Assembly: GCF_014897705.1 (NCBI RefSeq)
Contig: NZ_JABUXV010000007.1
Span: 1 to 64,000, forward strand
Length of the DNA stretch: 64,000 bases
Direction of reading: 5' to 3'
Origin: Brachybacterium sp. FME24
GTDB taxonomy: Bacteria; Actinomycetota; Actinomycetes; Actinomycetales; Dermabacteraceae
Shown here piece after piece: positions 1-64,000 of the stretch. A program made the position numbers and the translations under genes. Each line of letters starts with the position of its first letter. Within the stretch, counting starts at the first letter, position 1. Under the pieces are notes generated by a model. That model was given only the letters and a program-made list of their open reading frames with translations. It did not search any database and was not told the DNA's origin.

Positions 1-21
1 AAATAATGGCATCAACAAACA

Positions 22-47
22 GACACGCTATTGAGATATCAAGCAAC
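22..47 (-). promoter_or_regulatory. rRNA operon leader element
   Basis: Read on the minus strand this is GTTGCTTGATATCTCAATAG followed by CGTGTC. It closely resembles the leader motif that precedes 16S rRNA in many actinobacteria, usually written GTTGTTTGAGAACTCAATAG, thought to serve antitermination or RNase III processing. It lies downstream of two strong minus-strand promoters, so a 16S gene should begin just beyond the left edge of the window. The rRNA itself is not in the window. Confidence 0.7.
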
Positions 48-102
48 ACGCGCACTCGGCCGTCCAAACCTTCCGGCTCTTCCGCTCCGAGGCAACCCTT
101 AA

Positions 103-131
103 ATCTTAGGGCTTCCGGTTCTCCTTGTCAA
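103..131 (-). promoter_or_regulatory. rRNA promoter, proximal
   Basis: Minus-strand -35 TTGACA (126-131) and -10 TAAGAT (103-108) are separated by exactly 17 bases. It is the best sigma70-type promoter in the window and points toward the rRNA leader element at 22-47. Confidence 0.8.
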
Positions 132-255
132 TTCGGTGCGGTGTGATCCGCGCCGTACTGATTTCGGAAGTTCTCCGTTGTGCCCGTTCAGTTCGAGTTT
201 CGCGGGCTGGCCTTCCGGCCTTTCCGTTTTCCCGTCTTGCTGGGCACAAGGAAGA

Positions 256-284
256 ACATTACGCAGATCCGAGGGGGCCGTCAA
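256..284 (-). promoter_or_regulatory. rRNA promoter, distal
   Basis: Minus-strand -35 TTGACG (279-284) and -10 TAATGT (256-261) with a 17-base spacer. It lies about 150 bp upstream of the proximal promoter in the same direction. Tandem promoters are usual for rRNA operons. Confidence 0.75.
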
Positions 285-973
285 GCCAGAACGACCCCTG
301 TGGAGGGTGACCGTTCCTACACTCTCTCGATGCGGGAGATTCGGCGTATATCTGGTACCCGTCGCGGGGTTCCCCGCCTATCGCCTACTGCGCAGGGAGG
401 AGTCAGGTGACGTCGCCCCGCTGCGGGACCGCCCGCTGCGCGCACAGCATGGCGCGAGCACGCTTCCCAGCCCTTTTCCTGTGACCCACACCGTGTGCAT
501 GTCCCGCGTCTGGCCTGAACGCTCAGCGGCAAAGCACCACCGCCGCACGACCGCCCTGCCACAGGGCCACAGGGCCACAGGGCCACAGAGCCACAGAGCC
601 GGACACCCTGAACGCCGCAGTGCTGTCGATCCACGGCTCTGTCGATTCGCTCTTCGGCACCCCTACGAGTCGTTGACCCGCAGCACTGGGACCCACAGCA
701 CTGGCCCCCGCGGCACCGTTCGCCGAGTGTGGTTCACACCGGCTCCGAAGCCTCCCTCCGATGAGGTGTGGAGCGTGCCGGCGGGCAGTCTCGAGCACCT
801 GGCTTCCACCTCACGCCCCACAGGTGCGACGTCGGCTCGCTGCGCGCGCAGGGCCGCCTCCCCCTTGCCGTCCCCTCGCGGTGCGTTCACCCATCCCCCT
901 CGCGGGCACGAGAGCGTCGTCGCCACGGCGCCGGCGGCCGCTCGCTGCGCCGGCGGCGTTGCGCCGAGCGCGA
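285..973. other. non-coding stretch upstream of the rRNA promoters
   Basis: I see no convincing gene here. Open frames exist on both strands but have no start context or recognisable motif, and overlap each other as expected from GC-rich DNA. The stretch holds one short tandem repeat (559-598) and two copies of CAGCACTGG near 676-705. It is probably the upstream region of the rRNA operon plus spacer. Confidence 0.6.
559..598. repeat. 8-bp tandem repeat
   Basis: Five head-to-tail 8-base units: three of CCACAGGG followed by two of CCACAGAG. It is non-coding and likely slippage-prone. Confidence 0.85.
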
Positions 974-1008
974 CGAAGGCCCCCACCGGATACCGGTGAG
1001 GGCCTTCG
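974..1008 (-). terminator. hairpin downstream of tRNA-Ser
   Basis: CGAAGGCC (974-981) pairs with GGCCTTCG (1001-1008), extended inside by CACCGG/CCGGTG. It begins 28 bases after the 3' end of the minus-strand tRNA. No T-run follows, which is common for terminators in high-GC actinobacteria. Confidence 0.65.
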
Positions 1009-1036
1009 TGGACTGGAGTAAACCCCAGGTCAAGGG

Positions 1037-1122
1037 CGGTAGCGGCGGGATTTGAACCCGCGGTGGCTATTAACCACACATCATTTCGAGTGATGCACCT
1101 TCGGCCGCTCGGACACGCTACC
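1037..1122 (-). tRNA. tRNA-Ser (anticodon CGA)
   Basis: The minus strand folds as a class II tRNA of 86 nt. The acceptor stem is GGTAGCG/CGCTACC with discriminator G. The D-arm is followed by an anticodon loop CTCGAAA with anticodon CGA, which reads UCG, then a long variable arm typical of tRNA-Ser, and a T-arm GCGGG-TTCAAAT-CCCGC. The CCA end is not encoded. Confidence 0.93.
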
Positions 1123-1186
1123 GCGGAACAGCTTAGCCGCCGTTGACTCCCTCGTTCAAACCATCGCGGCTCAGACGCGAGTCACG

Positions 1187-2044
1187 TCACTCCGCAGGGG
1201 CCCGTCGGACCACGACGATGTTGCCCGTCGCGTGCAGGACGGTCGCGTGGGCGGTGGAGCCGAACGGTCCCCTGCTGAGCCCGCGATGCCCCATCACCAG
1301 GATGCGCGCGCCGGCGGCTGCGGTCAGCAGAGCCTCGGCGGCAGACCGCCCTTCGAGCATCCGAGTCTCGACGACAAGGTGCTCGTGGCCCTTCGCGGCC
1401 CGGTGGGCCGCTCGGTCGAGCAGGTCTCGCGACCGGGCGCCGCCGCTCCACGCCTCCGCGCCGCTCGTGTAGGGAGCATGACCGTCGGCCCGCACGTGCA
1501 CGATCCGCAGCGTCGACTGCCAGGTGGCGGCCAGGTCGGCGGCGACGTCGATGGCTTCCCCACCCGCTGCGGACCCGTCGTAGGCGACCAGCACATGCCC
1601 GGCCACGTGGTGCTCGGAGCGGATCACCGCGACCGGGCAGCCGGCGCCATGGAGGATGCCACGGCTGACGGAACCCAGCAGTGTGCTCAACACGGGGCCG
1701 AGGCCTCTGGTCCCGACCACCAGCAGGTCCGCCGTCTGCGAGACCTCGTCGAGGACGTCGCGCGCGTTACCGGGGAGCAGATCGGTGCGTACTCCGATCT
1801 CAGGAACCAGTCGGGAGACCATCTCCGCAGCATCGTCCAGCAGTCGGTGCGCTTGATTGCGGGGACCCGCGGAGTCCATCACGGGAACACCTGCCATCCC
1901 GGCCCCGAGCAGCGGCCAGGTCCAGGCGTGCACGATCCGCAGCCCGCTCCCCGTGCTCCGCGTGAGTTCGGCGGCCCACCTGACTGCGGCCACCGAGGCA
2001 GTGGTGTCGTCGTAGCCCACCACGATGCTCTGCGTGAAATCCAT
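1187..2044 (-). CDS. universal stress protein, tandem UspA domains
   Basis: A 285-residue cytoplasmic protein made of two UspA domains (about 1-143 and 148-280). Both begin with the usual beta-strand plus acidic patch (VGYDD; VAYDG). The first domain has the full ATP-binding signature, G-TR-G-nine residues-GS, at residues 111-125. In the second domain (GHRG at 252-255) the same loop is three residues shorter, so its nucleotide binding may differ. A frame open far upstream exists, but the ATG at 2044 has a strong GAGGAGGTG Shine-Dalgarno and starts on the family's first strand. The gene stands alone. UspA proteins are typically induced in starvation and hypoxia. Confidence 0.88.
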   Translation of the reverse strand: MDFTQSIVVGYDDTTASVAAVRWAAELTRSTGSGLRIVHAWTWPLLGAGMAGVPVMDSAGPRNQAHRLLDDAAEMVSRLVPEIGVRTDLLPGNARDVLDEVSQTADLLVVGTRGLGPVLSTLLGSVSRGILHGAGCPVAVIRSEHHVAGHVLVAYDGSAAGGEAIDVAADLAATWQSTLRIVHVRADGHAPYTSGAEAWSGGARSRDLLDRAAHRAAKGHEHLVVETRMLEGRSAAEALLTAAAGARILVMGHRGLSRGPFGSTAHATVLHATGNIVVVRRAPAE

Positions 2045-2197
2045 GGTCCACACCTCCTCGTGCGGTCCTCGCCGTGGAGCCAGGATACTCCGCACCGATG
2101 TCGGTGACGAGGATGCCGACGCTAGGCTTCGCAGGCATGGCAGCGCTGACGCATCCGAACCGGCCGAGCCGGGACTGAGCAAGGAGCACTTCTCCGC

Positions 2198-2650
2198 ATG
2201 GATCTCTTCACCGTGGTCTTCGGCATCCTCGTGGTGCTCTCCCTCGTCCTTGCCGGGTGGTGGGCCCTGCGTGGCCTGCGGGAGCGCAACGGTCCCCCGC
2301 GCCTGCTGCAGGGACCGACCGCCGTCGGGCGGGTGGTCGCCTCCGAGCCGAGCATCAGTCGCGGGGAGGACGGCACGGTGCTCGGCACTGACTACACCGA
2401 GACGGTCGAGTTCACGGACGGTCAGGGGCGCACCCAGCGGGCCAAGCCCACCTGGCAGGAGACCACGACCACCAGCCGTCGCGGTCAGAGCGTCACCGTC
2501 CACTACGACCGCGACCGGCCCAGCACCTTCATCGCCCCGCAGGTTCCGGGATCCTTCACCACGCGCGGTGCCCGCACCACGTTCCTCATCGCAGGGTCCT
2601 TCGCGCTCGCCACCGTCGTGCTCGTCGTGGTCGCCCTGGTCATACGCTGA
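2198..2650 (+). CDS. DUF3592-type membrane protein
   Basis: A 150-residue protein with one membrane segment near the N-terminus (about 5-25) and one at the C-terminus (about 127-148). Between them is a soluble stretch with the pattern of DUF3592 (a beta-rich repeat around TVEFTDGQGR and VTVHYDRDRPS). AAGGAGC precedes the ATG. The function of the family is unknown. The stop codon overlaps the end of the convergent LacI-like gene by 11 bp, so the two mRNAs are complementary at their 3' ends. Confidence 0.75.
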   Translation: MDLFTVVFGILVVLSLVLAGWWALRGLRERNGPPRLLQGPTAVGRVVASEPSISRGEDGTVLGTDYTETVEFTDGQGRTQRAKPTWQETTTTSRRGQSVTVHYDRDRPSTFIAPQVPGSFTTRGARTTFLIAGSFALATVVLVVVALVIR

Positions 2651-3485
2651 GCGGCGCGGCGAGCGACTCGCGCGGACTCACCACAGGCATCACCTCGACC
2701 ACACGGGCCCCGGCGCCCGTGCCCGCGAGCAGGTCGCTGGCCACCGAGCCCAGCGTGATGCCCAGCTGGTGGGCGCGATGGCCGAGCACGGCAAGCGGCG
2801 GATCGTAGGTCCGGCAGGCCAGCGAGTCGTCCCACGACACCAGGGACACATCGCGCGGGACCTTCATGCCGAGCTCTCGGACGAGATCCGCGCCGCCGAT
2901 GGCCATCGCGTCGTTGTCGAAGACCAGGACGGTGGGAGGGGAGTTCAGCGCGAGCAGCCACCGGGCCGCCTGCGCCCCGCTGGCCGCGCTGTAGTCGCCC
3001 TCGTACCGCAGGGACGGCAGCTCGTGGGAGCCGACGAACTGGGCGTAGGCCTCCCGGCGCCATTGGGAATGCAGCAGGTGACCGGGCCCGCCGATGTGGC
3101 CGATACGGCTGTGGCCGAGGGTGAGCAGGTCCGTCAGCAGGTGTCGCATCACGCCGGCATTGTCGGTGAGGACCGCGGCGTCGGTCCCCGTCTGTCGGAC
3201 GTCCCCGGCGAGCACGAACGGCAGTCCGCCCTCCCGCAGCAGCGACGGGCGCGGATCATCCAATTGGAGGTCCTTGAGGATCACCACGTCGACCAGCAGC
3301 TTCTGCTCCCAGGCGCGGAGCACCTCGAGCTCCGTCTCCAAGGTGTCGACCACCTCGCTGAGCACGGAGTGGCCCTCTGCGATGGCGGTCTCCTCGATCC
3401 CTCGCAGCACCAGCGTGTGGAACTGCTCGGAGCCGGCGGACCACATCGAACGGGGTGCCGGCACCCCGATCCGGCCTGTCACCAT
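2640..3485 (-). CDS. LacI-type sugar-sensor domain lacking the HTH
   Basis: A 281-residue protein that matches only the ligand-binding (periplasmic-binding-like) part of LacI/GalR regulators. It opens directly on the first strand of that fold (TGRIGVPAP), continues with the usual LVLRGIEETAIAEGHSVL helix, and has FDNDAMAIGG and SLVSWDDSLACR in the expected places. The ~60-residue DNA-binding domain is absent. It cannot be encoded upstream, because the start ATG shares one base with the stop of the beta-mannosidase gene (TGATG). There is no signal peptide or lipobox, so it is not an obvious transporter-binding protein. As the last gene of a beta-mannoside operon it may sense the sugar and act through a partner. 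Family assignment is firm; role is unknown. Confidence 0.75.
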   Translation of the reverse strand: MVTGRIGVPAPRSMWSAGSEQFHTLVLRGIEETAIAEGHSVLSEVVDTLETELEVLRAWEQKLLVDVVILKDLQLDDPRPSLLREGGLPFVLAGDVRQTGTDAAVLTDNAGVMRHLLTDLLTLGHSRIGHIGGPGHLLHSQWRREAYAQFVGSHELPSLRYEGDYSAASGAQAARWLLALNSPPTVLVFDNDAMAIGGADLVRELGMKVPRDVSLVSWDDSLACRTYDPPLAVLGHRAHQLGITLGSVASDLLAGTGAGARVVEVMPVVSPRESLAAPLSV

Positions 3486-6082
3486 CAGCTCACCAGCTCC
3501 GCTGCGCCCTCTCGGGCACGTGCTCGGGAGACCAGAGCATTGGCGCTCATGAGCACGGTCTCGGCGAGATACGCCTCCGGCACCGTCGTCGCCGCGGTGC
3601 GCACCCGCACCGTGGCGCTCTCGCCCGGAAGCAGGGTCAGCAGCTGACGATCAGCGACCGCGTCGGGGTCTACCTTGTCGGCCAGGACGCAGAGGTCACG
3701 CACGGTGCTGGTGGCCAGCACGGTGATCTCCACTCCGCCCTCGACCGCTGCAGCCGCCGCCTCGAACGCCCCACCGGCGAGTTCCGAGTCGAGATCCTCC
3801 GCGAAGAAGTGCACCGCCCGCCCGATGGGCATCGCCACGCCACCATGGCGACTGTCCACGCCGTGCTGAGCCGTGCCGCTGTGGATCTCCACGACGAGCA
3901 CCTCGCCGGGCGCCTCATCAGGGGTGATGAGCGAGGCGGGCAGCGGGATCGTCGACGCGCTGCGAGCCTCGACCTGCAGGTCCAGCGTCGCCGTATCGAG
4001 CACGGCGCCCGCGAGGTCCTGTCGGCGCAGGCGCAGCTCACCGGCGAGCGGGGCGGGGCTGTCATTGACCACGCTGACCACGGGGCCGTCCTGGCGTGGC
4101 TGCACAGTGATCAGCAGCGGCGCGTACAGGTCCCGCAGTGCATACCAGAGCAGCTTGCGGCGTCGATCTCCGTCGACCGCAGCCCACGACGTGACCGGCC
4201 AGCAGTCGTTGAGCTGCCACACGATCGTGCCGCCACAGCGCGGCCAGTACGACAGGTAGTGCCCGATCCCGCAGATCAGGGCCCGGGCCTGGTTCAGCTG
4301 GGTCGCGAAGTGGACATCGTCGAAGCCCTCGACCGGTGGCAGGTGCGGGGCCATGCCGCGCTCGAGCTTGTCCTGACCCTGGTCCGCCTTCTGATGGGAG
4401 AGCATCGTCGCGGAGTCCACTTGCAGGGGCCGCTCGGTGATCGCCCGCTGGAGCGTCGCCCAGTTCGCAGGTCCCTGGTACCCGAACTCGGCGGAGAAGC
4501 GCGGGATGGTGTCGCGGTAGCGGGTGTAGTCGTTGTCGTCCGGGTCCGCCCAGGCCACCCAGTTGTGGACCGTGCCGTGGTCGGCGTTGCGGGGCTGGTC
4601 GATCGCGGGCCGTGAGTAGGGACTCGACGGGGTGAAGCTGCGGGAGGGGTCCAGCTCCGCGAGCAGCGCCGGGAAGATCTCCGTGTAGTAGACGTTGCCC
4701 CAGCCCTGCCCCTCGGGAAGAGACTCCTTCCAGCCCCAGTGGTAGTACCCCTCGACGTTCTCGTTGCTGCCGTTCCAGTGCACGAGCGCGGGATGCCAGG
4801 CCAGGCGCACGATGTGCTCACGCGCCTCGGCGATGACCTCGGAGCGCAGCGGCTCGAGCTCGGAGTAAGCCGCGCAGGCCATCGCGAAGTCCTGCCACAC
4901 CATGATCCCGAGCTCATCGCACAGCTCGTACAGCTCCTCGGAGGCATACAGCCCGCCGCCCCAGATGCGCAGGATGTTCATGCCGGCATCGACGGCGTCG
5001 GCCACCGCGGCGCGGTAGTCCTCGCTGGTCAACCGCGAGGGGAAGCAGTCGTCGGGGATCCAGTTGGCGCCCTTGGCGAGGATCGGGGTGCCGTTCACGG
5101 TGACCGTGAAGGAGGTGCCGATCTCGTCGGGCAGCTCCACCACCCCGGCGGTGCGGAAGCCGACACGATGCTCCCGGGAGTCGAGCAGGACGTGATCGGC
5201 ATCGAGCAGGTCGATGGCCACCGTGTACAGCGGCTGGTCACCGTAGCCGCGCGGCCACCACAGCTGCGGGTCCAGCGCCGACAGCTGCAGGTCGAACTCC
5301 TCGTCCCGGGAGGAGACCGCGACGTCGTCGACCCGCTCGCCGGCAGGGTCGAGGAGGCGAGCGGCAACGATCACCGTGGTATCGCCTCCGGGACCCGCAC
5401 TCCTGCCACGGGCCTGCTCGACCAGAGCGCGCAGGTCCACGACGCCGCGACCATCCGTGACGGTGACCTGCGGGCGCACGCTCTCCAGTCGAGCCGTCGA
5501 CCACTCCTCGAGCCCGATCGGCCCGGAGATGCCGCTCGTGACCAGCACCGGCCCCCAGTCCCAGCCGAAGTTGCACGCCATCTTGCGGATCGCGTTGTAC
5601 GGCAGATCGTTGCCCACCGCGGGCAGATCGCCGAGCACCTCGATATTCTCCCTGGCAGTGCGCAGCGGAGAGGCGAAACGGATCTCCAGCACGTTCTCCC
5701 CCTCGCGCAGCAGCTGCGTGACGTCGAAGCGCCAGGAGCGGTGCTGATTCTGCACGGTCGCGACGACCTGCCCGTTCAGCACGACGGTCGCCGCTGTATC
5801 GAGCTCGGCGGCGACCAGGTCCACCCGGTGCGCATCGCGCGGAGCCCACGGGAAGGTCCGCCGGTAGGTGAGGTCCACCTCGCCGGACCAGGCGAGCTCG
5901 TGCTCGTGCCGGTCCAGGTACGGATCCGGGATCAGGCCGGCCGCCAGCAGATCGGTGAGGAACGTGCCGGGGACTGTGGCCGGGACCCCCGTGATCGCGA
6001 ACGGCGCAGGCCCGTCGGTCACGTCCAGGGACCAGCCCTCGTGCAGGTCGCGGCGGGAGATCAAGTGGGACGGGCTGGTCAT
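3485..6082 (-). CDS. beta-mannosidase, GH2 family
   Basis: An 865-residue cytoplasmic enzyme of glycoside hydrolase family 2, the usual length for beta-mannosidases. It removes terminal beta-mannose from oligosaccharides. The N-terminal jelly-roll (to about 200) includes NFGWDWGPVL, characteristic of the mannosidase branch. The TIM barrel follows, with RIWGGGLY, the acid/base Glu441 in WNGSNEN and the nucleophile Glu532 in FSAEFGYQGP. No signal peptide is present, so the substrate must be imported, in keeping with the transporter genes directly upstream. The ATG overlaps the stop of the preceding ATPase gene (ATGA), and its own stop overlaps the LacI-like gene. Confidence 0.93.
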   Translation of the reverse strand: MTSPSHLISRRDLHEGWSLDVTDGPAPFAITGVPATVPGTFLTDLLAAGLIPDPYLDRHEHELAWSGEVDLTYRRTFPWAPRDAHRVDLVAAELDTAATVVLNGQVVATVQNQHRSWRFDVTQLLREGENVLEIRFASPLRTARENIEVLGDLPAVGNDLPYNAIRKMACNFGWDWGPVLVTSGISGPIGLEEWSTARLESVRPQVTVTDGRGVVDLRALVEQARGRSAGPGGDTTVIVAARLLDPAGERVDDVAVSSRDEEFDLQLSALDPQLWWPRGYGDQPLYTVAIDLLDADHVLLDSREHRVGFRTAGVVELPDEIGTSFTVTVNGTPILAKGANWIPDDCFPSRLTSEDYRAAVADAVDAGMNILRIWGGGLYASEELYELCDELGIMVWQDFAMACAAYSELEPLRSEVIAEAREHIVRLAWHPALVHWNGSNENVEGYYHWGWKESLPEGQGWGNVYYTEIFPALLAELDPSRSFTPSSPYSRPAIDQPRNADHGTVHNWVAWADPDDNDYTRYRDTIPRFSAEFGYQGPANWATLQRAITERPLQVDSATMLSHQKADQGQDKLERGMAPHLPPVEGFDDVHFATQLNQARALICGIGHYLSYWPRCGGTIVWQLNDCWPVTSWAAVDGDRRRKLLWYALRDLYAPLLITVQPRQDGPVVSVVNDSPAPLAGELRLRRQDLAGAVLDTATLDLQVEARSASTIPLPASLITPDEAPGEVLVVEIHSGTAQHGVDSRHGGVAMPIGRAVHFFAEDLDSELAGGAFEAAAAAVEGGVEITVLATSTVRDLCVLADKVDPDAVADRQLLTLLPGESATVRVRTAATTVPEAYLAETVLMSANALVSRARAREGAAELVS

Positions 6083-6939
6083 GTGCGGTCCTCCAGGGCG
6101 GCGAGATGGTCGGGCATCGGCACCCCGCGCCGCTTCGCCTCGGCGAGGAAGCGCGGATTGGTGCCGGGTTCAGGGGCGGCCACCAGCAGCTGCTTGGTGA
6201 ACTCCGCCTGCGGGGTCAGGATCACGTCGTCGGCCGGTCCCTGCTCGACCACGTCTCCGCGGTACATCACCAGGATCTCATCGGAGAAGTGACGGGCCGT
6301 GGCGAGGTCGTGGGTGATGTACAGCAGCGCCAGGTTCTCCTCGCGCTGCAAGGTGGCCAGGAGGTTCAGCACGCCCAGGCGGATCGACACGTCGAGCATC
6401 GACACCGGCTCGTCGGCCACCAGCACCGTCGGTTCCGGCGCCAGGGCGCGGGCGATCGCCACGCGCTGGCGCTGCCCGCCGGAGAGCTCGTGCGGCTTGC
6501 GGTCGATGAACGACTCCGCCGGAGTCAGGTTCACCCGCTCGAGCAGGATCAGGCACTTCTCCCGCACGTTCGCCTTCGTCGCCTTGCCGTGCAGCAGCAG
6601 CGGGCGCTCGAGGTGGTGGCCGATGCTGTGGAAGGGGTTCAGGGAGGCGAAGGGGTCCTGGAACACCATCTGCACCTGGTCACGGTAGGCGGCCAGCGCC
6701 TTGCCGCGTCGACCCACCGGTTTCCCGTCCAGGGTGATGGTGCCCGAGGTCGGCCTCTCCAGCTGGGCGATCAGCTTCGCGATGGTCGACTTCCCGGATC
6801 CGGACTGCCCCACCAGGGCGACGGTGCGCCCAGGGGTCAGTTCGAAGTGGACGCCCTTGACTGCTTCGAGGCGCTTGAAGCGCAGCCCGTCGCGCAGCAG
6901 GTACGTCTTGGTCAGGTCCTTGACGGCCAGCGTGCTCAT
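6079..6939 (-). CDS. Opp/Dpp-type ABC transporter ATPase (second)
   Basis: A 286-residue ATP-binding subunit of the oligopeptide/oligosaccharide importer family (OppF/DppF-like). Walker A is GQSGSGKS (44-51), the signature LSGGQRQ is at 152-158, and Walker B LVADEP is near 173-178, followed by the C-terminal OppF region. It is translationally coupled on both sides by 4-base overlaps. With the OppD-like subunit it would power the two permeases upstream. The linked beta-mannosidase suggests the cargo is manno-oligosaccharide rather than peptide. Opp-family importers for mannobiose are known in Thermotoga (recalled, not checked). Confidence 0.9.
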   Translation of the reverse strand: MSTLAVKDLTKTYLLRDGLRFKRLEAVKGVHFELTPGRTVALVGQSGSGKSTIAKLIAQLERPTSGTITLDGKPVGRRGKALAAYRDQVQMVFQDPFASLNPFHSIGHHLERPLLLHGKATKANVREKCLILLERVNLTPAESFIDRKPHELSGGQRQRVAIARALAPEPTVLVADEPVSMLDVSIRLGVLNLLATLQREENLALLYITHDLATARHFSDEILVMYRGDVVEQGPADDVILTPQAEFTKQLLVAAPEPGTNPRFLAEAKRRGVPMPDHLAALEDRT

Positions 6940-7850
6940 CGGCCCTCCTCCACATCGAATCCGGCCCGCACGAAGTCGCCGGCCTCCCCCGTCAGCGACG
7001 GGAAGGAGCCCAGCAGCGTGCGGGTATAGGGGTCGCGGGGTTCGAAGTAGAGGTTCTCCGCGGTGTCCATCTCGACGATCCGACCCTCTCTCATCACCGC
7101 GATCCGGTCGGAGATCTCCAGCAGCATCGGCAGATCGTGGGTGATGAACACGACCGCGAAGCCCAGCTCCTGCCGCAGGCGCAGGATCTCCTGCAGGATC
7201 TCCCGCTGGACCACCACGTCCAGTGCCGTCGTCGGCTCGTCCATGATCATCAGCTGCGGATCCAGCGCGAGCGCCATCGCGATCATGACGCGCTGGCGCA
7301 TACCGCCCGAGAGCTCGTGCGGGAAGGCGCTGATGCGGGAGGGATCCACGCCGACGAGTTCCAGCAGCTCCTGGGAACGACGCAGACGCTCGGGGCCGTC
7401 CGACTGCGGGCGGTGCGTGGTGAACACATCCCCCAGCTGGGTGCGGATGTTCAGCACCGGGTTCAGGGAATTCATGGCCCCCTGGAACACCATCGCGATC
7501 TTCGACCAGCGGAAGGTGCGCAGCGATTCTCCCTCCAGGGCGAGGACATCGACATCGTCCCCGTCCCGGTCATGGAAGGTCACCGAGCCCGAGGTGATCC
7601 GGGCCGGCGGTCGGTGCAGCTGGTTCAGCCCATAGGCCAGGGTCGTCTTGCCACTGCCGGACTCACCGGCCAGGCCCAGGATCTCCCCGCGCCGCAGCGT
7701 GAAGGAGGCGTCCTGGACGGCGTGGACCGGCCTCTCGACCTCGTAGACCACGTTGAGGCCCTCGACGGTGAGCACGGGCTGATCGAGCACCGGGGACCCG
7801 GCGCCGGTGCGGGATTCCTCGAGGTGCGCCTGCAGTTCGGGAATGCTCAT
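6936..7850 (-). CDS. Opp/Dpp-type ABC transporter ATPase (first)
   Basis: A 304-residue OppD/DppD-like ATPase. Walker A GESGSGKT is at 62-69, then LSGGMRQRV and [12 protein letters not shown]. The open frame extends further upstream, but the ATG at 7850 overlaps the permease stop as ATGA and starts shortly before the first ABC strand, so the longer reading is unlikely. It forms the ATPase heterodimer with the next gene product on the inner face of the membrane. Confidence 0.9.
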
Positions 7851-8806
7851 GCCGACACCTCTTCCTGCTCTGCCTGCTCGGGCTCGTCGTCGCGCTCGCG
7901 CTTGGTCGCCGGCGAGGCCTGGCGAGCTTTCTTGGCCTGCTTGAGCTGCTTCGGAGCAGTCCGCAGGCGGGGGTTGATGATGCCGTCGATCGAGAAGTTG
8001 ACCAGCGAGAGGCCGCAGCCGAGCAGAGCGATCATCAGGCCCGGCGGCACGAACCACCACCACGCGCCGAGGGTGAGCGCCTGCCCGTTCTGGGCGTAGA
8101 AGAGCATCGAACCCCAGGTCTGGGTGCCGACCACGCCGAGGCCGATGAAGCTCAGCCCCGCCTCCCCGAGGATCGCTGTGATCAGGGCGAACACGAAACC
8201 GCTGGACATGACCGGCAGCAGGTTCGGCAGGATCTCCACGCCGATGATGCGGTGCGCCTTCTCGCCGGCGATCTTCGAGGCCTGCACGTAGTCACGGGTG
8301 CGGATGGACAGGGTCTGCGAGCGCAGCACGCGCGCCGACGCCGCCCAGGACGTGATGGCCAGGATGAACGCGATCAGCAGCAGCCCGCGCTGCTGGACGT
8401 AGGAGCCGATGACGATCATCAGCGGCAGCCCGGGAAGGATGAGCACGACATTGGTGAACAGGGAGAACACCTCGTCGAGCCATCCGCCCAGGTAGCCGCC
8501 GAGGATCCCGAAGAACGCGGAGAGGAACAGGGCGAGGAAGGCGACGATCACGCCCACCAGGAGCGAGCCCCGGGTGGCCCAGGCGAGCTGCGCCAGCACG
8601 TCCTGGCCGGTCTGGGTGGTGCCCAGCAGGTTCTGCGCGCTGGGACCGTGCATGCCGGCATTGTTCACGGCCAGTGGATCGGCGACGAAGAACGGTGCGA
8701 TGAGCCCGAACAGGACGATCGCGATGATCAGGCCCGCGCCGATCACGAGGGACGGGGTGAGGATGCGCTGCAGGGCGGCGCGGCGGCGAGAGGGTGTGCG
8801 TGTCAT
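7847..8806 (-). CDS. Opp/Dpp-type ABC permease (DppC-like)
   Basis: A 319-residue membrane protein. It has an N-terminal anchor (about 20-43), a periplasmic stretch with the family motif LLGTTQTGQDVLAQLAWATR, and a five-helix BPD_transp_1 core with the EAA-like loop ending GLSFIGLGV. The C-terminus is a charged tail rich in E and K. GAGGAGC precedes the ATG. It pairs with the upstream permease to form the channel of the putative beta-mannoside importer. Confidence 0.9.
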   Translation of the reverse strand: MTRTPSRRRAALQRILTPSLVIGAGLIIAIVLFGLIAPFFVADPLAVNNAGMHGPSAQNLLGTTQTGQDVLAQLAWATRGSLLVGVIVAFLALFLSAFFGILGGYLGGWLDEVFSLFTNVVLILPGLPLMIVIGSYVQQRGLLLIAFILAITSWAASARVLRSQTLSIRTRDYVQASKIAGEKAHRIIGVEILPNLLPVMSSGFVFALITAILGEAGLSFIGLGVVGTQTWGSMLFYAQNGQALTLGAWWWFVPPGLMIALLGCGLSLVNFSIDGIINPRLRTAPKQLKQAKKARQASPATKRERDDEPEQAEQEEVSA

Positions 8807-8815
8807 GTCTGCTCC

Positions 8816-9802
8816 TCAGCCCCGCGCCCGGGTGCGGGGATCGATGACGCCGTACAACAGGTCCACCACGAGGTTCGCGGCCAGCACCGAGACGGTGATG
8901 ATCAGGAACAGCCCCTGCATGAGCGAATAGTCGTTGTTCTGGACGGCCTGCAGCATCGTGAAGCCGATGCCGGGATACGAGAAGACGGACTCGACGATGA
9001 TGGAGCCGGAGACCACGAATCCCAGGGAGATCGCGAAGCCGGAGACACTGGGCAGCATCGCGTTGCGCGCGGCATACATGACCATGATCCGGCGCGGGCT
9101 GAGTCCCTTGGCCTCGGCGGTGAGGATGTAGTCCTCGCTGAGCGTGGAGACCATCATGTTGCGCATCCCCAGCAGCCAGCCGCCCAGGGAGGACAGCACG
9201 ATCGTCAGGGCCGGCAGGAAGCCGTAGTAGAGGGCGTTGGACAGGAACGGGTAGTCCAGCGCGGGCCGTACCAGGGACGGGTCGTACCCGCCCGAGATCG
9301 GGAAGATGTCGAGGTTCACCGACAGCACGTAGATGAACAGCAGCGCGAGCCAGAAATAGGGCACCGCCTGCAGGATCGTGGTGGCGGGGATGAGGGAGTC
9401 CAGCCAGGTGCCACGCTTCCACCCGGCGACGGTGCCCAGCACCATGCCGATGATGAAGGTGATGGTCGTGGCCAGCCCCACCAGCACCAGGGTCCACGGC
9501 AGGGACTGCGCGATGATCTGGGTGACCGGTGTCGGGAAATAGGTGACCGAGATGCCGAAGTCGCCCGAGAGCAGACCGCCCAGGTAGGCGAAATACTCCT
9601 GGATCAGGGGCTTGTCGTCGTCGGCCCCGAGCATGATCTCGATGGCGCGTCGGGTGTTCGGGTCGACCGGGCCGCGCAGGGCGAGCTTGGCCAGGACGGC
9701 GTCGACCGGGCTGCCCGGCAGCAGTCGCGGGATGAAGAAGTTGAGGGTCACCGCGGCCCAGAGGGCCACCAGGTAGAACCCGAGCTTGCGCAGGAGGTGC
9801 AC
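8816..9802 (-). CDS. Opp/Dpp-type ABC permease (DppB-like)
   Basis: A 328-residue permease. It opens with a membrane segment (LGFYLVALWAAVTLNFFIPR), then the family's RLLPGSPVDAV motif, a periplasmic loop of about 90 residues and five more helices with a conserved EAKG coupling loop. I take the GTG at 9802 as start: AAAGGA lies 9 bases upstream and the first strand matches the family N-terminus. A longer frame gives an arginine-rich, implausible extension. A hairpin (9841-9876) separates it from the binding-protein gene. Confidence 0.87.
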   Translation of the reverse strand: MHLLRKLGFYLVALWAAVTLNFFIPRLLPGSPVDAVLAKLALRGPVDPNTRRAIEIMLGADDDKPLIQEYFAYLGGLLSGDFGISVTYFPTPVTQIIAQSLPWTLVLVGLATTITFIIGMVLGTVAGWKRGTWLDSLIPATTILQAVPYFWLALLFIYVLSVNLDIFPISGGYDPSLVRPALDYPFLSNALYYGFLPALTIVLSSLGGWLLGMRNMMVSTLSEDYILTAEAKGLSPRRIMVMYAARNAMLPSVSGFAISLGFVVSGSIIVESVFSYPGIGFTMLQAVQNNDYSLMQGLFLIITVSVLAANLVVDLLYGVIDPRTRARG

Positions 9803-9840
9803 TGTCGATGGTTCCTTTCGTCGTCGGCGTCGTGAGCACG

Positions 9841-9876
9841 GCGGTGCCGCGCCCCGGGGCAGGGGTGCGGCACCGC
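9841..9876 (-). terminator. intercistronic hairpin after the binding-protein gene
   Basis: GCGGTGCCGC (9841-9850) and GCGGCACCGC (9867-9876) are perfect 10-base inverted repeats. They sit between the solute-binding-protein stop and the first permease. Such hairpins often protect or attenuate so that the binding protein is made in excess over the permeases. Confidence 0.6.
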
Positions 9877-9881
9877 GCAAG

Positions 9882-11579
9882 TCACTCGACGGGTGTGACG
9901 GCTTTCAGGACCATGGCGTTGTCGGGCGCGGACCAGGACATCGGGTACGCGTAGAGATCATCCGCGGTCGGCCAGCCGGTGGCGCGGGAGGTGTTGTACT
10001 CCGTCAGGCTCGAGCCGATCAGCACGGGGATCGCGGGCATCACCTCGACCAGGCGCTTCTGGACGATGAAGTACTGCTCCTTCTTCGCCTCCGTGTCGTC
10101 GGTCGCTGCAGCGACATCCAGCGCGGCGTCGACCTCCGGATCCGAGAAGCGGGTGACGTTGTGGTACGGATTCCCGTTCTCCCCCACCGGCACCGTGTTG
10201 TCCGTGGAGAAGTGATTGCGGTACGGGTAGTACGGGTCCGGGGCGGGGCCCTGACCGACCGAGTCGATCACCAGCTGATAGGTGCCCTTGGCTTTGGCGT
10301 CGTTCCACTCGTTGACGCTGACCTGCTGCGGGATCAGTTCGATGCCGATCCCCTTGTACTGCTGGGCGAGGGTGTCCAGCGCGGTCACGAAGTCGGACCA
10401 TCCGGTGGGGCAGCTGATCGTCATGGAGACGCGCACGTCGCCCTGGGCGTAGATGCCGTCGTCCCCGAGCTCGTAGCCGGCCTCCTCCAGGACCTTCTTC
10501 GCCTCCTCGGGCTGGGCGGTCCAGGGGGCGACCTCGATGGACGGGTCGATGAACTCGGCGTCGCGCTCGGGCAGGGCGAAGGACGGGGAGATATCGGCCC
10601 CGAGGTCGAAGAACGCCAGCTTGGACAGCTGCTCGCGGTCCATGCCGTAGTAGAGGGCCTTGCGGACGGCGACATCGGTCTGCGGCCCTTCGCATCCCAG
10701 GTCCGGGTTCGAGGCAGCCATCAGGGCCATCTGCGAGATGCCGGTGTTGGTGTAGGCGAGGTTCGGGTTGCCCTCGACATGCTCCTCGAGGTTCGGGATC
10801 GCAGCGGACATGTAGTCGATGTTGCCGGCGAGCCACTGGTCGGTCGCGGACTGGTTCCCGGCGGTCGTGATCGCGCGGACGCCGCCGATGCCCGGCCGGC
10901 CCTCCTCCCAGTACTCCGCGTTCGCGAGCAGCAGGTAGGACTCCGGGGTGAAATCGTCCAGCGCGAAGGCTCCTGTGCCGATGGGTTCCTCATTGGCATA
11001 GGTCGCGAGGTCGTCGACATCGCTGAAGAGGTGCTCGGGAATGATCCAGGTGCGGGCCAGTGCGTTGGGGCCCTCCAGGTACGAGGGCTCTGCATAGGTG
11101 AGGACGACGGTGGCATCGTCGGTCGCCTCGGCCGACGGGGCGGTGCCGCCCGGGTTCAGCGCCTCGGTGTCACGGACCTTGTTGAAGGTGAAGGCCACGT
11201 CACCGGCGGTGAACGCCTCGCCATCGGTCCAGGTCACGCCCTGTCGCACGGCGACGGTGAGAGCCGTGCCGTCCTCGTTCCATTCGAAGGACTCGCCCAG
11301 CTGCGGGACCGGCTCCTGGTCGATCGGCTCGAGCGGGTTGAAGTAGAAGAGCGTCTCGTAGATGAGGCCCTGGACCATGGGGATCACGGAGGGCGAATGG
11401 GGATTGAGGTTCCTGGTGAGGGTCGCTTCGGTCGCGTTGACGGTGAGGATCGTGGTCTTCTCTCCCCCGTCGCTGCCTCCCCCGGTCTCGAGGTTGGAGG
11501 CCTGCCCGCAGGAGGCCAGTGCGAGCGGTGCCGCCCCGACGGCGGCAATCTTGTACAGGTCACGGCGCTTGAGGTGCAT
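9882..11579 (-). CDS. ABC transporter solute-binding lipoprotein (SBP family 5)
   Basis: A 565-residue extracytoplasmic receptor of the Opp/Dpp class (SBP_bac_5). The leader has charged KRRDLYK, a hydrophobic core and lipobox LASC with Cys24, then a glycine-serine linker. The mature part has family landmarks such as LIYETLFYFNPLEP, the WTDGEAFTAGDVAFT segment and AVRKALYYGMDREQL. The ATG at 11579 has AAGGAGA upstream; a longer frame would bury the leader. As first gene of the operon it should fix specificity. The downstream beta-mannosidase argues for beta-manno-oligosaccharides or other mannosides. Confidence 0.9.
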   Translation of the reverse strand: MHLKRRDLYKIAAVGAAPLALASCGQASNLETGGGSDGGEKTTILTVNATEATLTRNLNPHSPSVIPMVQGLIYETLFYFNPLEPIDQEPVPQLGESFEWNEDGTALTVAVRQGVTWTDGEAFTAGDVAFTFNKVRDTEALNPGGTAPSAEATDDATVVLTYAEPSYLEGPNALARTWIIPEHLFSDVDDLATYANEEPIGTGAFALDDFTPESYLLLANAEYWEEGRPGIGGVRAITTAGNQSATDQWLAGNIDYMSAAIPNLEEHVEGNPNLAYTNTGISQMALMAASNPDLGCEGPQTDVAVRKALYYGMDREQLSKLAFFDLGADISPSFALPERDAEFIDPSIEVAPWTAQPEEAKKVLEEAGYELGDDGIYAQGDVRVSMTISCPTGWSDFVTALDTLAQQYKGIGIELIPQQVSVNEWNDAKAKGTYQLVIDSVGQGPAPDPYYPYRNHFSTDNTVPVGENGNPYHNVTRFSDPEVDAALDVAAATDDTEAKKEQYFIVQKRLVEVMPAIPVLIGSSLTEYNTSRATGWPTADDLYAYPMSWSAPDNAMVLKAVTPVE

Positions 11580-11642
11580 CGTTGCTCTCCTTGTCCACGC
11601 GTCTTCGCGTGCCGGTGGATCGATCGACCCACGCGCATCTTT

Positions 11643-11677
11643 CTTCACCAAGTTAATGAAGTAGCCTCAGTGTGCAA
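11643..11677 (-). promoter_or_regulatory. candidate promoter and operator of the beta-mannoside operon
   Basis: On the minus strand TTGCAC (11672-11677) and TAACTT (11650-11655) are 16 bases apart. Overlapping the -10 is an inverted repeat CTTCA (11643-11647) / TGAAG (11657-11661). It sits between the importer operon and the divergent ROK gene, the natural place for a ROK operator. Both matches are modest. Confidence 0.4.
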
Positions 11678-11759
11678 AGCCCAGGAGCGTCCGTCAAGAG
11701 GGCATCGCGCCCCGGGAAGGTCCCAGATAGGTCACGATCTACGGCATGAGGGGTGAGAG

Positions 11760-12821
11760 ATGAGCAGCGCCGGCGACCGGCGGCTTCCGGCGATGGACAC
11801 TGCCGTCCTCGAGTTCGTGCGCCGCCGCACCGAGACCACCCGCGTCGAGATCGCGCGCGAACTGGGCGTCACGGCAGCCACCGTGACGAACTCCGTCAAA
11901 CGCCTGCTCGCCGCCGGTCTGCTCTGGGAGAGCGGCCACGCCCGCTCCACCGGTGGCAAGCGCGCCACCCTGTTACGGGTCAACGACGCCGCTCGGCGCG
12001 CCCTGGGATGCACGATCGACGAGGACCGCCTCTCGCTGGTCGCCGTGGACACCACCGGAGCCCTGCAGTCCCGGGTGGTCCTGCCCCTGGCGGATGCGAC
12101 CGATGCCACCGAGGTCGTCGCCGGGGTCCGCGAGGGCCTGGCCGCGCTGGTGCCCGGCGATGAACTGAGCGCCATGACCGGCATCGGCTTCGCCATGCCG
12201 GCGCACCTTCCCGAGGAGGTCGCGCGAGCGCTCGGGACGCTCACCGCCGAGCTCGACGTGCATTCCGTGCGCGGCAGGGAGGCGACCTGCGCAGCTCTGG
12301 GCAGCTTCTGGAGCGGAGAACAGGCCGGATCAGGCCTCTCGGGCACCCTGCACCTGGGATCGACGACCATGCTCGCCCTCCTGCTGGACGGCATCCCGTT
12401 CCGCCCGGACAGCGGGCGCCCTCTGGATCACATAAGGGTCGACCCCGACGGGCCGGCATGTCCGTGCGGCCGGCGCGGCTGCCTGCATCTCTACGTCGCC
12501 CCGTCCGGCATCGCCGATCTCTCCCGCACCGCGCTGGCCGCCTCCCGGGGCGACGAATCCGCCGAGTCGCAGGTGCGGGCTGCGGCTCTGCCCCTGATGC
12601 GGATCGCCGCGAATCTCGCAACTGCCGTCGGCCTGGACACCATGGTCCTCGCCGGCACGCCGGTCCAGGCGGCCCCGGCGATCTATCTGACCGCCGCCCA
12701 GCAGTACTTCGCGCCCGACGATGCAACGCGGCTGGTCATCTCGCAGGTCCAGCCCCACCCCTGCGCCGTGGGCGCGGCAGTCCTCGCGCTGCAGACCTTC
12801 TGGACCACCGGCCGGCGCTGA
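11760..12821 (+). CDS. ROK-family transcriptional repressor
   Basis: A 353-residue regulator with an N-terminal winged-helix domain (about 20-70, helix-turn-helix around TRVEIARELGVTAATVTNSVKR) and a ROK domain. It carries the ROK zinc-binding cluster CPCGRRGCLH (Cys234, Cys236, Cys241). The sugar-kinase DGT motif is not evident, as in regulators that only sense sugar. A GAGGGGTGAGAG stretch precedes the ATG. It is divergent from the beta-mannoside operon and probably represses it until a mannoside or phospho-sugar binds. It ends 23 bp from the convergent XRE gene. Confidence 0.87.
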   Translation: MSSAGDRRLPAMDTAVLEFVRRRTETTRVEIARELGVTAATVTNSVKRLLAAGLLWESGHARSTGGKRATLLRVNDAARRALGCTIDEDRLSLVAVDTTGALQSRVVLPLADATDATEVVAGVREGLAALVPGDELSAMTGIGFAMPAHLPEEVARALGTLTAELDVHSVRGREATCAALGSFWSGEQAGSGLSGTLHLGSTTMLALLLDGIPFRPDSGRPLDHIRVDPDGPACPCGRRGCLHLYVAPSGIADLSRTALAASRGDESAESQVRAAALPLMRIAANLATAVGLDTMVLAGTPVQAAPAIYLTAAQQYFAPDDATRLVISQVQPHPCAVGAAVLALQTFWTTGRR

Positions 12822-12843
12822 CTCGACCCATGGGGGCAGGACG

Positions 12844-13803
12844 TCAGCCGCCGGCCTCGCACTCGTCCTCGGCCTCGTCTTCGTCTTCGTCTTCGTCTTC
12901 GATCGCTGGTTTCTCGCCCCAGACCCACCGCAGCCCGAAGGAGCCCGGCCCGAAACGGGACTCCGCCAATTGGATCCGGTCCCGACGGTCGACATGCACG
13001 GGCGTCACGGAATCGCCGGAGTCCGTACGTCGGTACCGTTCACAGTTCAGTGGCCGGTGGGCCCCCCTGAACTCCACCTCGAGCAGCACGTCGTGCGCCC
13101 TGCGCGCGAGGCTGTAGAACGTCCCGGTCACCTCGGTCGCCGCCGCATGCATCACCACCTTGTATGCGAAGGTCGCGACCTGGCCAGCATCGAGGTGGCC
13201 ATCGAGGACCAGCTCGACCCCGTAGGTGCGGCGATCCGGCCAGACCACCCGGCGCCCGATGGAGCACCCGTCGAGCGGAATGTACTCCGGAGCAATATTC
13301 GGCTCGGAGCGTTCGAGCACATGCACGGCCGGCAGCCTGCACCTGCCCGACTCGAGACTTCGCACCGTGACCCGGGTGATGAACTCCTGAGCATTCTTCG
13401 TGGAGTCGATGACGGCGAGCTGATGGAAGACCCGTTCATGGGCGTATCTCTGCGGCGTCTCGAAGCCCAATTGGTGCAGCGCGGCCTGGAACACGTCCCT
13501 GCCCGAGCTGCGGCCGACGAACTTGGTGCGCTGGAGTGCCCTGCCGACGAGGCGAGGGCCCCCGACGAGGTCCGCCAGCGAATCCGGAGGTCGGCCGAGA
13601 AGCTCCTCCAGCGCCGCGACCACCCCCAGCGAGTGGTCCCCGCTGGGCAGGCTCCGGCCCGATTGCCAGTTGCTGAGGGTGGCGACGCTGACAGGACGGT
13701 TGCGAGCGCGCAGCCGCTGCGAGATGCGGGTCAGTGTGAGGTCGCTGCGCTCGATCGCGGCGCGAAGAGTCCGCGCGAATCGTTCATCGTCATCCAACAG
13801 CAT
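12844..13803 (-). CDS. XRE-type helix-turn-helix protein with acidic tail
   Basis: A 319-residue protein whose first ~70 residues are a helix-turn-helix of the XRE/Cro type (SDLTLTRISQRLRARNR then VATLSNWQSGRSLP). The remaining ~230 residues match no family I recognise; they look like a mixed alpha/beta sensor region with PLDGCSIGRRVVWPD and HRPLNCERYRRT. The last 17 residues are strongly acidic, alternating E and D, and are encoded by a 6-bp DNA repeat. ATG 13803 and the adjacent in-frame GTG 13806 are both possible starts. The 620 bp upstream has little coding content, so the gene is probably expressed alone. Confidence 0.65.
   Translation of the reverse strand: MLLDDDERFARTLRAAIERSDLTLTRISQRLRARNRPVSVATLSNWQSGRSLPSGDHSLGVVAALEELLGRPPDSLADLVGGPRLVGRALQRTKFVGRSSGRDVFQAALHQLGFETPQRYAHERVFHQLAVIDSTKNAQEFITRVTVRSLESGRCRLPAVHVLERSEPNIAPEYIPLDGCSIGRRVVWPDRRTYGVELVLDGHLDAGQVATFAYKVVMHAAATEVTGTFYSLARRAHDVLLEVEFRGAHRPLNCERYRRTDSGDSVTPVHVDRRDRIQLAESRFGPGSFGLRWVWGEKPAIEDEDEDEDEAEDECEAGG
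12876..12899 (-). repeat. 6-bp coding repeat (Glu-Asp)n
   Basis: Four CGTCTT units in a row, read on the minus strand as repeating GAAGAC codons for Glu-Asp. Unit gain or loss would lengthen or shorten the acidic tail of the XRE-type protein by two residues without a frameshift. Confidence 0.8.
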
Positions 13804-14423
13804 CACCTAGGAGTCTCGGCGGCGCATCCCACCTGCGCAGACGGTGCTGCGCACGGAGGCGTCGGCCTCGTTCGCAACCCCGTTCACTATTTTGGACATA
13901 CCTGTAAAACACTGAGCGTAGCCTCCTCTCCACTGAATCAGTCAGGGCCACCGACGGCGCCGTACAGGTGAGGAGGATTGACATCGATGCATTCGCCCCG
14001 CCCCGCCGAGAGCTCGCGCCGGTACACACCGACGCCAGCACCCGTCGTTGCTCTCACCACCCGCGCCTCCGCACCCTCCCGTGATCCCACGTCGGATCGC
14101 TGAGTCTTCTGACCACGTCCCTGCACCACGTCGCCGACGCTGGCGGTGCCGCGCACAGAGCGGGGAAGGCCGTTCACTCGGTTCCCGCACCTTACGCGAC
14201 GGGTGAGACACCACAGGCAGAGAACGACAGATCATCCTTCCGGCTTCACCCGTTCTGCCCCATCCGCGCACTCCGACCACGATGCCGACCCGCACCTGGC
14301 GCAGCACCTGCCCGACGACACGTCATCACCCCATCCCTTGACGAACCGCGACTCCTCCTCCGCTCGGTGCCCGGAAGGCACGCGGATCAGGTCGTGGTCG
14401 ACATCGACTGGAAAGCCGACATC
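13804..14423. other. 620-bp divergent intergenic region
   Basis: It separates the XRE-type gene from the oligopeptidase pair. An AT-richer patch near 13885-13915 (TTTTGGACATACCTGTAAAA) is the likeliest site for divergent promoters. The only ORF with good start context is the 38-codon one at 13987. Nothing else recognisable. Confidence 0.5.
13987..14103 (+). CDS. possible 38-residue small protein or leader peptide
   Basis: ATG 13987 follows a good Shine-Dalgarno (GAGGAGG, about 10 bases upstream) and opens 38 codons rich in Ser, Arg, Pro and Thr. No similarity is recognisable. It precedes the pseudo-oligopeptidase gene by about 320 bp on the same strand, so it might be a leader ORF. The ribosome-binding site is the only real support. 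Confidence 0.3.
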   Translation: MHSPRPAESSRRYTPTPAPVVALTTRASAPSRDPTSDR

Positions 14424-16577
14424 ATGACTCAGGAAGTACTGGCAGGCAGCAGACCCGCCCGCAGCACTCCAGCGGGCGGTCCACCGCTGGGACCGCGTCC
14501 CCGACAGCGCCTTCAGGAACGCACTGTGCACGGGGACACCGTCGTCACCAGGTACGGCTGGCTGCGCGATCGCCACTCCTCGGAGGTGGCGGCGCACCTG
14601 GACGCGGAGAACGCCTACACCGATCGAGCCACGGCAGATCTCGGCGCCCTGCGCTCGAGGCTGGCACAGGATCTGACGAGCCCCGGCCCGGATCCGGACC
14701 TCTCGGTTCCTGTGTACTCGGACGGCTGGTGGTACATCGATCGGGCCGGAGATCAGGGCGATCGCGGAGCCCATCCCTCACTGTCCCGCGTCCAGGACCG
14801 AGCGGTCCTGCGCGGAGAGCGCGGTCCGGGAGGAGTTCCGGAGGTCCCGGCGGGGCATCTGCTCGAGGGCGAGCAGACCCTGATCCCAGATCGACGAGGG
14901 GTTCTCGATGTCGCGTTCTCCGCCGGAGGCGGCCTGCTCGCCCGCGCGGAGGCATCCATCGGCGGATGCTCCGTCACCATCGTGGACCTCAGCACGTCGG
15001 ACGAGCTCGATCGGTCCGTGCGCACCGCCGGGCCCGACCTCGTGTTCTCCGCGGACTCGCAGTGGCTGTTGTACACGCGGTTGGACGAGTTCGGTCGCAG
15101 CCACCAGGTGCGGCGGCATCGGATCGGCTCCTCGGCCGGCGAGGACGTCACCGTTCTCGAGGAACCGGATCACTGGGCCGAACTGCAGCTGGCCCGGTCC
15201 CGGGACGGCTCGACCCTGGTGATCCGATCCGTCTCGGTGGCAGCGACCGAGACGTGGCTGCTGGACCTGGACGATCCCACCAGCGCTCCCCGTTCGGTCA
15301 CGGGCCGCCATCACGGAGCGCATCCGGTCATCGAGCACGCGGGAGATCGACTTCTCGTGATCCTTCAGGACGACGCCGGTCACAGCGTGCTCGCCGAAGC
15401 ACCGCTGAGGAGCGTGGACGTCGCCTCCCAGGCACGCCCCGTGCTCACCGCGCGGCGAGGCGAGCAGTTCGATGACGTGGAAGCCTTCGCGGGCTTCCTC
15501 GCACTCCAGGTGCGCGCCGAGGGCCTCCCCGGCGTGCGCATCATCCCCCGTCGGGACGACGGATCCGTGGAGATCCTCGCGGCCCGTGCTCTCGGTCATG
15601 GCGGGGAGCTCGATGCGGTGCGCCTGGACGCCAATCCGTCGTGGTCCCAGCGCACCGTCCGCTATCGACTCGACAGCCTGCTCACCCCGGCGACGATCGC
15701 CCAGGTCGACGTGGCGACGAGCGAGATCACCGTGCTGCGCCGGGCGGCGGCACCCGCCGTCGATCCGGAGCGATACCTCGAGCGGCGTCTCTGGGCACCC
15801 GGACCCCAGGGCGCCCTCATCCCCATCTCCCTCATCTCCCGGCGGGACGTGGTCGCCGACGGCACCGCCCCCGGTCTCCTGTTCGGGGAGGGCGCCTTCG
15901 GCACCTCGGTCGATCCGATGCTGGTGCCCGGCACGCTGGAACTGGCTGATCGCGGCCTGGTGGTCGCGATCGCGCATGTGCGCGGCGGCGGCGAGATGGG
16001 GCCGAGCTGGCACCTCAGCGGCCGGCAACTGCACAAGGCCACGTCGTTCGACGACTTCGCGGCCTGTGCGGACCACCTGCTCTCCACCGGCTGGGTCGCC
16101 CCGGGCCGACTCGGCGCCGCCGGCACCGGCGCCGGCGGCCTCCTGGTGGCAGCCAGCGCGAATCGCTCCCCAGGCCTGTTCAGGGCGATCATCGTCGGAG
16201 CACCTCTGGTGGATCCGCTGGAGACCCTCCTGGACCCGGAGGTGATGCTCACGCTCGAGGAGTGGGCCGAGTGGGGCGACCCTGCCGGGGACGAAGCCAT
16301 CTACCGCTGCCTGCGGGGATACAGCCCAGCGGAGAACGTCCGCGAGGCGGAGTACCCCGCGGTGTTCGCGTGGACCGCGCTCGACGGCACGGACATCCCT
16401 CATGCCGAAGCCGCCATCTGGATCGCCGAGCTGCGCGAGACGGTCACCTCCGACCAGGCGGAGCGGCCGATCCTGCTGCGTTGCGTCCCGGAGGTCCACG
16501 GCGATGCGCTTGAGCTCCAGGCCGAAGCGATGGCCTGGCTGCTCGACCAGCTGGACGTGCCCGGAGCATCCAGCTGA
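14424..16577 (+). CDS. S9-family oligopeptidase paralogue, probably inactive
   Basis: A 717-residue protein of the prolyl-oligopeptidase/protease II family: a beta-propeller half (to about 450) and an alpha/beta-hydrolase half. It aligns along its full length with the next gene (LRDRHSSEVAAHLDAENAY against MRDKTDPEVIAHLEAENAY). The catalytic residues differ. Where the neighbour has GRSAGG with Ser549, this protein has GTGAGG with Gly569. The catalytic Asp635 of the neighbour (LNDT) is Gly655 here (LDGT). A His (692) near the end may be kept. The start ATG 14424 has GGAAAG upstream; an in-frame ATG at 14367 is less likely. It is likely a pseudoenzyme made by tandem duplication. Confidence 0.8.
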   Translation: MTQEVLAGSRPARSTPAGGPPLGPRPRQRLQERTVHGDTVVTRYGWLRDRHSSEVAAHLDAENAYTDRATADLGALRSRLAQDLTSPGPDPDLSVPVYSDGWWYIDRAGDQGDRGAHPSLSRVQDRAVLRGERGPGGVPEVPAGHLLEGEQTLIPDRRGVLDVAFSAGGGLLARAEASIGGCSVTIVDLSTSDELDRSVRTAGPDLVFSADSQWLLYTRLDEFGRSHQVRRHRIGSSAGEDVTVLEEPDHWAELQLARSRDGSTLVIRSVSVAATETWLLDLDDPTSAPRSVTGRHHGAHPVIEHAGDRLLVILQDDAGHSVLAEAPLRSVDVASQARPVLTARRGEQFDDVEAFAGFLALQVRAEGLPGVRIIPRRDDGSVEILAARALGHGGELDAVRLDANPSWSQRTVRYRLDSLLTPATIAQVDVATSEITVLRRAAAPAVDPERYLERRLWAPGPQGALIPISLISRRDVVADGTAPGLLFGEGAFGTSVDPMLVPGTLELADRGLVVAIAHVRGGGEMGPSWHLSGRQLHKATSFDDFAACADHLLSTGWVAPGRLGAAGTGAGGLLVAASANRSPGLFRAIIVGAPLVDPLETLLDPEVMLTLEEWAEWGDPAGDEAIYRCLRGYSPAENVREAEYPAVFAWTALDGTDIPHAEAAIWIAELRETVTSDQAERPILLRCVPEVHGDALELQAEAMAWLLDQLDVPGASS

Positions 16578-16584
16578 CCCAGCG

Positions 16585-16620
16585 GCGGGAGGCGGCGCCG
16601 ACGACGTCGCCGCCTCCCGC
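16585..16620 (+). terminator. strong hairpin between the oligopeptidase genes
   Basis: GCGGGAGGCGGCG (16585-16597) and CGCCGCCTCCCGC (16608-16620) are perfect 13-base inverted repeats with a 10-base loop, directly after the first gene's stop. With the leaderless promoter that follows, it makes the second gene an independent unit. Confidence 0.75.
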
Positions 16621-16649
16621 GTCATGACCCGATCACACCTGGTCGCCGC

Positions 16650-16655
16650 TACGCT
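16650..16655 (+). promoter_or_regulatory. leaderless -10 of the oligopeptidase gene
   Basis: TACGCT ends 6 bases before the ATG at 16662 and there is no Shine-Dalgarno, so the transcript should begin at or next to the start codon. Confidence 0.55.
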
Positions 16656-16661
16656 CGGCCC

Positions 16662-18773
16662 ATGACGACCGACCCCATCACGGCCCCGCGGCCGCCCCTC
16701 CGCCCGACCGAACGCAGCTTCCATGGCGACACCGTCGTGGATCCCTACGAATGGATGCGCGACAAGACCGATCCCGAGGTGATCGCGCACCTCGAGGCGG
16801 AGAACGCCTACGCCGACGCCCGCACCGCGCATCTCGCGCCGTTGCGCTCCACGCTGGTCGACGAGTTCGTCGGCCACACCCAGGAGACGGACCTCAGCGT
16901 GCCGGTGCGCCGCGACGGCTGGTGGTACATCACCCGCACCACCGCCGGGAACGACTATCCGGCCTTCACCCGGGTGGCCGACGCCGGCACCCTGCCCCAG
17001 GTCGAGCCGGGTGTGCTGCTGGCCGGCGAGCAGGTGCTGGTCGATGCGCAGGCCGAGGCGGCCGGTGCCGAGTTCTACTCCCTGGGCGGGCTGGCCCCCT
17101 CCCCCGACCACACCCTGCTGGCCTACGCCGTGGACACCGCGGGAGATGAGCGCTTCACGATCCGGGTGAAGGACATCGCCTCCGGGGAGGTCCTCGACGA
17201 GGCCGTCACCCAGGCCGGCTACGGGCTGGCCTTCTCCACCGATCAGCAGTGGCTCTTCTACGCGCGGGTCGACGACGCGTGGCGTCAGCACCAGATCTGG
17301 CGTCACCGCATCGGCTCCCCCGGTGCACAGGACGAGCTGGTCCTCGAGGAGGAGGACGAGCGGTTCATGATCGGCTTCGACCGCTCCCGGGACGGTTCCA
17401 CGCTGGTCATCCAGGCCGGTTCCACCTCCACCACCGACGCGTGGCTGCTGGATCTGGCGGACCCGACGTCGGCCCCCGTACCGGCCGGCGGGCGCCGCGA
17501 CGGCGTGGACTACTCCCTCGAGCACGCCGGGGACCGCCTGCTGGTGGTGCACAACCACGGGACCCAGGGCTTCGCGCTCGCGCAGGCCCCGCTGACGGAC
17601 CCCGCTGCGTGGGAGGACCTGCTGGTCGCCGGCGAGGGCGAACGGCTGCTCGCCGTCGAGGCCTTCGCCTCCTTCGTGGCCCTGGAGCTGCGCAGCGCCG
17701 GGCTCGCGAGCGTGCGGATCATCCCGCGCGCGGCCGACGGCTCACTGCTGGCGGAGAAGGCCCGCGACCTCAGCCACGGCGGGGACCTGGACACCGTGGA
17801 GCTCGACGCCAACCCGAACTGGGACCAGACCACGGTGCGGTACCAGCTGACCAGCATGCTCACCCCGACCACGATCGCCGAGACCGACGTGGCCGGCGGT
17901 GAGGTGACGATCCTGCGCGTCACCCCGGTGCCGAACTACGACCCGTCGCGGTACGTGGAGCGGCGGGAGTGGGCACGCGCCGACGATGGCACGGCGATTC
18001 CGCTGTCCGTCGTCGCGCGGCGCGAGGTCGCCGCGGACGCCACTGCGCCGGGCTACCTCTACGGCTACGGCTCCTACGAGATGTCGATCGATCCGTCGTT
18101 CGTCCCCACTCGACTGTCGCTGCTGGATCGCGGCGTGGTCATCGCGATCGCGCACGTGCGCGGCGGCGGCGAGATGGGGCGCGACTGGTACGAGCACGGG
18201 AAGCTGCTGGAGAAGAAGAACTCCTTCAGCGACTTCGTGGCCGCAGCGCGACACCTGACAGAGTCCGGGCTGGTCGCGGAGGGTCGGCTCTCCGCGGAGG
18301 GACGCAGCGCGGGCGGGCTGCTCATGGGCGCCATCGCGAACCTCGCCCCCGAGCGGTTCCGGGCAGTGCTCGCCGGGGTGCCGTTCGTCGACACCCTCAC
18401 CACGATCCTGGACCCCTCCCTGCCGCTGACCGTGGGCGAGTGGGAGGAATGGGGCGATCCGCTGCACGATCCGGACGTGTACGCGTACATGAAGGAGTAC
18501 ACACCGTACGAGAACGTGAAGGCGGTGCAGTACCCGGCGATCTTCGCCGCGACCTCGCTCAACGACACCCGCGTCTTCTTCGTCGAGCCCGCGAAGTGGG
18601 TCGCGCGCCTGCGGGAGACGGTCACCTCCGACCAGGCCGAGCGCCCGATCCTGTTCCGCTGCGAGATGGTCGCCGGGCACGGCGGCCGCTCCGGCCGCTA
18701 CCGCAAGTGGGAGCAGCGGGCCGACGAACTGGCCTGGCTGCTCGAGCAGATCGGGGCGACCGAACCTCTCTGA
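16662..18773 (+). CDS. ptrB: prolyl oligopeptidase-family serine peptidase (oligopeptidase B)
   Basis: A 703-residue cytoplasmic serine peptidase of family S9A. It cuts short peptides, in oligopeptidase B after basic residues. The N-terminal beta-propeller restricts access. The catalytic half has Ser549 in EGRSAGGLLMG, Asp635 in SLNDTRV and His673 in AGHGGRSGR, a complete triad. There is no signal peptide. The start has no ribosome-binding site but a -10-like TACGCT 6 bases upstream, which points to a leaderless mRNA. The preceding gene is an inactive-looking tandem copy. The gene name is by family resemblance. Confidence 0.88.
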   Translation: MTTDPITAPRPPLRPTERSFHGDTVVDPYEWMRDKTDPEVIAHLEAENAYADARTAHLAPLRSTLVDEFVGHTQETDLSVPVRRDGWWYITRTTAGNDYPAFTRVADAGTLPQVEPGVLLAGEQVLVDAQAEAAGAEFYSLGGLAPSPDHTLLAYAVDTAGDERFTIRVKDIASGEVLDEAVTQAGYGLAFSTDQQWLFYARVDDAWRQHQIWRHRIGSPGAQDELVLEEEDERFMIGFDRSRDGSTLVIQAGSTSTTDAWLLDLADPTSAPVPAGGRRDGVDYSLEHAGDRLLVVHNHGTQGFALAQAPLTDPAAWEDLLVAGEGERLLAVEAFASFVALELRSAGLASVRIIPRAADGSLLAEKARDLSHGGDLDTVELDANPNWDQTTVRYQLTSMLTPTTIAETDVAGGEVTILRVTPVPNYDPSRYVERREWARADDGTAIPLSVVARREVAADATAPGYLYGYGSYEMSIDPSFVPTRLSLLDRGVVIAIAHVRGGGEMGRDWYEHGKLLEKKNSFSDFVAAARHLTESGLVAEGRLSAEGRSAGGLLMGAIANLAPERFRAVLAGVPFVDTLTTILDPSLPLTVGEWEEWGDPLHDPDVYAYMKEYTPYENVKAVQYPAIFAATSLNDTRVFFVEPAKWVARLRETVTSDQAERPILFRCEMVAGHGGRSGRYRKWEQRADELAWLLEQIGATEPL

Positions 18774-18787
18774 CTCCTGCGGCCTCT

Positions 18788-18799
18788 CGAAAATTTTCG
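18788..18799. promoter_or_regulatory. operator palindrome 1 of the xylanase gene
   Basis: CGAAAATTTTCG is a perfect 12-base palindrome of form CGAAA-NN-TTTCG. It lies 35 bp upstream of the -35 of the xylanase promoter and 95 bp from a second copy of the same form. Confidence 0.6.
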
Positions 18800-18834
18800 T
18801 TCCCGACGGCGAGGATCCGGCCACGCTGCCACGC

Positions 18835-18862
18835 TTGACGCCTCTGTGACGGGTGCCATACG
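18835..18862 (+). promoter_or_regulatory. xylanase promoter
   Basis: TTGACG (18835-18840) and CATACG (18857-18862) are 16 bases apart, 65 bp upstream of the ATG. The -10 is weak. The promoter is bracketed by the two CGAAA-NN-TTTCG sites. Confidence 0.45.
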
Positions 18863-18882
18863 CTCGAACTACCGAAATCGTT

Positions 18883-18894
18883 CGAAACATTTCG
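18883..18894. promoter_or_regulatory. operator palindrome 2 of the xylanase gene
   Basis: CGAAACATTTCG, form CGAAA-NN-TTTCG, lies about 20 bp past the -10, where a bound repressor would block transcription. A longer imperfect palindrome, CCGAAA to TTTCGG at 18872-18895, surrounds it. Confidence 0.6.
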
Positions 18895-18927
18895 GCCAGC
18901 TGAGCCAGATGAGTCATAGGAGACGTC

Positions 18928-20085
18928 ATGAAGCGCCGCCAGATCCTCACCGTCGGAGCGGCCACCGCCGCAGCCACTCTCGCCGCCGGGGGCGCCGCCT
19001 CCGCGGCGCCTCCCGGGAACCGAGAGCAGACCCCTCCCGGGCTCGCCAAGAAGGACAACCTGGCGTGGGCCGCCGGCGCAGAGATCGCGATCGGTTCCGC
19101 CGTCGCCGGGGGCGGGCACCACACCGACGAGTCGTACCCGCCGCCGCTCACCGGCGACGCCGACTACCGGGATCTCCTGGGCCGCGAGTTCACCTCGGTC
19201 TCGGCCGAGAACCAGATGAAGTGGGATCACCTGCGCCCGGAGCCCGGAGCCTTTGCCTTCGAGGACGCCGACGCCATCATGGAGTTCGCCGCGCAGCACG
19301 GTCAGGTCGTGCGCGGCCACACCCTGCTCTGGCACAGCCAGAACCCCGACTGGCTCGCCGAGGGCGCCTACAGCGCCGAGGAGCTGCGCGAGATCCTGTA
19401 CGAGCACATCACCACGGTGGTCGGCCGGTATCGCGGCCGCATCCAGCAGTGGGACGTGGTCAACGAGATCATGGACGAGGCCGGCAACCTGCGCATGAGC
19501 GACAACATCTGGCTGCGCGAGCTGGGCACCGGAATCATCGCCGACGCCTTCCGCTGGGCCCGCGAGGCGGACCCGGACGCCCTGCTGTTCTTCAACGACT
19601 ACAACGTCGACGGGATCAACGCGAAGTCCGACGCGTACTACGCTCTCATCCCGACACTGCTCGCCGACGGCGTCCCGGTGGACGGGTTCTCGACCCAGGG
19701 ACACCTGTCGATCCGCTACGGCTTCCCCGGTGACCTCGCCGAGAACCTCCAGCGCTTCGCCGATCTGGGACTGCAGACTGCGATCACCGAGCTCGACGTG
19801 CGCATGGACCTGCCCGAGGGCGTCGATCCGACCGCCGAGCAGCTCGAGCAGCAGGCCGAGTACTACCGCCGCGCGACCGAGGCGGCCCTGTCCGTGGATG
19901 GCTGCAACTCCCTCACCCTGTGGGGCTTCGTGGACACCTACTCGTGGGTCCCGATCACCTTCCCGGGCGAGGGCGCCGCCACCGTGCTCTGGGAGGACTT
20001 CTCGCGCAAGCCCGCCTACTACGCAGTCCAGGACGCCCTCGCCGCGGCCAGCGGTCGGGCCGGGCATCCGGCGCTGCGGCGGTGA
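18928..20085 (+). CDS. secreted endo-beta-1,4-xylanase, GH10
   Basis: A 385-residue secreted enzyme of glycoside hydrolase family 10 that cuts the xylan backbone. The leader (1-26) has MKRRQIL, an Ala-rich core and an ASA cleavage site. The RR suggests Tat export, though the motif is incomplete. The single catalytic domain has the expected landmarks: SAENQMKWD, GHTLLWHSQ, acid/base Glu180 in WDVVNE and nucleophile Glu289 in ITELDVR, ending with LWGFVDTYSW. There is no carbohydrate-binding module. TAGGAGA precedes the ATG. Two CGAAA-NN-TTTCG palindromes around the promoter suggest repression by a LacI-type regulator; none is adjacent. Confidence 0.93.
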   Translation: MKRRQILTVGAATAAATLAAGGAASAAPPGNREQTPPGLAKKDNLAWAAGAEIAIGSAVAGGGHHTDESYPPPLTGDADYRDLLGREFTSVSAENQMKWDHLRPEPGAFAFEDADAIMEFAAQHGQVVRGHTLLWHSQNPDWLAEGAYSAEELREILYEHITTVVGRYRGRIQQWDVVNEIMDEAGNLRMSDNIWLRELGTGIIADAFRWAREADPDALLFFNDYNVDGINAKSDAYYALIPTLLADGVPVDGFSTQGHLSIRYGFPGDLAENLQRFADLGLQTAITELDVRMDLPEGVDPTAEQLEQQAEYYRRATEAALSVDGCNSLTLWGFVDTYSWVPITFPGEGAATVLWEDFSRKPAYYAVQDALAAASGRAGHPALRR

Positions 20086-20093
20086 CCGCTTCG

Positions 20094-20119
20094 GATCAGC
20101 CGGCGCCGCTCAGCTGATC
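20094..20119. terminator. bidirectional hairpin between xylanase and SDR genes
   Basis: GATCAGC (20094-20100) and GCTGATC (20113-20119) are perfect inverted repeats between the two convergent genes. The loop holds the SDR stop codon. Confidence 0.45.
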
Positions 20120-20898
20120 AGGTAGCCGCCGTCGACCGGGATCTCGACCCCGTTGACCATCGAGGCGGCGTCCGAGGCGAGCCAGACCGCGACGTCGGAC
20201 ACCTCGCGGGGCTCGGCGAAGCGGGACTGCGGGATGCGCGCCAGCATCGGGGCGGCCTTGGCCGGCTGGTCGCCCCACACCGTCCTGCCCATGTCGGTCA
20301 GCACGACCGTGGGGCAGATGGAGTTGGCGCGCACCCCCTGCGGACCCAGCTCGAGGGCGAGGGTACGAGTGGCCATGACGAGGCCGGCCTTGGCCGTGCT
20401 GTAGGCGTAGTGCTCGGCCAGGGGGCGCAGTGCGGCGGCGGAGGCGATCGTGACGATCGCGCCGCCGCCGGAGCCCGCCATGGCCGCGCCGGCCCGGGCG
20501 GCGAGCAGCGCCGGCGCCCGCAGGTTCACCTGCAGGGTCTCGTCGAAGTGCGCGCTGCTCAGCTCGTCGACCGTCTCCGGATGGGAGATGCCGGCGTTGT
20601 TGACCAGCACATCCAGCCGGCCTGGCCCCTCGAGGGCTGCCGAGGCCTCGTCCCAGAGCCGGTCCGGGACCTCGGGATCGGCGAGATCCGCCGCCAGCAC
20701 CGCCGTGCGCACCCCGTGCTCCTCGCGGAGTCGGCGAGCCTGCCCCTCGACGGCCTCCACGTCGCGGGCGGTGAGCACGAGATCGGCACCCGCGGCCGCG
20801 AAGGCCCGAGCGATGTCCGCCCCGATCCCGCGGCTCGCACCCGTGATCAGGGCACGACGGCCGTCGAGAGGGCGGGCGGAGGAGTCGGAGCGGGTCAT
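20110..20898 (-). CDS. short-chain dehydrogenase/reductase (SDR)
   Basis: A 262-residue classical SDR oxidoreductase. The Rossmann motif TGASRGIG is at 19-26, NNAG near 100-103, Ser153 precedes the catalytic YSTAK (Tyr166, Lys170), and the C-terminus has the usual MVNGVEIPVDGGYL. It reduces or oxidises an alcohol/ketone with NAD(P)H; an Arg after the first motif residues hints at NADPH. The substrate cannot be told. It follows metQ on the same strand, but a leaderless -10 (TAGCCT) before its ATG suggests its own promoter. Confidence 0.88.
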   Translation of the reverse strand: MTRSDSSARPLDGRRALITGASRGIGADIARAFAAAGADLVLTARDVEAVEGQARRLREEHGVRTAVLAADLADPEVPDRLWDEASAALEGPGRLDVLVNNAGISHPETVDELSSAHFDETLQVNLRAPALLAARAGAAMAGSGGGAIVTIASAAALRPLAEHYAYSTAKAGLVMATRTLALELGPQGVRANSICPTVVLTDMGRTVWGDQPAKAAPMLARIPQSRFAEPREVSDVAVWLASDAASMVNGVEIPVDGGYLIS

Positions 20899-20904
20899 AG
20901 CCCC

Positions 20905-20910
20905 AGGCTA
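20905..20910 (-). promoter_or_regulatory. leaderless -10 of the SDR gene
   Basis: TAGCCT on the minus strand, 6 bases before the ATG (20898), with no Shine-Dalgarno. Confidence 0.55.
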
Positions 20911-20911
20911 C

Positions 20912-21751
20912 TCAGAAGGCGGGGATGACGCCGCCGGCGTAGGTGTCCTCGATGAACGTGCGCACGTCCTCGGAATGCATCAGCTCCTCGAGCTTCTGCA
21001 GCGCCGGGTTCTCGACGTCCGTGGTGCGGACGGCCAGCATGTTCGCGTAGGGGTTGCCCTCGGCGGATTCCAGGACCAGTGCGTCCTCGGCGGGCTTGAG
21101 ATCGGCCTCCAGCGCGTAGTTGCCGTTGATCACCGCAGCGGCGAAGTCACCCTTGGTGCGGGGCAGCAGCGCCGGGTCGATCTCGGAGAACGTGAGGTTC
21201 TTGGGGTTCTCGGCGATGTCCGCGGGCGTGGCGTCCGTGGGCTCGATGCCGTCCTTCAGGGCGAACAGCCCCTGCTCCGCGAGCAGCGCGAGGGCACGGC
21301 CACGGTTGGTGGGGTCGTTGGGGATGCCGACCTCATCGCCCTCGGCGAGCTCGTCGAGGCTGGAGAGGGTCTCGGAGTAGACGCCCAGCGGCTCGAGATG
21401 GACGGGCTCGAGGGCGGTCAGCCCGTAGCCGTTCTCCTCGATCTCGGTCTCCAGGTACGGCGTGTGCTGGAAGAAGTTCGCGTCGACCTCGCCGTCGCTG
21501 AGCAGGCGGTTCGGGATCGGGTACTCGGTCTGCTCCTGGAGGTCGAGCTCGAGGCCCGCCTCGGCGGCGAGGTTGTCCTGGACGAACGTCAGGATCGCCA
21601 TGTGCGGGACCGGGGTGGCGGCGATACGGATCGTCGTGATGCCGTCCGTCTCCTGGAGCGGGGTCTCCTCCTCGCCCCCGCAGGCGGCGAGGGTGAGGGC
21701 GGCGAGACCTGCGCCGGAGGCGAACAGGGTGCGGCGGCTGACGATGCTCAT
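20912..21751 (-). CDS. metQ: methionine-binding lipoprotein MetQ (NlpA family)
   Basis: A 279-residue extracytoplasmic receptor for methionine. The leader ends in lipobox LAAC (Cys24). The mature part has the family signatures: GxTPVPH-like AATPVPHMAIL, the FFQHTPYLE motif (residues about 90-98) and IPNDPTNRGRALALL. AGGAGG lies 8 bases before the ATG. It is the last gene of a metN-metI-metQ operon on the minus strand. No S-box riboswitch is visible upstream of metN. Confidence 0.92.
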   Translation of the reverse strand: MSIVSRRTLFASGAGLAALTLAACGGEEETPLQETDGITTIRIAATPVPHMAILTFVQDNLAAEAGLELDLQEQTEYPIPNRLLSDGEVDANFFQHTPYLETEIEENGYGLTALEPVHLEPLGVYSETLSSLDELAEGDEVGIPNDPTNRGRALALLAEQGLFALKDGIEPTDATPADIAENPKNLTFSEIDPALLPRTKGDFAAAVINGNYALEADLKPAEDALVLESAEGNPYANMLAVRTTDVENPALQKLEELMHSEDVRTFIEDTYAGGVIPAF

Positions 21752-21808
21752 GAGGGGATCCTCCTGGGATGACGAGCTGGGATGGCGGGGACTGCGTGGG
21801 TCGGACGG

Positions 21809-22510
21809 TCAGACGGCGCGGGCACGGTGGTCGACGGCGCCGGCCAGGCGGGACCCGATCAGCTGCACCAGGATCACGATGATGACCAGCAGGATCACGG
21901 TCGCGATGATGATCTCGGTCTGGTAGCCGGTGTAGCCGCGGTTGTAGGCCAGCTGGCCGAGGCCGCCGGCGTTCACGGAGCCGGCCATGGCGGTGTAGCC
22001 GATCACGGCGATCGTGGTGGTGGTGATCGAGCCGATGATCCCCGGCAGCGCCTCGGGGACCAGCACCTGGCGGATCACCTGCCAGCGACTTGCGCCCATC
22101 ATCTGCACCGCCTCGATCTTGCCCGCGGGGATCTCGCGCAGGTTCAGTTCGAACAGGCGCGCCGCGAAGGGCACCGCCGCGATGGTCAGGGCGATCATCG
22201 CGGCGTTCGGGCCGGTGGAACGGCCGGTGATGAGCGAGGTGACCGGGATCAGCGCGATGATCAGGATGAAGAACGGGAAGGAGCGCAGCACGTTGACGAT
22301 GAAGCCGGCGACCTGGTTCAGAGTGCGCACCAGCGGGGACTTCGCTCCGTCGGTCTCGAACAGGGCGATTCCCAGCGGCAGCCCGAGCAGCACCGTCAGC
22401 GCCATGGTCACCGCAGTCATGTAGAGCGTGACCAGGGTGTTCTGCCAGAGACCGTCGTCCCAGCGGGTGAACAGAGGGTTCTGGGCCCACTCCTGCAGAA
22501 GTTCGATCAT
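21809..22510 (-). CDS. metI: methionine ABC transporter permease MetI
   Basis: A 233-residue membrane protein with five predicted helices and the MetI-specific loop (FELNLREIPAGKIEAVQMMGAS). It includes NVLRSFPFFILIIALIP and GYTAMAGSVNAGGLGQLA, both characteristic. It overlaps metN by 4 bp and forms the channel for D/L-methionine uptake with MetN and MetQ. Confidence 0.93.
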   Translation of the reverse strand: MIELLQEWAQNPLFTRWDDGLWQNTLVTLYMTAVTMALTVLLGLPLGIALFETDGAKSPLVRTLNQVAGFIVNVLRSFPFFILIIALIPVTSLITGRSTGPNAAMIALTIAAVPFAARLFELNLREIPAGKIEAVQMMGASRWQVIRQVLVPEALPGIIGSITTTTIAVIGYTAMAGSVNAGGLGQLAYNRGYTGYQTEIIIATVILLVIIVILVQLIGSRLAGAVDHRARAV

Positions 22511-23523
22511 GCCGTCACCTCCTTGGCGACCACGCCGGCATCGTCGAGCTCACGCAGGAAGGTCGCCAGACCCTCCCTCGAGATCGGCTCCCCGGAGTGG
22601 TTGCGCAGTGCGAGCTGGACGCGGCCGACCTGGCGGCCGCCGATGGTCTCGATGGTGCCTGCGACGATCGTGGCGCTCGCGTCATGGGATTCGGCGAGGC
22701 TCACCAGGTCATCGCTGGTGCGGATCGTCGGGGAGTTGCCGTAGTCGCAGTTGACGATGAGAGCGTTGATGCCGGTGGGCGCCGGCGGCAGCGGGATCAG
22801 CTCGGCGGAGAGCGGGCCATGGGGATCGGCGGCCACATCGACCAGGTCACCGGTCTGGGTGATCGTCCCGTCCTGGAGCAGGGTCACGGTGTCGCAGACC
22901 TCGCGCACCACCGCCATCTCGTGGGTGATGATCACGACCGTGATGCCGAGGCGTTCACGCAGGTCACCGATCAGGTTCAGGATCTGGTGGGTGGTGGTGC
23001 CGTCCAGCGCGCTGGTGGGCTCGTCGCACAGCAGCACCTTGGGCTCCGCAGCCAGGCCGCGGGCGATGCCGACGCGCTGGATCTGACCGCCGGAGAGCTG
23101 CGCGGGATAGTTGTTCTCGCGCCCGCCCAGGCCTACGAGCTCCACGAGCTCGGCGACCCGCTGCTGACGCTTCGCCCGGGACACCCCGGCGATCTCCAGC
23201 GGGTGGGCGATGTTCTGGGCGGCCGTGCGGGAGTCCAGCAGGTTCGCGTGCTGGAACACCATGCCGATGTTGCGGCGGGCGGCGCGCAGTGCAGCACCCT
23301 CCAGGGCGGCCACGTCGGTGCCGTCGACCTCGACCCGGCCCGAGGTCGGCTTCTCCAGGCCGGTCAGGCAGCGGATGAGGGTGGACTTCCCGGCGCCGGA
23401 GCGCCCGACGATGCCGTGCACGCGCCCCGGATCGAGGTGGAGGTCGATCCCTCCGAGCGCGACGACGGGGTCTCCCCCGCCGGGCGCGGGAAAGACCTTC
23501 GTGAGGCCATCGAGAGTGATCAC
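22507..23523 (-). CDS. metN: methionine ABC transporter ATPase MetN
   Basis: A 338-residue ATPase with Walker A GRSGAGKST, signature LSGGQIQRV, Walker B VLLCDEPTSALD, and the C-terminal NIL domain (about 255-338) that binds methionine and gives feedback inhibition in this family. The start is GTG. A GGAGGAG is 17 bases away, rather far; TTCACT 6 bases upstream could equally be a leaderless -10. An inverted repeat AGAGTGA-A-TCACTCT (23528-23542) lies just before the start and may be an operator. Confidence 0.9.
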   Translation of the reverse strand: MITLDGLTKVFPAPGGGDPVVALGGIDLHLDPGRVHGIVGRSGAGKSTLIRCLTGLEKPTSGRVEVDGTDVAALEGAALRAARRNIGMVFQHANLLDSRTAAQNIAHPLEIAGVSRAKRQQRVAELVELVGLGGRENNYPAQLSGGQIQRVGIARGLAAEPKVLLCDEPTSALDGTTTHQILNLIGDLRERLGITVVIITHEMAVVREVCDTVTLLQDGTITQTGDLVDVAADPHGPLSAELIPLPPAPTGINALIVNCDYGNSPTIRTSDDLVSLAESHDASATIVAGTIETIGGRQVGRVQLALRNHSGEPISREGLATFLRELDDAGVVAKEVTA

Positions 23524-23527
23524 GTGA

Positions 23528-23542
23528 AGAGTGAATCACTCT
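23528..23542. promoter_or_regulatory. inverted repeat before metN
   Basis: AGAGTGA and TCACTCT are perfect 7-base arms around one base, ending five bases upstream of the metN start codon. The position suits a repressor site; the protein is unknown. Confidence 0.4.
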
Positions 23543-23619
23543 CCTCCGTCTCCGTCGGAGTACTTGTTCATCTGAGGAAACACACGTCACAGGCCTGCAC
23601 CCTCGCCTGTGCACGGGGT

Positions 23620-23728
23620 CACGTCGACGCGCACTGAGATCTGTCATGGGTGACCGGTGACGATCCCATCCGCGCTCGTGATCCCTCGCCCTACTGGCCG
23701 GCGGCAGATCTCGGGAGAGTAGGGCCAT
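23620..23728 (+). promoter_or_regulatory. duplicated promoter element, copy A
   Basis: This ~105-bp segment aligns by eye at about three-quarters identity with 28939-29044. Shared blocks include CACGTCGAC, TCATGGG, GTGATCC, GCCCTACTGGC and CGGGAGAGTAG. GCCCTACT (23688-23695) and AGTAGGGC (23718-23725) are inverted repeats. GAGAGT ends 6 bases before the ATG at 23727, the spacing of a leaderless -10. Confidence 0.6.
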
Positions 23729-23996
23729 GACATCGACACAGCGCACCGCATCTGCTCCCCCCGAACGCTCCATCCTGATGGACCTGATGGCCATCACCCC
23801 CTCCGCGACCCTGGGCCGCGAGCTGCTCGCTCTGGTCCTGAACCTGGCTCTGGTCGGAATCCTCGTCATCGTGATCCAGCCGGAGCCCCTGGTCCTGGCC
23901 GTCATGCTCGGCGTCGTCGGCCTGTTCATGCTGGTCCGCCTGGCCGTCGGGTTCCGCACCCGGGGCTACGCCCGTGACCTGACGGGCGGTCGCTGA
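23727..23996 (+). CDS. small two-helix membrane protein
   Basis: An 89-residue protein with two adjacent membrane segments (about 32-50 and 53-72) after a soluble N-terminus of 30 residues and ending in a short basic tail. No family recognised. It is separated by one base from the ABC exporter ATPase gene and is likely co-transcribed with it, so it may be a third subunit or an accessory of the exporter. Its ATG sits directly at the end of duplicated promoter element A. Confidence 0.65.
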   Translation: MTSTQRTASAPPERSILMDLMAITPSATLGRELLALVLNLALVGILVIVIQPEPLVLAVMLGVVGLFMLVRLAVGFRTRGYARDLTGGR

Positions 23997-23997
23997 G

Positions 23998-24975
23998 ATG
24001 TCGACCCTTCACCAGGCACCCACCGGCGCCACCTCCAGCACCCATCCCGCCGAGGTCCTGCTGCGGGCCGAGGGCCTCTCCCGTCACTACGGGCGCGGCA
24101 AGGACTCCTACCTGGCCGTCGACGGCCTCGACCTCACCCTTCACCGCGGCGAACTGTTCGGCCTGCTCGGCACCAACGGCGCCGGCAAGACCTCCACCCT
24201 GGAGGTGCTCGAGGGCCTCGCCCGCCCCACCTCCGGCTCGGTGCACGTGTTCGGGCACGACCCGTATCGCGAGCGCCGTGCCGTGCGCCCCCGCCAGGGG
24301 CTCATGCTGCAGACCGGCGGCTTCCCCGCGGACCTCACCGCCCTCGAGGCCCTGACCATGTGGAGCCGGACGCTGAGCACCCCAAGACCAGTGCTCGACG
24401 TGCTGGCCGACGTCGACCTCACCGACCGGGCGAGCACCCGCATCTCCTCCCTCTCCGGCGGCGAGGTGCGACGACTCGACCTGGCCAGCGCGATCGCCGG
24501 CGATCCCGAGCTGCTGTTCCTCGACGAGCCGACCACCGGCCTGGACCCCGAGTCGCGGGCCCGCGCCTGGGAGCTCATCGCCTCCCTCAAGCAGCGCGGC
24601 ACCACGATCGTGCTGACCACCCACTACCTGGAGGAGGCCGAGACCCTCGCCGACCGCCTCGCGATCATGCACCGCGGGCGCATCGTGCGCGAAGGCACGG
24701 TGGCCGAGGTCGTCGACGGGCACGCCGCCCGGATCCGGGTGACGCTCCCGGCAGATGCCCCCGCCCTGCCCGTGCTCCACGGCCAGGCGAACCGCTCCAC
24801 CTCGGGTCGCCTCGAGGTGACCACTCCGTCGCTCACCTCTGACCTCCACGCCCTCCTCACCTGGGCCCGCGCCGCCCGCATCGAGCTCACCGGCCTCGAT
24901 GCCCGCGCCGCCAGCCTCGAATCAGTGTTCCTCGAGATCGCCGGCTCCTCCAACCTCGTCGAAGGAAGATCATGA
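23998..24975 (+). CDS. ABC exporter ATPase
   Basis: A 325-residue ATPase of the drug/antibiotic exporter type (ABC-2 systems). Walker A is GTNGAGKTS, signature LSGGEVRRLD, Walker B LLFLDEPTTGLD, H-loop TTHYLEE, followed by a C-terminal domain of about 85 residues as in DrrA-like proteins. It is translationally coupled to the permease by ATGA. The substrate is unknown. A two-component system of the kind that often accompanies such exporters lies 5 kb downstream. Confidence 0.9.
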   Translation: MSTLHQAPTGATSSTHPAEVLLRAEGLSRHYGRGKDSYLAVDGLDLTLHRGELFGLLGTNGAGKTSTLEVLEGLARPTSGSVHVFGHDPYRERRAVRPRQGLMLQTGGFPADLTALEALTMWSRTLSTPRPVLDVLADVDLTDRASTRISSLSGGEVRRLDLASAIAGDPELLFLDEPTTGLDPESRARAWELIASLKQRGTTIVLTTHYLEEAETLADRLAIMHRGRIVREGTVAEVVDGHAARIRVTLPADAPALPVLHGQANRSTSGRLEVTTPSLTSDLHALLTWARAARIELTGLDARAASLESVFLEIAGSSNLVEGRS

Positions 24976-25802
24976 CTGCCCTCACCGCATCCCCCCGCGC
25001 CGCCACCTCCGCCCCCTCTCGCACCCGCCGGCGGTCCCGCCTGCTGGGGCTCGCCGCCGCCGAGCTGTCCCTCCTGCGACGCAATCGCATGCAGCTGGGC
25101 ACCGCGATCGTGCTGCCGCTCGCGCTCCCGTTCTTCTTCCTGCCCCTCGCACGGCAAGGGGCCACACCCGATGCCCTGGCAGGTGTGCTGGGCACCATGT
25201 TCGTGATCGTCCTGCTGTTCGTCGTCTACTACAACCTGCTGTCCACCTTCGTCGCCCGACGCCAGGAGCTGGTTCTCAAGCGCCTGCGCACCGGTGAGGC
25301 CTCGGACGCGACCGTGCTGGCGGCGACGGCGGCCCCCGCCCTGCTGCTCGCGACCGTGATGATCACCATCATGGCGGTGCTCTCGATACTGCTGCTGGAC
25401 CTTCCGCTGCCCCAGAACCCCGTCGCGCTCGTCCTCGGGCTGAGCCTCGGTGCCGCCACGTTGGTGCCGCTGGCCCTGGTGACCGCGAACATCACCCGCA
25501 CCGTCGAATCCGCACAGGTCACCTCGCTGCCCGCGATGGGCATCCTGATGATCGGCGCCGGCGGCATCCTTCCGGCGGAGATCCTGCCGGAGTGGGCGGC
25601 TCGTCTGATCACGGCCCTCCCCTCCGCGCCGATCACCGAGCTGGTGCGGCTGGGCTGGCTGGGCATCGGCGCCGACGGGACCCCCGTGTTCGGCGCCGAG
25701 GCGTGGACCACCGTCGCCGGCCAGGCGGCGATCCTGCTCGGCTGGGCCCTCCTCGGCATCCTGATCGTGCGCGAGCACTTCCGCTGGGAGCCGCGCGGCT
25801 GA
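24972..25802 (+). CDS. ABC-2 type exporter permease
   Basis: A 276-residue membrane protein with six predicted helices of the ABC-2 fold, beginning after a 35-residue basic N-terminus. It includes VVYYNLLSTFVARRQELVLKR, the typical amphipathic coupling segment, and a C-terminal EHFRWEPRG tail. It forms the channel for the ATPase encoded just upstream. Confidence 0.88.
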   Translation: MTALTASPRAATSAPSRTRRRSRLLGLAAAELSLLRRNRMQLGTAIVLPLALPFFFLPLARQGATPDALAGVLGTMFVIVLLFVVYYNLLSTFVARRQELVLKRLRTGEASDATVLAATAAPALLLATVMITIMAVLSILLLDLPLPQNPVALVLGLSLGAATLVPLALVTANITRTVESAQVTSLPAMGILMIGAGGILPAEILPEWAARLITALPSAPITELVRLGWLGIGADGTPVFGAEAWTTVAGQAAILLGWALLGILIVREHFRWEPRG

Positions 25803-26063
25803 CCCCGAACCGGACGGGCGCTCCCGACATCCCTCATGGCCAGTCCTCGACCACCCCATCCCCGGGGGTGAACCGGCGTTCTCCCGGTCACCACCGGGGA
25901 TCTCGCCGCCGTGGGGGACCCGGACGGCGGCGACGGTCTCGCTCCCGGGATCGAGCACGGCGAATACCGGGTCCACCACGTCCCAGGTCGCCGGCTGTCG
26001 TGGTCGAACAGAGCGGCGCGGTTCCACGTCGACCGGTCGCCCCTCCGTGCGGTGACCGCGTCC

Positions 26064-27737
26064 CTATCCTCTCTGCCGGGCGACCCGTGCCTCGTCCCAG
26101 ACGGGGATGTCGGATTCGTAGACCTCGGCGTCCGCGCCGAAGACCAGGAACCGCTCGAAGTCCCGCACGAACCAGCGGTCGTGGGTGACGGCGACGACGG
26201 TCCCTTCGAAGGTGGCGAGCGCCTGCTGGAGGGCGTCGGCCGATTCGAGATCCAGGTTGTCGGTGGGCTCGTCGAGCAGCAGCAGGGTCGCCCCGCCCAG
26301 TTCCAGCAGCAGGATCTGGAACCGCGCCTGCTGACCGCCGGAGAGCGACTCGAAGGTCTGCTCGGCAGCGCGCGCCAGCTCGTAGCGGGCCAGCGCCCGG
26401 GCCGCCTCCTCGCGCGGCCTCCCGGCGCGGTGCTCGTCCCCGCGGTGCAGGATCGACAGCAGCGTGCGGCCGGTGAGATCGGACCGTCCGTGGGTCTGGG
26501 CGAACCAGCCGGGTCGCACCCGGGCACCGAGGCGGGCTGTGCCCGTGTGCTCGACCGGGTCGATCGGCACCTCGGCGACCGGCAGGTGCTCGGGCGAGGG
26601 ATCGGTGCCCCCGGCGGCGAGCAGGCGCAGGAAGTGGGACTTGCCCGAGCCGTTGGATCCGAGCACGGCGATGCGGTCCCCGAACCGGGCCTCGAGATCG
26701 AAGGGAAGCATCAGGTCCGTCAGCTCGAGGCCTTCGCAGATGATCGCGCGCTTGCCGGTGCGGCCCCCGCGCAGGCGCATGGCGAGCTTCTGCTCCCGCG
26801 GCTGCAGCTCGGGCGGGCCGGCGTCCTCGAAGCGGGCGAGTCGTGTCTGGGCCGCGCGGTAGCGGGCGGCCATATCGGAGTTGTAGGCGGCTTTCTGCTT
26901 GTACATCTGCACCAGCGCGCGCAGCTTCGCGTGCTCCTCGTCCCAGCGCCGCCGCAGCTCCTCGAGCCGCTCGAACCGAGCCTCCCGCGCTTGGTGATAG
27001 GTCTCGAAACCGCCCGGGTGCACCCAGGAGGTGTTCCCGGCAGCGCCCAGCTCGAGCGTGACGACGCCGCTGGCGGTGCGCGCCAGCAGTTCCCGATCGT
27101 GGCTGACGTACAGCACGCTCTTGCCGGACTCCACGAGCCCTTGCTCGAGCCAGCGCTTGCCCGGGACATCGAGGAAGTTGTCGGGCTCGTCCAGCAGCAG
27201 CATCTCGTCGGGCCCGCGCAGGAGGGCTTCCAAGGCGAGCCGCTTCTGCTCCCCGCCGGACAGCGACGAGATCGGCCGGTCCCGGCAGCCCTCGAAGGTG
27301 GCGCCGAGCGCGGCGATGGTGCAGACGTCCCACAGGACCTCCGCCTCGTACCCGCCGACCTCTCCCCAGGTGGTCAAGGCGTTCGCGAAGGCCATCTGGG
27401 AGGCGGTCGAAGCGGTCTCCGCCATCTCCCGTTCGGCCCGGTCCAGGGTTGCGGCCGCCTGCCGGATGCTCGGCGGCGACACCGACAGCAGCAGCTCGCG
27501 CACCGTGCCGCCGGTCAGGAACTGGCGCATGATCCCGAGCGTCCCGTTCTGGGTGACGGCGCCGGAGTTCGGGGCCAGCTCACCGGTGACGATGCGCAGC
27601 AGCGTTGTCTTCCCGGCGCCGTTGGCCCCGATCAGCGCGATCCGCGCACCCTCGCCCACGCGGAAGGAGACGTCGCGCAGCAGCGGCCTGCCGTCGGCCA
27701 GCGTGTAGTCGATGCCCGCGATATCGAGGTGTGCCAT
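26064..27737 (-). CDS. ABC-F family ATPase
   Basis: A 557-residue protein with two ABC domains and no membrane segments. Domain 1 has GANGAGKTT, LSGGEQKRLAL and LLLLDEPDNFLD. Domain 2 has GSNGSGKSH, LSGGQQARFQI and LLLLDEPTDNLD. Between them is a long charged helical linker (about 250-320). ABC-F proteins act on the ribosome; some give resistance to ribosome-targeting antibiotics, others tune translation. Without comparison I cannot say which. The Walker A of the second domain ends in KSH rather than KST/KTT. No Shine-Dalgarno; TAGACC lies 7 bases before the ATG. Confidence 0.88.
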   Translation of the reverse strand: MAHLDIAGIDYTLADGRPLLRDVSFRVGEGARIALIGANGAGKTTLLRIVTGELAPNSGAVTQNGTLGIMRQFLTGGTVRELLLSVSPPSIRQAAATLDRAEREMAETASTASQMAFANALTTWGEVGGYEAEVLWDVCTIAALGATFEGCRDRPISSLSGGEQKRLALEALLRGPDEMLLLDEPDNFLDVPGKRWLEQGLVESGKSVLYVSHDRELLARTASGVVTLELGAAGNTSWVHPGGFETYHQAREARFERLEELRRRWDEEHAKLRALVQMYKQKAAYNSDMAARYRAAQTRLARFEDAGPPELQPREQKLAMRLRGGRTGKRAIICEGLELTDLMLPFDLEARFGDRIAVLGSNGSGKSHFLRLLAAGGTDPSPEHLPVAEVPIDPVEHTGTARLGARVRPGWFAQTHGRSDLTGRTLLSILHRGDEHRAGRPREEAARALARYELARAAEQTFESLSGGQQARFQILLLELGGATLLLLDEPTDNLDLESADALQQALATFEGTVVAVTHDRWFVRDFERFLVFGADAEVYESDIPVWDEARVARQRG

Positions 27738-27812
27738 ATGCCCAGGTCTATCCCATCAGCGGCGAACAGTCATGGGAATTGTCGGCGCCTCACGGTTCGC
27801 AGCCGTCGTCGC

Positions 27813-28862
27813 TCAGAGGGCGAGCTGGCTGCGGTACCGCTCGGCGAGCGCTGCCGGCCAGTCGGTGAAGGTGATGAGGGTGTCGTCAACATGGGTGAGC
27901 TGGTCGATCGATCCGACCCGCGGGAGGTCCCGGAGCGCGCGGTCCTGGATCGACTCGACCGTCGCCTCGATGTACTCGGCAGTGTTCAGCACCGGGTACG
28001 GGCGCACGGCGTCGTCGATCCCGACGGCGAACTGCTCGACCCGCGGGCCGACCCGGTCCGTCAGGCCGAGCTCGTCGTGCCGGCTCCCGAGCAGGAGCAG
28101 CGCAGGCGTGAACGCCTCGTCGTCGCGGTCGGCGAGCGCTGCGTCGAGCAGCGGGCCGAGATCTCTGCAGGCGCCAAGGTCCTCGAAGGCACGGCCGAAC
28201 CATTTCGCGTAGGGGCGGTACTGCCGCTCCTGCAGGAAGGCCATCTCCATCACGAGTCGGGCCAGGTGGGCGATGAGCAGCTGGGAGCCGCGGCGGTCAC
28301 CGGTCTCGAGGGTGCGCCCGAGCAAGGGGGTGGCCTGGCCGATCAGGTGCCACTGGCAGGCCAGCAGCCATCGCCAGATGTCCGTCGGGTACCAGGCGAA
28401 GGCCTCGCGCAGGGCGGTCAGCTCCTGCAGGTCGTCGTGGAACACGCCGCCGGCGGTGAGCTGGCGCAGGTGCTGCTGCGGGATCGCGAGCCACGCCGCG
28501 TGATCGGACGGTGCGGTCGGGATCGTCGGCAGTCTCGTCGCCATCCACAGAGCGGTGGTGGTGATCTCGAGGTGGTCGGTGATGCGACCCTCGGCGTGGG
28601 AGAACCACCGGGTGGGATAGCCGCGGAAGGTCGGAGGAAGCGCAGCCCGGACCGCACGCGCAGCGTGGTCGACGTCGGCGACGGGGACGAACAGCTGCAG
28701 TCGCGGCCCCCACTCATGATCTCGGGAGCGTTCGTCGTCGAAGCCCTGCACCTCCGACCCCTCCCCGAGCAGGCAGGCAGTGTGCGGGCGGGCGATCGCC
28801 CCGGCGACGACCTCCTCGTAGAGGCTGCGCGCCAGTTCCAGTCCCGGGACGAATGCGGCCAT
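27813..28862 (-). CDS. DUF4037 (nucleotidyltransferase-like) protein
   Basis: A 349-residue protein with the DUF4037 pattern: ACLLGEGSEVQGFDDERSRDHEWGP near the start, where the G-S and D-x-D residues resemble a nucleotidyltransferase active site. It is followed by a helical C-terminal half (WLLACQWHLIGQATPLLGRTLETGD). No biochemical role is established for the family as far as I know. It starts without a ribosome-binding site, 6 bases after TAGCCT. Confidence 0.75.
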   Translation of the reverse strand: MAAFVPGLELARSLYEEVVAGAIARPHTACLLGEGSEVQGFDDERSRDHEWGPRLQLFVPVADVDHAARAVRAALPPTFRGYPTRWFSHAEGRITDHLEITTTALWMATRLPTIPTAPSDHAAWLAIPQQHLRQLTAGGVFHDDLQELTALREAFAWYPTDIWRWLLACQWHLIGQATPLLGRTLETGDRRGSQLLIAHLARLVMEMAFLQERQYRPYAKWFGRAFEDLGACRDLGPLLDAALADRDDEAFTPALLLLGSRHDELGLTDRVGPRVEQFAVGIDDAVRPYPVLNTAEYIEATVESIQDRALRDLPRVGSIDQLTHVDDTLITFTDWPAALAERYRSQLAL

Positions 28863-28868
28863 GCGGGC

Positions 28869-28874
28869 AGGCTA
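28869..28874 (-). promoter_or_regulatory. leaderless -10 of the DUF4037 gene
   Basis: TAGCCT on the minus strand, 6 bases before the ATG at 28862. Confidence 0.5.
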
Positions 28875-28938
28875 GGCGCGCAGGCGCCGGGAGGCACCTT
28901 CTTTTCTGTCGGCCTCGCGCACGGCTGCGTCGGCCTCG

Positions 28939-29044
28939 CACGTCGACTCATGACATCTCTCATGGGCAACCCGTGAGGAGCCCACCTCGACCGGTGATCC
29001 GCTGCCCTACTGGCGGGCGTCGATCCTCGGGAGAGTAGAGCCAT
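28939..29044 (+). promoter_or_regulatory. duplicated promoter element, copy B
   Basis: It aligns with 23620-23728 over its whole length (see copy A). Inverted repeat GCCCTACT (29004-29011) / AGTAGAGC (29034-29041) has one mismatch. The conserved GAGAGT is followed after 6 bases by ATC rather than ATG, so here the element should start an mRNA with a leader of about 44 bases ahead of the gene at 29086. Confidence 0.6.
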
Positions 29045-29085
29045 CGCCAGGACCACGACTCCGCTCCCCGACCCGAAGGACACCC

Positions 29086-29589
29086 ATGTTCCAGGACCTC
29101 CTCGCCCAGCTCCACTCCCTCGTCTCCGACCTCGAGCCGTGGCAGCAGGTGCTCGCACTCGTGCCCGTCGGGGCGATCCCGTTCATCGAGTCCTACCTCG
29201 GCAGCTTCCTCGGTTCCGCTCTCGGCATCCACCCGCTGCTCGCGATCCCTGCCGCCGTGCTCGGCAACCTGCTCGCCACCTTCGGAGCCATCGCACTGTC
29301 GGGCAGGGCGCGTGAGGCAGTGACCCGCGGCCGTGATCGCCGGGCGACGGACGCGACCGCGCAGCCCTCGAGGTTCCGGCAGAAGATCGCCACCGCCCTG
29401 GACCGGTACGGCGTGCCCGGAGTGTGCCTCCTGGGCCCGTTCGTGGTCGCCTCGCAGATCACGGCACCGACACTGGTCGCCCTCGGCGCCACCAGGACCC
29501 GGGTCTACCTGTGGATGGGCATCTCGATCATCGGCTGGGGGATCGTCTTCGGGGTCTTCGGCAGCCTGTTCCTCACTGTCATCCTGTGA
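29086..29589 (+). CDS. putative small multidrug export protein
   Basis: A 167-residue membrane protein with about four hydrophobic segments (24-44, 50-72, 105-130, 140-165). The pattern PVGAIPFIESYLGSFLG and GVPGVCLLGPFVVASQITAP matches the family annotated as small multidrug export proteins (PF06695, by recall). The actual substrate is unproven. GAAGGAC precedes the ATG. It lies under promoter element B and just upstream of a two-component system on the same strand. Confidence 0.75.
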   Translation: MFQDLLAQLHSLVSDLEPWQQVLALVPVGAIPFIESYLGSFLGSALGIHPLLAIPAAVLGNLLATFGAIALSGRAREAVTRGRDRRATDATAQPSRFRQKIATALDRYGVPGVCLLGPFVVASQITAPTLVALGATRTRVYLWMGISIIGWGIVFGVFGSLFLTVIL

Positions 29590-29664
29590 TCCCGTGATCC
29601 CGGTCCCCTCCGATAAGCTCCCGACCAGGCCGTCCAGCGAACCGACGTCCGAGAGAGGACAGAT

Positions 29665-30834
29665 GTGAATACCGCCGTGGGCCGCCAGTGGAGCGTCTTC
29701 TACGCCTACACGGCGTGGACCGTCGTCGGCGTGGTGGTGCTGCTCCCTCTGGGCGTCACGGCGTTCCTGGATCTTCGGCTCCCGACTGCCTTCACCTTGG
29801 CACCGCTGACCACCGCGGTGCTGTGCGGGCAGGTCATGCTCGGGGCCTGGTCGGCATGGCGCGCTCTGGAGGCATGGGCCGCGGCCGACGCCTCCACCTC
29901 CCATGACCGCTGGGGCATGCGCCGAGTGGGTCGGCTCCCCTCGGATCTGTCCCTGCTGGCCGCCGCGCTGCCGTCGGCGCTGATCGCCGGCGCCACCCTG
30001 GTCGGCGGCGTGGATTCCCGCTTCCTGGTCATCTCCTTGTCGCTGGTGGCCACCACAGCCGGCATCCGGTGGCGGTGGGAGGTCGGATTGGTGCTTGCGG
30101 TGGCGTTCACGGCGGTGGCTGCGCTGGCGCAGCAATCCCTCCCACAAGTCCTCTCCCACGGCATTCTCGTGCTCGCGGCCGTGCTCACCTCCCGGCTCTC
30201 CCTGTGGCTCGCCGCGATGGTGCGCGAGCTCGACGACGCCCGGGAGGCCCAGGCCGCACTCGCCGTCGCCGAGGAACGGCTGCGTTTCGCGCGCGACCTG
30301 CACGACGTCACCGGCCGCGACCTCTCCGTGATCGCCGTGAAGTCCGAGCTGGTCGCCCAGTTGGCCGAGCGCGAGGACCCTCGGGCGGTCGAGCATGGCC
30401 GTGAGGTCGCCCAGATCGCCCGCACCTCGCTCGCGGAGATCCGTGCGCTGGTGCGCGGATATCGGGAGGCCGACCTGGCCACCGAGCTGCGCGGCACCGC
30501 CGCGCTGCTGCGCTCCGCGCACGCACAGGTGTCTGTGGAGGGCACTGCCGAGGACGTCCCCGCCGCCTTCGCCGGCACCGCGGCCTGGGTGCTGCGGGAG
30601 GGGGGCACCAACATCCTGCGCCACGCCGACCCCACGACCGTCACGATCACCCTCGGCCCGGACGGGGTCGCCCTCGTCAACGATGGCTCGCCCGGCGCCG
30701 ACGAGGTCCACGAGGGCAGTGGCCTGACCGGCCTTCGCGAGCGCCTCGACCCGACCTGCTCGCTCACTGTCCGCCGCGAGGGCGGGACCTTCACCCTTGA
30801 TGTCCGCTTCGACGCCCCGGGAGGGACACGATGA
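29665..30834 (+). CDS. sensor histidine kinase, NarL/DesK type
   Basis: A 389-residue membrane kinase. Four to six hydrophobic segments fill residues 15-185. The HisKA_3 dimerisation domain has His213 in ARDLHDVTGRDLS, and the HATPase domain is short with an N-box-like REGGTNILRHA and a G-box GLTGLRERL. The start is GTG with AGAGAGGAC upstream; an ATG two bases earlier opens onto a stop. It overlaps the response regulator by 4 bp. Kinases of this group often sense membrane stress or antibiotics and control neighbouring exporters. Confidence 0.9.
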   Translation: MNTAVGRQWSVFYAYTAWTVVGVVVLLPLGVTAFLDLRLPTAFTLAPLTTAVLCGQVMLGAWSAWRALEAWAAADASTSHDRWGMRRVGRLPSDLSLLAAALPSALIAGATLVGGVDSRFLVISLSLVATTAGIRWRWEVGLVLAVAFTAVAALAQQSLPQVLSHGILVLAAVLTSRLSLWLAAMVRELDDAREAQAALAVAEERLRFARDLHDVTGRDLSVIAVKSELVAQLAEREDPRAVEHGREVAQIARTSLAEIRALVRGYREADLATELRGTAALLRSAHAQVSVEGTAEDVPAAFAGTAAWVLREGGTNILRHADPTTVTITLGPDGVALVNDGSPGADEVHEGSGLTGLRERLDPTCSLTVRREGGTFTLDVRFDAPGGTR

Positions 30835-31466
30835 CCCACGACCCTGTTGCTGATCCCGCCCTGCTGCGCGTGATCCTCGTCGACGACGAGAACCTGATCC
30901 GCTCCGCGCTCGCCACCATGCTCACCCTCGAGGCGGATCTCGACGTGCGCGGAGAAGCGTCGACCGTCGCAGACGGGGTACGCCTCGCCCAGGCCGAACA
31001 GCCCGACGTCGCAGTGCTCGACCTCCAGCTGCCCGACGGCGACGGCCTCGAGCTGGCCGGCCGGATCGCGGACATCTCCCCCGCCACCCGCTCCCTGATC
31101 CTCACCTCGCACGCCCGTCCCGGCTACCTCAAGCGGGCCCTCGCCCAGGGGATCCTCGGCTTCCTGCCCAAGACCACCTCGGCCGATCAGCTCGCCCGCG
31201 CCGTGCGGTCGGTAGCCGCCGGGCGCCGGGCGATCGACCCGGAGCTCGCCGCCGACACCATCTCCTCGGGCGATTCACCGCTGACCCCGCGGGAGGCCGA
31301 CGTCCTGGAATACGCGGCCGACGGCGCCGCCGTGGAGCAAATCGCCCGCCGCGCCCACCTGGCCGAGGGCACGGTGCGCAACTACCTCTCCAGCGCGCAG
31401 GCGAAGCTGCAGGCAGGGAACCGGCACGAGGCGGTCGCGATCGCGCGCCGCCAGGGCTGGATCTGA
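30831..31466 (+). CDS. response regulator, NarL/LuxR type
   Basis: A 211-residue regulator. The receiver domain (1-125) has DDE at 18-20, phospho-acceptor Asp64 in VLDLQLPDG, Thr at LTS and Lys at LPK. The C-terminal LuxR-type helix-turn-helix (about 145-205) has LTPREADVLEYAADG and EGTVRNYLSSAQAKL. Partner of the kinase just upstream. The duplicated promoter element in front of two export genes is a reasonable candidate for its target. Confidence 0.92.
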   Translation: MTHDPVADPALLRVILVDDENLIRSALATMLTLEADLDVRGEASTVADGVRLAQAEQPDVAVLDLQLPDGDGLELAGRIADISPATRSLILTSHARPGYLKRALAQGILGFLPKTTSADQLARAVRSVAAGRRAIDPELAADTISSGDSPLTPREADVLEYAADGAAVEQIARRAHLAEGTVRNYLSSAQAKLQAGNRHEAVAIARRQGWI

Positions 31467-31496
31467 GCAGGCCAGCCGGATCTGGGCGCGGCCCGA

Positions 31497-31527
31497 ACCG
31501 GGCGCGCCGCATCCACTGGCGCCCGGT
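31497..31527 (+). terminator. terminator hairpin after the response regulator
   Basis: ACCGGGCGC (31497-31505) pairs perfectly with GCGCCCGGT (31519-31527). It begins about 30 bases after the stop codon. Confidence 0.6.
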
Positions 31528-31696
31528 GCACAGGGACACCGCCATAGGGGCCCAGCTGATCACATGACGCCACCGGATACGTCGCGCCGGCGACTGCCGC
31601 GGTGTCATCTGCCCTGTCCTCGAACCGCCCGCCGCGCGCCGTGGTTGCTGTCATCCTCCCGCGCTCGAGTGCCGACGTCGAGCAAGGGCTGCAGGC

Positions 31697-32176
31697 TCAG
31701 GCTGGCTCGATCGAGAACGTCTGCTCGACCTTCCCATCGGCGTGCACCGTCTCGTCGAACGGAACCGGGATCGCCCGACGCCAGAACGACGTTGCTTCGG
31801 GATTCGTGGCCAACTGCGTGACCGACCACGACCCGACGTGCGCGTCGAAGAGGAGCCGTGCCGTTCGCCTTCCCACACCGTCCCGCCGGTACTTCCTGAG
31901 GACGAAGAACTCGGCCATCTGTGTCGGGTCGCCCTGTCGGACAAGGGCGAAACCCGCGGGATGCCCATCGACACGGACGACGTAGGCGTACCGGTCCTGC
32001 TCGTGGCGATAGGTATCGAGCCAGGCGTAGTGGAACGATCCCTCGTCGTCGACATCGTCGCCCGTGTACTCAGAGAAGTCGTAGAAGTAAAGCTGCAGCA
32101 ACCGGCCCAACAGGTCGAAGTCCTCGCCGGACGCCGGGAGGACGGTGAGTGCGGACGCCGCTGTGGAAGGCACCAT
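31697..32176 (-). CDS. GNAT-family N-acetyltransferase
   Basis: A 159-residue acetyltransferase. The acetyl-CoA motif A region is MAEFFVLRKYRRDGVGRRTARLLF (R/Q-x-x-G-x-G/A loop as RRDGVGR), followed by a C-terminal strand with NPEATSFWRR. A longer frame exists upstream, but ATG 32176 starts just before the first strand and has TACCGT 6 bases ahead, as in other leaderless genes here. The substrate is unknown; the linked second GNAT gene suggests a small resistance or modification cluster. Confidence 0.82.
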   Translation of the reverse strand: MVPSTAASALTVLPASGEDFDLLGRLLQLYFYDFSEYTGDDVDDEGSFHYAWLDTYRHEQDRYAYVVRVDGHPAGFALVRQGDPTQMAEFFVLRKYRRDGVGRRTARLLFDAHVGSWSVTQLATNPEATSFWRRAIPVPFDETVHADGKVEQTFSIEPA

Positions 32177-32182
32177 TTCCCC

Positions 32183-32188
32183 ACGGTA
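32183..32188 (-). promoter_or_regulatory. leaderless -10 of the first GNAT gene
   Basis: TACCGT on the minus strand, 6 bases before ATG 32176. Confidence 0.5.
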
Positions 32189-32219
32189 GGCGCAGGCAGG
32201 CTGCAGGCGCTCCTGCTTT

Positions 32220-32798
32220 TCAGGGTCCAGGTGCTTGCACGTCGTGGATCTTCGCGTGGACATGCATGTCATGCCATCCGTCGGCGTGCAGGACGCTTTC
32301 CCGGCGGGTTCCCTCCGCGTCGAATCCCACCTTGCTGGCCACCCGGCACGATGCCGCGTTCATCGTCGAGTGCTCGAGCTCGACGCGGTGCATCCCGACG
32401 GAGAAGACCCAATCGGTCGCCATTCCCAGCGCTTGAGGCGCAATCCCTCGGCCTCGAGCATGTGCGCGGATCCAGTACGCCGCTGTCGCGAATCCATCGG
32501 CCAGGTGGAACGTCAGGGTCATCCGCCCCGCCAGCGCTCCGTCGTGATCGATGGCCCAGCTCGCCCCCGTCTCCGCAGCCCATGCTGCACCGGCTGCCGT
32601 GATCCACTCGTCGGCCTCTTCCGTCGTCATCGAGCGGGCGTGCCACCGCTGGATCGCCGGTTCTTGGTACGCCGCCACCACGGCGGAAGCATCGTCGCCG
32701 GTCCACGGGCGCAGCTGGACGGATCCGACGGAGAGAACGGGCTGTGCAGTGCTGGACAGCGAGCCGGGTGCGATAGCCGGTGACACGAAGGAGGGCAC
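32220..32798 (-). CDS. RimJ/RimL-like N-acetyltransferase
   Basis: A 192-residue GNAT protein of the RimJ/RimL type: VQLRPWTGDDASAVVAAYQ at the start of the domain, AYWIRAHARGRGIAPQALG as the acetyl-CoA loop, VGMHRVELEHSTMNAASCRVASKVGFDAEG as the C-terminal half. I prefer GTG 32798, 6 bases after CATGCT, over the upstream in-frame ATG at 32873, which adds a stretch unlike the family. The gene ends 44 bases before the first GNAT start on the same strand. Confidence 0.82.
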   Translation of the reverse strand: MPSFVSPAIAPGSLSSTAQPVLSVGSVQLRPWTGDDASAVVAAYQEPAIQRWHARSMTTEEADEWITAAGAAWAAETGASWAIDHDGALAGRMTLTFHLADGFATAAYWIRAHARGRGIAPQALGMATDWVFSVGMHRVELEHSTMNAASCRVASKVGFDAEGTRRESVLHADGWHDMHVHAKIHDVQAPGP

Positions 32799-32892
32799 GT
32801 CGGAAGCATGGCACCAGCCGTCGGCGCGAACAACCGAACGAGCAGGCCCTGCCGGGGAGGTGAGTTCACGCATCCGGCCTGAACCCGGCCTG

Positions 32893-33633
32893 CTAGGGCT
32901 GGGGCGTCGGGGGGTTCTCCGCGCTGACCAGCGTGCCGATGTCCTCGCCCTCGCAGATGCGGCGCATCAGGTTCTTCTGGCCCACGTCGAAGATGTGCAT
33001 CGTCAGGCCCTGTTCCCCGGCAAGCACGAAGGCACTGGTGTCCATCACCTTGATGTTCTTGGCGACAGCCTCCTCGTAGCTCAAGCGCTCGTAGCGCACG
33101 GCATCGGGGTGGAGGTTGGGATCCTTGTCGTAGACAGCGTCGATGTCGCGCTTCGCCACCAGCAGCGCGTCGGCGTCCAGCTCGAGAGCACGCTGCACGG
33201 AGGGATAGTCGGTCGTCACGTACGGCTGGCCGATCCCACCGGCGAGGATCACGATGCGGTGCTGGTCCAGATGAGAGAGGGCGCGGAGGCGGATGAACGG
33301 TTCCGCCACGGACTGCATGGGGACCGCGGTCATCACGCGCACGTCCGCATCGGTGCGTGCCGTGAGCGCACCTCGAAGCATGAGCGCGTTCATCACCGTG
33401 CCCAGCATGCCGATGTTGTCGGCCTCCGCGCGGCCGATTCCCCAGCCCTCGGACATCCGTCCACGGAAATAGTTCCCACCGCCGACGACGACGGCGACCT
33501 GCACGCCCAGTTGATGGACCGCGAGCACCTCATCGCTGAGGTGTGCGAGTCGATCAGGCTCAACGCCCCAGCCGCTCTCGCCCGCGAGAGCTTCGCCGGA
33601 CAGCTTCAGGACGACGCGTTCGTACCGTGACAT
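32893..33633 (-). CDS. pyrH: UMP kinase
   Basis: A 246-residue amino-acid-kinase-fold enzyme that phosphorylates UMP with ATP. Landmarks: VVLKLSGEALAG, VAVVVGGGNYFRGR, ADNIGMLGTVMNAL, DYPSVQRALELDADALLVAK and DIDAVYDKDPNLH, all diagnostic for bacterial UMP kinase. GAGGGAG lies 8 bases before the ATG. The housekeeping pyrH normally sits between tsf and frr; this one is among accessory genes next to a transposon, so it may be an extra copy. Residues such as NYFRG (usually N-I-F/W-R-G) show it is somewhat diverged. Confidence 0.9.
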   Translation of the reverse strand: MSRYERVVLKLSGEALAGESGWGVEPDRLAHLSDEVLAVHQLGVQVAVVVGGGNYFRGRMSEGWGIGRAEADNIGMLGTVMNALMLRGALTARTDADVRVMTAVPMQSVAEPFIRLRALSHLDQHRIVILAGGIGQPYVTTDYPSVQRALELDADALLVAKRDIDAVYDKDPNLHPDAVRYERLSYEEAVAKNIKVMDTSAFVLAGEQGLTMHIFDVGQKNLMRRICEGEDIGTLVSAENPPTPQP

Positions 33634-33784
33634 GCGGTCCGCTCCCTCGATGCGGGCCCTGCGGATCAGGGCCACATTGTCTGCCAGTATCGCCAACGCA
33701 TCGCCGCTTGGGGGCTGTCCGATTGCTTCCGGCGGTCTAATTCTGGGAACTGCGACAGCCGATCGCGGCTGTGCATGCCTTCGA

Positions 33785-33790
33785 TAGGCT
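33785..33790 (+). promoter_or_regulatory. leaderless -10 of the exonuclease-like gene
   Basis: TAGGCT ends 6 bases before ATG 33797; no Shine-Dalgarno. Confidence 0.55.
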
Positions 33791-33796
33791 CGACAT

Positions 33797-34393
33797 ATGA
33801 CCAAGATCGAGAGCCCCGAATGGACCTTCATCGTGACCGATATCGAGGTCGACGGGCCCCATAGAGGAGCGAACTCGATGCGGTCGTTCGCCTCTGTGGC
33901 AGTGTCGGCCAACGGTGCCGAGCACGGCCAGTTTGAGGCGGTTCTCGAGCCTCTGCCTGGCGCAGCGCCCAATGCGGACACGTACGCGTGGTTTCAGACC
34001 CAACCAGACGCCTGGGCGGCGTGCACCACCGATCCCCGCCCTGTACCTGACGTGATGCGCGACTACACACAATGGCTGCACACGCTGCCTCAGCCGCGCA
34101 TGTTCGCGGCCTGCCCACTGGCTTTCGATGGGCCCTGGATCGACTACTACCTACGCCGCTTCACGAACTACGGAATCACCCAGGGACGCGACGAGACCGA
34201 CAAGATCTTCCATTCACCGGGGCTGTGCTTGTCGTCGTACGCCTCCGCGGTGACGGGCATCCCCCCGTGGAACTTTCAACCCGCCGACCTTCCTTCATGG
34301 ATGCTCGGCGACGTGCCGCACACGCACTGTGCAATCGACGACGCCATCGGCTACGCAAATCTCCTCGTCAATCTGCTCGGCGGACGACACTGA
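33797..34393 (+). CDS. DEDD-type 3'-5' exonuclease-like protein
   Basis: A 198-residue protein with the RNase H-like exonuclease pattern: DIE at 15-17 (Asp15, Glu17), a middle Asp in AFDGPWIDYYL and a C-terminal H-x4-D (HCAIDDAIGYANLL). It resembles the small stand-alone exoribonucleases described for Rv2179c of Mycobacterium (recall). It would trim RNA or DNA 3' ends using two metal ions. A leaderless start follows TAGGCT. It is 24 bp from the HAD gene on the same strand. Confidence 0.65.
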   Translation: MTKIESPEWTFIVTDIEVDGPHRGANSMRSFASVAVSANGAEHGQFEAVLEPLPGAAPNADTYAWFQTQPDAWAACTTDPRPVPDVMRDYTQWLHTLPQPRMFAACPLAFDGPWIDYYLRRFTNYGITQGRDETDKIFHSPGLCLSSYASAVTGIPPWNFQPADLPSWMLGDVPHTHCAIDDAIGYANLLVNLLGGRH

Positions 34394-34417
34394 CATCGTC
34401 CCTGGCATGATCGGGAC

Positions 34418-35056
34418 ATGACTTCGACACGCGTCCCGCCCGGCGTTCGAGCAGTCGTCTTCGACGTCGGGGAGACTTTGGTCGACGAGTCTCGCGCCTG
34501 GCGCAGGCAGGCTGAACTCGCCGGCATCTCTCCGTTCACGCTGATGGCGATGATCGGATCTCTGATCGAACGTGGAGAGGACCATCGCCACGTCTGGCGC
34601 GAGCTGAACGTCGCGCCACCTACCGAGCCGCCGCGGATCATCGAGGCGGACCTTTACCCGGATGCAGTCGCGTGCCTGCAGGACACCATGGCCGCTGGGT
34701 TCATCGTCGGCATCGCGGGCAACCAGCCGGCGGGCCTCGAATCGCAACTGCGGGACGCGGGCTTCGAGGCCGACTTCATCGCGACGTCCACTGCGTGGGG
34801 CGTTGTGAAACCCTCGCAGGAATTCTTCGAGCGGACCATCGCTGCGACGACGCTGAGCCCCGCAGAGATTCTGTATGTCGGAGATCGGCTCGACAACGAC
34901 GTACTGCCTGCGCGCCGCGCGGGCATGCACACCGCACTGTTAGTGCGAGGGCCCTGGGGTCACCTCCACTCCAGGCGTGACGAGGCGGCACTGGCGGACC
35001 TGAGAATCTCGACTCTGTCGGAACTGGCTCAAGAGCTCCGGCTCGCTTGGCCCTAG
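34418..35056 (+). CDS. HAD-superfamily hydrolase
   Basis: A 212-residue phosphatase-type HAD protein. Motif I is FDVGETLVD (nucleophile Asp16), with GET in place of the usual DGT. Motif II is GIAGNQP, motif III Lys in GVVKPSQEFF and motif IV GDRLDND. The substrate is unknown. CATGAT lies 6 bases before the ATG. The stop codon TAG is part of the CTAG that borders the mobile element downstream, and would have been present before insertion as well, so the gene is intact. Confidence 0.82.
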   Translation: MTSTRVPPGVRAVVFDVGETLVDESRAWRRQAELAGISPFTLMAMIGSLIERGEDHRHVWRELNVAPPTEPPRIIEADLYPDAVACLQDTMAAGFIVGIAGNQPAGLESQLRDAGFEADFIATSTAWGVVKPSQEFFERTIAATTLSPAEILYVGDRLDNDVLPARRAGMHTALLVRGPWGHLHSRRDEAALADLRISTLSELAQELRLAWP

Positions 35057-35071
35057 GCCGTGTTGCTAAAC
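35057..35071. repeat. left terminal inverted repeat
   Basis: GCCGTGTTGCTAAAC directly after CTAG; matches the right end in 13 of 15 positions. Confidence 0.7.
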
Positions 35072-35106
35072 GTCGTGGCGACCGTCCGGTCAAGCGATGG
35101 GGGAGG

Positions 35107-35718
35107 TCAATCCCGTAGCGAGCAATGATCCGCGCTGGTCGCCCAGGCTTTGAGCCATTCGACGAGTAGCGCTTTCTCAGCCGCCTGGACTCGCGCACGG
35201 AGGGACGTGACATCGTCAGTTGGGAGAACCTCTACGGATGTCTGCGCCAAGATTGGGCCTTCGTCATAGTTTTCGGTCGCGACGTGGACCGTTGCTCCGG
35301 TGACGGTTTCCTTGTCGAGCAAGACGGCCTGATGCACCCGATCGCCATACATCCCTGTGCCACCGTAGGCCGGCAGCAGTGCCGGATGGGTGTTGATAAT
35401 TCGGTGCTCGTACGCATCCCGAACCCGGGGTCCAATCTTCTTCATGTACCCGGCCAGCACTATCAAATCGATCCTCTCGCCAATCAACGCGTCCAGCATG
35501 GCAGCATCGCGGAGGTCTGGATCAGGATGGGTAACACCGCTCAGATGGATGCTCGGGATGCCGTGGCCGTTGGCGACATCGAAAATCCCCGATCTGCTGT
35601 TGTTCCCGACGATGAGAGCGACTTCGGCAGGGACCATTGTCTCGGTCGCGACCACAACGGCCTCGGCCGTAGTCCCGGACCCAGATCCGATGAGCGCCAG
35701 CCGCTTGAGTGAAGACAC
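35107..35718 (-). CDS. PurN-like formyltransferase, carried by the mobile unit
   Basis: A 203-residue formyltransferase fold protein resembling glycinamide-ribonucleotide transformylase (PurN), which adds a formyl group from 10-formyl-THF in purine synthesis. Catalytic residues are in place: Asn109 and His111 in IINTHPALLP, and Asp152 in ENYDEGPILAQ. The phosphate-binding N-terminus GSGSGTT replaces the usual GSGSGSN-like loop. The start is GTG, 6 bases after TAAACT, probably leaderless. It lies inside inverted repeats rather than in a purine operon, so it may be an extra copy or act on another amine such as a sugar nucleotide. Confidence 0.8.
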   Translation of the reverse strand: MSSLKRLALIGSGSGTTAEAVVVATETMVPAEVALIVGNNSRSGIFDVANGHGIPSIHLSGVTHPDPDLRDAAMLDALIGERIDLIVLAGYMKKIGPRVRDAYEHRIINTHPALLPAYGGTGMYGDRVHQAVLLDKETVTGATVHVATENYDEGPILAQTSVEVLPTDDVTSLRARVQAAEKALLVEWLKAWATSADHCSLRD

Positions 35719-35724
35719 GAACGC

Positions 35725-35730
35725 AGTTTA
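35725..35730 (-). promoter_or_regulatory. leaderless -10 of the PurN-like gene
   Basis: TAAACT on the minus strand, 6 bases before GTG 35718. It lies inside the mobile unit, so the passenger carries its own promoter. Confidence 0.5.
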
Positions 35731-35763
35731 CGGCTCCCCGGCGACCAGGCGCGCAAAGTCATG

Positions 35764-36620
35764 CTAAATTGCCGCCGCCCAGTTCGTGGTGAGCCAGTGG
35801 AGTGTTGCGGCGAGGCAGAGGCCCGCGTGGTAGTTGCGGACGGTCTTGTCTGAGCGCATCGCGATCCCACGCCACTGCTTGAGCTTGTTGAAGCACCGCT
35901 CGACGACGTTGAGACCGCGGTAGCGAGTTCGCGACTGGTCGCCGAAGTCGCTCGGTTGCCCGCGCCTCTTGCGTCGGTGCGCGATCTGGTCGTCGCGCTC
36001 CGGGATCGTCGCAGCGATCCCGCGCTGACGGAGCCAGGCCCGGTTCGCCCTCGACGGGTAGCCCTTGTGTGCGAGCACCCGGTCCGGCCTGGAGCGTGGC
36101 CTGCCCCGAGCGCCCGGGACACGGATCTCACTCAGCGTCGTGTCCAGCATGCTGGTGTCCGCCGCCTGCCCGGGCGTGAGGATGAACGCCGGAGCCCATC
36201 CCTTCCCATCACAGACCAAGTGATTCTTCGTCGTCAGTCCGCCGTGGAAGCGACCGATCGCGCGATCGAGCGGATCCTCACCGAACTTCTTGTAGTTTGC
36301 CAGAGCCCCCTGTCGTGCGGGGAAGTGTCGCGCCATGCTGGTAGACGCGCACGATCGTGGAGTCGATCGACGCGCCCCAGTCCAGATCCCCGGACTGCTG
36401 CGCGAGCGACTGCGTCTTCTCCAGCACCCGCGCCCACACGCCCTGCTCGGCCCACCGATTGAAGTTCTTAAAGATCGTGTTCCAGTTCCCGAACCGCGCC
36501 GGTCCGGAACCGGCACGCCGTCGCCTCGACCACCGTGCGCCGATCCACCGGAGGCCGTCCCGTCGACTTCACCGCCGGGAACAACGGACCGTTCACAGCC
36601 CACGCTTCATCCGAGATCAC
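35764..36620 (-). pseudogene. IS5-family transposase, decayed
   Basis: Two overlapping frames encode an IS5-type transposase. The first begins near 36620 with DEAWAVNGPLFPAVKSTGRP and RRTVVEATACRFRTG. There the DNA has lost part of the usual WRDLPERFG segment, shifting the frame and stopping at 36468. The sequence resumes one frame over as NWNTIFKNFNRWAEQGVW up to GGSGKLQEVR-stop. The second frame (to 35764) carries ATIPERDDQ and VERCFNKLKQWRGIAMR. The catalytic Asp expected in ADKGY is His (AHKGY). Both changes make it inactive. Confidence 0.85.
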
Positions 36621-36666
36621 ATCACGCGACGCGCACCCAAGACTCGCCCACACGGCAGCCGAAGAG

Positions 36667-36681
36667 GTTTGGCAACACGCC
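36667..36681. repeat. right terminal inverted repeat
   Basis: GTTTGGCAACACGCC followed by CTAG; inverted partner of 35057-35071. It ends 45 bp from the stop codon of the adjacent binding-protein gene. Confidence 0.7.
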
Positions 36682-36726
36682 CTAGTTCCTCCAAGGGTCG
36701 TGCCGACGACGACTGGCTGCCCCGCC

Positions 36727-37758
36727 TCAGGCGGTGGCGCCCTCGGCGAAGCTGGCGTCGACGACGGTGGCCACGTCGATGGGCTCGGTGTAGGTGATCT
36801 GCTCCGCGTCGATCCACACCGTCTGCATGTTCTCCAGCTGCTCCGGCTGCGGGGCGAGATCGGGCAGGTAGGAGTACATCGGCGAGGCCTTGAGCACGTC
36901 GATCTCCTGGCCCAGGGTGTCGGCGAGGATCTGGTAGACCTCATCGGTCTGGGTGCCGTCGTCCGAGAGCTCCTGGGCGCCCTGGGCGAGCGCCGAGAAG
37001 AAGGCCTGGGCGAGATCCTGGCCGAGGAAGGTCTCGGAGTAGAGCACGCCGGTGCCGGTGGTGCCCTGGGCTGGAACGGCGAGCGGGGAGGCGACCCCGG
37101 CCTCCTCCATCGCGGTGGAGAACGGGGCCGACGGCGTCGCGGCGTCGACGGAGCCGTTGGTCAGCGCGGGCTCCTGATCAGGGGTCGAGAGGTTGGAAAC
37201 TTCGACGTCGTTCAGCGTCAGGCCACCCTCCTCGAGCATCGCCGCCAGCAGGTAGCCGCCGGTGGCGCCGGGGCCGCCGGCCACGCCGATCTTGCGACCC
37301 TCGAGATCGGCGACCGAGGTCACGGAACCGTCGTCGATCAGCTTCTGGCTCACCTCGAGCGCCGTCGGGGAGTTCTCGGGATCGCCCGGCGAGATGCCCA
37401 TGGACCCGACGACTTTGAAGGCGAGGCCCTGGTCCAGCGCGTTGAACATGCCCGCGCTGAAGCCGGCGATCATGACGTCCAACTGGTCGTTCGACAGCAT
37501 GGGGATGCCGTCCTGGCCGGACTTCAGCGGAGTCAGCTCGAGGGTGATGCCGGCGTCCTCGAAGTAGCCCATCGCGTCGGCCACGTACAGGGGTGCGAAC
37601 AGCGAGGAGGGCACGTGGCCCACGCGGACCGTGCCGGAGGCGGAGCCCCCGTCGCCCCCGGAGCCGGTGTCCTCACCGGTGACGGCGGGTCCGCAGGCGG
37701 CGAGGGCCCCGCCGACGGCGGTCGCGGAGGCGAAGGAGAGCAGGGTGCGTCGTCGCAT
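36727..37758 (-). CDS. ABC transporter substrate-binding lipoprotein (SsuA/NMT1 type)
   Basis: A 343-residue extracytoplasmic receptor. The leader MRRRTLLSFASATAVGG ends in lipobox LAAC (Cys22), followed by a Gly/Ser linker. The body begins VRVGHVPSSLFAPLYVADAMGYFEDAGI, typical of the nitrate/taurine/sulfonate/thiamine-precursor receptor family, and has DLEGRKIGVAGGPGATGGYLL. The substrate is not determinable from sequence alone. It heads neither end of an operon obviously; the permease and ATPase genes lie upstream on the same strand. Confidence 0.87.
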   Translation of the reverse strand: MRRRTLLSFASATAVGGALAACGPAVTGEDTGSGGDGGSASGTVRVGHVPSSLFAPLYVADAMGYFEDAGITLELTPLKSGQDGIPMLSNDQLDVMIAGFSAGMFNALDQGLAFKVVGSMGISPGDPENSPTALEVSQKLIDDGSVTSVADLEGRKIGVAGGPGATGGYLLAAMLEEGGLTLNDVEVSNLSTPDQEPALTNGSVDAATPSAPFSTAMEEAGVASPLAVPAQGTTGTGVLYSETFLGQDLAQAFFSALAQGAQELSDDGTQTDEVYQILADTLGQEIDVLKASPMYSYLPDLAPQPEQLENMQTVWIDAEQITYTEPIDVATVVDASFAEGATA

Positions 37759-37792
37759 GGTGTGTTCCTTGGTGTCAGAGGTGAGGACGGGG

Positions 37793-38620
37793 TCAGGTGC
37801 CGCGTCGCCAGGGCAGCAGCAGCTTCTCCGAGCGGCTGAGGAGGGCGGTCAGGACTGCGCCGATGATGCCGATCACCAGCAGGCCCACGTACAGCTTCTC
37901 GGGGATGAACAGCTGCCAGGAGTTCCAGATCAGATAGCCCAGACCCGTGGTGGAGGCGCCGGTGAACTCGACGGCGGTGACCACGACCACGGCGGTGCCG
38001 GTCGCGGTCTTCAGCCCGGAGAACACGAAGGGCATGGCGCCGGGCAGGATCACGAAGCGGAAGCGCGCGAAGCCGGTCGCGCCATAGGCCGCGCCCGCTT
38101 CGAGGAGCTTGCGGTCGATCGCCCACACGCCCGCGACCGTGCTGATCTGCATGACGAAGAACGTCGTGATGAACACGGCGATGATCTTGGGCAGCTCGGT
38201 GGGACCGAAGATCATCAGCAGGATCGGGAAGATCGCGATCTTGGGCAGCGGGTACAGCGCGGAGAACAGCGGGCCGAGCGCTGCGTTCAGGGCGCGCGAG
38301 GACCCCATCAGCAGGCCCACCACGATGCCGGTGATCGCGCCGAGCCCACCGCCGACCAGCAGGCGCATGAGGGTGGGGCCGGTGTGCTCCCACAGTTCCC
38401 CGCTGCCCAACATCTCGGCGCCGGCGGCGAGGATCCGGGTGGGCGGCGGGAAGAAGCGCGGGTCGATGATGAGCAGGCGGGCGCAGAGCTCCCACAGCAC
38501 GACCAGCACGATCGGCGCGAGGATGGACAGGGCGAGGTCGCGCGTGCGCAGGCGGCGGTCGCGGGCGCGGTGGACGCGAGCGGCCTCCAGAGTGCGCTGC
38601 TCGCGCTCGGTCATGCTCAT
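37793..38620 (-). CDS. ABC transporter permease (SsuC/TauC type)
   Basis: A 275-residue membrane protein with six predicted helices and the family's EAA-like loop (LLEAGAAYGATGFARFRFVILPGAMPFV). It overlaps the ATPase gene by 4 bp and has GGAGGAG ahead of its ATG. Inner-membrane channel for the importer encoded with its neighbours. Confidence 0.9.
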   Translation of the reverse strand: MSMTEREQRTLEAARVHRARDRRLRTRDLALSILAPIVLVVLWELCARLLIIDPRFFPPPTRILAAGAEMLGSGELWEHTGPTLMRLLVGGGLGAITGIVVGLLMGSSRALNAALGPLFSALYPLPKIAIFPILLMIFGPTELPKIIAVFITTFFVMQISTVAGVWAIDRKLLEAGAAYGATGFARFRFVILPGAMPFVFSGLKTATGTAVVVVTAVEFTGASTTGLGYLIWNSWQLFIPEKLYVGLLVIGIIGAVLTALLSRSEKLLLPWRRGT

Positions 38621-39408
38621 GCGGTCTCCTCCGCGGTGCGGACGTCGTCGCGCAGCAGGTTCCAGATGCGCGAGCGCAGTTCGCCGAAGTCCGGGCTGCG
38701 CTCGATGTCGAAGGAACGCGGGCGCTCGAAGGGGACGGTGATGTCCTCGCGCACGGTGCCGGGACGGCCCGACATCACGATCACTCGGTCGCTGAGGATG
38801 ATGGCCTCGTCGATGTCGTGGGTGACCATGAGGACGGTCTTGCGCTCCTGCTCCCAGAGGGCGATGAGCTCCTCCTGCATGAGCATGCGGGTCTGGGCGT
38901 CCAGCGCTCCGAGGGGCTCGTCCATCAGCAGCACCGGGGAGCCGGTGGCGAAGGCGCGGGCGATCGCGAGGCGCTGGCGCATGCCGCCGGAGAGCTGGTG
39001 GGGGTAGGCGTCGGCGAAACCTGTCAGGCGCACGCGCGCCAGCCAGTCCCGGGCCGTGGCGAGGCGCTCGCGCTTGCCGACGCCTGTCATCCGCAGGCCG
39101 AAGGCGACGTTGTCCAGCACCGTCATCCAGGGGAAGACCCCGTGCTCCTGGAACACGAAAGCTGCCGGCACGGGATGGTCGGCGCCGGTCATGGTGACCT
39201 CGCCGACGGTGCGCTCCTCGAGCCCGCCGAGGATCCTCAAGAACGTCGATTTGCCGCAGCCGGACGGGCCGACGATGCAGGTGAACGAGCCTGGCTCGAG
39301 CGAGAGGGAGAAGTCCTCGAGTGCCCAGACGGGCTCCCCGCCGGAGAAGAACACCTTGGAGACGCCCTCGGCGACGACGGTCGCCTGGTCGGCTGCTGGC
39401 ATGGGCAC
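38617..39408 (-). CDS. ABC transporter ATPase (SsuB/TauB type)
   Basis: A 263-residue ATPase: Walker A GPSGCGKST, signature [15 protein letters not shown], Walker B VLLMDEPLGALD and H-loop MVTHDIDEAI, all matching the nitrate/sulfonate/taurine importer group. GGAGGAGT lies close to the ATG. First gene of a three-gene operon reading ATPase, permease, receptor. The intergenic region upstream has TTGACCTGATCAA, a small inverted repeat that may be an operator. Confidence 0.9.
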   Translation of the reverse strand: MPMPAADQATVVAEGVSKVFFSGGEPVWALEDFSLSLEPGSFTCIVGPSGCGKSTFLRILGGLEERTVGEVTMTGADHPVPAAFVFQEHGVFPWMTVLDNVAFGLRMTGVGKRERLATARDWLARVRLTGFADAYPHQLSGGMRQRLAIARAFATGSPVLLMDEPLGALDAQTRMLMQEELIALWEQERKTVLMVTHDIDEAIILSDRVIVMSGRPGTVREDITVPFERPRSFDIERSPDFGELRSRIWNLLRDDVRTAEETA

Positions 39409-39466
39409 TCCTCCACCGTCCAGCGGCGAAGTCGGCGGCAGGCGGTGCGAATCACGGGACGGACTT

Positions 39467-39480
39467 GATCAGGTCAACCC
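39467..39480 (-). promoter_or_regulatory. inverted repeat upstream of the importer operon
   Basis: The minus strand reads GGGTTGACCTGATC with TTGA and TCAA arms. It overlaps a possible -35 (TTGACC) whose -10 partner is weak. It could be a GntR-type operator or chance. Confidence 0.3.
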
Positions 39481-39646
39481 CACTGTAGGCAACGATCCCC
39501 CGAGGACCCGTTCAGTTCCCGCCATATGGACAGCGTGAGACGCTCCCCTTCGCGGCACTCCACCCGGGGCCAGACCGTCTTCTTTCGGGGACCCCTCCCC
39601 GTCGCACGTAGCGCATATGGCCCCAGCTGGAGGAGAGTGCCCCGGG

Positions 39647-40063
39647 TCAGTCGTTGAGGTACTGGGTGATGCGGATCTGGTTCCCGAACGGGTCCCGCAC
39701 TGCCATGTCGCGGCCGTACGGCCGAGTCGTCGGTTCCTCGATGATCTCGACTCCTGCTTCGCGCAGACTTCGGTGGTCGGCATCGACGTCGTCGCTGACC
39801 AGGATCATCCAACTTGTCGTCCCGAGCTCGGTGAGCTCACGCAGCGTATCCGCGGTCTCCGGGGAGCCGGTGGCAGTGTTGTCGCCGATGCGCTGCAACA
39901 GGACCATTCGCGAGGGTGCCGCAGGAAGCACGACGGTCAGCCAGCGCATGTTTCCCAGGTCGACGTCGGTGTCGACCCGGAAGCCGAGCTTCTGCGTGTA
40001 GAACTCCAACGCCTGGTCCTGGTCGGTGACATACATCGGGGTGATGGCGATATCGGTGAACAT
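39647..40063 (-). CDS. VOC (glyoxalase/bleomycin-resistance) family protein
   Basis: A 138-residue protein with two beta-alpha-beta-beta-beta modules of the vicinal-oxygen-chelate fold. It starts MFTDIAITPMYVTDQDQALEFYTQKLGF and ends AVRDPFGNQIRITQ, typical for this group. It may bind a metal and a small ligand; function unknown. Proteins like this are often encoded beside a small AraC regulator, and the broken AraC gene just upstream fits. Confidence 0.82.
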   Translation of the reverse strand: MFTDIAITPMYVTDQDQALEFYTQKLGFRVDTDVDLGNMRWLTVVLPAAPSRMVLLQRIGDNTATGSPETADTLRELTELGTTSWMILVSDDVDADHRSLREAGVEIIEEPTTRPYGRDMAVRDPFGNQIRITQYLND

Positions 40064-40069
40064 GCGCTC

Positions 40070-40075
40070 ACACTA
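40070..40075 (-). promoter_or_regulatory. leaderless -10 of the VOC gene
   Basis: TAGTGT on the minus strand, 6 bases before ATG 40063. Confidence 0.5.
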
Positions 40076-40113
40076 CGAGCGATCCCTTCGTGCGAACTTC
40101 TCCGGAACGGCCT

Positions 40114-40521
40114 TCAGTCTTCGGCGCCGCTGGCGGGTCGGGACCACTGTCTCCTCATGCACGCGGGAACCTCCGGGAGGGGGCCACGCGCTCGGGCCTG
40201 CCGGGCAGTCTCCCCGATCAGCCGACGATAGGTCCGGCTGAAGGTGCCAAGACTGTCGTACCCCACTGCCAGCGCGATCTCGGTCACCGGGCGCTAGGTC
40301 GTCCGCAAGAGCGTGGTCGCCCTCTCGCTGCGTCGCCGGTACAGGTAGGCCCGTGGGGCTTCGCCGAAAGCTCGCGTGAACCTGCGCCGAAAATGACGGG
40401 GCGACAGCAGCGCGATGCGGGCCAGGTCCTCGATCGACCACTGCTGGGCGAAGTCCCGGTCGATCGTGTCCTTGACGCGAAGCAGCCTCCGCGCAGTGGA
40501 TTCGGCAACTCCGGCACTCAT
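40114..40521 (-). pseudogene. AraC-type regulator interrupted by an amber codon
   Basis: One open frame of 136 codons apart from a single in-frame TAG at 40296-40294. Before it: DTIDRDFAQQWSIEDLARIALLSPRHFRRRF, the first helix-turn-helix, and RRRSERATTLLRTT. After it, still in frame: RPVTEIALAVGYDSLGTFSR, the second helix-turn-helix, and the family's PLPEVPACMRRQWSRP end. No other damage is seen. The ATG overlaps the tadA stop as ATGA. The truncated 75-residue product keeps only one DNA-binding helix pair, so it is probably inactive unless the stop is read through. Confidence 0.85.
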
Positions 40522-41000
40522 GACTGCTGGTCGCTCCCGCTCCGTGCCCGCCGGGCCCGGAAGAAGTCGCGCAGCAGATCCCCGCATTCTCGTTCGCGAA
40601 CTCCCGTGGTCAGCTCGACCCGATGGTTCAGGCGGGGCTCGCGCACCAGGTCATAGAGGGATCCGGCGGCGCCCGCCTTGGGGTCCATCGCCCCGACGAC
40701 GACCCGCTGGGTGCGGGCCAGGACGATCGCGCCGGCGCACATGGTGCACGGCTCGAGGGTGACCACCAGGGTGCAGCCGGTGAGGTTCCAGCGACCGGTC
40801 ACCGCCGCGGCCCGCCGCAGGGCGAGGATCTCGGCGTGGGCGGTGGGGTCCTCGTCGGCCTCGCGGCGGTTCCCGGCGGTGGCGAGGACCGCGCCGTCGG
40901 GGCCGACGACGACCGCGCCGATCGGCACGTCGGACGGTTCGCGGTCGGCGGCCGCCCGTGCCTCGTCGATCGCCAGTCCCATCAGCTCGTCATCGGTCAT
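40518..41000 (-). CDS. tadA: tRNA adenosine(34) deaminase
   Basis: A 160-residue zinc deaminase converting A34 of tRNA-Arg(ACG) to inosine, essential in most bacteria. Zinc motif HAE at 55-57 and PCTMC at 84-88, with Cys85 and Cys88 as zinc ligands. The C-terminal helix is as in TadA (EPRLNHRVELTTGV then LLRDFFRARR). GACAAT 6 bases before the ATG could be a leaderless -10. Confidence 0.93.
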   Translation of the reverse strand: MTDDELMGLAIDEARAAADREPSDVPIGAVVVGPDGAVLATAGNRREADEDPTAHAEILALRRAAAVTGRWNLTGCTLVVTLEPCTMCAGAIVLARTQRVVVGAMDPKAGAAGSLYDLVREPRLNHRVELTTGVRERECGDLLRDFFRARRARSGSDQQS

Positions 41001-41006
41001 GGGGCC

Positions 41007-41012
41007 ATTGTC
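41007..41012 (-). promoter_or_regulatory. leaderless -10 of tadA
   Basis: GACAAT on the minus strand, 6 bases before ATG 41000; four of six match the consensus. Confidence 0.45.
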
Positions 41013-41023
41013 GCGTGCGGCAG

Positions 41024-41581
41024 TCAGTCCCTCTCGCCGACGACGGCGTACCGCGCCTCCAGCAGCGCCCCATTGACCCCGTGCTCCTGCAGTTCGAGGT
41101 CGAAGCGTCCGCCCAGCAGCGGCCGGCCGGCTCCGAGCGTCACCGGCGCGATCGACACGAAGAGCTCATCGAGCATGCCGGCTCGTGCGAACTCCGCGGC
41201 CAGGTCGCCGCCGCCGACGATCCATACGTCTTTCCCGTGCGCCGCCTCCTCGATCGTTGTGCGGTGCTCCGCGGGCGCTCCGGAGACCTGCGTGATGCCG
41301 TCCGGCAGCTGGGTCGGTGCGCGGTGCGTGAAGAGGAAGGTCGGCTGGGTGAAGACCCAGGCGCCCTCCACGGTGTCTGCGTGCCCCTGGACCCAGTCAT
41401 AGGTGGTGCGGCCGGTCACGATGGCGCCGACGCCGGCCATGAAATCGTCCATCGGGAGGATGCTCTGGTCGCCGGTGGGCTGGGACAGCAGCCAGTCGAG
41501 GCTGTCGTGCTCATCGGCGAGGAAGCCGTCGAGGCTGGTCGCGGTGTAGAAGCGGTAGGTCGGGCGGGTCGGTGCGGTCAT
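41024..41581 (-). CDS. dihydrofolate reductase-like (RibD C-terminal) protein
   Basis: A 185-residue NADPH-dependent reductase fold of the RibD_C/DHFR-like family: YRFYTATSLDGFLADEHDSLDWLL at the start, GAIVTGRTTYDWVQGHAD in the middle, and VWIVGGGDLAAEFARAGMLDELFVSIAPV, the cofactor-binding GGG segment. True substrate unknown; most such proteins are not in folate or riboflavin synthesis. Its ATG overlaps the stop of the AraC-DinB regulator gene, so the regulator probably controls it. Confidence 0.82.
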   Translation of the reverse strand: MTAPTRPTYRFYTATSLDGFLADEHDSLDWLLSQPTGDQSILPMDDFMAGVGAIVTGRTTYDWVQGHADTVEGAWVFTQPTFLFTHRAPTQLPDGITQVSGAPAEHRTTIEEAAHGKDVWIVGGGDLAAEFARAGMLDELFVSIAPVTLGAGRPLLGGRFDLELQEHGVNGALLEARYAVVGERD

Positions 41582-42516
41582 GGTCGTTCTCCGATCTTCC
41601 TGCGGTGCCACAGGATGGGGTCCGGGTCGAGGTGCCGGGCCCCCAGGGAGAGACCGGCGTCGGTGAGCATCCAGCGCAGCAGCTGCCGACGGTGCGTCGA
41701 GAAGGTCAGCTCATGGGCGAGGATCTGGGAGAGCAGGAAGGATTCGGGCGGGTCGCAGAGTGCATCAATGATCGAGTCCTGCCAGGCGCCGCGTCGATCG
41801 ACGTCCCGCACCATCGCCAGCCAGCGCGGTGACACCTGGTGGTGCCTCTCGAGCAGGGCAGGGACGTCATCGGGGCCGTTGAGGTCCGGGGCGGACTCCC
41901 CCGCGATGGCTGCCAGCCACGGCTCCTTGCTGAGCACCAGATGGCGTGCCACCTGGAGGATCGACTCGTCGGCCCCGTCCCATCCACGCGGCCGGCTGCC
42001 CGGCAGACGCACCGCTCGCAGCTCCTCAGCAGGGAGATGACGAGCCGCGTCGAGCAGCGCGTCGATGTCCTCCAGATCGTGTTCGACCAGGAGAGCCAGC
42101 ACGTCACCCGCGGAGTGCTCGTGGACCTGGCCGGCGTCGACGTACAGCACGGTCGGGGAGTGGAAATGGATGCCGTTGGGTGCGGGCAGCCAGTGACCGC
42201 GCTCCGAGCGGGCGGGCAGCTCCGAGGGCGCGCACCCGAAGGCGCGATGGAACGCACGGGAGAACCCCTCGAGGGAGTCGTAGCCCGCCGCGAAGGCCGT
42301 GTCGGTCGCGGAGCCGCCCCGCTGGAGGTTCCACGCCGCCTGCTCGAGCCTGACCCGCCGGCGGAGCGCCGAGGGGCTCTCCCCCGCGTACGAGCGCACG
42401 GTGCGCTGGAAGTGGAAGGGGGACAGATGCGCCCGGGACGCCATCTCGCCGAGGGAGGCTCCGCCGACGTCGAGGACCGCGTCCAGGAGTCGCCGCATCG
42501 GATCGGTATCAGGCAT
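41578..42516 (-). CDS. AraC-type regulator with DinB-like C-terminal domain
   Basis: A 312-residue protein. Residues 5-100 are an AraC DNA-binding domain (LGEMASRAHLSPFHFQRTVRSYAGESPSALRRR and TDTAFAAGYDSLEGFSRAFHRAFG). The rest is alpha-helical with HELTFSTHRRQLLRWML near the end, as in DinB-like domains fused to AraC regulators. ATG 42516 has GATACT 6 bases upstream. It is translationally coupled to the DHFR-like gene. The signal is unknown. Confidence 0.82.
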   Translation of the reverse strand: MPDTDPMRRLLDAVLDVGGASLGEMASRAHLSPFHFQRTVRSYAGESPSALRRRVRLEQAAWNLQRGGSATDTAFAAGYDSLEGFSRAFHRAFGCAPSELPARSERGHWLPAPNGIHFHSPTVLYVDAGQVHEHSAGDVLALLVEHDLEDIDALLDAARHLPAEELRAVRLPGSRPRGWDGADESILQVARHLVLSKEPWLAAIAGESAPDLNGPDDVPALLERHHQVSPRWLAMVRDVDRRGAWQDSIIDALCDPPESFLLSQILAHELTFSTHRRQLLRWMLTDAGLSLGARHLDPDPILWHRRKIGERP

Positions 42517-42522
42517 GGAAGC

Positions 42523-42528
42523 AGTATC
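42523..42528 (-). promoter_or_regulatory. leaderless -10 of the AraC-DinB gene
   Basis: GATACT on the minus strand, 6 bases before ATG 42516. Confidence 0.45.
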
Positions 42529-42655
42529 CGCGCCGCCGGGAGGTCCGCGCTTGACCGAACTTGCGGTCTTCGCTCCAGAGCCACCGTCGGCGTGACAACC
42601 CCCTCGCGCCCCCGGCGAAGCGGGCGATCGGTGCGTGCCCACCTCGGCCCTCCGG

Positions 42656-42661
42656 TAGATT
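42656..42661 (+). promoter_or_regulatory. leaderless -10 of upp
   Basis: TAGATT ends 7 bases before ATG 42669; no Shine-Dalgarno. Confidence 0.55.
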
Positions 42662-42668
42662 CACCCCT

Positions 42669-43307
42669 ATGCGCGTCCTGGAGATCGATCACCCCCTCGT
42701 TGCCCACAAGCTCTCGGTGCTGCGCAATCGCGCCACCCATTCCTCGGTGTTCCGGCAGCTCGCCGACGAACTGGTGACCCTGCTCGCCTACGAGGCGACC
42801 CGCAATGTCGCGGTCTCGCCGGTCCAGATCGAGACCCCGGTGACCACGATGACCGGCACCAAGCTCTCGAACCCCAAGCCGATGGTGGTGCCGATCCTGC
42901 GCGCCGGCCTCGGCATGCTCGACGGACTCACCCGCCTGCTGCCCACCGCCGAGGTGGGCTTTCTGGGCATGGTGCGCAACGACGAGACCCTCGAGGTCAC
43001 GACGTACGCCAACCGCCTGCCCGACAATCTCTCCGGGCGCCAGTGCTTCGTGCTGGACCCGATGCTCGCCACCGGTCACACGCTGATCGCCGCCTGCGAG
43101 TACATGCATGAGCGCGGAGCCCGCGACATCACCTGCGTGACGCTGCTGGCCGCCCCGGAAGGCCTGAAGGCGATGGAGGCGCAGATCGACCCGTCGATCG
43201 ACCTCACCATCGTCACCGCCGCGATCGACGAGAAGCTCGACGAGAACGGCTACATCGTGCCGGGCCTCGGCGACGCCGGCGACCGCCTCTTCGGCGTGGT
43301 CGACTGA
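42669..43307 (+). CDS. upp: uracil phosphoribosyltransferase
   Basis: A 212-residue pyrimidine-salvage enzyme making UMP from uracil and PRPP. Landmarks: [26 protein letters not shown], the PRPP loop [13 protein letters not shown], and the uracil-binding [12 protein letters not shown] at the C-terminus. Full length for the family. It has a leaderless start. Two tandem 42-bp palindromic repeats follow the stop codon and then the urease operon. Confidence 0.95.
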
Positions 43308-43310
43308 CAA

Positions 43311-43352
43311 GCTGAACGACGTACTGCGAGGAACGAGCGGTAGGAGATCAGC
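43311..43352 (+). repeat. 42-bp palindromic repeat, copy 1
   Basis: REP-like unit with core CGACGTACTGCGAGG. The ends GCTGA/TCAGC and the inner TACTGC/GCGGTA can pair into a hairpin. It starts four bases after the upp stop codon. Confidence 0.8.
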
Positions 43353-43365
43353 ACGACAGACAGAG

Positions 43366-43407
43366 CCTGATCGACGTACTGCGAGGAACGAGCGGTAGGA
43401 GACGAGC
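43366..43407 (+). repeat. 42-bp palindromic repeat, copy 2
   Basis: Nearly identical to copy 1 in the same orientation, 55 bp further on. Flanks the left side of the urease operon. Confidence 0.8.
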
Positions 43408-43523
43408 ACCTCGGGCGGTTGCCTGACGCGCCGTCCGCCGGCCCCTCCCGACTGCACGGGACGGGCCAGAAAAAGTGCTGGTCACCCGGTATCGGCCGCC
43501 GACGATCCTGCGTGCCTCCGCAA

Positions 43524-43552
43524 TTGACCGGGCCCGGCACTTGGCAGATGAT
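43524..43552 (+). promoter_or_regulatory. urease operon promoter
   Basis: TTGACC (43524-43529) and GATGAT (43547-43552) with a 17-base spacer, 60 bp upstream of ureA. No clear NtcA/GlnR site is seen. Confidence 0.6.
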
Positions 43553-43612
43553 GGGTGGATTGCGGGCCGGGTTCACCAGGTCGCGGCATGAGTCGAGACC
43601 ATGGAGGTTGCG

Positions 43613-43915
43613 GTGTTCCTGAGCGTCCACGAACAAGAACGACTGATGGTGCACGTGGCCGGGAAGCTCGCCCTCGAGCGCAAGGAGCGCGGGCTGAAGC
43701 TCAACCTCCCCGAAGCGACCGCGCTGCTGACCTCCTACCTGCTCGAAGGCGCGCGGGATGGCCAGTCCGTCGCCGATCTCATGGAGGGCGGGCGCTACGT
43801 GCTCGGCCGCGACGACGTGATGGAGGGCGTCCCCGAGATGCTCGCCCAGGTGCAGGTCGAGGCCACGTTCCCCGACGGGACCAAGCTCGTGACCGTCACC
43901 CACCCGCTGCAGTGA
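43613..43915 (+). CDS. ureA: urease gamma subunit UreA
   Basis: A 100-residue gamma subunit of nickel urease: [38 protein letters not shown] then [27 protein letters not shown], full family length. I chose GTG 43613 because GGAGGT lies directly before it and the product is then the usual 100 residues. An in-frame ATG at 43601 would contain the Shine-Dalgarno itself. First gene of ureABCFDG. Confidence 0.93.
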
Positions 43916-43925
43916 TGGAGGCGTG

Positions 43926-44490
43926 ATGAGCAACGAGAAGCCCCCGCAGCATCCGGCCGAGGCGCCGGCGATGGAGAAGAACCCCTTCGGCAATCCGGAG
44001 CTGACCCCCGAGGTGGACCCCGAGCCGGCCATCCACCCCTCCGACGATCCCGGTCGCAAGTACGAGCAGGACGAGTCGCCGGGGCATTCCGGCGTCGGTG
44101 CTCCCAGCGAGCCGCGCCGTTCCGGTACCAGCAGTCGCCAGGCACCTCGCCGCACCAGCATTGATGTCGTGGACCACCGCGTCCCCGTCATCCCCGGCGA
44201 GATCCTCCTGGCCGACGGTCCCGTGATCATCAACGAGGGCGCTGCCCCGATCACGCTGCGCGTCGTGAACACCGCCGACCGGCCGATCCAGGTCGGGTCG
44301 CATTTCCACTTCGCCGAGACGAACCCCGCCCTCGACTTCGACCGTACGGCCGCCTGGGGCAAGCGCCTGAACATCGTCTCCGGAGGCTCGGTGCGCTTCG
44401 AGCCCGGGGCTGACGAGGACGTCCAACTGATCGATATCCGCGGCCGGCGCATCGCGCTGGGCTTCCGCGGGGAAAGCGGAGGACCGCTCG

Positions 44491-44498
<8 letters not shown>
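43926..44498 (+). CDS. ureB: urease beta subunit UreB with N-terminal extension
   Basis: A 190-residue protein. The last ~110 residues are a complete beta subunit ([63 protein letters not shown]). The first ~78 residues are an extra low-complexity stretch rich in Pro, Glu, Ser and Asp. GGAGG precedes the start, where GTG 43923 and ATG 43926 are adjacent; I take the ATG. It overlaps ureC by 8 bp. The extension's role is unknown. Confidence 0.92.
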
Positions 44499-46200
<1,702 letters not shown>

Positions 46201-46202
46201 CG

Positions 46203-46937
46203 ATGCCCGCCCTCTCTTCCCCGTCCTCCGCGGCTCCTGCTCGCACCGCAGCGCTCCTGCTCCTGGGCGATGGCCGCCTCCCCGCGGGCGGCTATGCCCA
46301 TTCCGCGGGTCTCGAGCAGGCGATCGCCCGGGGCTGGGTGCGGGACGCGCCCTCCCTCGCCGAATTCCTGCGCGGCCGTATCCACACCACCGGCCTGGTC
46401 AGCGCCTCCTTCGCGGCTGCTGCGCAGCACCGCACAGCCGCGGCTCTGAAGAGCGGGGACCTGGAATCCCTGGGGTCCGCGCTCGCGGAGCTGGACCGTG
46501 AGCTGGTGGCGCGGACGCCCTCGCCCTCGCTGCGGCGGATCGCCCGGGATCTCGGGCGGATGCTGCTGCGGGCGATGCGGTCGATCTCCCCTGCCCAGCA
46601 GCCCGTCCTGGACGCTGCCGGGCCCGTGCTGCAGCAGCCGATCGCCTACGGCACCGTGGCCGCCGCTCTCGGTCTCGAGGCCCGCGACGCCGCCGGGCTC
46701 CTGCTCTACGAGACCGCGGCCACCCCCGCGGTCGCAGCGGTCAAGCTGATGAGCATCGACCCCTTCGCCACCCACCGCTGCCTCGCCGAGCTGGCCCCCG
46801 AGCTCGACGAGCTGGCCGAGCGCGCCACCGCGTTCGCCGGCGCCGAGGCCCGGGACCTGCCCGCGCACGCCGCCCCCCTGTCCGATATCGCTGCCGAGCT
46901 GCATACGAATCATGACCAGCGCCTCTTCGCCTCCTGA
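46203..46937 (+). CDS. ureF: urease accessory protein UreF
   Basis: A 244-residue all-helical accessory protein that, in the UreFDG complex, gates nickel delivery to the apo-urease. Landmarks: LLLLGDGRLPAGGYAHSAGLEQAI, SISPAQQPVLDAAGPVLQQPIAYGTVAAALGL and VKLMSIDPFATHRCLAEL. It lies two bases after ureC. The 3' end overlaps ureD by 26 bp. Confidence 0.88.
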   Translation: MPALSSPSSAAPARTAALLLLGDGRLPAGGYAHSAGLEQAIARGWVRDAPSLAEFLRGRIHTTGLVSASFAAAAQHRTAAALKSGDLESLGSALAELDRELVARTPSPSLRRIARDLGRMLLRAMRSISPAQQPVLDAAGPVLQQPIAYGTVAAALGLEARDAAGLLLYETAATPAVAAVKLMSIDPFATHRCLAELAPELDELAERATAFAGAEARDLPAHAAPLSDIAAELHTNHDQRLFAS

Positions 46938-47817
46938 GGTGCGCTCGGGCCTTCCCGACTTCGCCCGCACCGATACCACCGGACCGCGCCGCCGCACGCA
47001 CCGCGGTTCCTTCCTGTGCCACGCCGTGATCGCCACCGAGCTCCGCGACGGTCGCACCAGGATCTCCCGGCTGCGGGCCGACACCCCGCTGTCCCCGCGC
47101 CCCACGATCGCCAGCGGCGAGGAGCCGTACATCCGCGGCGGCGACGCCGCCCGTATCCGGATGTCCGCGAGTGCGGCCGGTCCCGTCGGCGGCGACACCT
47201 ACCTGCTGGACATCCATGTCCGGGAGGGCTCGACACTCCTGATCCGGGACGTGGGGGCCACGCTCGTCCTGCCCGGGCCGCACGGCGAGAGCTCCCGCTG
47301 GGTCACCCGCTTGCGCGTCGAGGAGGGCGCCACCTGCGTGTGGGTGCCCGAGCCGGTGATCGCCGCCGCGGGCTGCCGGCACCACCATGTGATCGACGCG
47401 GATCTGGCCCCGGGCGCGCGCCTGCTCTACCGGGAGGAGCTGGTCCTGGGCCGGCATCGCGAGGAGGCCGGCTCGTTGTCCGCGCACCTCTCGGTGCGTC
47501 GCGGCGGTCAGGCCTCAGTGGTCCAGCAGATCGACCTCGGCCCTGCCGCCGTCGGCGCGGGCGCGAGCAGCGTGTTCGGCCCGAACCGGGCGCTCGGCAA
47601 TGTCATCGTGGTCGATCCCGACGGCGCCCCTGGCCCGGCCGCCGCGGCGCCGGACGCCGCGAGCGCCGTCATGCGCCAGGATCCGGCCTGCGTGCAGATC
47701 ACCGCCGTCGGGCAGGACGTCCCCGAGCTGCGCAACCGGCTCGACACCGCGATGGGTCTGCTCGGCGAACCGTGGGCCGCGCCGGGGCCCCGCCCGTGGT
47801 CCGCGATCCCGCGCTGA
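46912..47817 (+). CDS. ureD: urease accessory protein UreD
   Basis: A 301-residue UreD/UreH protein, the scaffold that docks the urease apoprotein and channels nickel. Family features: [71 protein letters not shown]. The start lies inside the end of ureF. Order ureF-ureD-ureG rather than ureE-F-G-D is unusual outside actinobacteria. Confidence 0.85.
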
Positions 47818-47878
47818 GCGCTCCGACACCATCTGCCATCCGCCATCCGCCACCCACCGACGACTCCCAGGAGGACCC

Positions 47879-48655
47879 ATGACCACCACCGACGCCACCA
47901 CCGAGACCACTCCCACCCCCGGTACCCAGCCCCGACGCTCCCTGCGGCTGGGCATCGCCGGCCCCGTCGGCACCGGGAAGAGCTCGACCATCGCGAGCCT
48001 CTGCCGAGCCCTCGCGCAGGAGTTCCGCATCGGCGTGATCACCAATGACATCTACACCGACGAGGACGCCCGCTTCCTGCGCGCCGAGGGCGTCCTGCCC
48101 GGGGATCGGATCCGCGCTGTCGAGACCGGCGCCTGCCCGCACACCGCGATCCGCGATGACGTCACCATGAACCTGCTCGCCGTCGAGGATCTCGAACGGG
48201 ACTTCGACCCGCTGGACATCGTGATGGTCGAATCCGGGGGCGACAACCTCACCGCGACGTTCGCCCCCTCACTGGTCGATGCGCAGCTGTTCGTGCTCGA
48301 CGTCGCCGGCGGCGGGGACGTGGCCCGCAAGGGCGGGCCCGGCATCGGCCGCGCCGATCTGCTGGTGATCAACAAGGTCGACCTGGCCGAGCATGTCGAT
48401 GTCGACGTCGAGCAGATGCTCGCCGACGCCTCGGAGGCCCGGGAGGGGCGCGCGGTCATCGGGGTATCGCGCAAGCGCCCGGAGACCGTCCAGGCCCTCG
48501 CGCAGTGGGTCCGCGAGCTGCACACCGAGTTCCTCGGCGGCGGTCACACCCCGCAGGATCCGGGGCCGATGGCACCGCACTTCCACGCCGACGAGAGCGA
48601 CGAGGGCGGCTTCTTCCATTCCCACGACGAGAACGACACCGACCACGGTCACTGA
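47879..48655 (+). CDS. ureG: urease accessory GTPase UreG with His-rich C-terminus
   Basis: A 258-residue GTPase that drives nickel insertion. P-loop GPVGTGKSS at 28-36, [13 protein letters not shown] with the CPH metal site, [14 protein letters not shown] and NKVDLAEHV. The last ~27 residues are acidic and hold six His ([23 protein letters not shown]). AGGAGG precedes the ATG. No ureE is present in the operon, so this tail may store or hand over nickel in its place. Confidence 0.93.
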
Positions 48656-48679
48656 TCCACCATCGGGCCGCCCGGGCCT

Positions 48680-48709
48680 CGCAGTACGGTCGCGGCGCAG
48701 TACGGTCGC
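48680..48709. repeat. 16-bp-period tandem duplication
   Basis: CGCAGTACGGTCGC occurs at 48680-48693 and again at 48696-48709, just ahead of the methyltransferase remnant. Confidence 0.75.
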
Positions 48710-48946
48710 AGCATCGACCTGGGCAGCGGAGTGGGCGGAGATGTCCTCTGGCGGGCTGAGCGTGGTTGGGACGCGCTGAGCCTGGACGTCTCCCCCACCG
48801 CCGTCGACCGTGCCCGGGAGGCGGCCGCAGCACGCGGCCTCGAGGGCTCGGTGCACCTCGAGCAGCGCCAGCGCGAGGCCACCGGCCCGGACGGGCAGCA
48901 CGGTCATCTCGAGGACTCCCTGTTCGTCCTGCGCAGGACCGCCTGA
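48698..48946 (+). pseudogene. remnant of a class I SAM methyltransferase
   Basis: An open frame without a proper start reads IDLGSGVGGDVLWRAERGWDALSLDVSPTAVDRARE, which is the SAM-binding core of TehB-like methyltransferases (motif I LGSGVGGD, then LDVSP). The N-terminal part is missing, and after about 30 more residues the sequence jumps to a C-terminal-looking EDSLFVLRRTA, with the middle of the enzyme absent. Likely a deletion derivative between ureG and the micropeptide ORF. Confidence 0.55.
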
Positions 48947-49094
48947 CCTGCCCTTTCTCAGTGAGATCAGTCGTCAATCCCATATCTGCCGACGGTCCCG
49001 CCCGCTGGTGCGGAGAGATGCCGGGACCGTGGATGCGTCCCGAAATGTGAACACCCTCTTGCCCCTCGGGACGGAAGAGGGCATTGTCTGGGGC

Positions 49095-49208
49095 ATGACG
49101 TCGATCGCCACGCGCTGCCAGACCACCCACCGGGTGGTCCGCTCCGCGATGCGCCGGATGATGTTCATGATGATGATGCCGATGATGCATCGTCAGCCGA
49201 GCCTCTGA
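49095..49208 (+). CDS. possible Met-rich micropeptide (37 residues)
   Basis: ATG 49095 opens 37 codons; 10 are Met, eight of them clustered in RRMMFMMMMPMMHR. There is no good Shine-Dalgarno; TTGTCT ends 5 bases upstream, compatible with a leaderless start. It could be a regulatory leader peptide for the winged-helix gene downstream, a metal-binding peptide, or a small membrane peptide. Only the composition and position support it. Confidence 0.4.
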   Translation: MTSIATRCQTTHRVVRSAMRRMMFMMMMPMMHRQPSL

Positions 49209-49227
49209 GCGCTCCAGACACCTCCGG

Positions 49228-49283
49228 GGTCGGCTGACAGGAGCCGGCCAGTAGGCGCGGGCTCCAGGTGCTACCGGGAGCAC
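49228..49283 (+). promoter_or_regulatory. mutually exclusive hairpins after the Met-rich ORF
   Basis: Three overlapping stems: GGTCGGCT/AGCCGGCC (49228-49249), GGAGCC/GGCTCC (49240-49265) and GCTCC/GGAGC (49261-49281), with an alternative GTGCT/AGCAC (49268-49283). Stems 1 and 2 share bases, as do 2 and 3, which is the layout of an attenuator. The first stem starts 20 bases after the Met-rich ORF ends. Confidence 0.4.
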
Positions 49284-49379
49284 ACTCTCTGCACGATCCG
49301 CCTCACGGCGTCGATCACCAGGGATCCCGGGTCCACCGCCCGCCGCGCACCACGCGCCGCACCTCGGAGAACTCGCATC

Positions 49380-50144
49380 ATGACCATTGCCCTGGACCGT
49401 CCCACCTCCACGCACTACAGCACGCCTACCCGTCCCCTGCACCGCGTCGGAGCCCCGGCCCCGCGCACGCAGGGCACCGACGAAGGCGTGACCATCACCC
49501 TGTCCGTCACCCTCCCCGCCGGCACCGGCGATGTCGAGGCCGCCCTGATCGCCGACGACCTGCGCACCCATGCCCAGCGCCTCACGGCAGCACGGGACGG
49601 TCGCACCACCGTCGCGGTCAACAGCCCCAACTCGTTCGCCGCCACCGGCACCGCCGGTCGCTCGACCGCCCGCACGCTGCCGCCGCGCAGCCAGGGCGCT
49701 GCGGCGATCAGTCCTCTGCGCCCGCGCCGCACCGGCGTCGTGTCCCCGAACTCCCCGGCCCGCAAGGACGCCGAGACGGCGCGCCGGCGGGCGCTGCAGG
49801 CCACCGCCGTCAGCCCCGCGAGCCCCTCGACCGCCGTCGAGGACAGCCTGGTCGTGGACCTGTTCGGGCGGCGAGTGCGGATCGACGGGCAGGACGTGGA
49901 CCTGACCTACAAGGAGTTCGAGCTGCTCAGTCAGCTGGCCCGTAATTCGCGCCGCACCATCTCCCGCGAGGAGCTCATGGAGACGGTCTGGTCCGAGGCC
50001 CCGGCGGAGACAGGCGAGCGCACCGTCGACGTCCATGTGCGTCGAGTGCGCACGAAGCTCGGCCGCTACCGTCGCCTGATCTCGACCGTCCGCGGTGCCG
50101 GCTACCGCCTGGACCCCGGCAGCGACGTCGCGATCCTCGGCTGA
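49380..50144 (+). CDS. winged-helix (OmpR/PhoB-type) DNA-binding protein
   Basis: A 254-residue protein. The C-terminal ~100 residues are an OmpR-type effector domain: SLVVDLFGRRVRIDGQDVDLTYKEFELLSQLARNSRRTISREELMETVW and TVDVHVRRVRTKLG, ending GAGYRLDP. There is no receiver domain. The first 150 residues are low-complexity, with a short beta-like segment (ITLSVTLPAGTGDVEAALIADDLRTHAQRL) early on. GGAGA is 9 bases before the ATG. An orphan regulator; targets unknown. Its stop codon lies inside the third palindromic repeat. Confidence 0.85.
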   Translation: MTIALDRPTSTHYSTPTRPLHRVGAPAPRTQGTDEGVTITLSVTLPAGTGDVEAALIADDLRTHAQRLTAARDGRTTVAVNSPNSFAATGTAGRSTARTLPPRSQGAAAISPLRPRRTGVVSPNSPARKDAETARRRALQATAVSPASPSTAVEDSLVVDLFGRRVRIDGQDVDLTYKEFELLSQLARNSRRTISREELMETVWSEAPAETGERTVDVHVRRVRTKLGRYRRLISTVRGAGYRLDPGSDVAILG

Positions 50145-50181
50145 TCGACGTACTGCGAGGCACGAGCGGTAGGAGACCAGC
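50140..50181 (+). repeat. 42-bp palindromic repeat, copy 3
   Basis: Same unit and orientation as the copies at 43311 and 43366. It includes the stop codon of the winged-helix gene. Confidence 0.8.
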
Positions 50182-50193
50182 CAATTCGTCGCA

Positions 50194-50218
50194 GCTGATC
50201 GACGTACTGCGAGGCACG
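50194..50218 (+). repeat. palindromic repeat, copy 4 (partial)
   Basis: The first ~25 bases of the unit, 54 bp after copy 3; the right half is lost where the adjacent gene's end begins. Confidence 0.75.
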
Positions 50219-50228
50219 GTTGCTCCCG

Positions 50229-50783
50229 CTACGGCGCCTCCTGCTGATCCAGCAGGAGGCTGCCGCCGGCGCGGGCGAGGTCGCGTCCGGTGATGAGCAG
50301 GGCGTGGTAGTCCCGCGTGGGGACGAAGTCGAAGCGTCCGGCGCGTTCATCACCCTCGCGCAGGGCGATCCGCCAGGTGCCGCGCGTCCCTCCGGCGTTC
50401 ATGACGGTCGCGCGGGACCCGTCGGGAAGGGCATCCAGCGGGGTCTCGACGGCTCGCACGAGCTCCACCTGATCGATGTCGGACCAGGCAAGGTGTTCAC
50501 CGTCGGCCGTTCGCGCCCCGTCCTCGTCCAACTGCAGGTACGGACGGCCCTGGCGCAGTGAGGCCCGGCCTCGTCGAAGGCGTCGTTCCAGCGCGACTGC
50601 AGCGAGGATCAGTGCGAGCGCGGGCGCCAGGAGCAGAAGGCCCCACGTGGTGCCGAAATACCCGATGTACAGCGCGGCGAGGCCGAGAAGGCCGCCGATC
50701 ACCGTCAACATCAGGGCCGGCCCGCGAGTGAGGCGTCGCACCGCGCTGAGCAGGTCGGAGCTGGGGTGCAGGGCGACGTCCAT
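50229..50783 (-). CDS. membrane protein of unknown function
   Basis: A 184-residue protein. It has two adjacent membrane segments (about 25-43 and 48-65), then a cytoplasmic region of ~110 residues with a PH-like look (RPYLQLDEDGARTADGEHLAWSDIDQVEL, FDFVPTRDYHALLI). No family confidently recognised. I chose ATG 50783, with GACGAT 6 bases upstream; an in-frame ATG at 50804 is possible. The 3' end reaches the partial palindromic repeat. Confidence 0.65.
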   Translation of the reverse strand: MDVALHPSSDLLSAVRRLTRGPALMLTVIGGLLGLAALYIGYFGTTWGLLLLAPALALILAAVALERRLRRGRASLRQGRPYLQLDEDGARTADGEHLAWSDIDQVELVRAVETPLDALPDGSRATVMNAGGTRGTWRIALREGDERAGRFDFVPTRDYHALLITGRDLARAGGSLLLDQQEAP

Positions 50784-51410
50784 CGCGCCATCGTCGCAGA
50801 CCATCGGGTTCCGATGCCGCGCAGCGAAGGGTCCCGGAATGCGACGAGCGGCCCGGAGCGCACTACCGACAATGTCGGGGGCTCACGGACCGCTCGTCAG
50901 GCCTGTCGTCCGTCAGGGGTGGGTGCGGGCGAACAGGCTGGACGGGCTGCCAAAGGTGGGGGAACCTGGCGTAGTTGCCCGTCCGGCCGCTCCCCATGAG
51001 GGGGGTCTTGGGAAGCGACACATCTGTTAAGTTTTCAACGTACTCATCGTTCAGCCGGGACACTACCAGCTGGATCCGGGGATGGCGTCCCCCGATCGCC
51101 GATCACGGCCACCGCGTCGAACCTGCTCCGAAATGTCGGCCGGGCCTGCTCGTCGCTGCAACGCGTTCTCTTGGAGTCTAGGCCTTCTGGGGCCATCTGT
51201 AAACGCGGCGATACTCCGTGTTTTCGCAGGTGACATGCAGGAAATCTGAAGGTCGCCTGGGTGGCGGAAGATCAAAGCATCCGTCATGGAAGCACAAAAA
51301 CTGAAGGCCGGAGGGCGGTTCCTCCGACGGCGCGCACGACAGCCTGACACCCTCCGCCCTCTGCACGGCTAGTCACGAAGACCCTCGAGGTGCCGCGCCC
51401 CTCGCCGTCG
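50784..51410. other. 600-bp non-coding region with strong secondary structure
   Basis: No plausible gene. From 50860 to 51010 the plus strand forms several hairpins. An AT-richer patch near 51025-51045 (CTGTTAAGTTTTCAACG) may hold a promoter. Another patch near 51195-51300 is also AT-richer than its surroundings. The stretch lies between two minus-strand genes. Confidence 0.5.
50940..50984 (+). other. nested hairpin in intergenic DNA
   Basis: GGACGGGC (50940-50947) pairs with GCCCGTCC (50977-50984). Inside, GCC/GGC and AGGT/ACCT close a GGGGGA loop. A second hairpin, CCCC-ATGA-GGGG, follows at about 50991-51004. It could be a small RNA, a riboswitch relic or a terminator array; I cannot identify it. 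Confidence 0.4.
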
Positions 51411-52157
51411 TCACGGCAGAAGTGTGAGCACCGTCGCATCGTCATGCAGTTTGCGGGGGCGTGCTTGCGGTGGGAGCGCCCGTTCCCCGGCGCGAAGCTC
51501 GGCGATCACCTCTACCGGATCGACGGTCAGCGCCTGCACGAGAGAGGCCTCGTCGTGCCGGCCGAGCAGGTCGATGGCGCGGGTGATGCCGTCGGAGACG
51601 AGATGCGCAGAGGCCAGCATCGCCAGCGGCGTGCGGCCCACGAGGGCCTGTTCAGCCGCCTCCTCCTCGTGCCGCGCCACCCAGAATCCTCCCGGGACGT
51701 TGCGGCGCGCCTCGATCGCCTCGGCCGTGCGTTCGGTGGCCACCACCTCGTCGATCCGCAGATCGGTGACCCGAACGACCTCTCCGTCCCGGCCACGCAG
51801 CAGCAGCGAGGAGTCAGACAGCACCAGGTGCTCGAGGTGCTCGCCGACCCGACGCACGGTGACGACCGTGGCCGACGGGCTGCCGGCAGCGAGGTCGCAC
51901 TCCTGCTCGTGCAGCTCCCGGACGTCCGCGATCGCACCGGCGAGCGCCGCGCCGAGCTCCGTCGCGGGATCCTGGGCGCGAGTGAGCAGATGTGCGGCGA
52001 GGGAGTGCGAGTACCAGGCGACGCTGTGGCGGCACCCGGCCCGGAAGCGCTGGGGCAGTCCCGCCCCGTCGAGCATCACGGCCACCTCTCCGAGCACCCC
52101 GCCGGCATCCTCGTTCGCACCGGGGACCGCGGGGTCGGACAGCAAGGTGATGTGCAC
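51411..52157 (-). CDS. PP2C-type Ser/Thr protein phosphatase-like protein
   Basis: A 248-residue protein that follows the PP2C order: LLSDPAVPGANEDAGGVL (the N-terminal ED motif), AVMLDGAG, LVLSDSSLLLRG, LASAHLVSDGIT and LHDDATVLTLLP at the end. Some metal-binding Asp residues are at expected places, but the first motif is less canonical than in typical phosphatases, so activity is uncertain. GTG 52157 follows TACAGT by 6 bases. Divergent from the ParA-like gene. It might counteract the Ser/Thr kinase encoded 9 kb to the right. Confidence 0.7.
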   Translation of the reverse strand: MHITLLSDPAVPGANEDAGGVLGEVAVMLDGAGLPQRFRAGCRHSVAWYSHSLAAHLLTRAQDPATELGAALAGAIADVRELHEQECDLAAGSPSATVVTVRRVGEHLEHLVLSDSSLLLRGRDGEVVRVTDLRIDEVVATERTAEAIEARRNVPGGFWVARHEEEAAEQALVGRTPLAMLASAHLVSDGITRAIDLLGRHDEASLVQALTVDPVEVIAELRAGERALPPQARPRKLHDDATVLTLLP

Positions 52158-52163
52158 GTCGCC

Positions 52164-52169
52164 ACTGTA
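52164..52169 (-). promoter_or_regulatory. leaderless -10 of the PP2C-like gene
   Basis: TACAGT on the minus strand, 6 bases before GTG 52157. Confidence 0.5.
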
Positions 52170-52291
52170 GGCAGGTGCCCTGCGCCTCGTCGACAGACGC
52201 TCACGTGCTCGCGCCCGTAGAGTGTGCACGACCCATGTCGCCCGGCCCACCCCGGCCAGGACGGCGCTCAGGATCCGGAAGGGAACCATCG

Positions 52292-54163
52292 ATGATCGCG
52301 CAGGCGCGGATCACCTCCGACACCACCGCCACCGTGCACCTCGACGGCGAGACCGTCGAGGTCACCGGGACCGATCTACCGGACATCCGCAACCGGGTGA
52401 AGCAGGTCTTCATCACGGCCGCACGCGCCGGTGAGGACGCCGTGGACGTGGTGATCGTCGAGCCCGACGTCCGCCATCACCTGCGGGTCGAGCCCTCCGG
52501 TCGGATCGCCGGGCGCACCGCCGACGACCGCGCCCTGCACGGTCCCGAGATCGACGACCCGCTGATCGCGCCGCCGAGCGCCGGGGCCGAGCTGCCGACG
52601 GATGACACCGTGGACCTCAGCTCGATCGACCCCGCCGCCCTGACCTTCTCCGGGTCGAGCCCTGCCACCGGCGAGCACGCCTCGATCGGGTCCCCGGTGA
52701 CCGGCGAGCACGCCGCGATCCTGGATGATTCCTCGGACGAGCAGTCGACGATTCGACCCCATCGCGCCCGTCGCCGCCGCGCCGCCGCGATGCCCCCGTC
52801 GACCCTGCCGGGCTCCGCCGGGACCGCGCAGTCCTCTGCTGAGAGCAGCACCTCCGCGCAGTCCACGGGCACTGCGGCATCGGCCGCCTCCGCGCAGTCC
52901 GCGGGCACTGAGCAGTCTGCGGGCTCTGCCCCGTCGGTCGCGTCCGCACCCTCGACTGCGTCCGCACCGTCGGCCGCCTCTGCTCCCTCGGGCTCCGCGA
53001 CCTCGGTGTCGTCCGCACCGTCGGCGACGTCTGCGCCGTCGGCCTCGTCCGCCCCCTCTGCCTCGAACGCACCGTCCGGATCCATCACACCGGTGCCCTC
53101 TCCCGTGGCACCCCAGGAGGTCATCACGAGCATCCCGTCGTCCTCCACCGCACTCACCGAGGATCGCCACTCCGCGTCCGGTGCCGAGAAGCGTCCGCTG
53201 CCGCCGCGCACGTCTCCCGAGGGCGATTCCCGGCCGACGCTGCATGACCTGCAGGCCTCGACCTCCAAGCAGGAGAAGGTGAAGGCCACCCGCGGCTTCC
53301 CGGGCTTCATCACCCGCCTCACCGGCGGCGCCATCTCCCCGCGCCCCGGCCGGGCCGAGCGCATGGACAATGAGCGCCTCGAGCGCGTCCGTCGGCCGCT
53401 CGATGGCCCGCGCAACATCGCGGTCGTGAACCTCAAGGGCGGCGCGCACAAGACCACCGCCTCCCTGATGATCGCCGCGACGCTCGGCGTGACCCGCGGC
53501 GGCAATGTGCTGGCCTGGGACAACAACGAGACCCGCGGCACTCTCGGCTGGCGCGGCATCCCGACGGACCACCACCGCACCGCGGTCGATCTGCTGCACG
53601 ACATCGACCACCTGCGCGCCCCCGATGCGAGCAACGCGGATCTCGATCCGTACGTGCGCCCGCAGGGCGAGATGCGCTTCGACATCCTCGCGTCCGACGA
53701 AGACCCGGGCTCGGCCGCCTCCATCGACGGTGACGCCTTCGGCGACCTCAACGACGCCCTGTCGCGCTTCTACCGGATCAAGGTCATCGACACCGGCAAC
53801 AACGTGCGGGCCTCGAACTGGCTGGCCGCCGTGCGCAACGCCGATCAGCTGGTCATCGTCTCCACCGTCCGGGAGGACACCTTCAACGCGGCGGCGTGGA
53901 TGATCGACGAGCTGCGGGCGACGGGACTGGCCGATCAGGTCGACCACGCGGTCACGATCCTGTCGCACTCCTCGAAGGGGAAGTTCGATCCGACCCTGCG
54001 CAGCCGCCTGCTCGCGCACTTCGGCGCACACACCCGTGCGGTCGCCGAAGTGCCCTACGAGCAGCAGTTCGTCGACGGCTCCCACCTGGATTGGGGACGG
54101 ATCGCGCCGGCCACCAAGGAGGCGTGGCTCGACGCGACGGCGGTGATCATCGACGGGCTCTGA
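52292..54163 (+). CDS. ParA/MinD-like ATPase with long low-complexity region
   Basis: A 623-residue protein in three parts. Residues 1-75 form a small folded-looking domain. About 75-370 is disordered, including a long Ser/Ala/Pro-rich stretch (SAPSAASAPS-type repeats, about 175-280). The last ~240 residues are a ParA/MinD-type ATPase with the deviant Walker A KGGAHKTT (Lys382 and Lys387), DNNETRGTLGW and VIDTGNNVRASNW in place of the usual D-x-P motif. GGAAGGGA precedes the ATG. Similar architectures occur near type VII secretion and cell-pole systems in actinobacteria, but no ESX gene is visible here. Confidence 0.78.
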   Translation: MIAQARITSDTTATVHLDGETVEVTGTDLPDIRNRVKQVFITAARAGEDAVDVVIVEPDVRHHLRVEPSGRIAGRTADDRALHGPEIDDPLIAPPSAGAELPTDDTVDLSSIDPAALTFSGSSPATGEHASIGSPVTGEHAAILDDSSDEQSTIRPHRARRRRAAAMPPSTLPGSAGTAQSSAESSTSAQSTGTAASAASAQSAGTEQSAGSAPSVASAPSTASAPSAASAPSGSATSVSSAPSATSAPSASSAPSASNAPSGSITPVPSPVAPQEVITSIPSSSTALTEDRHSASGAEKRPLPPRTSPEGDSRPTLHDLQASTSKQEKVKATRGFPGFITRLTGGAISPRPGRAERMDNERLERVRRPLDGPRNIAVVNLKGGAHKTTASLMIAATLGVTRGGNVLAWDNNETRGTLGWRGIPTDHHRTAVDLLHDIDHLRAPDASNADLDPYVRPQGEMRFDILASDEDPGSAASIDGDAFGDLNDALSRFYRIKVIDTGNNVRASNWLAAVRNADQLVIVSTVREDTFNAAAWMIDELRATGLADQVDHAVTILSHSSKGKFDPTLRSRLLAHFGAHTRAVAEVPYEQQFVDGSHLDWGRIAPATKEAWLDATAVIIDGL

Positions 54164-54215
54164 TCCCGTCGTCCACAGCTGGGCCTGCGCGCTCACGAGC
54201 GTCGGTCGCGAGGCC

Positions 54216-54221
54216 TAGGCT
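54216..54221 (+). promoter_or_regulatory. leaderless -10 of the SNF2 gene
   Basis: TAGGCT ends 7 bases before ATG 54229; no Shine-Dalgarno. Confidence 0.55.
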
Positions 54222-54228
54222 GGGAGCC

Positions 54229-57200
54229 ATGCCCATCCGCCGCCTGAGCCTCGTCGTCGACGACGATCTGGGGCCCGCTCTGTGGGTGCGCGAGCAGACC
54301 GGGCCCGGTCGCTCCAAGGCGCTCGAGGACCTCTCCGGGCTGCGGCGGGACGCACCGGCCGGCATCGGCGACGCCCTGGCCGAGGCTCCGGACCAGCTGC
54401 GCCACCGGATCCGGATCCCCGGCCGGGACGGGGACCGCCGCGTTCCGGCCCTGCCTCTGTCCGGGTACGCGCTGACCACCCTGCTCCGGGCTGCGACCGA
54501 GCTGCTGGAGGAGCGTTTCGGCGAGGAGCTCCTCGAGCAGGTCTCCGCGCTGTTGGCCGACGGGGCCGCCGCCCGGCTCGCCGAGGACCTGATCGCGATG
54601 CCCGATCTGGTCGGTGCGACCATCGACGACCTGCGCGCCCGTCACCTGGTGGACGGCCGCCGGGTGCGCGCACGAGCGGTCGAGCGTCATGGCCGTCCCG
54701 TCCTGGAATGGCGCGCCCCCGAGGCGGACGCCTCCCCGATGATGCACGCCCTGATCGACGGGCACGCCCGGGCGGCCTTCGCCGCGCACCTGCGCACCGC
54801 CCGGGCCCCCGAGTCGGACCGTTTCGGCGTGCTGTGGGCCCTCGCCGACGACGGGGAGCTGCGCGCCGATCTGCCCTCCCAGCGCCGGATCACCGCCGCT
54901 TTCGACGCCTTCGTGGACTCCGGTCGGCCCGGGGTGAAGCTCTCCTCCACCGACAGCGACCTGGTGGTGCGCCTGTTTCAGCCGCCGGTGGGCACCGCCT
55001 GGCCGCTGCAGACCTGCCTGCGCGAGGCTGACGGCACCGTCCACCCCGTCGCCGATCTGCGCGCCGTCGGCGACCTCACCCCCGCGGGTGCCGCCGAGGC
55101 CTCTGCCGCCGTGATGCGCCTGGCGCCCACCGTGCGGGGCGCGGCCGTGGACGAGACCGGCGTGGACTGGCTGCTGACCACGGCCGAGGCCGGCGAGTTC
55201 CTCTCCCGGGACACCCCCGCCCTGGAGGATGCCGGGGTGACGGTGCTGCTGCCGCGGGATTGGACCAAGCAGCGCACCACGGTGCGCCCCCAGGAGACGG
55301 AGGAGGACGCCGGCGCCGAGAAGAAGTCCTCCGGCGTGGGGCTCGGGGCGATGGCGTCGTTCCGGTGGCGGGTGGCTGTGGGCGACACCGAGCTCACCGA
55401 AGAGGAGATGGAGATCATCAGGGAGGCCCAGTCGGAGCTGGTGCAGCTGCGCGGCCAATGGGTGCGTCTGGACGCCACCACTCTGCGCGCCGCCGAACGC
55501 TTCCTGGATGCCTTCACCTCCCGCACCCGCGACCAGCGCCTGCGCACCGGGGACGACAGGATCGCCCGGCCCGCGCCGGGGCAGAGCCCGCGCCCGGCCG
55601 AGGCCGGCCCCGCGACGCCGAATCTGCCGCCCCCGCCCGCGGAGGTCGCCGGGCACGCGCCGTGGCTCGAGATGTTCTCCCTGATCCTGTCCCCGGATGC
55701 GGCCGACGTCGACTTCGGGCTCAGCGCCCTGACCTCGGGCGGCCGCAACGGCCTGGCCCGCCTCATGCCCGGCGGCCCCGGCGCGTTCCCGCACCCGGCG
55801 CCGCACTCGCTGCAGGCGACCCTGCGGCCCTACCAGCTCGACGGCCTGAACTGGCTGTGGGCGCTGGACCGGTTGGGCCTCGGCGGGATCCTCGCCGATG
55901 ACATGGGCCTGGGCAAGACGATGCAGGTGCTCGCGCTGCTGAGCCGGGAGCGGGAAGGGCTGCGGGAGGCGCCGGGACCCGTCGGCCCGACGTTGTTGGT
56001 GTGCCCGATGTCCGTCGTCGGCGCCTGGCAGCGCGAGGCCGCGACCTTCGCCCCGCACCTGGCCGTGCACGTCCACCACGGCGGCAGCCGCCTGCGCGAT
56101 GAATCCTTCGTGGCGGGCGCCGCGGACCTCGACCTGGTCATCACCACCTACTCGCTGCTCGCCCGGGACCTGCCGGTGCTCTCGGCCGTGTCGTGGCATC
56201 GCATCGTCCTGGACGAGGCGCAGCACGTGAAGACCCCGGGCACACAGGTCACCCGCGCCGCCCGTACCCTGACCGCCCCGCACCGCCTCGCACTGACCGG
56301 CACGCCCGTGGAGAACAAGCTCTCGGACCTCCACTCTCTCATGGAGGTCGCGAACCCCGGCCTGCTGGGCAGCGCCACCTCGTTCCGCGACCGGATCTCG
56401 ACACCGATCGAGGAGGAGGGCGACGAATCAGCGCTGGGTCGCCTGAAGCTGGTCACCGCGCCCTTCATCCTGCGCCGCGTCAAGACGGACCGCTCGATCA
56501 TCAAGGACCTGCCGGAGAAGAACGAGCTCACCCGGGTCGTGAACCTGACCCCCGAGCAGGCCGGTCTCTACCAGGCGCTGGTGGACGAGCTGATGGTCCA
56601 GATCGACGGGGCCGACGAGAAGACCCGCCGCACCCTGGTGGTCTCCACGATCACCCGCCTCAAGCAGGTCTGCAACCATCCCGCGCACTATCTCGGGGAC
56701 GGCTCGGGGATGCTGCGGGAGGGCCAGCACCGCTCCGGGAAGCTCGAGCTCATCGACGATGTACTGGAGGCAGCCCTCGCCGACGGCGAGAAGGCGATCC
56801 TGTTCACCCAGTTCACGACCTTCGGCCACCTGCTGGTGCCGTACTGGGAGGAGCGCTTCGCCGAATACGGCCTCACCGTGCCGTTCCTGCACGGCGGGGT
56901 CTCCAAGCGAGATCGCGACACCATGGTCGCGCAGTTCCAGGAGCATCGCGACCGGCCCGGCCTGATGCTGCTCAGCCTGCGCGCCGGTGGCACCGGACTC
57001 ACCCTGACCGCCGCCAACCACGTCGTCCACCTGGACCGCTGGTGGAACCCAGCGGTCGAGAACCAGGCCACCGACCGTGCCTTCCGCATCGGCCAGCGGC
57101 GAGACGTGACAGTGCACAAGCTGGTCAGCGCCGGCACCGTCGAGGAGAAGATCGATACGGTCCTGGCCGACAAGCAGTCCCTGGCGGATATGACGATCAG

Positions 57201-57279
57201 TCCCGGGGAGGACTGGCTGGCCCGTCTGGACGACGACCGCCTGCTGCGGCTGCTGTCGCTGGAGGAGGACGACTCATGA
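54229..57279 (+). CDS. SNF2-family DEAD/DEAH-type helicase
   Basis: A 1016-residue DNA-dependent ATPase. The N-terminal half includes the bacterial SNF2-associated region (VSAAVMRLAPTV-like part and EEEMEIIREAQSELVQLRGQWVRLD, about 360-430). The motor starts LRPYQLDGLNWLWAL, with Walker A DDMGLGKT (Lys563), DEAQ box (from Asp662), LTGTPVENKLSDL and, in domain 2, LLSLRAGGTGLTLTAANHVVHLDRWWNPAVENQATDRAFRIGQ. It would remodel protein-DNA complexes. The stop overlaps the SWIM gene by ATGA, a common pairing. A longer upstream frame is rejected because ATG 54229 follows a leaderless -10. Confidence 0.92.
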   Translation: MPIRRLSLVVDDDLGPALWVREQTGPGRSKALEDLSGLRRDAPAGIGDALAEAPDQLRHRIRIPGRDGDRRVPALPLSGYALTTLLRAATELLEERFGEELLEQVSALLADGAAARLAEDLIAMPDLVGATIDDLRARHLVDGRRVRARAVERHGRPVLEWRAPEADASPMMHALIDGHARAAFAAHLRTARAPESDRFGVLWALADDGELRADLPSQRRITAAFDAFVDSGRPGVKLSSTDSDLVVRLFQPPVGTAWPLQTCLREADGTVHPVADLRAVGDLTPAGAAEASAAVMRLAPTVRGAAVDETGVDWLLTTAEAGEFLSRDTPALEDAGVTVLLPRDWTKQRTTVRPQETEEDAGAEKKSSGVGLGAMASFRWRVAVGDTELTEEEMEIIREAQSELVQLRGQWVRLDATTLRAAERFLDAFTSRTRDQRLRTGDDRIARPAPGQSPRPAEAGPATPNLPPPPAEVAGHAPWLEMFSLILSPDAADVDFGLSALTSGGRNGLARLMPGGPGAFPHPAPHSLQATLRPYQLDGLNWLWALDRLGLGGILADDMGLGKTMQVLALLSREREGLREAPGPVGPTLLVCPMSVVGAWQREAATFAPHLAVHVHHGGSRLRDESFVAGAADLDLVITTYSLLARDLPVLSAVSWHRIVLDEAQHVKTPGTQVTRAARTLTAPHRLALTGTPVENKLSDLHSLMEVANPGLLGSATSFRDRISTPIEEEGDESALGRLKLVTAPFILRRVKTDRSIIKDLPEKNELTRVVNLTPEQAGLYQALVDELMVQIDGADEKTRRTLVVSTITRLKQVCNHPAHYLGDGSGMLREGQHRSGKLELIDDVLEAALADGEKAILFTQFTTFGHLLVPYWEERFAEYGLTVPFLHGGVSKRDRDTMVAQFQEHRDRPGLMLLSLRAGGTGLTLTAANHVVHLDRWWNPAVENQATDRAFRIGQRRDVTVHKLVSAGTVEEKIDTVLADKQSLADMTISPGEDWLARLDDDRLLRLLSLEEDDS

Positions 57280-58118
57280 GCATCAAACTGGTCTCGCGCC
57301 GCGGAGCGATCGGGAAGAGCTGGCACGCCGGCGCGCTGCGCGACGCCGCCGAACGGATCCTGGGGATGGGGCGCGCCGGCAGCGGGAAGGCCGACGCTCG
57401 CGCCGGGCGGGTGCAGTGGCTGGACGTCGAGACCGGAATCGTCCGTGGTGACGTGCTGGACGCCGACGGTGAGCTGTACCAGGCACGAGTGGACCTGCCG
57501 GCCTTCGCCCCCGCCGACCGGGAGGTGTTCCTCCAGATCGCACGGGCCCGCCCGGACCTGCCCGCCCGCCTGGCCGGCGGTGACTACCCGGTGGACCTGG
57601 AGAAGGAGTTGGCCTCCTCCGACATCTCCCTCCTGCCGCGCGGCGCTTCCGAGCTGAGCCACGACTGCTCCTGCCTGGACTGGCCCGGGCCCTGTCGCCA
57701 CGTCGCGGCGCTGGTGTATGTGCTGGTCGAGGCGGTGGACGAGCACCCGACGCTGCTGCTGACGCTGCGCGGGTTCACGCTCGAGGATCTGGTGGCGCCG
57801 AGAGGGCCGAGCCCGGAGGGGGCCACGGGAGAGCGGCCCGATGCCGGCGGAGTCGAGGGCGATGGCGGCGGGGCCGACGGCGAGAGCACCGACGGGGCAG
57901 CAGGTGGCACCGGTGGGGTGCCCGCTGGTTCCGGCGCAGAGACTGTCCCCCCGCCCGCGTCGTACGACCCGGCGCGCACGAACCCGGACCTGCTCGCCGA
58001 GGTGATCGGGGACGGCGCGGCGAATGTCATCGCGAGGTTCTACGGCTCGCACGCTCGCCCCGGCCCCAGCCCGGCGGACGGGCAGGACGGTGCACCGGAG
58101 GATCCCTCCCGCTCATGA
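57276..58118 (+). CDS. SWIM zinc-finger protein
   Basis: A 280-residue protein with a SWIM finger, CSCLDWPGPCRH (Cys131, Cys133, Cys140, His142). The N-terminal part is typical of proteins encoded with SNF2 helicases (RAGRVQWLDVETGIVRGDVLDADGELYQARVDLP). After about residue 170 it becomes a Gly/Asp/Glu-rich linker and ends with a short helix. It is translationally coupled to the SNF2 gene and probably binds the same DNA or protein target. Its last six bases overlap the convergent dapA. Confidence 0.85.
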   Translation: MSIKLVSRRGAIGKSWHAGALRDAAERILGMGRAGSGKADARAGRVQWLDVETGIVRGDVLDADGELYQARVDLPAFAPADREVFLQIARARPDLPARLAGGDYPVDLEKELASSDISLLPRGASELSHDCSCLDWPGPCRHVAALVYVLVEAVDEHPTLLLTLRGFTLEDLVAPRGPSPEGATGERPDAGGVEGDGGGADGESTDGAAGGTGGVPAGSGAETVPPPASYDPARTNPDLLAEVIGDGAANVIARFYGSHARPGPSPADGQDGAPEDPSRS

Positions 58119-58994
58119 GCCCAGCGCATCCAGCGCGGCTGTGATGCCCGTTCGGCTCGCGCGGAGCAGCGGCAGGCGCACGGACGCGCTGGGGATGCGG
58201 CCCTGCGCGGCGAGGACCCCTTTGATCACCGCCGGATTCGGCTCCGCGAACAGAGCGCGGGTGAGCGGCACCAGCGTTCCGTGCAGTCTCCGGGCCCGAT
58301 CGGACGGACCATGCAGCCATGCGTCGACCAGCTCGGCGTACGCCCGAGGGGCGACGTTGCCGCTCGCCATGATCGCGCCGCGCGCGCCGAGAGCGATCAG
58401 CGGCCCCGCGAAGAGATCGTCCCCGGCCAGCACCGACATGTCGGATCCCTCGTCGCTCAGGAGCGCGATGGTCGTCTCGTCGATCGCGCCGACGCACTGC
58501 TTGACCCCGACGACGTTCGGCAGCTGCGCGAGGCGGTGGAGCGTCTGCGCACTCAGGGCCACGCCTGTTCGGTACGGGACGTTGTAGACGAGGAGAGGGA
58601 CACGGGTGGATGCCGAAAGGCGGCGGAAGTGCTCGACGATGCCATCCTGCGACGGGCGGGTGTAGGACGGGACGGCGACGAGCGCCGCGGCGGCACGGAG
58701 GTCGAGCCCCTCCAGCGCGGCGACCGACTCCGCCGTGCTGTTGGATCCCGCACCGACCATGAGCGGTGCGTCGCGGGCGGCGCAGACTTCGGCACAGACC
58801 TCGACCACCCGTCGTCGCTCCGCAGAGTCCAAGGTCGCGGGCTCGCCCGTGGTCCCGAGGGCGATGACGCCGGCGGCGCCCTGCTGGAGGACGGCGTCCG
58901 CGTGGGTCGCCAGGGCATCGGTGTCGAGATTGCTGTCCGCGGTGAAGGGCGTGACGAGGGGGACGTAGAGGCCGGTGAGTTCCATGTCCTCCAC
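58113..58994 (-). CDS. dapA: 4-hydroxy-tetrahydrodipicolinate synthase-family enzyme
   Basis: A 293-residue TIM-barrel class I aldolase of the DapA/NAL family. DapA condenses pyruvate with aspartate semialdehyde in lysine/diaminopimelate synthesis. Features: ALGTTGEPATL, LLVYNVPYRTG with Tyr137, Schiff-base Lys165 in GVKQCVG and LAGDDLFAGPLIALGARGAIMA. I chose GTG 58994 because GAGGAGGG lies 6 bases ahead; an ATG at 58985 has the motif too close. Other DapA-family roles are possible, since the gene is not in a dapAB operon and faces a LysR regulator. Confidence 0.82.
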   Translation of the reverse strand: MEDMELTGLYVPLVTPFTADSNLDTDALATHADAVLQQGAAGVIALGTTGEPATLDSAERRRVVEVCAEVCAARDAPLMVGAGSNSTAESVAALEGLDLRAAAALVAVPSYTRPSQDGIVEHFRRLSASTRVPLLVYNVPYRTGVALSAQTLHRLAQLPNVVGVKQCVGAIDETTIALLSDEGSDMSVLAGDDLFAGPLIALGARGAIMASGNVAPRAYAELVDAWLHGPSDRARRLHGTLVPLTRALFAEPNPAVIKGVLAAQGRIPSASVRLPLLRASRTGITAALDALGS

Positions 58995-59045
58995 GATCGG
59001 CCCTCCTCGAGCATCACGTCCAGGTCCCTTTTCTGGCGAGAGGTT

Positions 59046-59051
59046 TAAGCT
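59046..59051 (+). promoter_or_regulatory. leaderless -10 of the LysR gene
   Basis: TAAGCT ends 6 bases before ATG 59058; no Shine-Dalgarno. Confidence 0.55.
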
Positions 59052-59057
59052 GTGCTT

Positions 59058-59951
59058 ATGCTCGATGTCCGGAAGCTTCGACTCCTCCGAGAGCTGTCGC
59101 ACCGCGGCACCATCGCTGCCGTGGCCGACGCGCTCACCTATACGCCGTCCGCCGTGTCCCAGCAGCTCTCGGCGCTCGAGCGCGAGGCCGGAGTGTCGCT
59201 CCTGGAGCGTTCGGGCCGCCGCGTCACGCTGACCCCGGCCGCCGTCTCCCTCGTCGCCCACACCGAAACGATCCTCGCGTCGCTCCAGGCGGCCTCGGCC
59301 GACCTGGTGTCGATGACCTCCGCCCTGACCGGGACCCTGCGGATCGGAGTCTTCCCCTCCGCGGTGTCCGCCCTGCTGAGGCCTGCCCTCGTCGGCCTCA
59401 GCACCGAGCACCCAGGCCTCCATCTGATGGCCTCCGAGATCGACCCCGCCACGGTGCCCGACGCGCTGCGCGGTGGAACGCTCGACATCGCCCTGCTCCA
59501 GGAGTACGACCATGTCCCGCTGGACGCCGGGTCGGGGCTGGAGATCGAGCCGCTCCTGACGGAGACCGTGCATCTGGCCGCGCTCACCTCGGGCCCGATC
59601 GCAGCGCATCGCGGCTCCGCCTGGATCGCCGGCACGCCCGGGACCCTCTGCCATGTGCTGACCCTCCGGGCGTGCGAGGCCGCCGGATTCACTCCAGGCA
59701 TCCGGCACCACACGGACGACTTCGGAGCGGTCCTTGCGCTCGTCGACGCAGGTCAGGGTGTCGCCCTTGTTCCTGATCTGGGCGTCCGAGGCGACACCGA
59801 AGCCGTCCTCTTCACGCCGCTGGAGATCCGTCGTCGGACCTTCGTGGCGTACCGCCGCGGGATGGGTGCGCATCCCGCAGTCACCGCGGCCCGGCAGGCC
59901 CTGCAGGCGGCCGCCGCGCGGGTGGGGCAGTCCCCCGATCCGACGTCATAG
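59058..59951 (+). CDS. LysR-type transcriptional regulator
   Basis: A 297-residue LysR protein: winged helix at 1-60 (LRLLRELSHRGTIAAVADALTYTPSAVSQQLSALEREAGVSLLER), then a substrate-binding domain from about 88 (GTLRIGVFPSAVSALLRPAL). Divergent from dapA with about 63 bp between starts, the classic place for a LysR protein to control the neighbouring gene. An in-frame GTG lies two codons upstream. The effector is unknown; a pyruvate- or lysine-related ligand is a guess. Confidence 0.9.
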   Translation: MLDVRKLRLLRELSHRGTIAAVADALTYTPSAVSQQLSALEREAGVSLLERSGRRVTLTPAAVSLVAHTETILASLQAASADLVSMTSALTGTLRIGVFPSAVSALLRPALVGLSTEHPGLHLMASEIDPATVPDALRGGTLDIALLQEYDHVPLDAGSGLEIEPLLTETVHLAALTSGPIAAHRGSAWIAGTPGTLCHVLTLRACEAAGFTPGIRHHTDDFGAVLALVDAGQGVALVPDLGVRGDTEAVLFTPLEIRRRTFVAYRRGMGAHPAVTAARQALQAAAARVGQSPDPTS

Positions 59952-59954
59952 AGT
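59949..59954 (+). promoter_or_regulatory. leaderless -10 of the serine hydrolase gene
   Basis: TAGAGT overlaps the LysR stop codon and ends 7 bases before ATG 59962. A weak GAGGA also lies between. Confidence 0.45.
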
Positions 59955-59961
59955 GAGGATC

Positions 59962-61542
59962 ATGCCCACCACCAGTACTGCTCTGCCCCCGTCTGTGCTC
60001 ACTGAGATCGCTGCGCTGTTCGACGGCGCCGTCGCCGGCCACAAGACTGCCGGGGTGACCTGGGCGATCATCGGCGGTCACGACCACGACCACGCCGTGC
60101 TGCACCACGGCGCCGCCGGTCACCGCGAGCTCGACCACGGCGCACCGGCCGACGGCGCCTCACCGATGGACCGCTCCACGATCTCCCGCATCGCCTCGAT
60201 GACGAAGTCCTTCACCGCCGCGACCATCCTCGCCCTGCGCGACGAAGGTGCGCTGCGCCTGGACGACCCCGTCAGCCAGTACCTCCCCGAGGCCGCCGGA
60301 GCCTTCGAGACCGGCCCTGCGGACCCTGAGATCACGCTGCGTCACCTGCTCACCATGGGCGCCGGCCTGGTCACCGACAACCCGTGGGGCGATCGCCAGG
60401 AGGCGATGACCCGCGAGCAGTTCGCGGCGCTGCTCGCCGACGGACTCGGCCACGTGCACCATCCCGACACCGGCTTCGAGTACTCCAACACCGGGTACGC
60501 CCTGCTGGGGCGAGTGATCGACGAGGTCTCCGGCGAGGACTACACCACCCAGATCGCGCGACGCTTCCTCGAACCGCTGGGCATGGCTGATACCAGCTTC
60601 GACGCCGCGACCCTGGACACGTCCCGCCTCGCCACCGGTCACCGCCTCGGCGACCGCACCGACGCGACCCGCTTCGAGCCGGTGCCGCTGGATTCTCCCG
60701 GCGTGTACGGCGCGATGGCCGGCCTGTTCTCCACGGTCGACGACGTGGCCACCTGGGTACGGTTCCTCGCCGCCGCCGATGCCCCCGCTGCCTCCGTCGC
60801 TTCCCACGCCTCCAACACGTCCGAGGCTTCCGAGCGCGGCGTGCTGTCCATCGCGTCACGCCGGGAGTTGCAGCAGCTGAAGCGCCACCATGCGATGCCG
60901 GCGCTGCCACCTGGTGAGGACGGCAGTTCCGCAGGCTTCGACCGCATCCGGGGATACGGGTTCGGGCTGGTCGTCGAACAGTTCCCGGACTTGGGCGACG
61001 TCATCTCCCACTCCGGTGGCTACCCCGGCTACGGCTCCTTCATGGTGTGGCACCGTGCCTCCGGCGTCGGCGTCGTGGCCCTCGCGAACTCCAAGTACGC
61101 CCCCGCCACCCCCCTGTCGATGCAGACCCTGCGACTACTGCTTCGTGAGCTCCCCGAGCTGCTCGCTGCACGGGCGGAGCAAGCGGCCCCGCGCACTCTC
61201 GAGGCCGCCGAGGGAGCCCTGAACTGGCTGCGCACGGACGACGCCGCCGTGGCCGATACCTGGTTCGCCGACTCCATGGAGCTGGACATTTCCCGGGCCG
61301 AGCGGCGTCGGCGTCTGGATGCCGCGCTCACCGCAACCGGCCTGGGCCGCAGCGCGCTCGATGCGGTGCGCGCCGAGGATGCGCGGGTGCTGAGCCGCGC
61401 CCAATTGCGTTGGGTCCTGCCTGGTCACGGGGAGGGTGCGCCGTCGCTGCGGATCGACCTGCTCATGGACCCCCGACGCGACGCGCTCGTGCAGTCGCTG
61501 GACACCGTGGCGGTCGCTCCTCGCGCCATGACCCGTCAGTAA
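59962..61542 (+). CDS. serine hydrolase, beta-lactamase/PBP (class C) fold
   Basis: A 526-residue protein with the class C beta-lactamase/D-Ala-D-Ala peptidase motifs: SMTK with Ser79 and Lys82, YSN with Tyr174, and HSG at 350-352. The catalytic domain runs to about 400 and is followed by ~125 residues of unknown helical domain. There is no signal peptide, so it is probably cytoplasmic and an esterase or peptidase rather than an antibiotic-degrading enzyme. It follows the LysR gene by 10 bp. Confidence 0.85.
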   Translation: MPTTSTALPPSVLTEIAALFDGAVAGHKTAGVTWAIIGGHDHDHAVLHHGAAGHRELDHGAPADGASPMDRSTISRIASMTKSFTAATILALRDEGALRLDDPVSQYLPEAAGAFETGPADPEITLRHLLTMGAGLVTDNPWGDRQEAMTREQFAALLADGLGHVHHPDTGFEYSNTGYALLGRVIDEVSGEDYTTQIARRFLEPLGMADTSFDAATLDTSRLATGHRLGDRTDATRFEPVPLDSPGVYGAMAGLFSTVDDVATWVRFLAAADAPAASVASHASNTSEASERGVLSIASRRELQQLKRHHAMPALPPGEDGSSAGFDRIRGYGFGLVVEQFPDLGDVISHSGGYPGYGSFMVWHRASGVGVVALANSKYAPATPLSMQTLRLLLRELPELLAARAEQAAPRTLEAAEGALNWLRTDDAAVADTWFADSMELDISRAERRRRLDAALTATGLGRSALDAVRAEDARVLSRAQLRWVLPGHGEGAPSLRIDLLMDPRRDALVQSLDTVAVAPRAMTRQ

Positions 61543-61591
61543 CCAGCGCGAATAGGCGGTTTGAGTAGTCCATTCCGCCTATCCAGGCTGG
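61543..61591. terminator. hairpin between serine hydrolase and kinase genes
   Basis: ATAGGCGG (61552-61559) pairs with CCGCCTAT (61575-61582), with an outer CCAGC/GCTGG stem. It starts right after the hydrolase stop and could serve both convergent genes. Confidence 0.65.
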
Positions 61592-61620
61592 GTACCGACA
61601 GGTAACCTTCCTGGTTGCGC

Positions 61621-61647
61621 GCGACTCGGGCGACTCGGGCGACTCAG
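61621..61647. repeat. 9-bp tandem repeat at the end of the kinase gene
   Basis: GCGACTCGG twice followed by GCGACTCAG. The kinase stop codon lies in the third unit. Confidence 0.8.
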
Positions 61648-63068
61648 TCGAAGACGTAGGTGTCGCCGTCGGCGGCCTGCGTGCAGGAGACGTAGTCACC
61701 GGCGGGCGTGAGGGCGATGACCCCATCGTCCTCCTCGAGGCACTCCTGACCCGGCTCCACCTCGGCGAAGGCTGCATCGGCGCTGCTGGTCGGGGAACCG
61801 CTGGTCGGGGTATTGCCACCGCCGAGAGCGGCATCGGGGTTCGGGAAGACCACCAGCAGGGTGATCGCCACGATGACCCCGAGGACCACCGCGGCCGCGA
61901 TGCCCAGGCCCACCGCGATCACGGTGCTGCGGTTCTTGGACCCGGCCTGACCGGTGAACGTGCTGGTCGTGGTCTGGGCGGCGGTGAAGTTCTGGGGCGT
62001 GTTCTGCGGGGCGTACTGCTGCTGTTGCTGCGGCTGCTGCTGCGGTGCGGTCTGGTGGTGCGTGGGCTGCTGAGCGGCCCACTGCGGCCCCGTCTGCGGA
62101 GACGGCGAGGGGCCGGATGCGTGCGAGAAGCCCTGCTGGACCTGGCCGGCGCGGATCGCCTCCAGCGCGGACGGTGCGACCTGGGGCTGGGGCCGCTCGG
62201 GCCGGACCGCGCCGGGAGCATCCGGCGGCAGCGGGTCCAGCGTGTCCTGGAGGTCGAGCGGGGCGCCGTCGGCGTGGGTGAGCGGGTAGCCCTGCGGCAC
62301 CCGCGGAAGGTCCCGGCGCACCGTGTCGGCGTCCTGGTACCGCTCCTCGGGCTGGGCTGCGACCAGCTTGCGGATCACCGCGGAGAGCTTCGGGGTGACG
62401 CCGCGCAGGTACTGGTTGAGCTCGTCGGGCCGGAAGGAGCCGTCGTGCAGCTTGATCGGTCCGTTGAGCGCGACCAGCGCCACCACGCCCGCTGCGTAGA
62501 GGTCGTGCGAGGGAGCCGGCTCCGCCATCGAGAACAGTTCGGGGGCCATGTACCCGGGAGTGCCGTTGACCATGCCCACATGGGTGAAGCGCACGTCGGT
62601 CTCATGCACGGCGATACCGAAGTCCGCCAGATGGGAGGCCGGGAAGGCTCGGCCGCGCGGCTCGAACATGATGTTCGCGGGCTTCACATCGCGGTGGATC
62701 CAGCCCTCGGCGTGCACGTGAGAGAGGCCGTCCAGCAGCTGATCGAGGATGACCACGACGGATGGCTCGGCCAGCTTGCCCTTCGACTTCACCACCGACT
62801 CGAGGGTGCCGCCGGAGACCAGCGGCATGGCGATCACCACGTGCTCGTCCTCGGCGCCCCAGCCGTAGGGGGTCAGCAGATGGGGGTGGTCGAAGCTGAC
62901 GCCCTTCTCGCGCACGAAGCGCATGAGGTCCGCCGAGTCGCGCTGGCGCAGCACCTTGGCGGCGCAGAGCTCCTTGGTCTTCGAATCCCAGGCTCGCCAT
63001 ACGGACCCGGAACCGCCCTTGGCGATCAGGTCTATGAGAGCGAAGCGCCCGACGATCACATCAGCCAT
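61644..63068 (-). CDS. membrane Ser/Thr protein kinase (PknB type)
   Basis: A 474-residue Hanks-type kinase. Kinase domain 1-260 with Lys38 (AAKVL), HRDVKPANI (Asp127), DFG at 149-151 and GTPGYMAPEL. A Pro/Gln-rich linker (about 320-355), one membrane segment (382-408) and a short extracellular tail of ~65 residues with two Cys (QECLEE, VSCTQAADGD) follow. No PASTA repeats. A GAGG is 5 bases before the ATG and TATGCT 9 bases before it. The nearby PP2C-like protein could be its opposing phosphatase. Confidence 0.88.
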   Translation of the reverse strand: MADVIVGRFALIDLIAKGGSGSVWRAWDSKTKELCAAKVLRQRDSADLMRFVREKGVSFDHPHLLTPYGWGAEDEHVVIAMPLVSGGTLESVVKSKGKLAEPSVVVILDQLLDGLSHVHAEGWIHRDVKPANIMFEPRGRAFPASHLADFGIAVHETDVRFTHVGMVNGTPGYMAPELFSMAEPAPSHDLYAAGVVALVALNGPIKLHDGSFRPDELNQYLRGVTPKLSAVIRKLVAAQPEERYQDADTVRRDLPRVPQGYPLTHADGAPLDLQDTLDPLPPDAPGAVRPERPQPQVAPSALEAIRAGQVQQGFSHASGPSPSPQTGPQWAAQQPTHHQTAPQQQPQQQQQYAPQNTPQNFTAAQTTTSTFTGQAGSKNRSTVIAVGLGIAAAVVLGVIVAITLLVVFPNPDAALGGGNTPTSGSPTSSADAAFAEVEPGQECLEEDDGVIALTPAGDYVSCTQAADGDTYVFD

Positions 63069-63164
63069 AACTGCCTCAGCATAACGGCCAACGGGCGGAA
63101 GGTTATGCTGGCCTCGATCTCTGTGGACCCGGGAACGCCCCCGGGCCCCTCGCGTCACGACCGG

Positions 63165-63446
63165 ATGGGGGTTCTCGTGGTCGTCGCAGCACCGCTGGAG
63201 GGCGACCCGTTCTGGGACCCGATCTCCTTCTCGTGGCCGCTTCTGGGCATCCTGCTGGCCATCACCGTCCTGCTCACGATCGGCTTCGTCGTCTGGCTGG
63301 TGCTGCAGCCCGAGGAGCCCGATCACGACACCAAGGATCTGGTGGACAAGGCCACCCGGCACGACCGCGAGCGCGCCCAGGCGATCCGGCGTCGTCTCGA
63401 CGCCGACTCCGGGCGCGACGACACCTCCGGCCCCGGTCTGCGATGA
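63165..63446 (+). CDS. small single-pass membrane protein
   Basis: A 93-residue protein with a hydrophobic segment (about 24-46, WPLLGILLAITVLLTIGFVVWLVL) and a charged cytoplasmic tail rich in Asp, Arg and Glu. ATG 63165 and GTG 63177 are both possible starts, the latter with GGGGG ahead. The last base pairs overlap the downstream lipoprotein gene as ATGA, so the two are probably one unit. Divergent from the kinase gene. No family recognised. Confidence 0.6.
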   Translation: MGVLVVVAAPLEGDPFWDPISFSWPLLGILLAITVLLTIGFVVWLVLQPEEPDHDTKDLVDKATRHDRERAQAIRRRLDADSGRDDTSGPGLR

Positions 63447-64000
63447 CGCCCCGTCGCCCCCGGGTGCGACGACGGGACCTCACCGGGCTGCTCGCCCTGT
63501 CCGGGACGGCGCTGCTGGCCTCTGGGTGCAACCGCGACCCCGGCCCGGTCCCCACCTCGAGCGACATCCCGCGCGATCCTCTCGCCCAGCTCGACGAGGT
63601 CCGCTGGGACGGCCGCACCGCACAGGACGTCCTCGCCCTGCCGATCACCGACTCGGCCGACGAGCTGAACGCCTGGGCGGACCTCGGCACCGACGACGCC
63701 ACCCTCGATCCGACACGGCAGGCGCTGGTCACCTTCCTCGAGGCCTCCTACCTCTCCCCGCGCGTGCTCAGCGACCTCGATGCCGCCGAGACCTTCACGC
63801 ACGTGGACGCCTCGACCCCCGGGTACTGGCACGATCTCCTCCAGACCGCGTGGGACGACGGCGACCGGCACCTCTATGCGTTCGCCCTCGCCGAGCCGTT
63901 CGCGACCGTCGGCCGCCCCGCGCTGGCCATGGACTGGTTCCGCGCCGAGCGGGACAGCGTGCCCGTGCTGCAGCTGGGCGGCACCATCGCCTGGTCCGTG
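63443..64000 (+). CDS. putative lipoprotein, cut by the window end
   Basis: An open frame from ATG 63443 to the right edge (186 codons, no stop). The N-terminus is very basic (RRPRVRRRD), followed by a hydrophobic stretch and LLASGC with Cys29, a slightly atypical lipobox. The exported part has alternating helices and ends within WFRAERDSVPVLQLGG. No family recognised. It overlaps the small membrane protein gene by 4 bp. Confidence 0.65.
   Translation, partial: MTPRRPRVRRRDLTGLLALSGTALLASGCNRDPGPVPTSSDIPRDPLAQLDEVRWDGRTAQDVLALPITDSADELNAWADLGTDDATLDPTRQALVTFLEASYLSPRVLSDLDAAETFTHVDASTPGYWHDLLQTAWDDGDRHLYAFALAEPFATVGRPALAMDWFRAERDSVPVLQLGGTIAWSV

Follow-up and report, generated by a model that had tools for sequence, protein, structure and literature searches.

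A unit of 1625 bp (positions 35057-36681) in the stretch of Brachybacterium sp. FME24 DNA analysed here (64,000 nucleotides of contig C63 of a 4.8-Mb genome, referred to below as the window) is most probably a passenger-bearing insertion sequence (IS) of the IS5 family, or transporter IS (tIS), with the gene for a PurN-like formyltransferase as its cargo. An earlier note on this DNA had proposed a PurN-carrying IS5-family-like element at this place, and this is also our best reading; the transposase scores above the cut-off of its family model and the passenger matches a formyltransferase domain. The tIS reading is supported by the matching pair of ends, each bordered by CTAG, and by a truncated inner end just where the end of a normal copy would lie, by the eight kinds of cargo that occur in this IS group versus normal copies of 922-943 bp, and by the fact that purN is not found elsewhere with the neighbouring HAD gene, which ends naturally at the CTAG.

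Results

Read from position 35053, the unit and its flanks consist of CTAG, a 15-bp end, the PurN-like gene, an IS5-type transposase, the inverted 15-bp end, and CTAG again (to 36685). The outer, cargo-side terminal repeat, GCCGTGTTGCTAAAC (35057-35071), agrees at 13 of 15 positions with the opposite end when the latter is taken as its reverse complement, GGCGTGTTGCCAAAC; on the plus strand this transposase-side repeat reads GTTTGGCAACACGCC (36667-36681), and it matches the 5' ends of related copies. The two repeats enclose both transposase and passenger, as in a tIS, and the CTAG on either side, putatively two copies of the target (35053-35056, where it doubles as the stop codon of the HAD gene, and 36682-36685), corresponds to the short, TA-centred target of the IS5 family. 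The 17-base pattern made of CTAG plus the end, CTAGGSCGTGTTGCYAA, has 17 exact matches in seven of the 38 genomes of the genus, and its backwards control has none in the same 38. Because the exact pattern recurs and the control does not, a chance origin of the ends is ruled out, and the 15-bp outer inverted repeats with 13 matches and flanking CTAG that had been described before do stand in the sequence. When up to two mismatches were allowed, these genomes gave 35 matches versus 26 for the control, which is near noise, and for this reason ends were accepted only when exact, with one mismatch, or as pairs around a transposase.

The transposase (35764-36640, minus strand) belongs to a known IS family, with 118.8 bits against the NCBIfam model NF033580 (IS5 family; cut-off 110), and we take its group to be, probably, IS427-like. 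In the case of orfA, the protein of a relative (L160) matched the window in two frames by tblastn, with the change near 36495-36502; orfB is open and was matched as one piece (residues 1-189 of 192). The decay attributed to this transposase in the past is therefore seen as a frameshift that breaks orfA, in a damaged member of the family rather than one with a working DDE transposase. The change of frame from orfA to orfB is probably native, because L160 has one as well. As it stands, the window unit is probably unable to move by itself. A related transposase, of the kind that the earlier note had suggested looking for, is present in the same genome (G000:C67:142442-143365); its orfA and orfB both align as a single piece, and its ends are similar.

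Next to the transposase, the inner 3' end is reduced to TTTAGCA (35762-35768, minus strand), which overlaps the transposase stop codon. In the transposase sense it occupies unit positions 914-920, holds the stop, and then departs from the repeat. The normal copies that are 922-925 bp long have a terminal repeat, TTTAGCAACACGSC (in one of them TTTAGCAGCACGCC instead), that starts at 909-912 and contains the stop, so that comparison with the 3' ends of these copies at the same position bears out the claim that a truncated inner terminus was left here.

The passenger gene (35107-35718, minus strand) starts with GTG, is intact, and encodes 203 aa with a Pfam Formyl_trans_N match of 122.7 bits, in agreement with the complete formyltransferase gene reported before; it has formyltransferase family matches only, and thus no role in transposition. 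Like phosphoribosylglycinamide formyltransferase (PurN), the protein aligns with solved PurN chains (3p9x_A, residues 4-190, E 6.2e-33) and retains the NxHP and DxGPI stretches, which presumably hold the catalytic Asn, His, and Asp, and it is predicted to be an active enzyme. Unlike established PurN proteins, however, it reaches only 135.1 bits against the equivalog model TIGR00639 (cut-off 150.1), for which reason we call it PurN-like and its substrate putative, and it is 37% identical to the other PurN-like match in the same genome (at C16), which is probably the housekeeping purN. The best other PurN match was 47% identical among the matches listed for 98 genomes, own genome included, and 50.7% in a search of plasmids; viral contigs gave no match. 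The closest relative found, in a search of genome contigs, is a Nesterenkonia muleiensis protein (64% over residues 53-202), for which the start region before residue ~50 was not found, and whose locus is without a nearby transposase of this IS group. Between the two genes, codons differ at 41, 37, and 93 first, second, and third positions (150 codons), which points to constraint on the protein.

Because the PurN-like gene starts 45 bp beyond the transposase stop and in the same direction, its expression by read-through or from its own promoter are both possible. A TAAACT hexamer is present at 35730-35725, 6 bp ahead of the GTG; a scan of 34900-36800 for sites of the sigma-70 type found none (mean of the shuffles, 0.3), and the leaderless promoter previously assigned to this gene was thus not confirmed.

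As for the site, the region to the left (32893-35056) contains a gene for UMP kinase (268 bits against TIGR02075, whose cut-off is 243.9), a weak match to an Rv2179c-like exonuclease, and the HAD gene. These left neighbours have a GC content of 63-66% and the purN-like gene of 60.1%, versus 69.7% for the window. The HAD gene, present in 12 out of the 396 genomes searched in the order (E <= 1e-45), stops at 35056, that is, with the left CTAG, and this is its natural end; the G007 homologue ends within about two codons of it. No purN lies within ~1.5 kb of HAD at the 11 other HAD loci, and HAD, exonuclease-like, pyrH, or GNAT genes are absent from the stretches compared at 80 PurN loci (out of 315 found). 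These 80 loci also lack a transposase of the IS group, and their 13 end-like matches (at most one mismatch) include none with CTAG. A PurN-like gene at this very place in relatives, which had been named as a reason to abandon the earlier reading, was not encountered among the matches listed for the 98 genomes. An empty site, sought as the 31 bases of the rejoined junction with at most three mismatches, was found in 0 of 38 genomes of the genus, a negative that is uninformative because in the 20 relatives compared (out of 26 loci returned) similarity on the right flank starts only at the end of the ABC-transporter gene. In the same relatives, right-flank similarity does not reach into 32893-35056.

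An order-wide search with orfB of L160 as the query (396 genomes, up to eight candidates scored per genome) returned at least 22 matches with an identity of 66% or higher, which are spread over 13 genomes. Both boundaries are known for 13 of the 22, seven of them normal copies of 922-943 bp (G021, G101, G118, G111, G127, and one each in G234 and G034) and six with cargo (the window, G000:C67, G008, G014, G031, and G028); among the rest, four are truncated or lack one or more ends (two in G034, one in G234, one in G407), and five in G034 were left out. Thirteen plasmid records matched the transposase at E <= 1e-50, and the best place in each proved to be a normal copy in seven (937-942 bp), a copy with cargo in four (Leifsonia sp. 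ZF2019, Cellulosimicrobium cellulans, Microbacterium paraoxydans, and M. sediminis), and could not be assigned in two (Microbacterium sp. BDGP8 and Rhodococcus sp. USK13); the BDGP8 record holds an additional cargo unit, with another IS5 copy. Normal copies are flanked on both sides by CTAG or by a sequence one letter off. At E <= 1e-65, a transposase search of the phylum matched 2 of 396 genomes, neither of them new. Dropped before counting were a Rhodococcus mer copy (L190, whose end is without CTAG and whose transposase is truncated), a Citricoccus mer copy (L191, no end found), and a G033 copy (L166) that is part of a mer unit with the same flank as in G014.

The cargo of these units is of eight kinds, namely the PurN-like gene of the window and seven others: a TetR-type regulator with a type I GAPDH (C67, in the same genome as the window), a MerR-family regulator with MerA (G008 and G014), a 99-aa ORF without match in a family search (G031), a DF-family protein (63.9 bits, below the cut-off of 70; G028 and two Microbacterium plasmids), an EXLDI protein (Leifsonia) and a DUF6226 protein (BDGP8), both named from the record annotation, and a 121-aa ORF with no Pfam match (Cellulosimicrobium). 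Since the reading frame of DUF6226 extends 15 bp beyond the outer end of its unit, this cargo may be incomplete as a gene. Seven of the eight kinds of cargo are situated between the end of the transposase and the outer 3' end, and the eighth, that of C67, lies upstream. When the seven kinds other than DUF6226 were compared pairwise, each of the 21 pairs gave one similar stretch, which ends at ~875-921 of the transposase module, before the cargo. The C67 unit (L170 2038-4866; G000:C67:140537-143365) has its tetR-type and type I GAPDH genes between the outer end and a degraded inner 5' end.

Two kinds of cargo unit were found at more than one site. Between G008 and G014 the mer units can be aligned from one CTAG to the other, at 90.5% over the main stretch, and their flanks differ; the G014 copy has lost part of its transposase. 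The three occurrences of the 1307-bp DF unit, in G028 and on two Microbacterium plasmids, lie at unrelated sites and are 99.7-100% identical, with similarity stopping at most 4 bp from the ends of the unit; the flanks are CGAG/CGAG, CTAG/CTAG, and TCAG/CTGA, so that the target is not always CTAG. Because the mer and DF units recur at different sites with their boundaries at the ends, these alignments indicate that cargo units of the group move as wholes, also between genera, and such movement is, by analogy, the strongest support for reading the window unit alike. A search for the same 1.6-kb unit elsewhere, as the earlier note had advised, was therefore rewarded in the case of the sister cargo units and not in that of the purN unit itself, of which there is a single copy in its own genome and, among the matches listed, nothing closer than the 47% mentioned above.

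A tree of orfB was built from 23 rows, of which six carry cargo; the plasmid units of Leifsonia, Cellulosimicrobium, and Microbacterium were left out. On this tree the cargo label calls for four changes, three or more of them imposed by well-supported branches, and cargo has repeatedly been gained or lost. The partner of the C67 transposase is the normal copy of G101 (98/99), and that of the window transposase is G031, which has another cargo (92/88, below the star). The label is weakly grouped, as shuffled labels did equally well in 50 of 500 trials.

Discussion

According to the tIS reading, the transposase would recognise short ends (~13-15 bp) and insert mostly at CTAG. One end of the window unit would be the normal transposase-side end, and, as the normal inner 3' end has been cut to TTTAGCA, the other would lie past the purN-like gene; since everything between the two outer ends moves along with the element, the formyltransferase gene would have become cargo. 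The window copy may have been inserted as one piece. Considering the presence of the related C67 transposase and its similar ends, it is plausible that this enzyme could move the unit in trans.

With regard to how the gene was captured, C67 and the window together suggest that the inner end was damaged and its role then passed to a second, outer one, such an outer end being perhaps the tip to which a neighbouring IS copy was later reduced. A possible, though tentative, route would start from two neighbouring IS copies around a gene; one copy would then be largely deleted and the inner end damaged, which would leave a unit with a single transposase. In C67, in fact, the outer end and the inner 5' end are alike over 32 bp (87.5%), a longer stretch than the terminal repeat, and the inner one, now degraded, has no CTAG before it; the inner 3' end of the window unit is shortened as well. 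The outer end of the window unit, however, shares with IS ends only the 15-bp repeat, a fact that also counts against the tIS reading itself, most other cargo units have no inner remnant, and the outer flanks of C67, CTAG and ATAG, are not an exact pair. Because most cargo units lack that remnant, capture in a single step via a stray outer end is as possible as capture between two IS copies.

Alternatively, the arrangement might stem from two separate events. In that case purN would have arrived together with the low-GC left-hand region, an IS would have inserted on the right of purN and then been deprived of its 3' end, and the left 15-bp end would be what remains of another IS copy, inserted at a second CTAG. 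We consider this improbable, in spite of the GC content of the left neighbours, to whose region purN could indeed belong, and of the fact that CTAG is the usual target of this IS group, so that both flanks would be expected anyway and are weak proof of one event. Two events would require a second IS cut to exactly its terminal repeat, in the correct orientation and with purN in between, and yet the identical layout recurs with other cargo, and HAD and purN were not found together at any of the 11 HAD or 80 PurN loci. The tIS reading has in turn to accommodate the single copy of the purN unit, the lack of an empty site in 38 genomes, and the weak grouping of the cargo label. A composite transposon in its present state is rejected, as the unit has one IS copy and a 15-bp end rather than two flanking IS.

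Insertion sequences with passenger genes are already known, and the window unit probably adds a member of the IS5 family to them. In the available parts of PMC9330008 and PMC7986276, tIS are an accepted class, with one transposase module and, between two terminal repeats, genes unneeded for transposition, which is also the layout of the window unit. The published examples there differ in family, as they belong to IS6 (PMC7986276), IS481, ISL3, and ISNCY, the last three with actinobacterial cases in PMC6305408; the passengers described are regulators, permeases, transport genes, and others. The earlier note called insertion sequences with metabolic passengers of this type unfamiliar; the class of insertion sequences with passenger genes is in print. 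The accessible text of PMC7986276, PMC7371123, PMC9330008, PMC6305408, and PMC2516522 gave neither an IS5-family tIS nor a PurN or GAPDH passenger; our comparison covers these sources, and makes no claim of absence from print. With the IS5 family the window unit shares a transposase above the NF033580 cut-off, the orfA/orfB frames, and ends and CTAG like those of normal copies, from which it differs by its 1625 bp versus 922-943 bp, its cargo gene, and its truncated inner end.

What these units mean is, in our opinion, that a simple IS5-type element can enclose ordinary single genes, here the gene of a purine-type enzyme and, elsewhere in this genome, that of a glycolytic one. From normal copies, through those whose inner end is damaged, to cargo units spread between genera, the copies form a series that makes the origin of passenger-bearing IS testable, and annotators should be warned that an isolated metabolic gene next to an IS5 transposase is possibly cargo. 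There is perhaps an even chance that this IS5 clade is a recurrent one-gene shuttle, whose short ends would allow the transposase to skip the normal 3' end in favour of one farther out, with the slot between transposase and outer end repeatedly refilled by unrelated single genes or small operons that spread between genera and plasmids of Micrococcales. Such a clade-wide habit of taking up small cargo, if true, would be a more novel point than the window unit itself.

Some further arrangements of IS ends were seen in the course of this analysis. In G097 (L184 4810-4844), two abutted IS ends within 35 bp are followed by CTAG, without a transposase, and this stretch is either an end-to-end junction or a minimal remnant. 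A plasmid of Microbacterium sp. BDGP8 (L248 2467-2966) has a CTAG-flanked pair of TTGATCAA-type ends spanning 500 bp, with no transposase annotated inside, possibly a deletion derivative or a MITE-like unit, and in G007 (C24; L174 2292) a lone IS end with CTAG has no transposase match within 6.5 kb. In two Paenarthrobacter plasmids, finally, normal IS copies of 939 bp (L239 and L247, 3628-4566) adjoin merA-merR, which lie outside the unit, and this could be an early stage of cargo pick-up or a coincidence.
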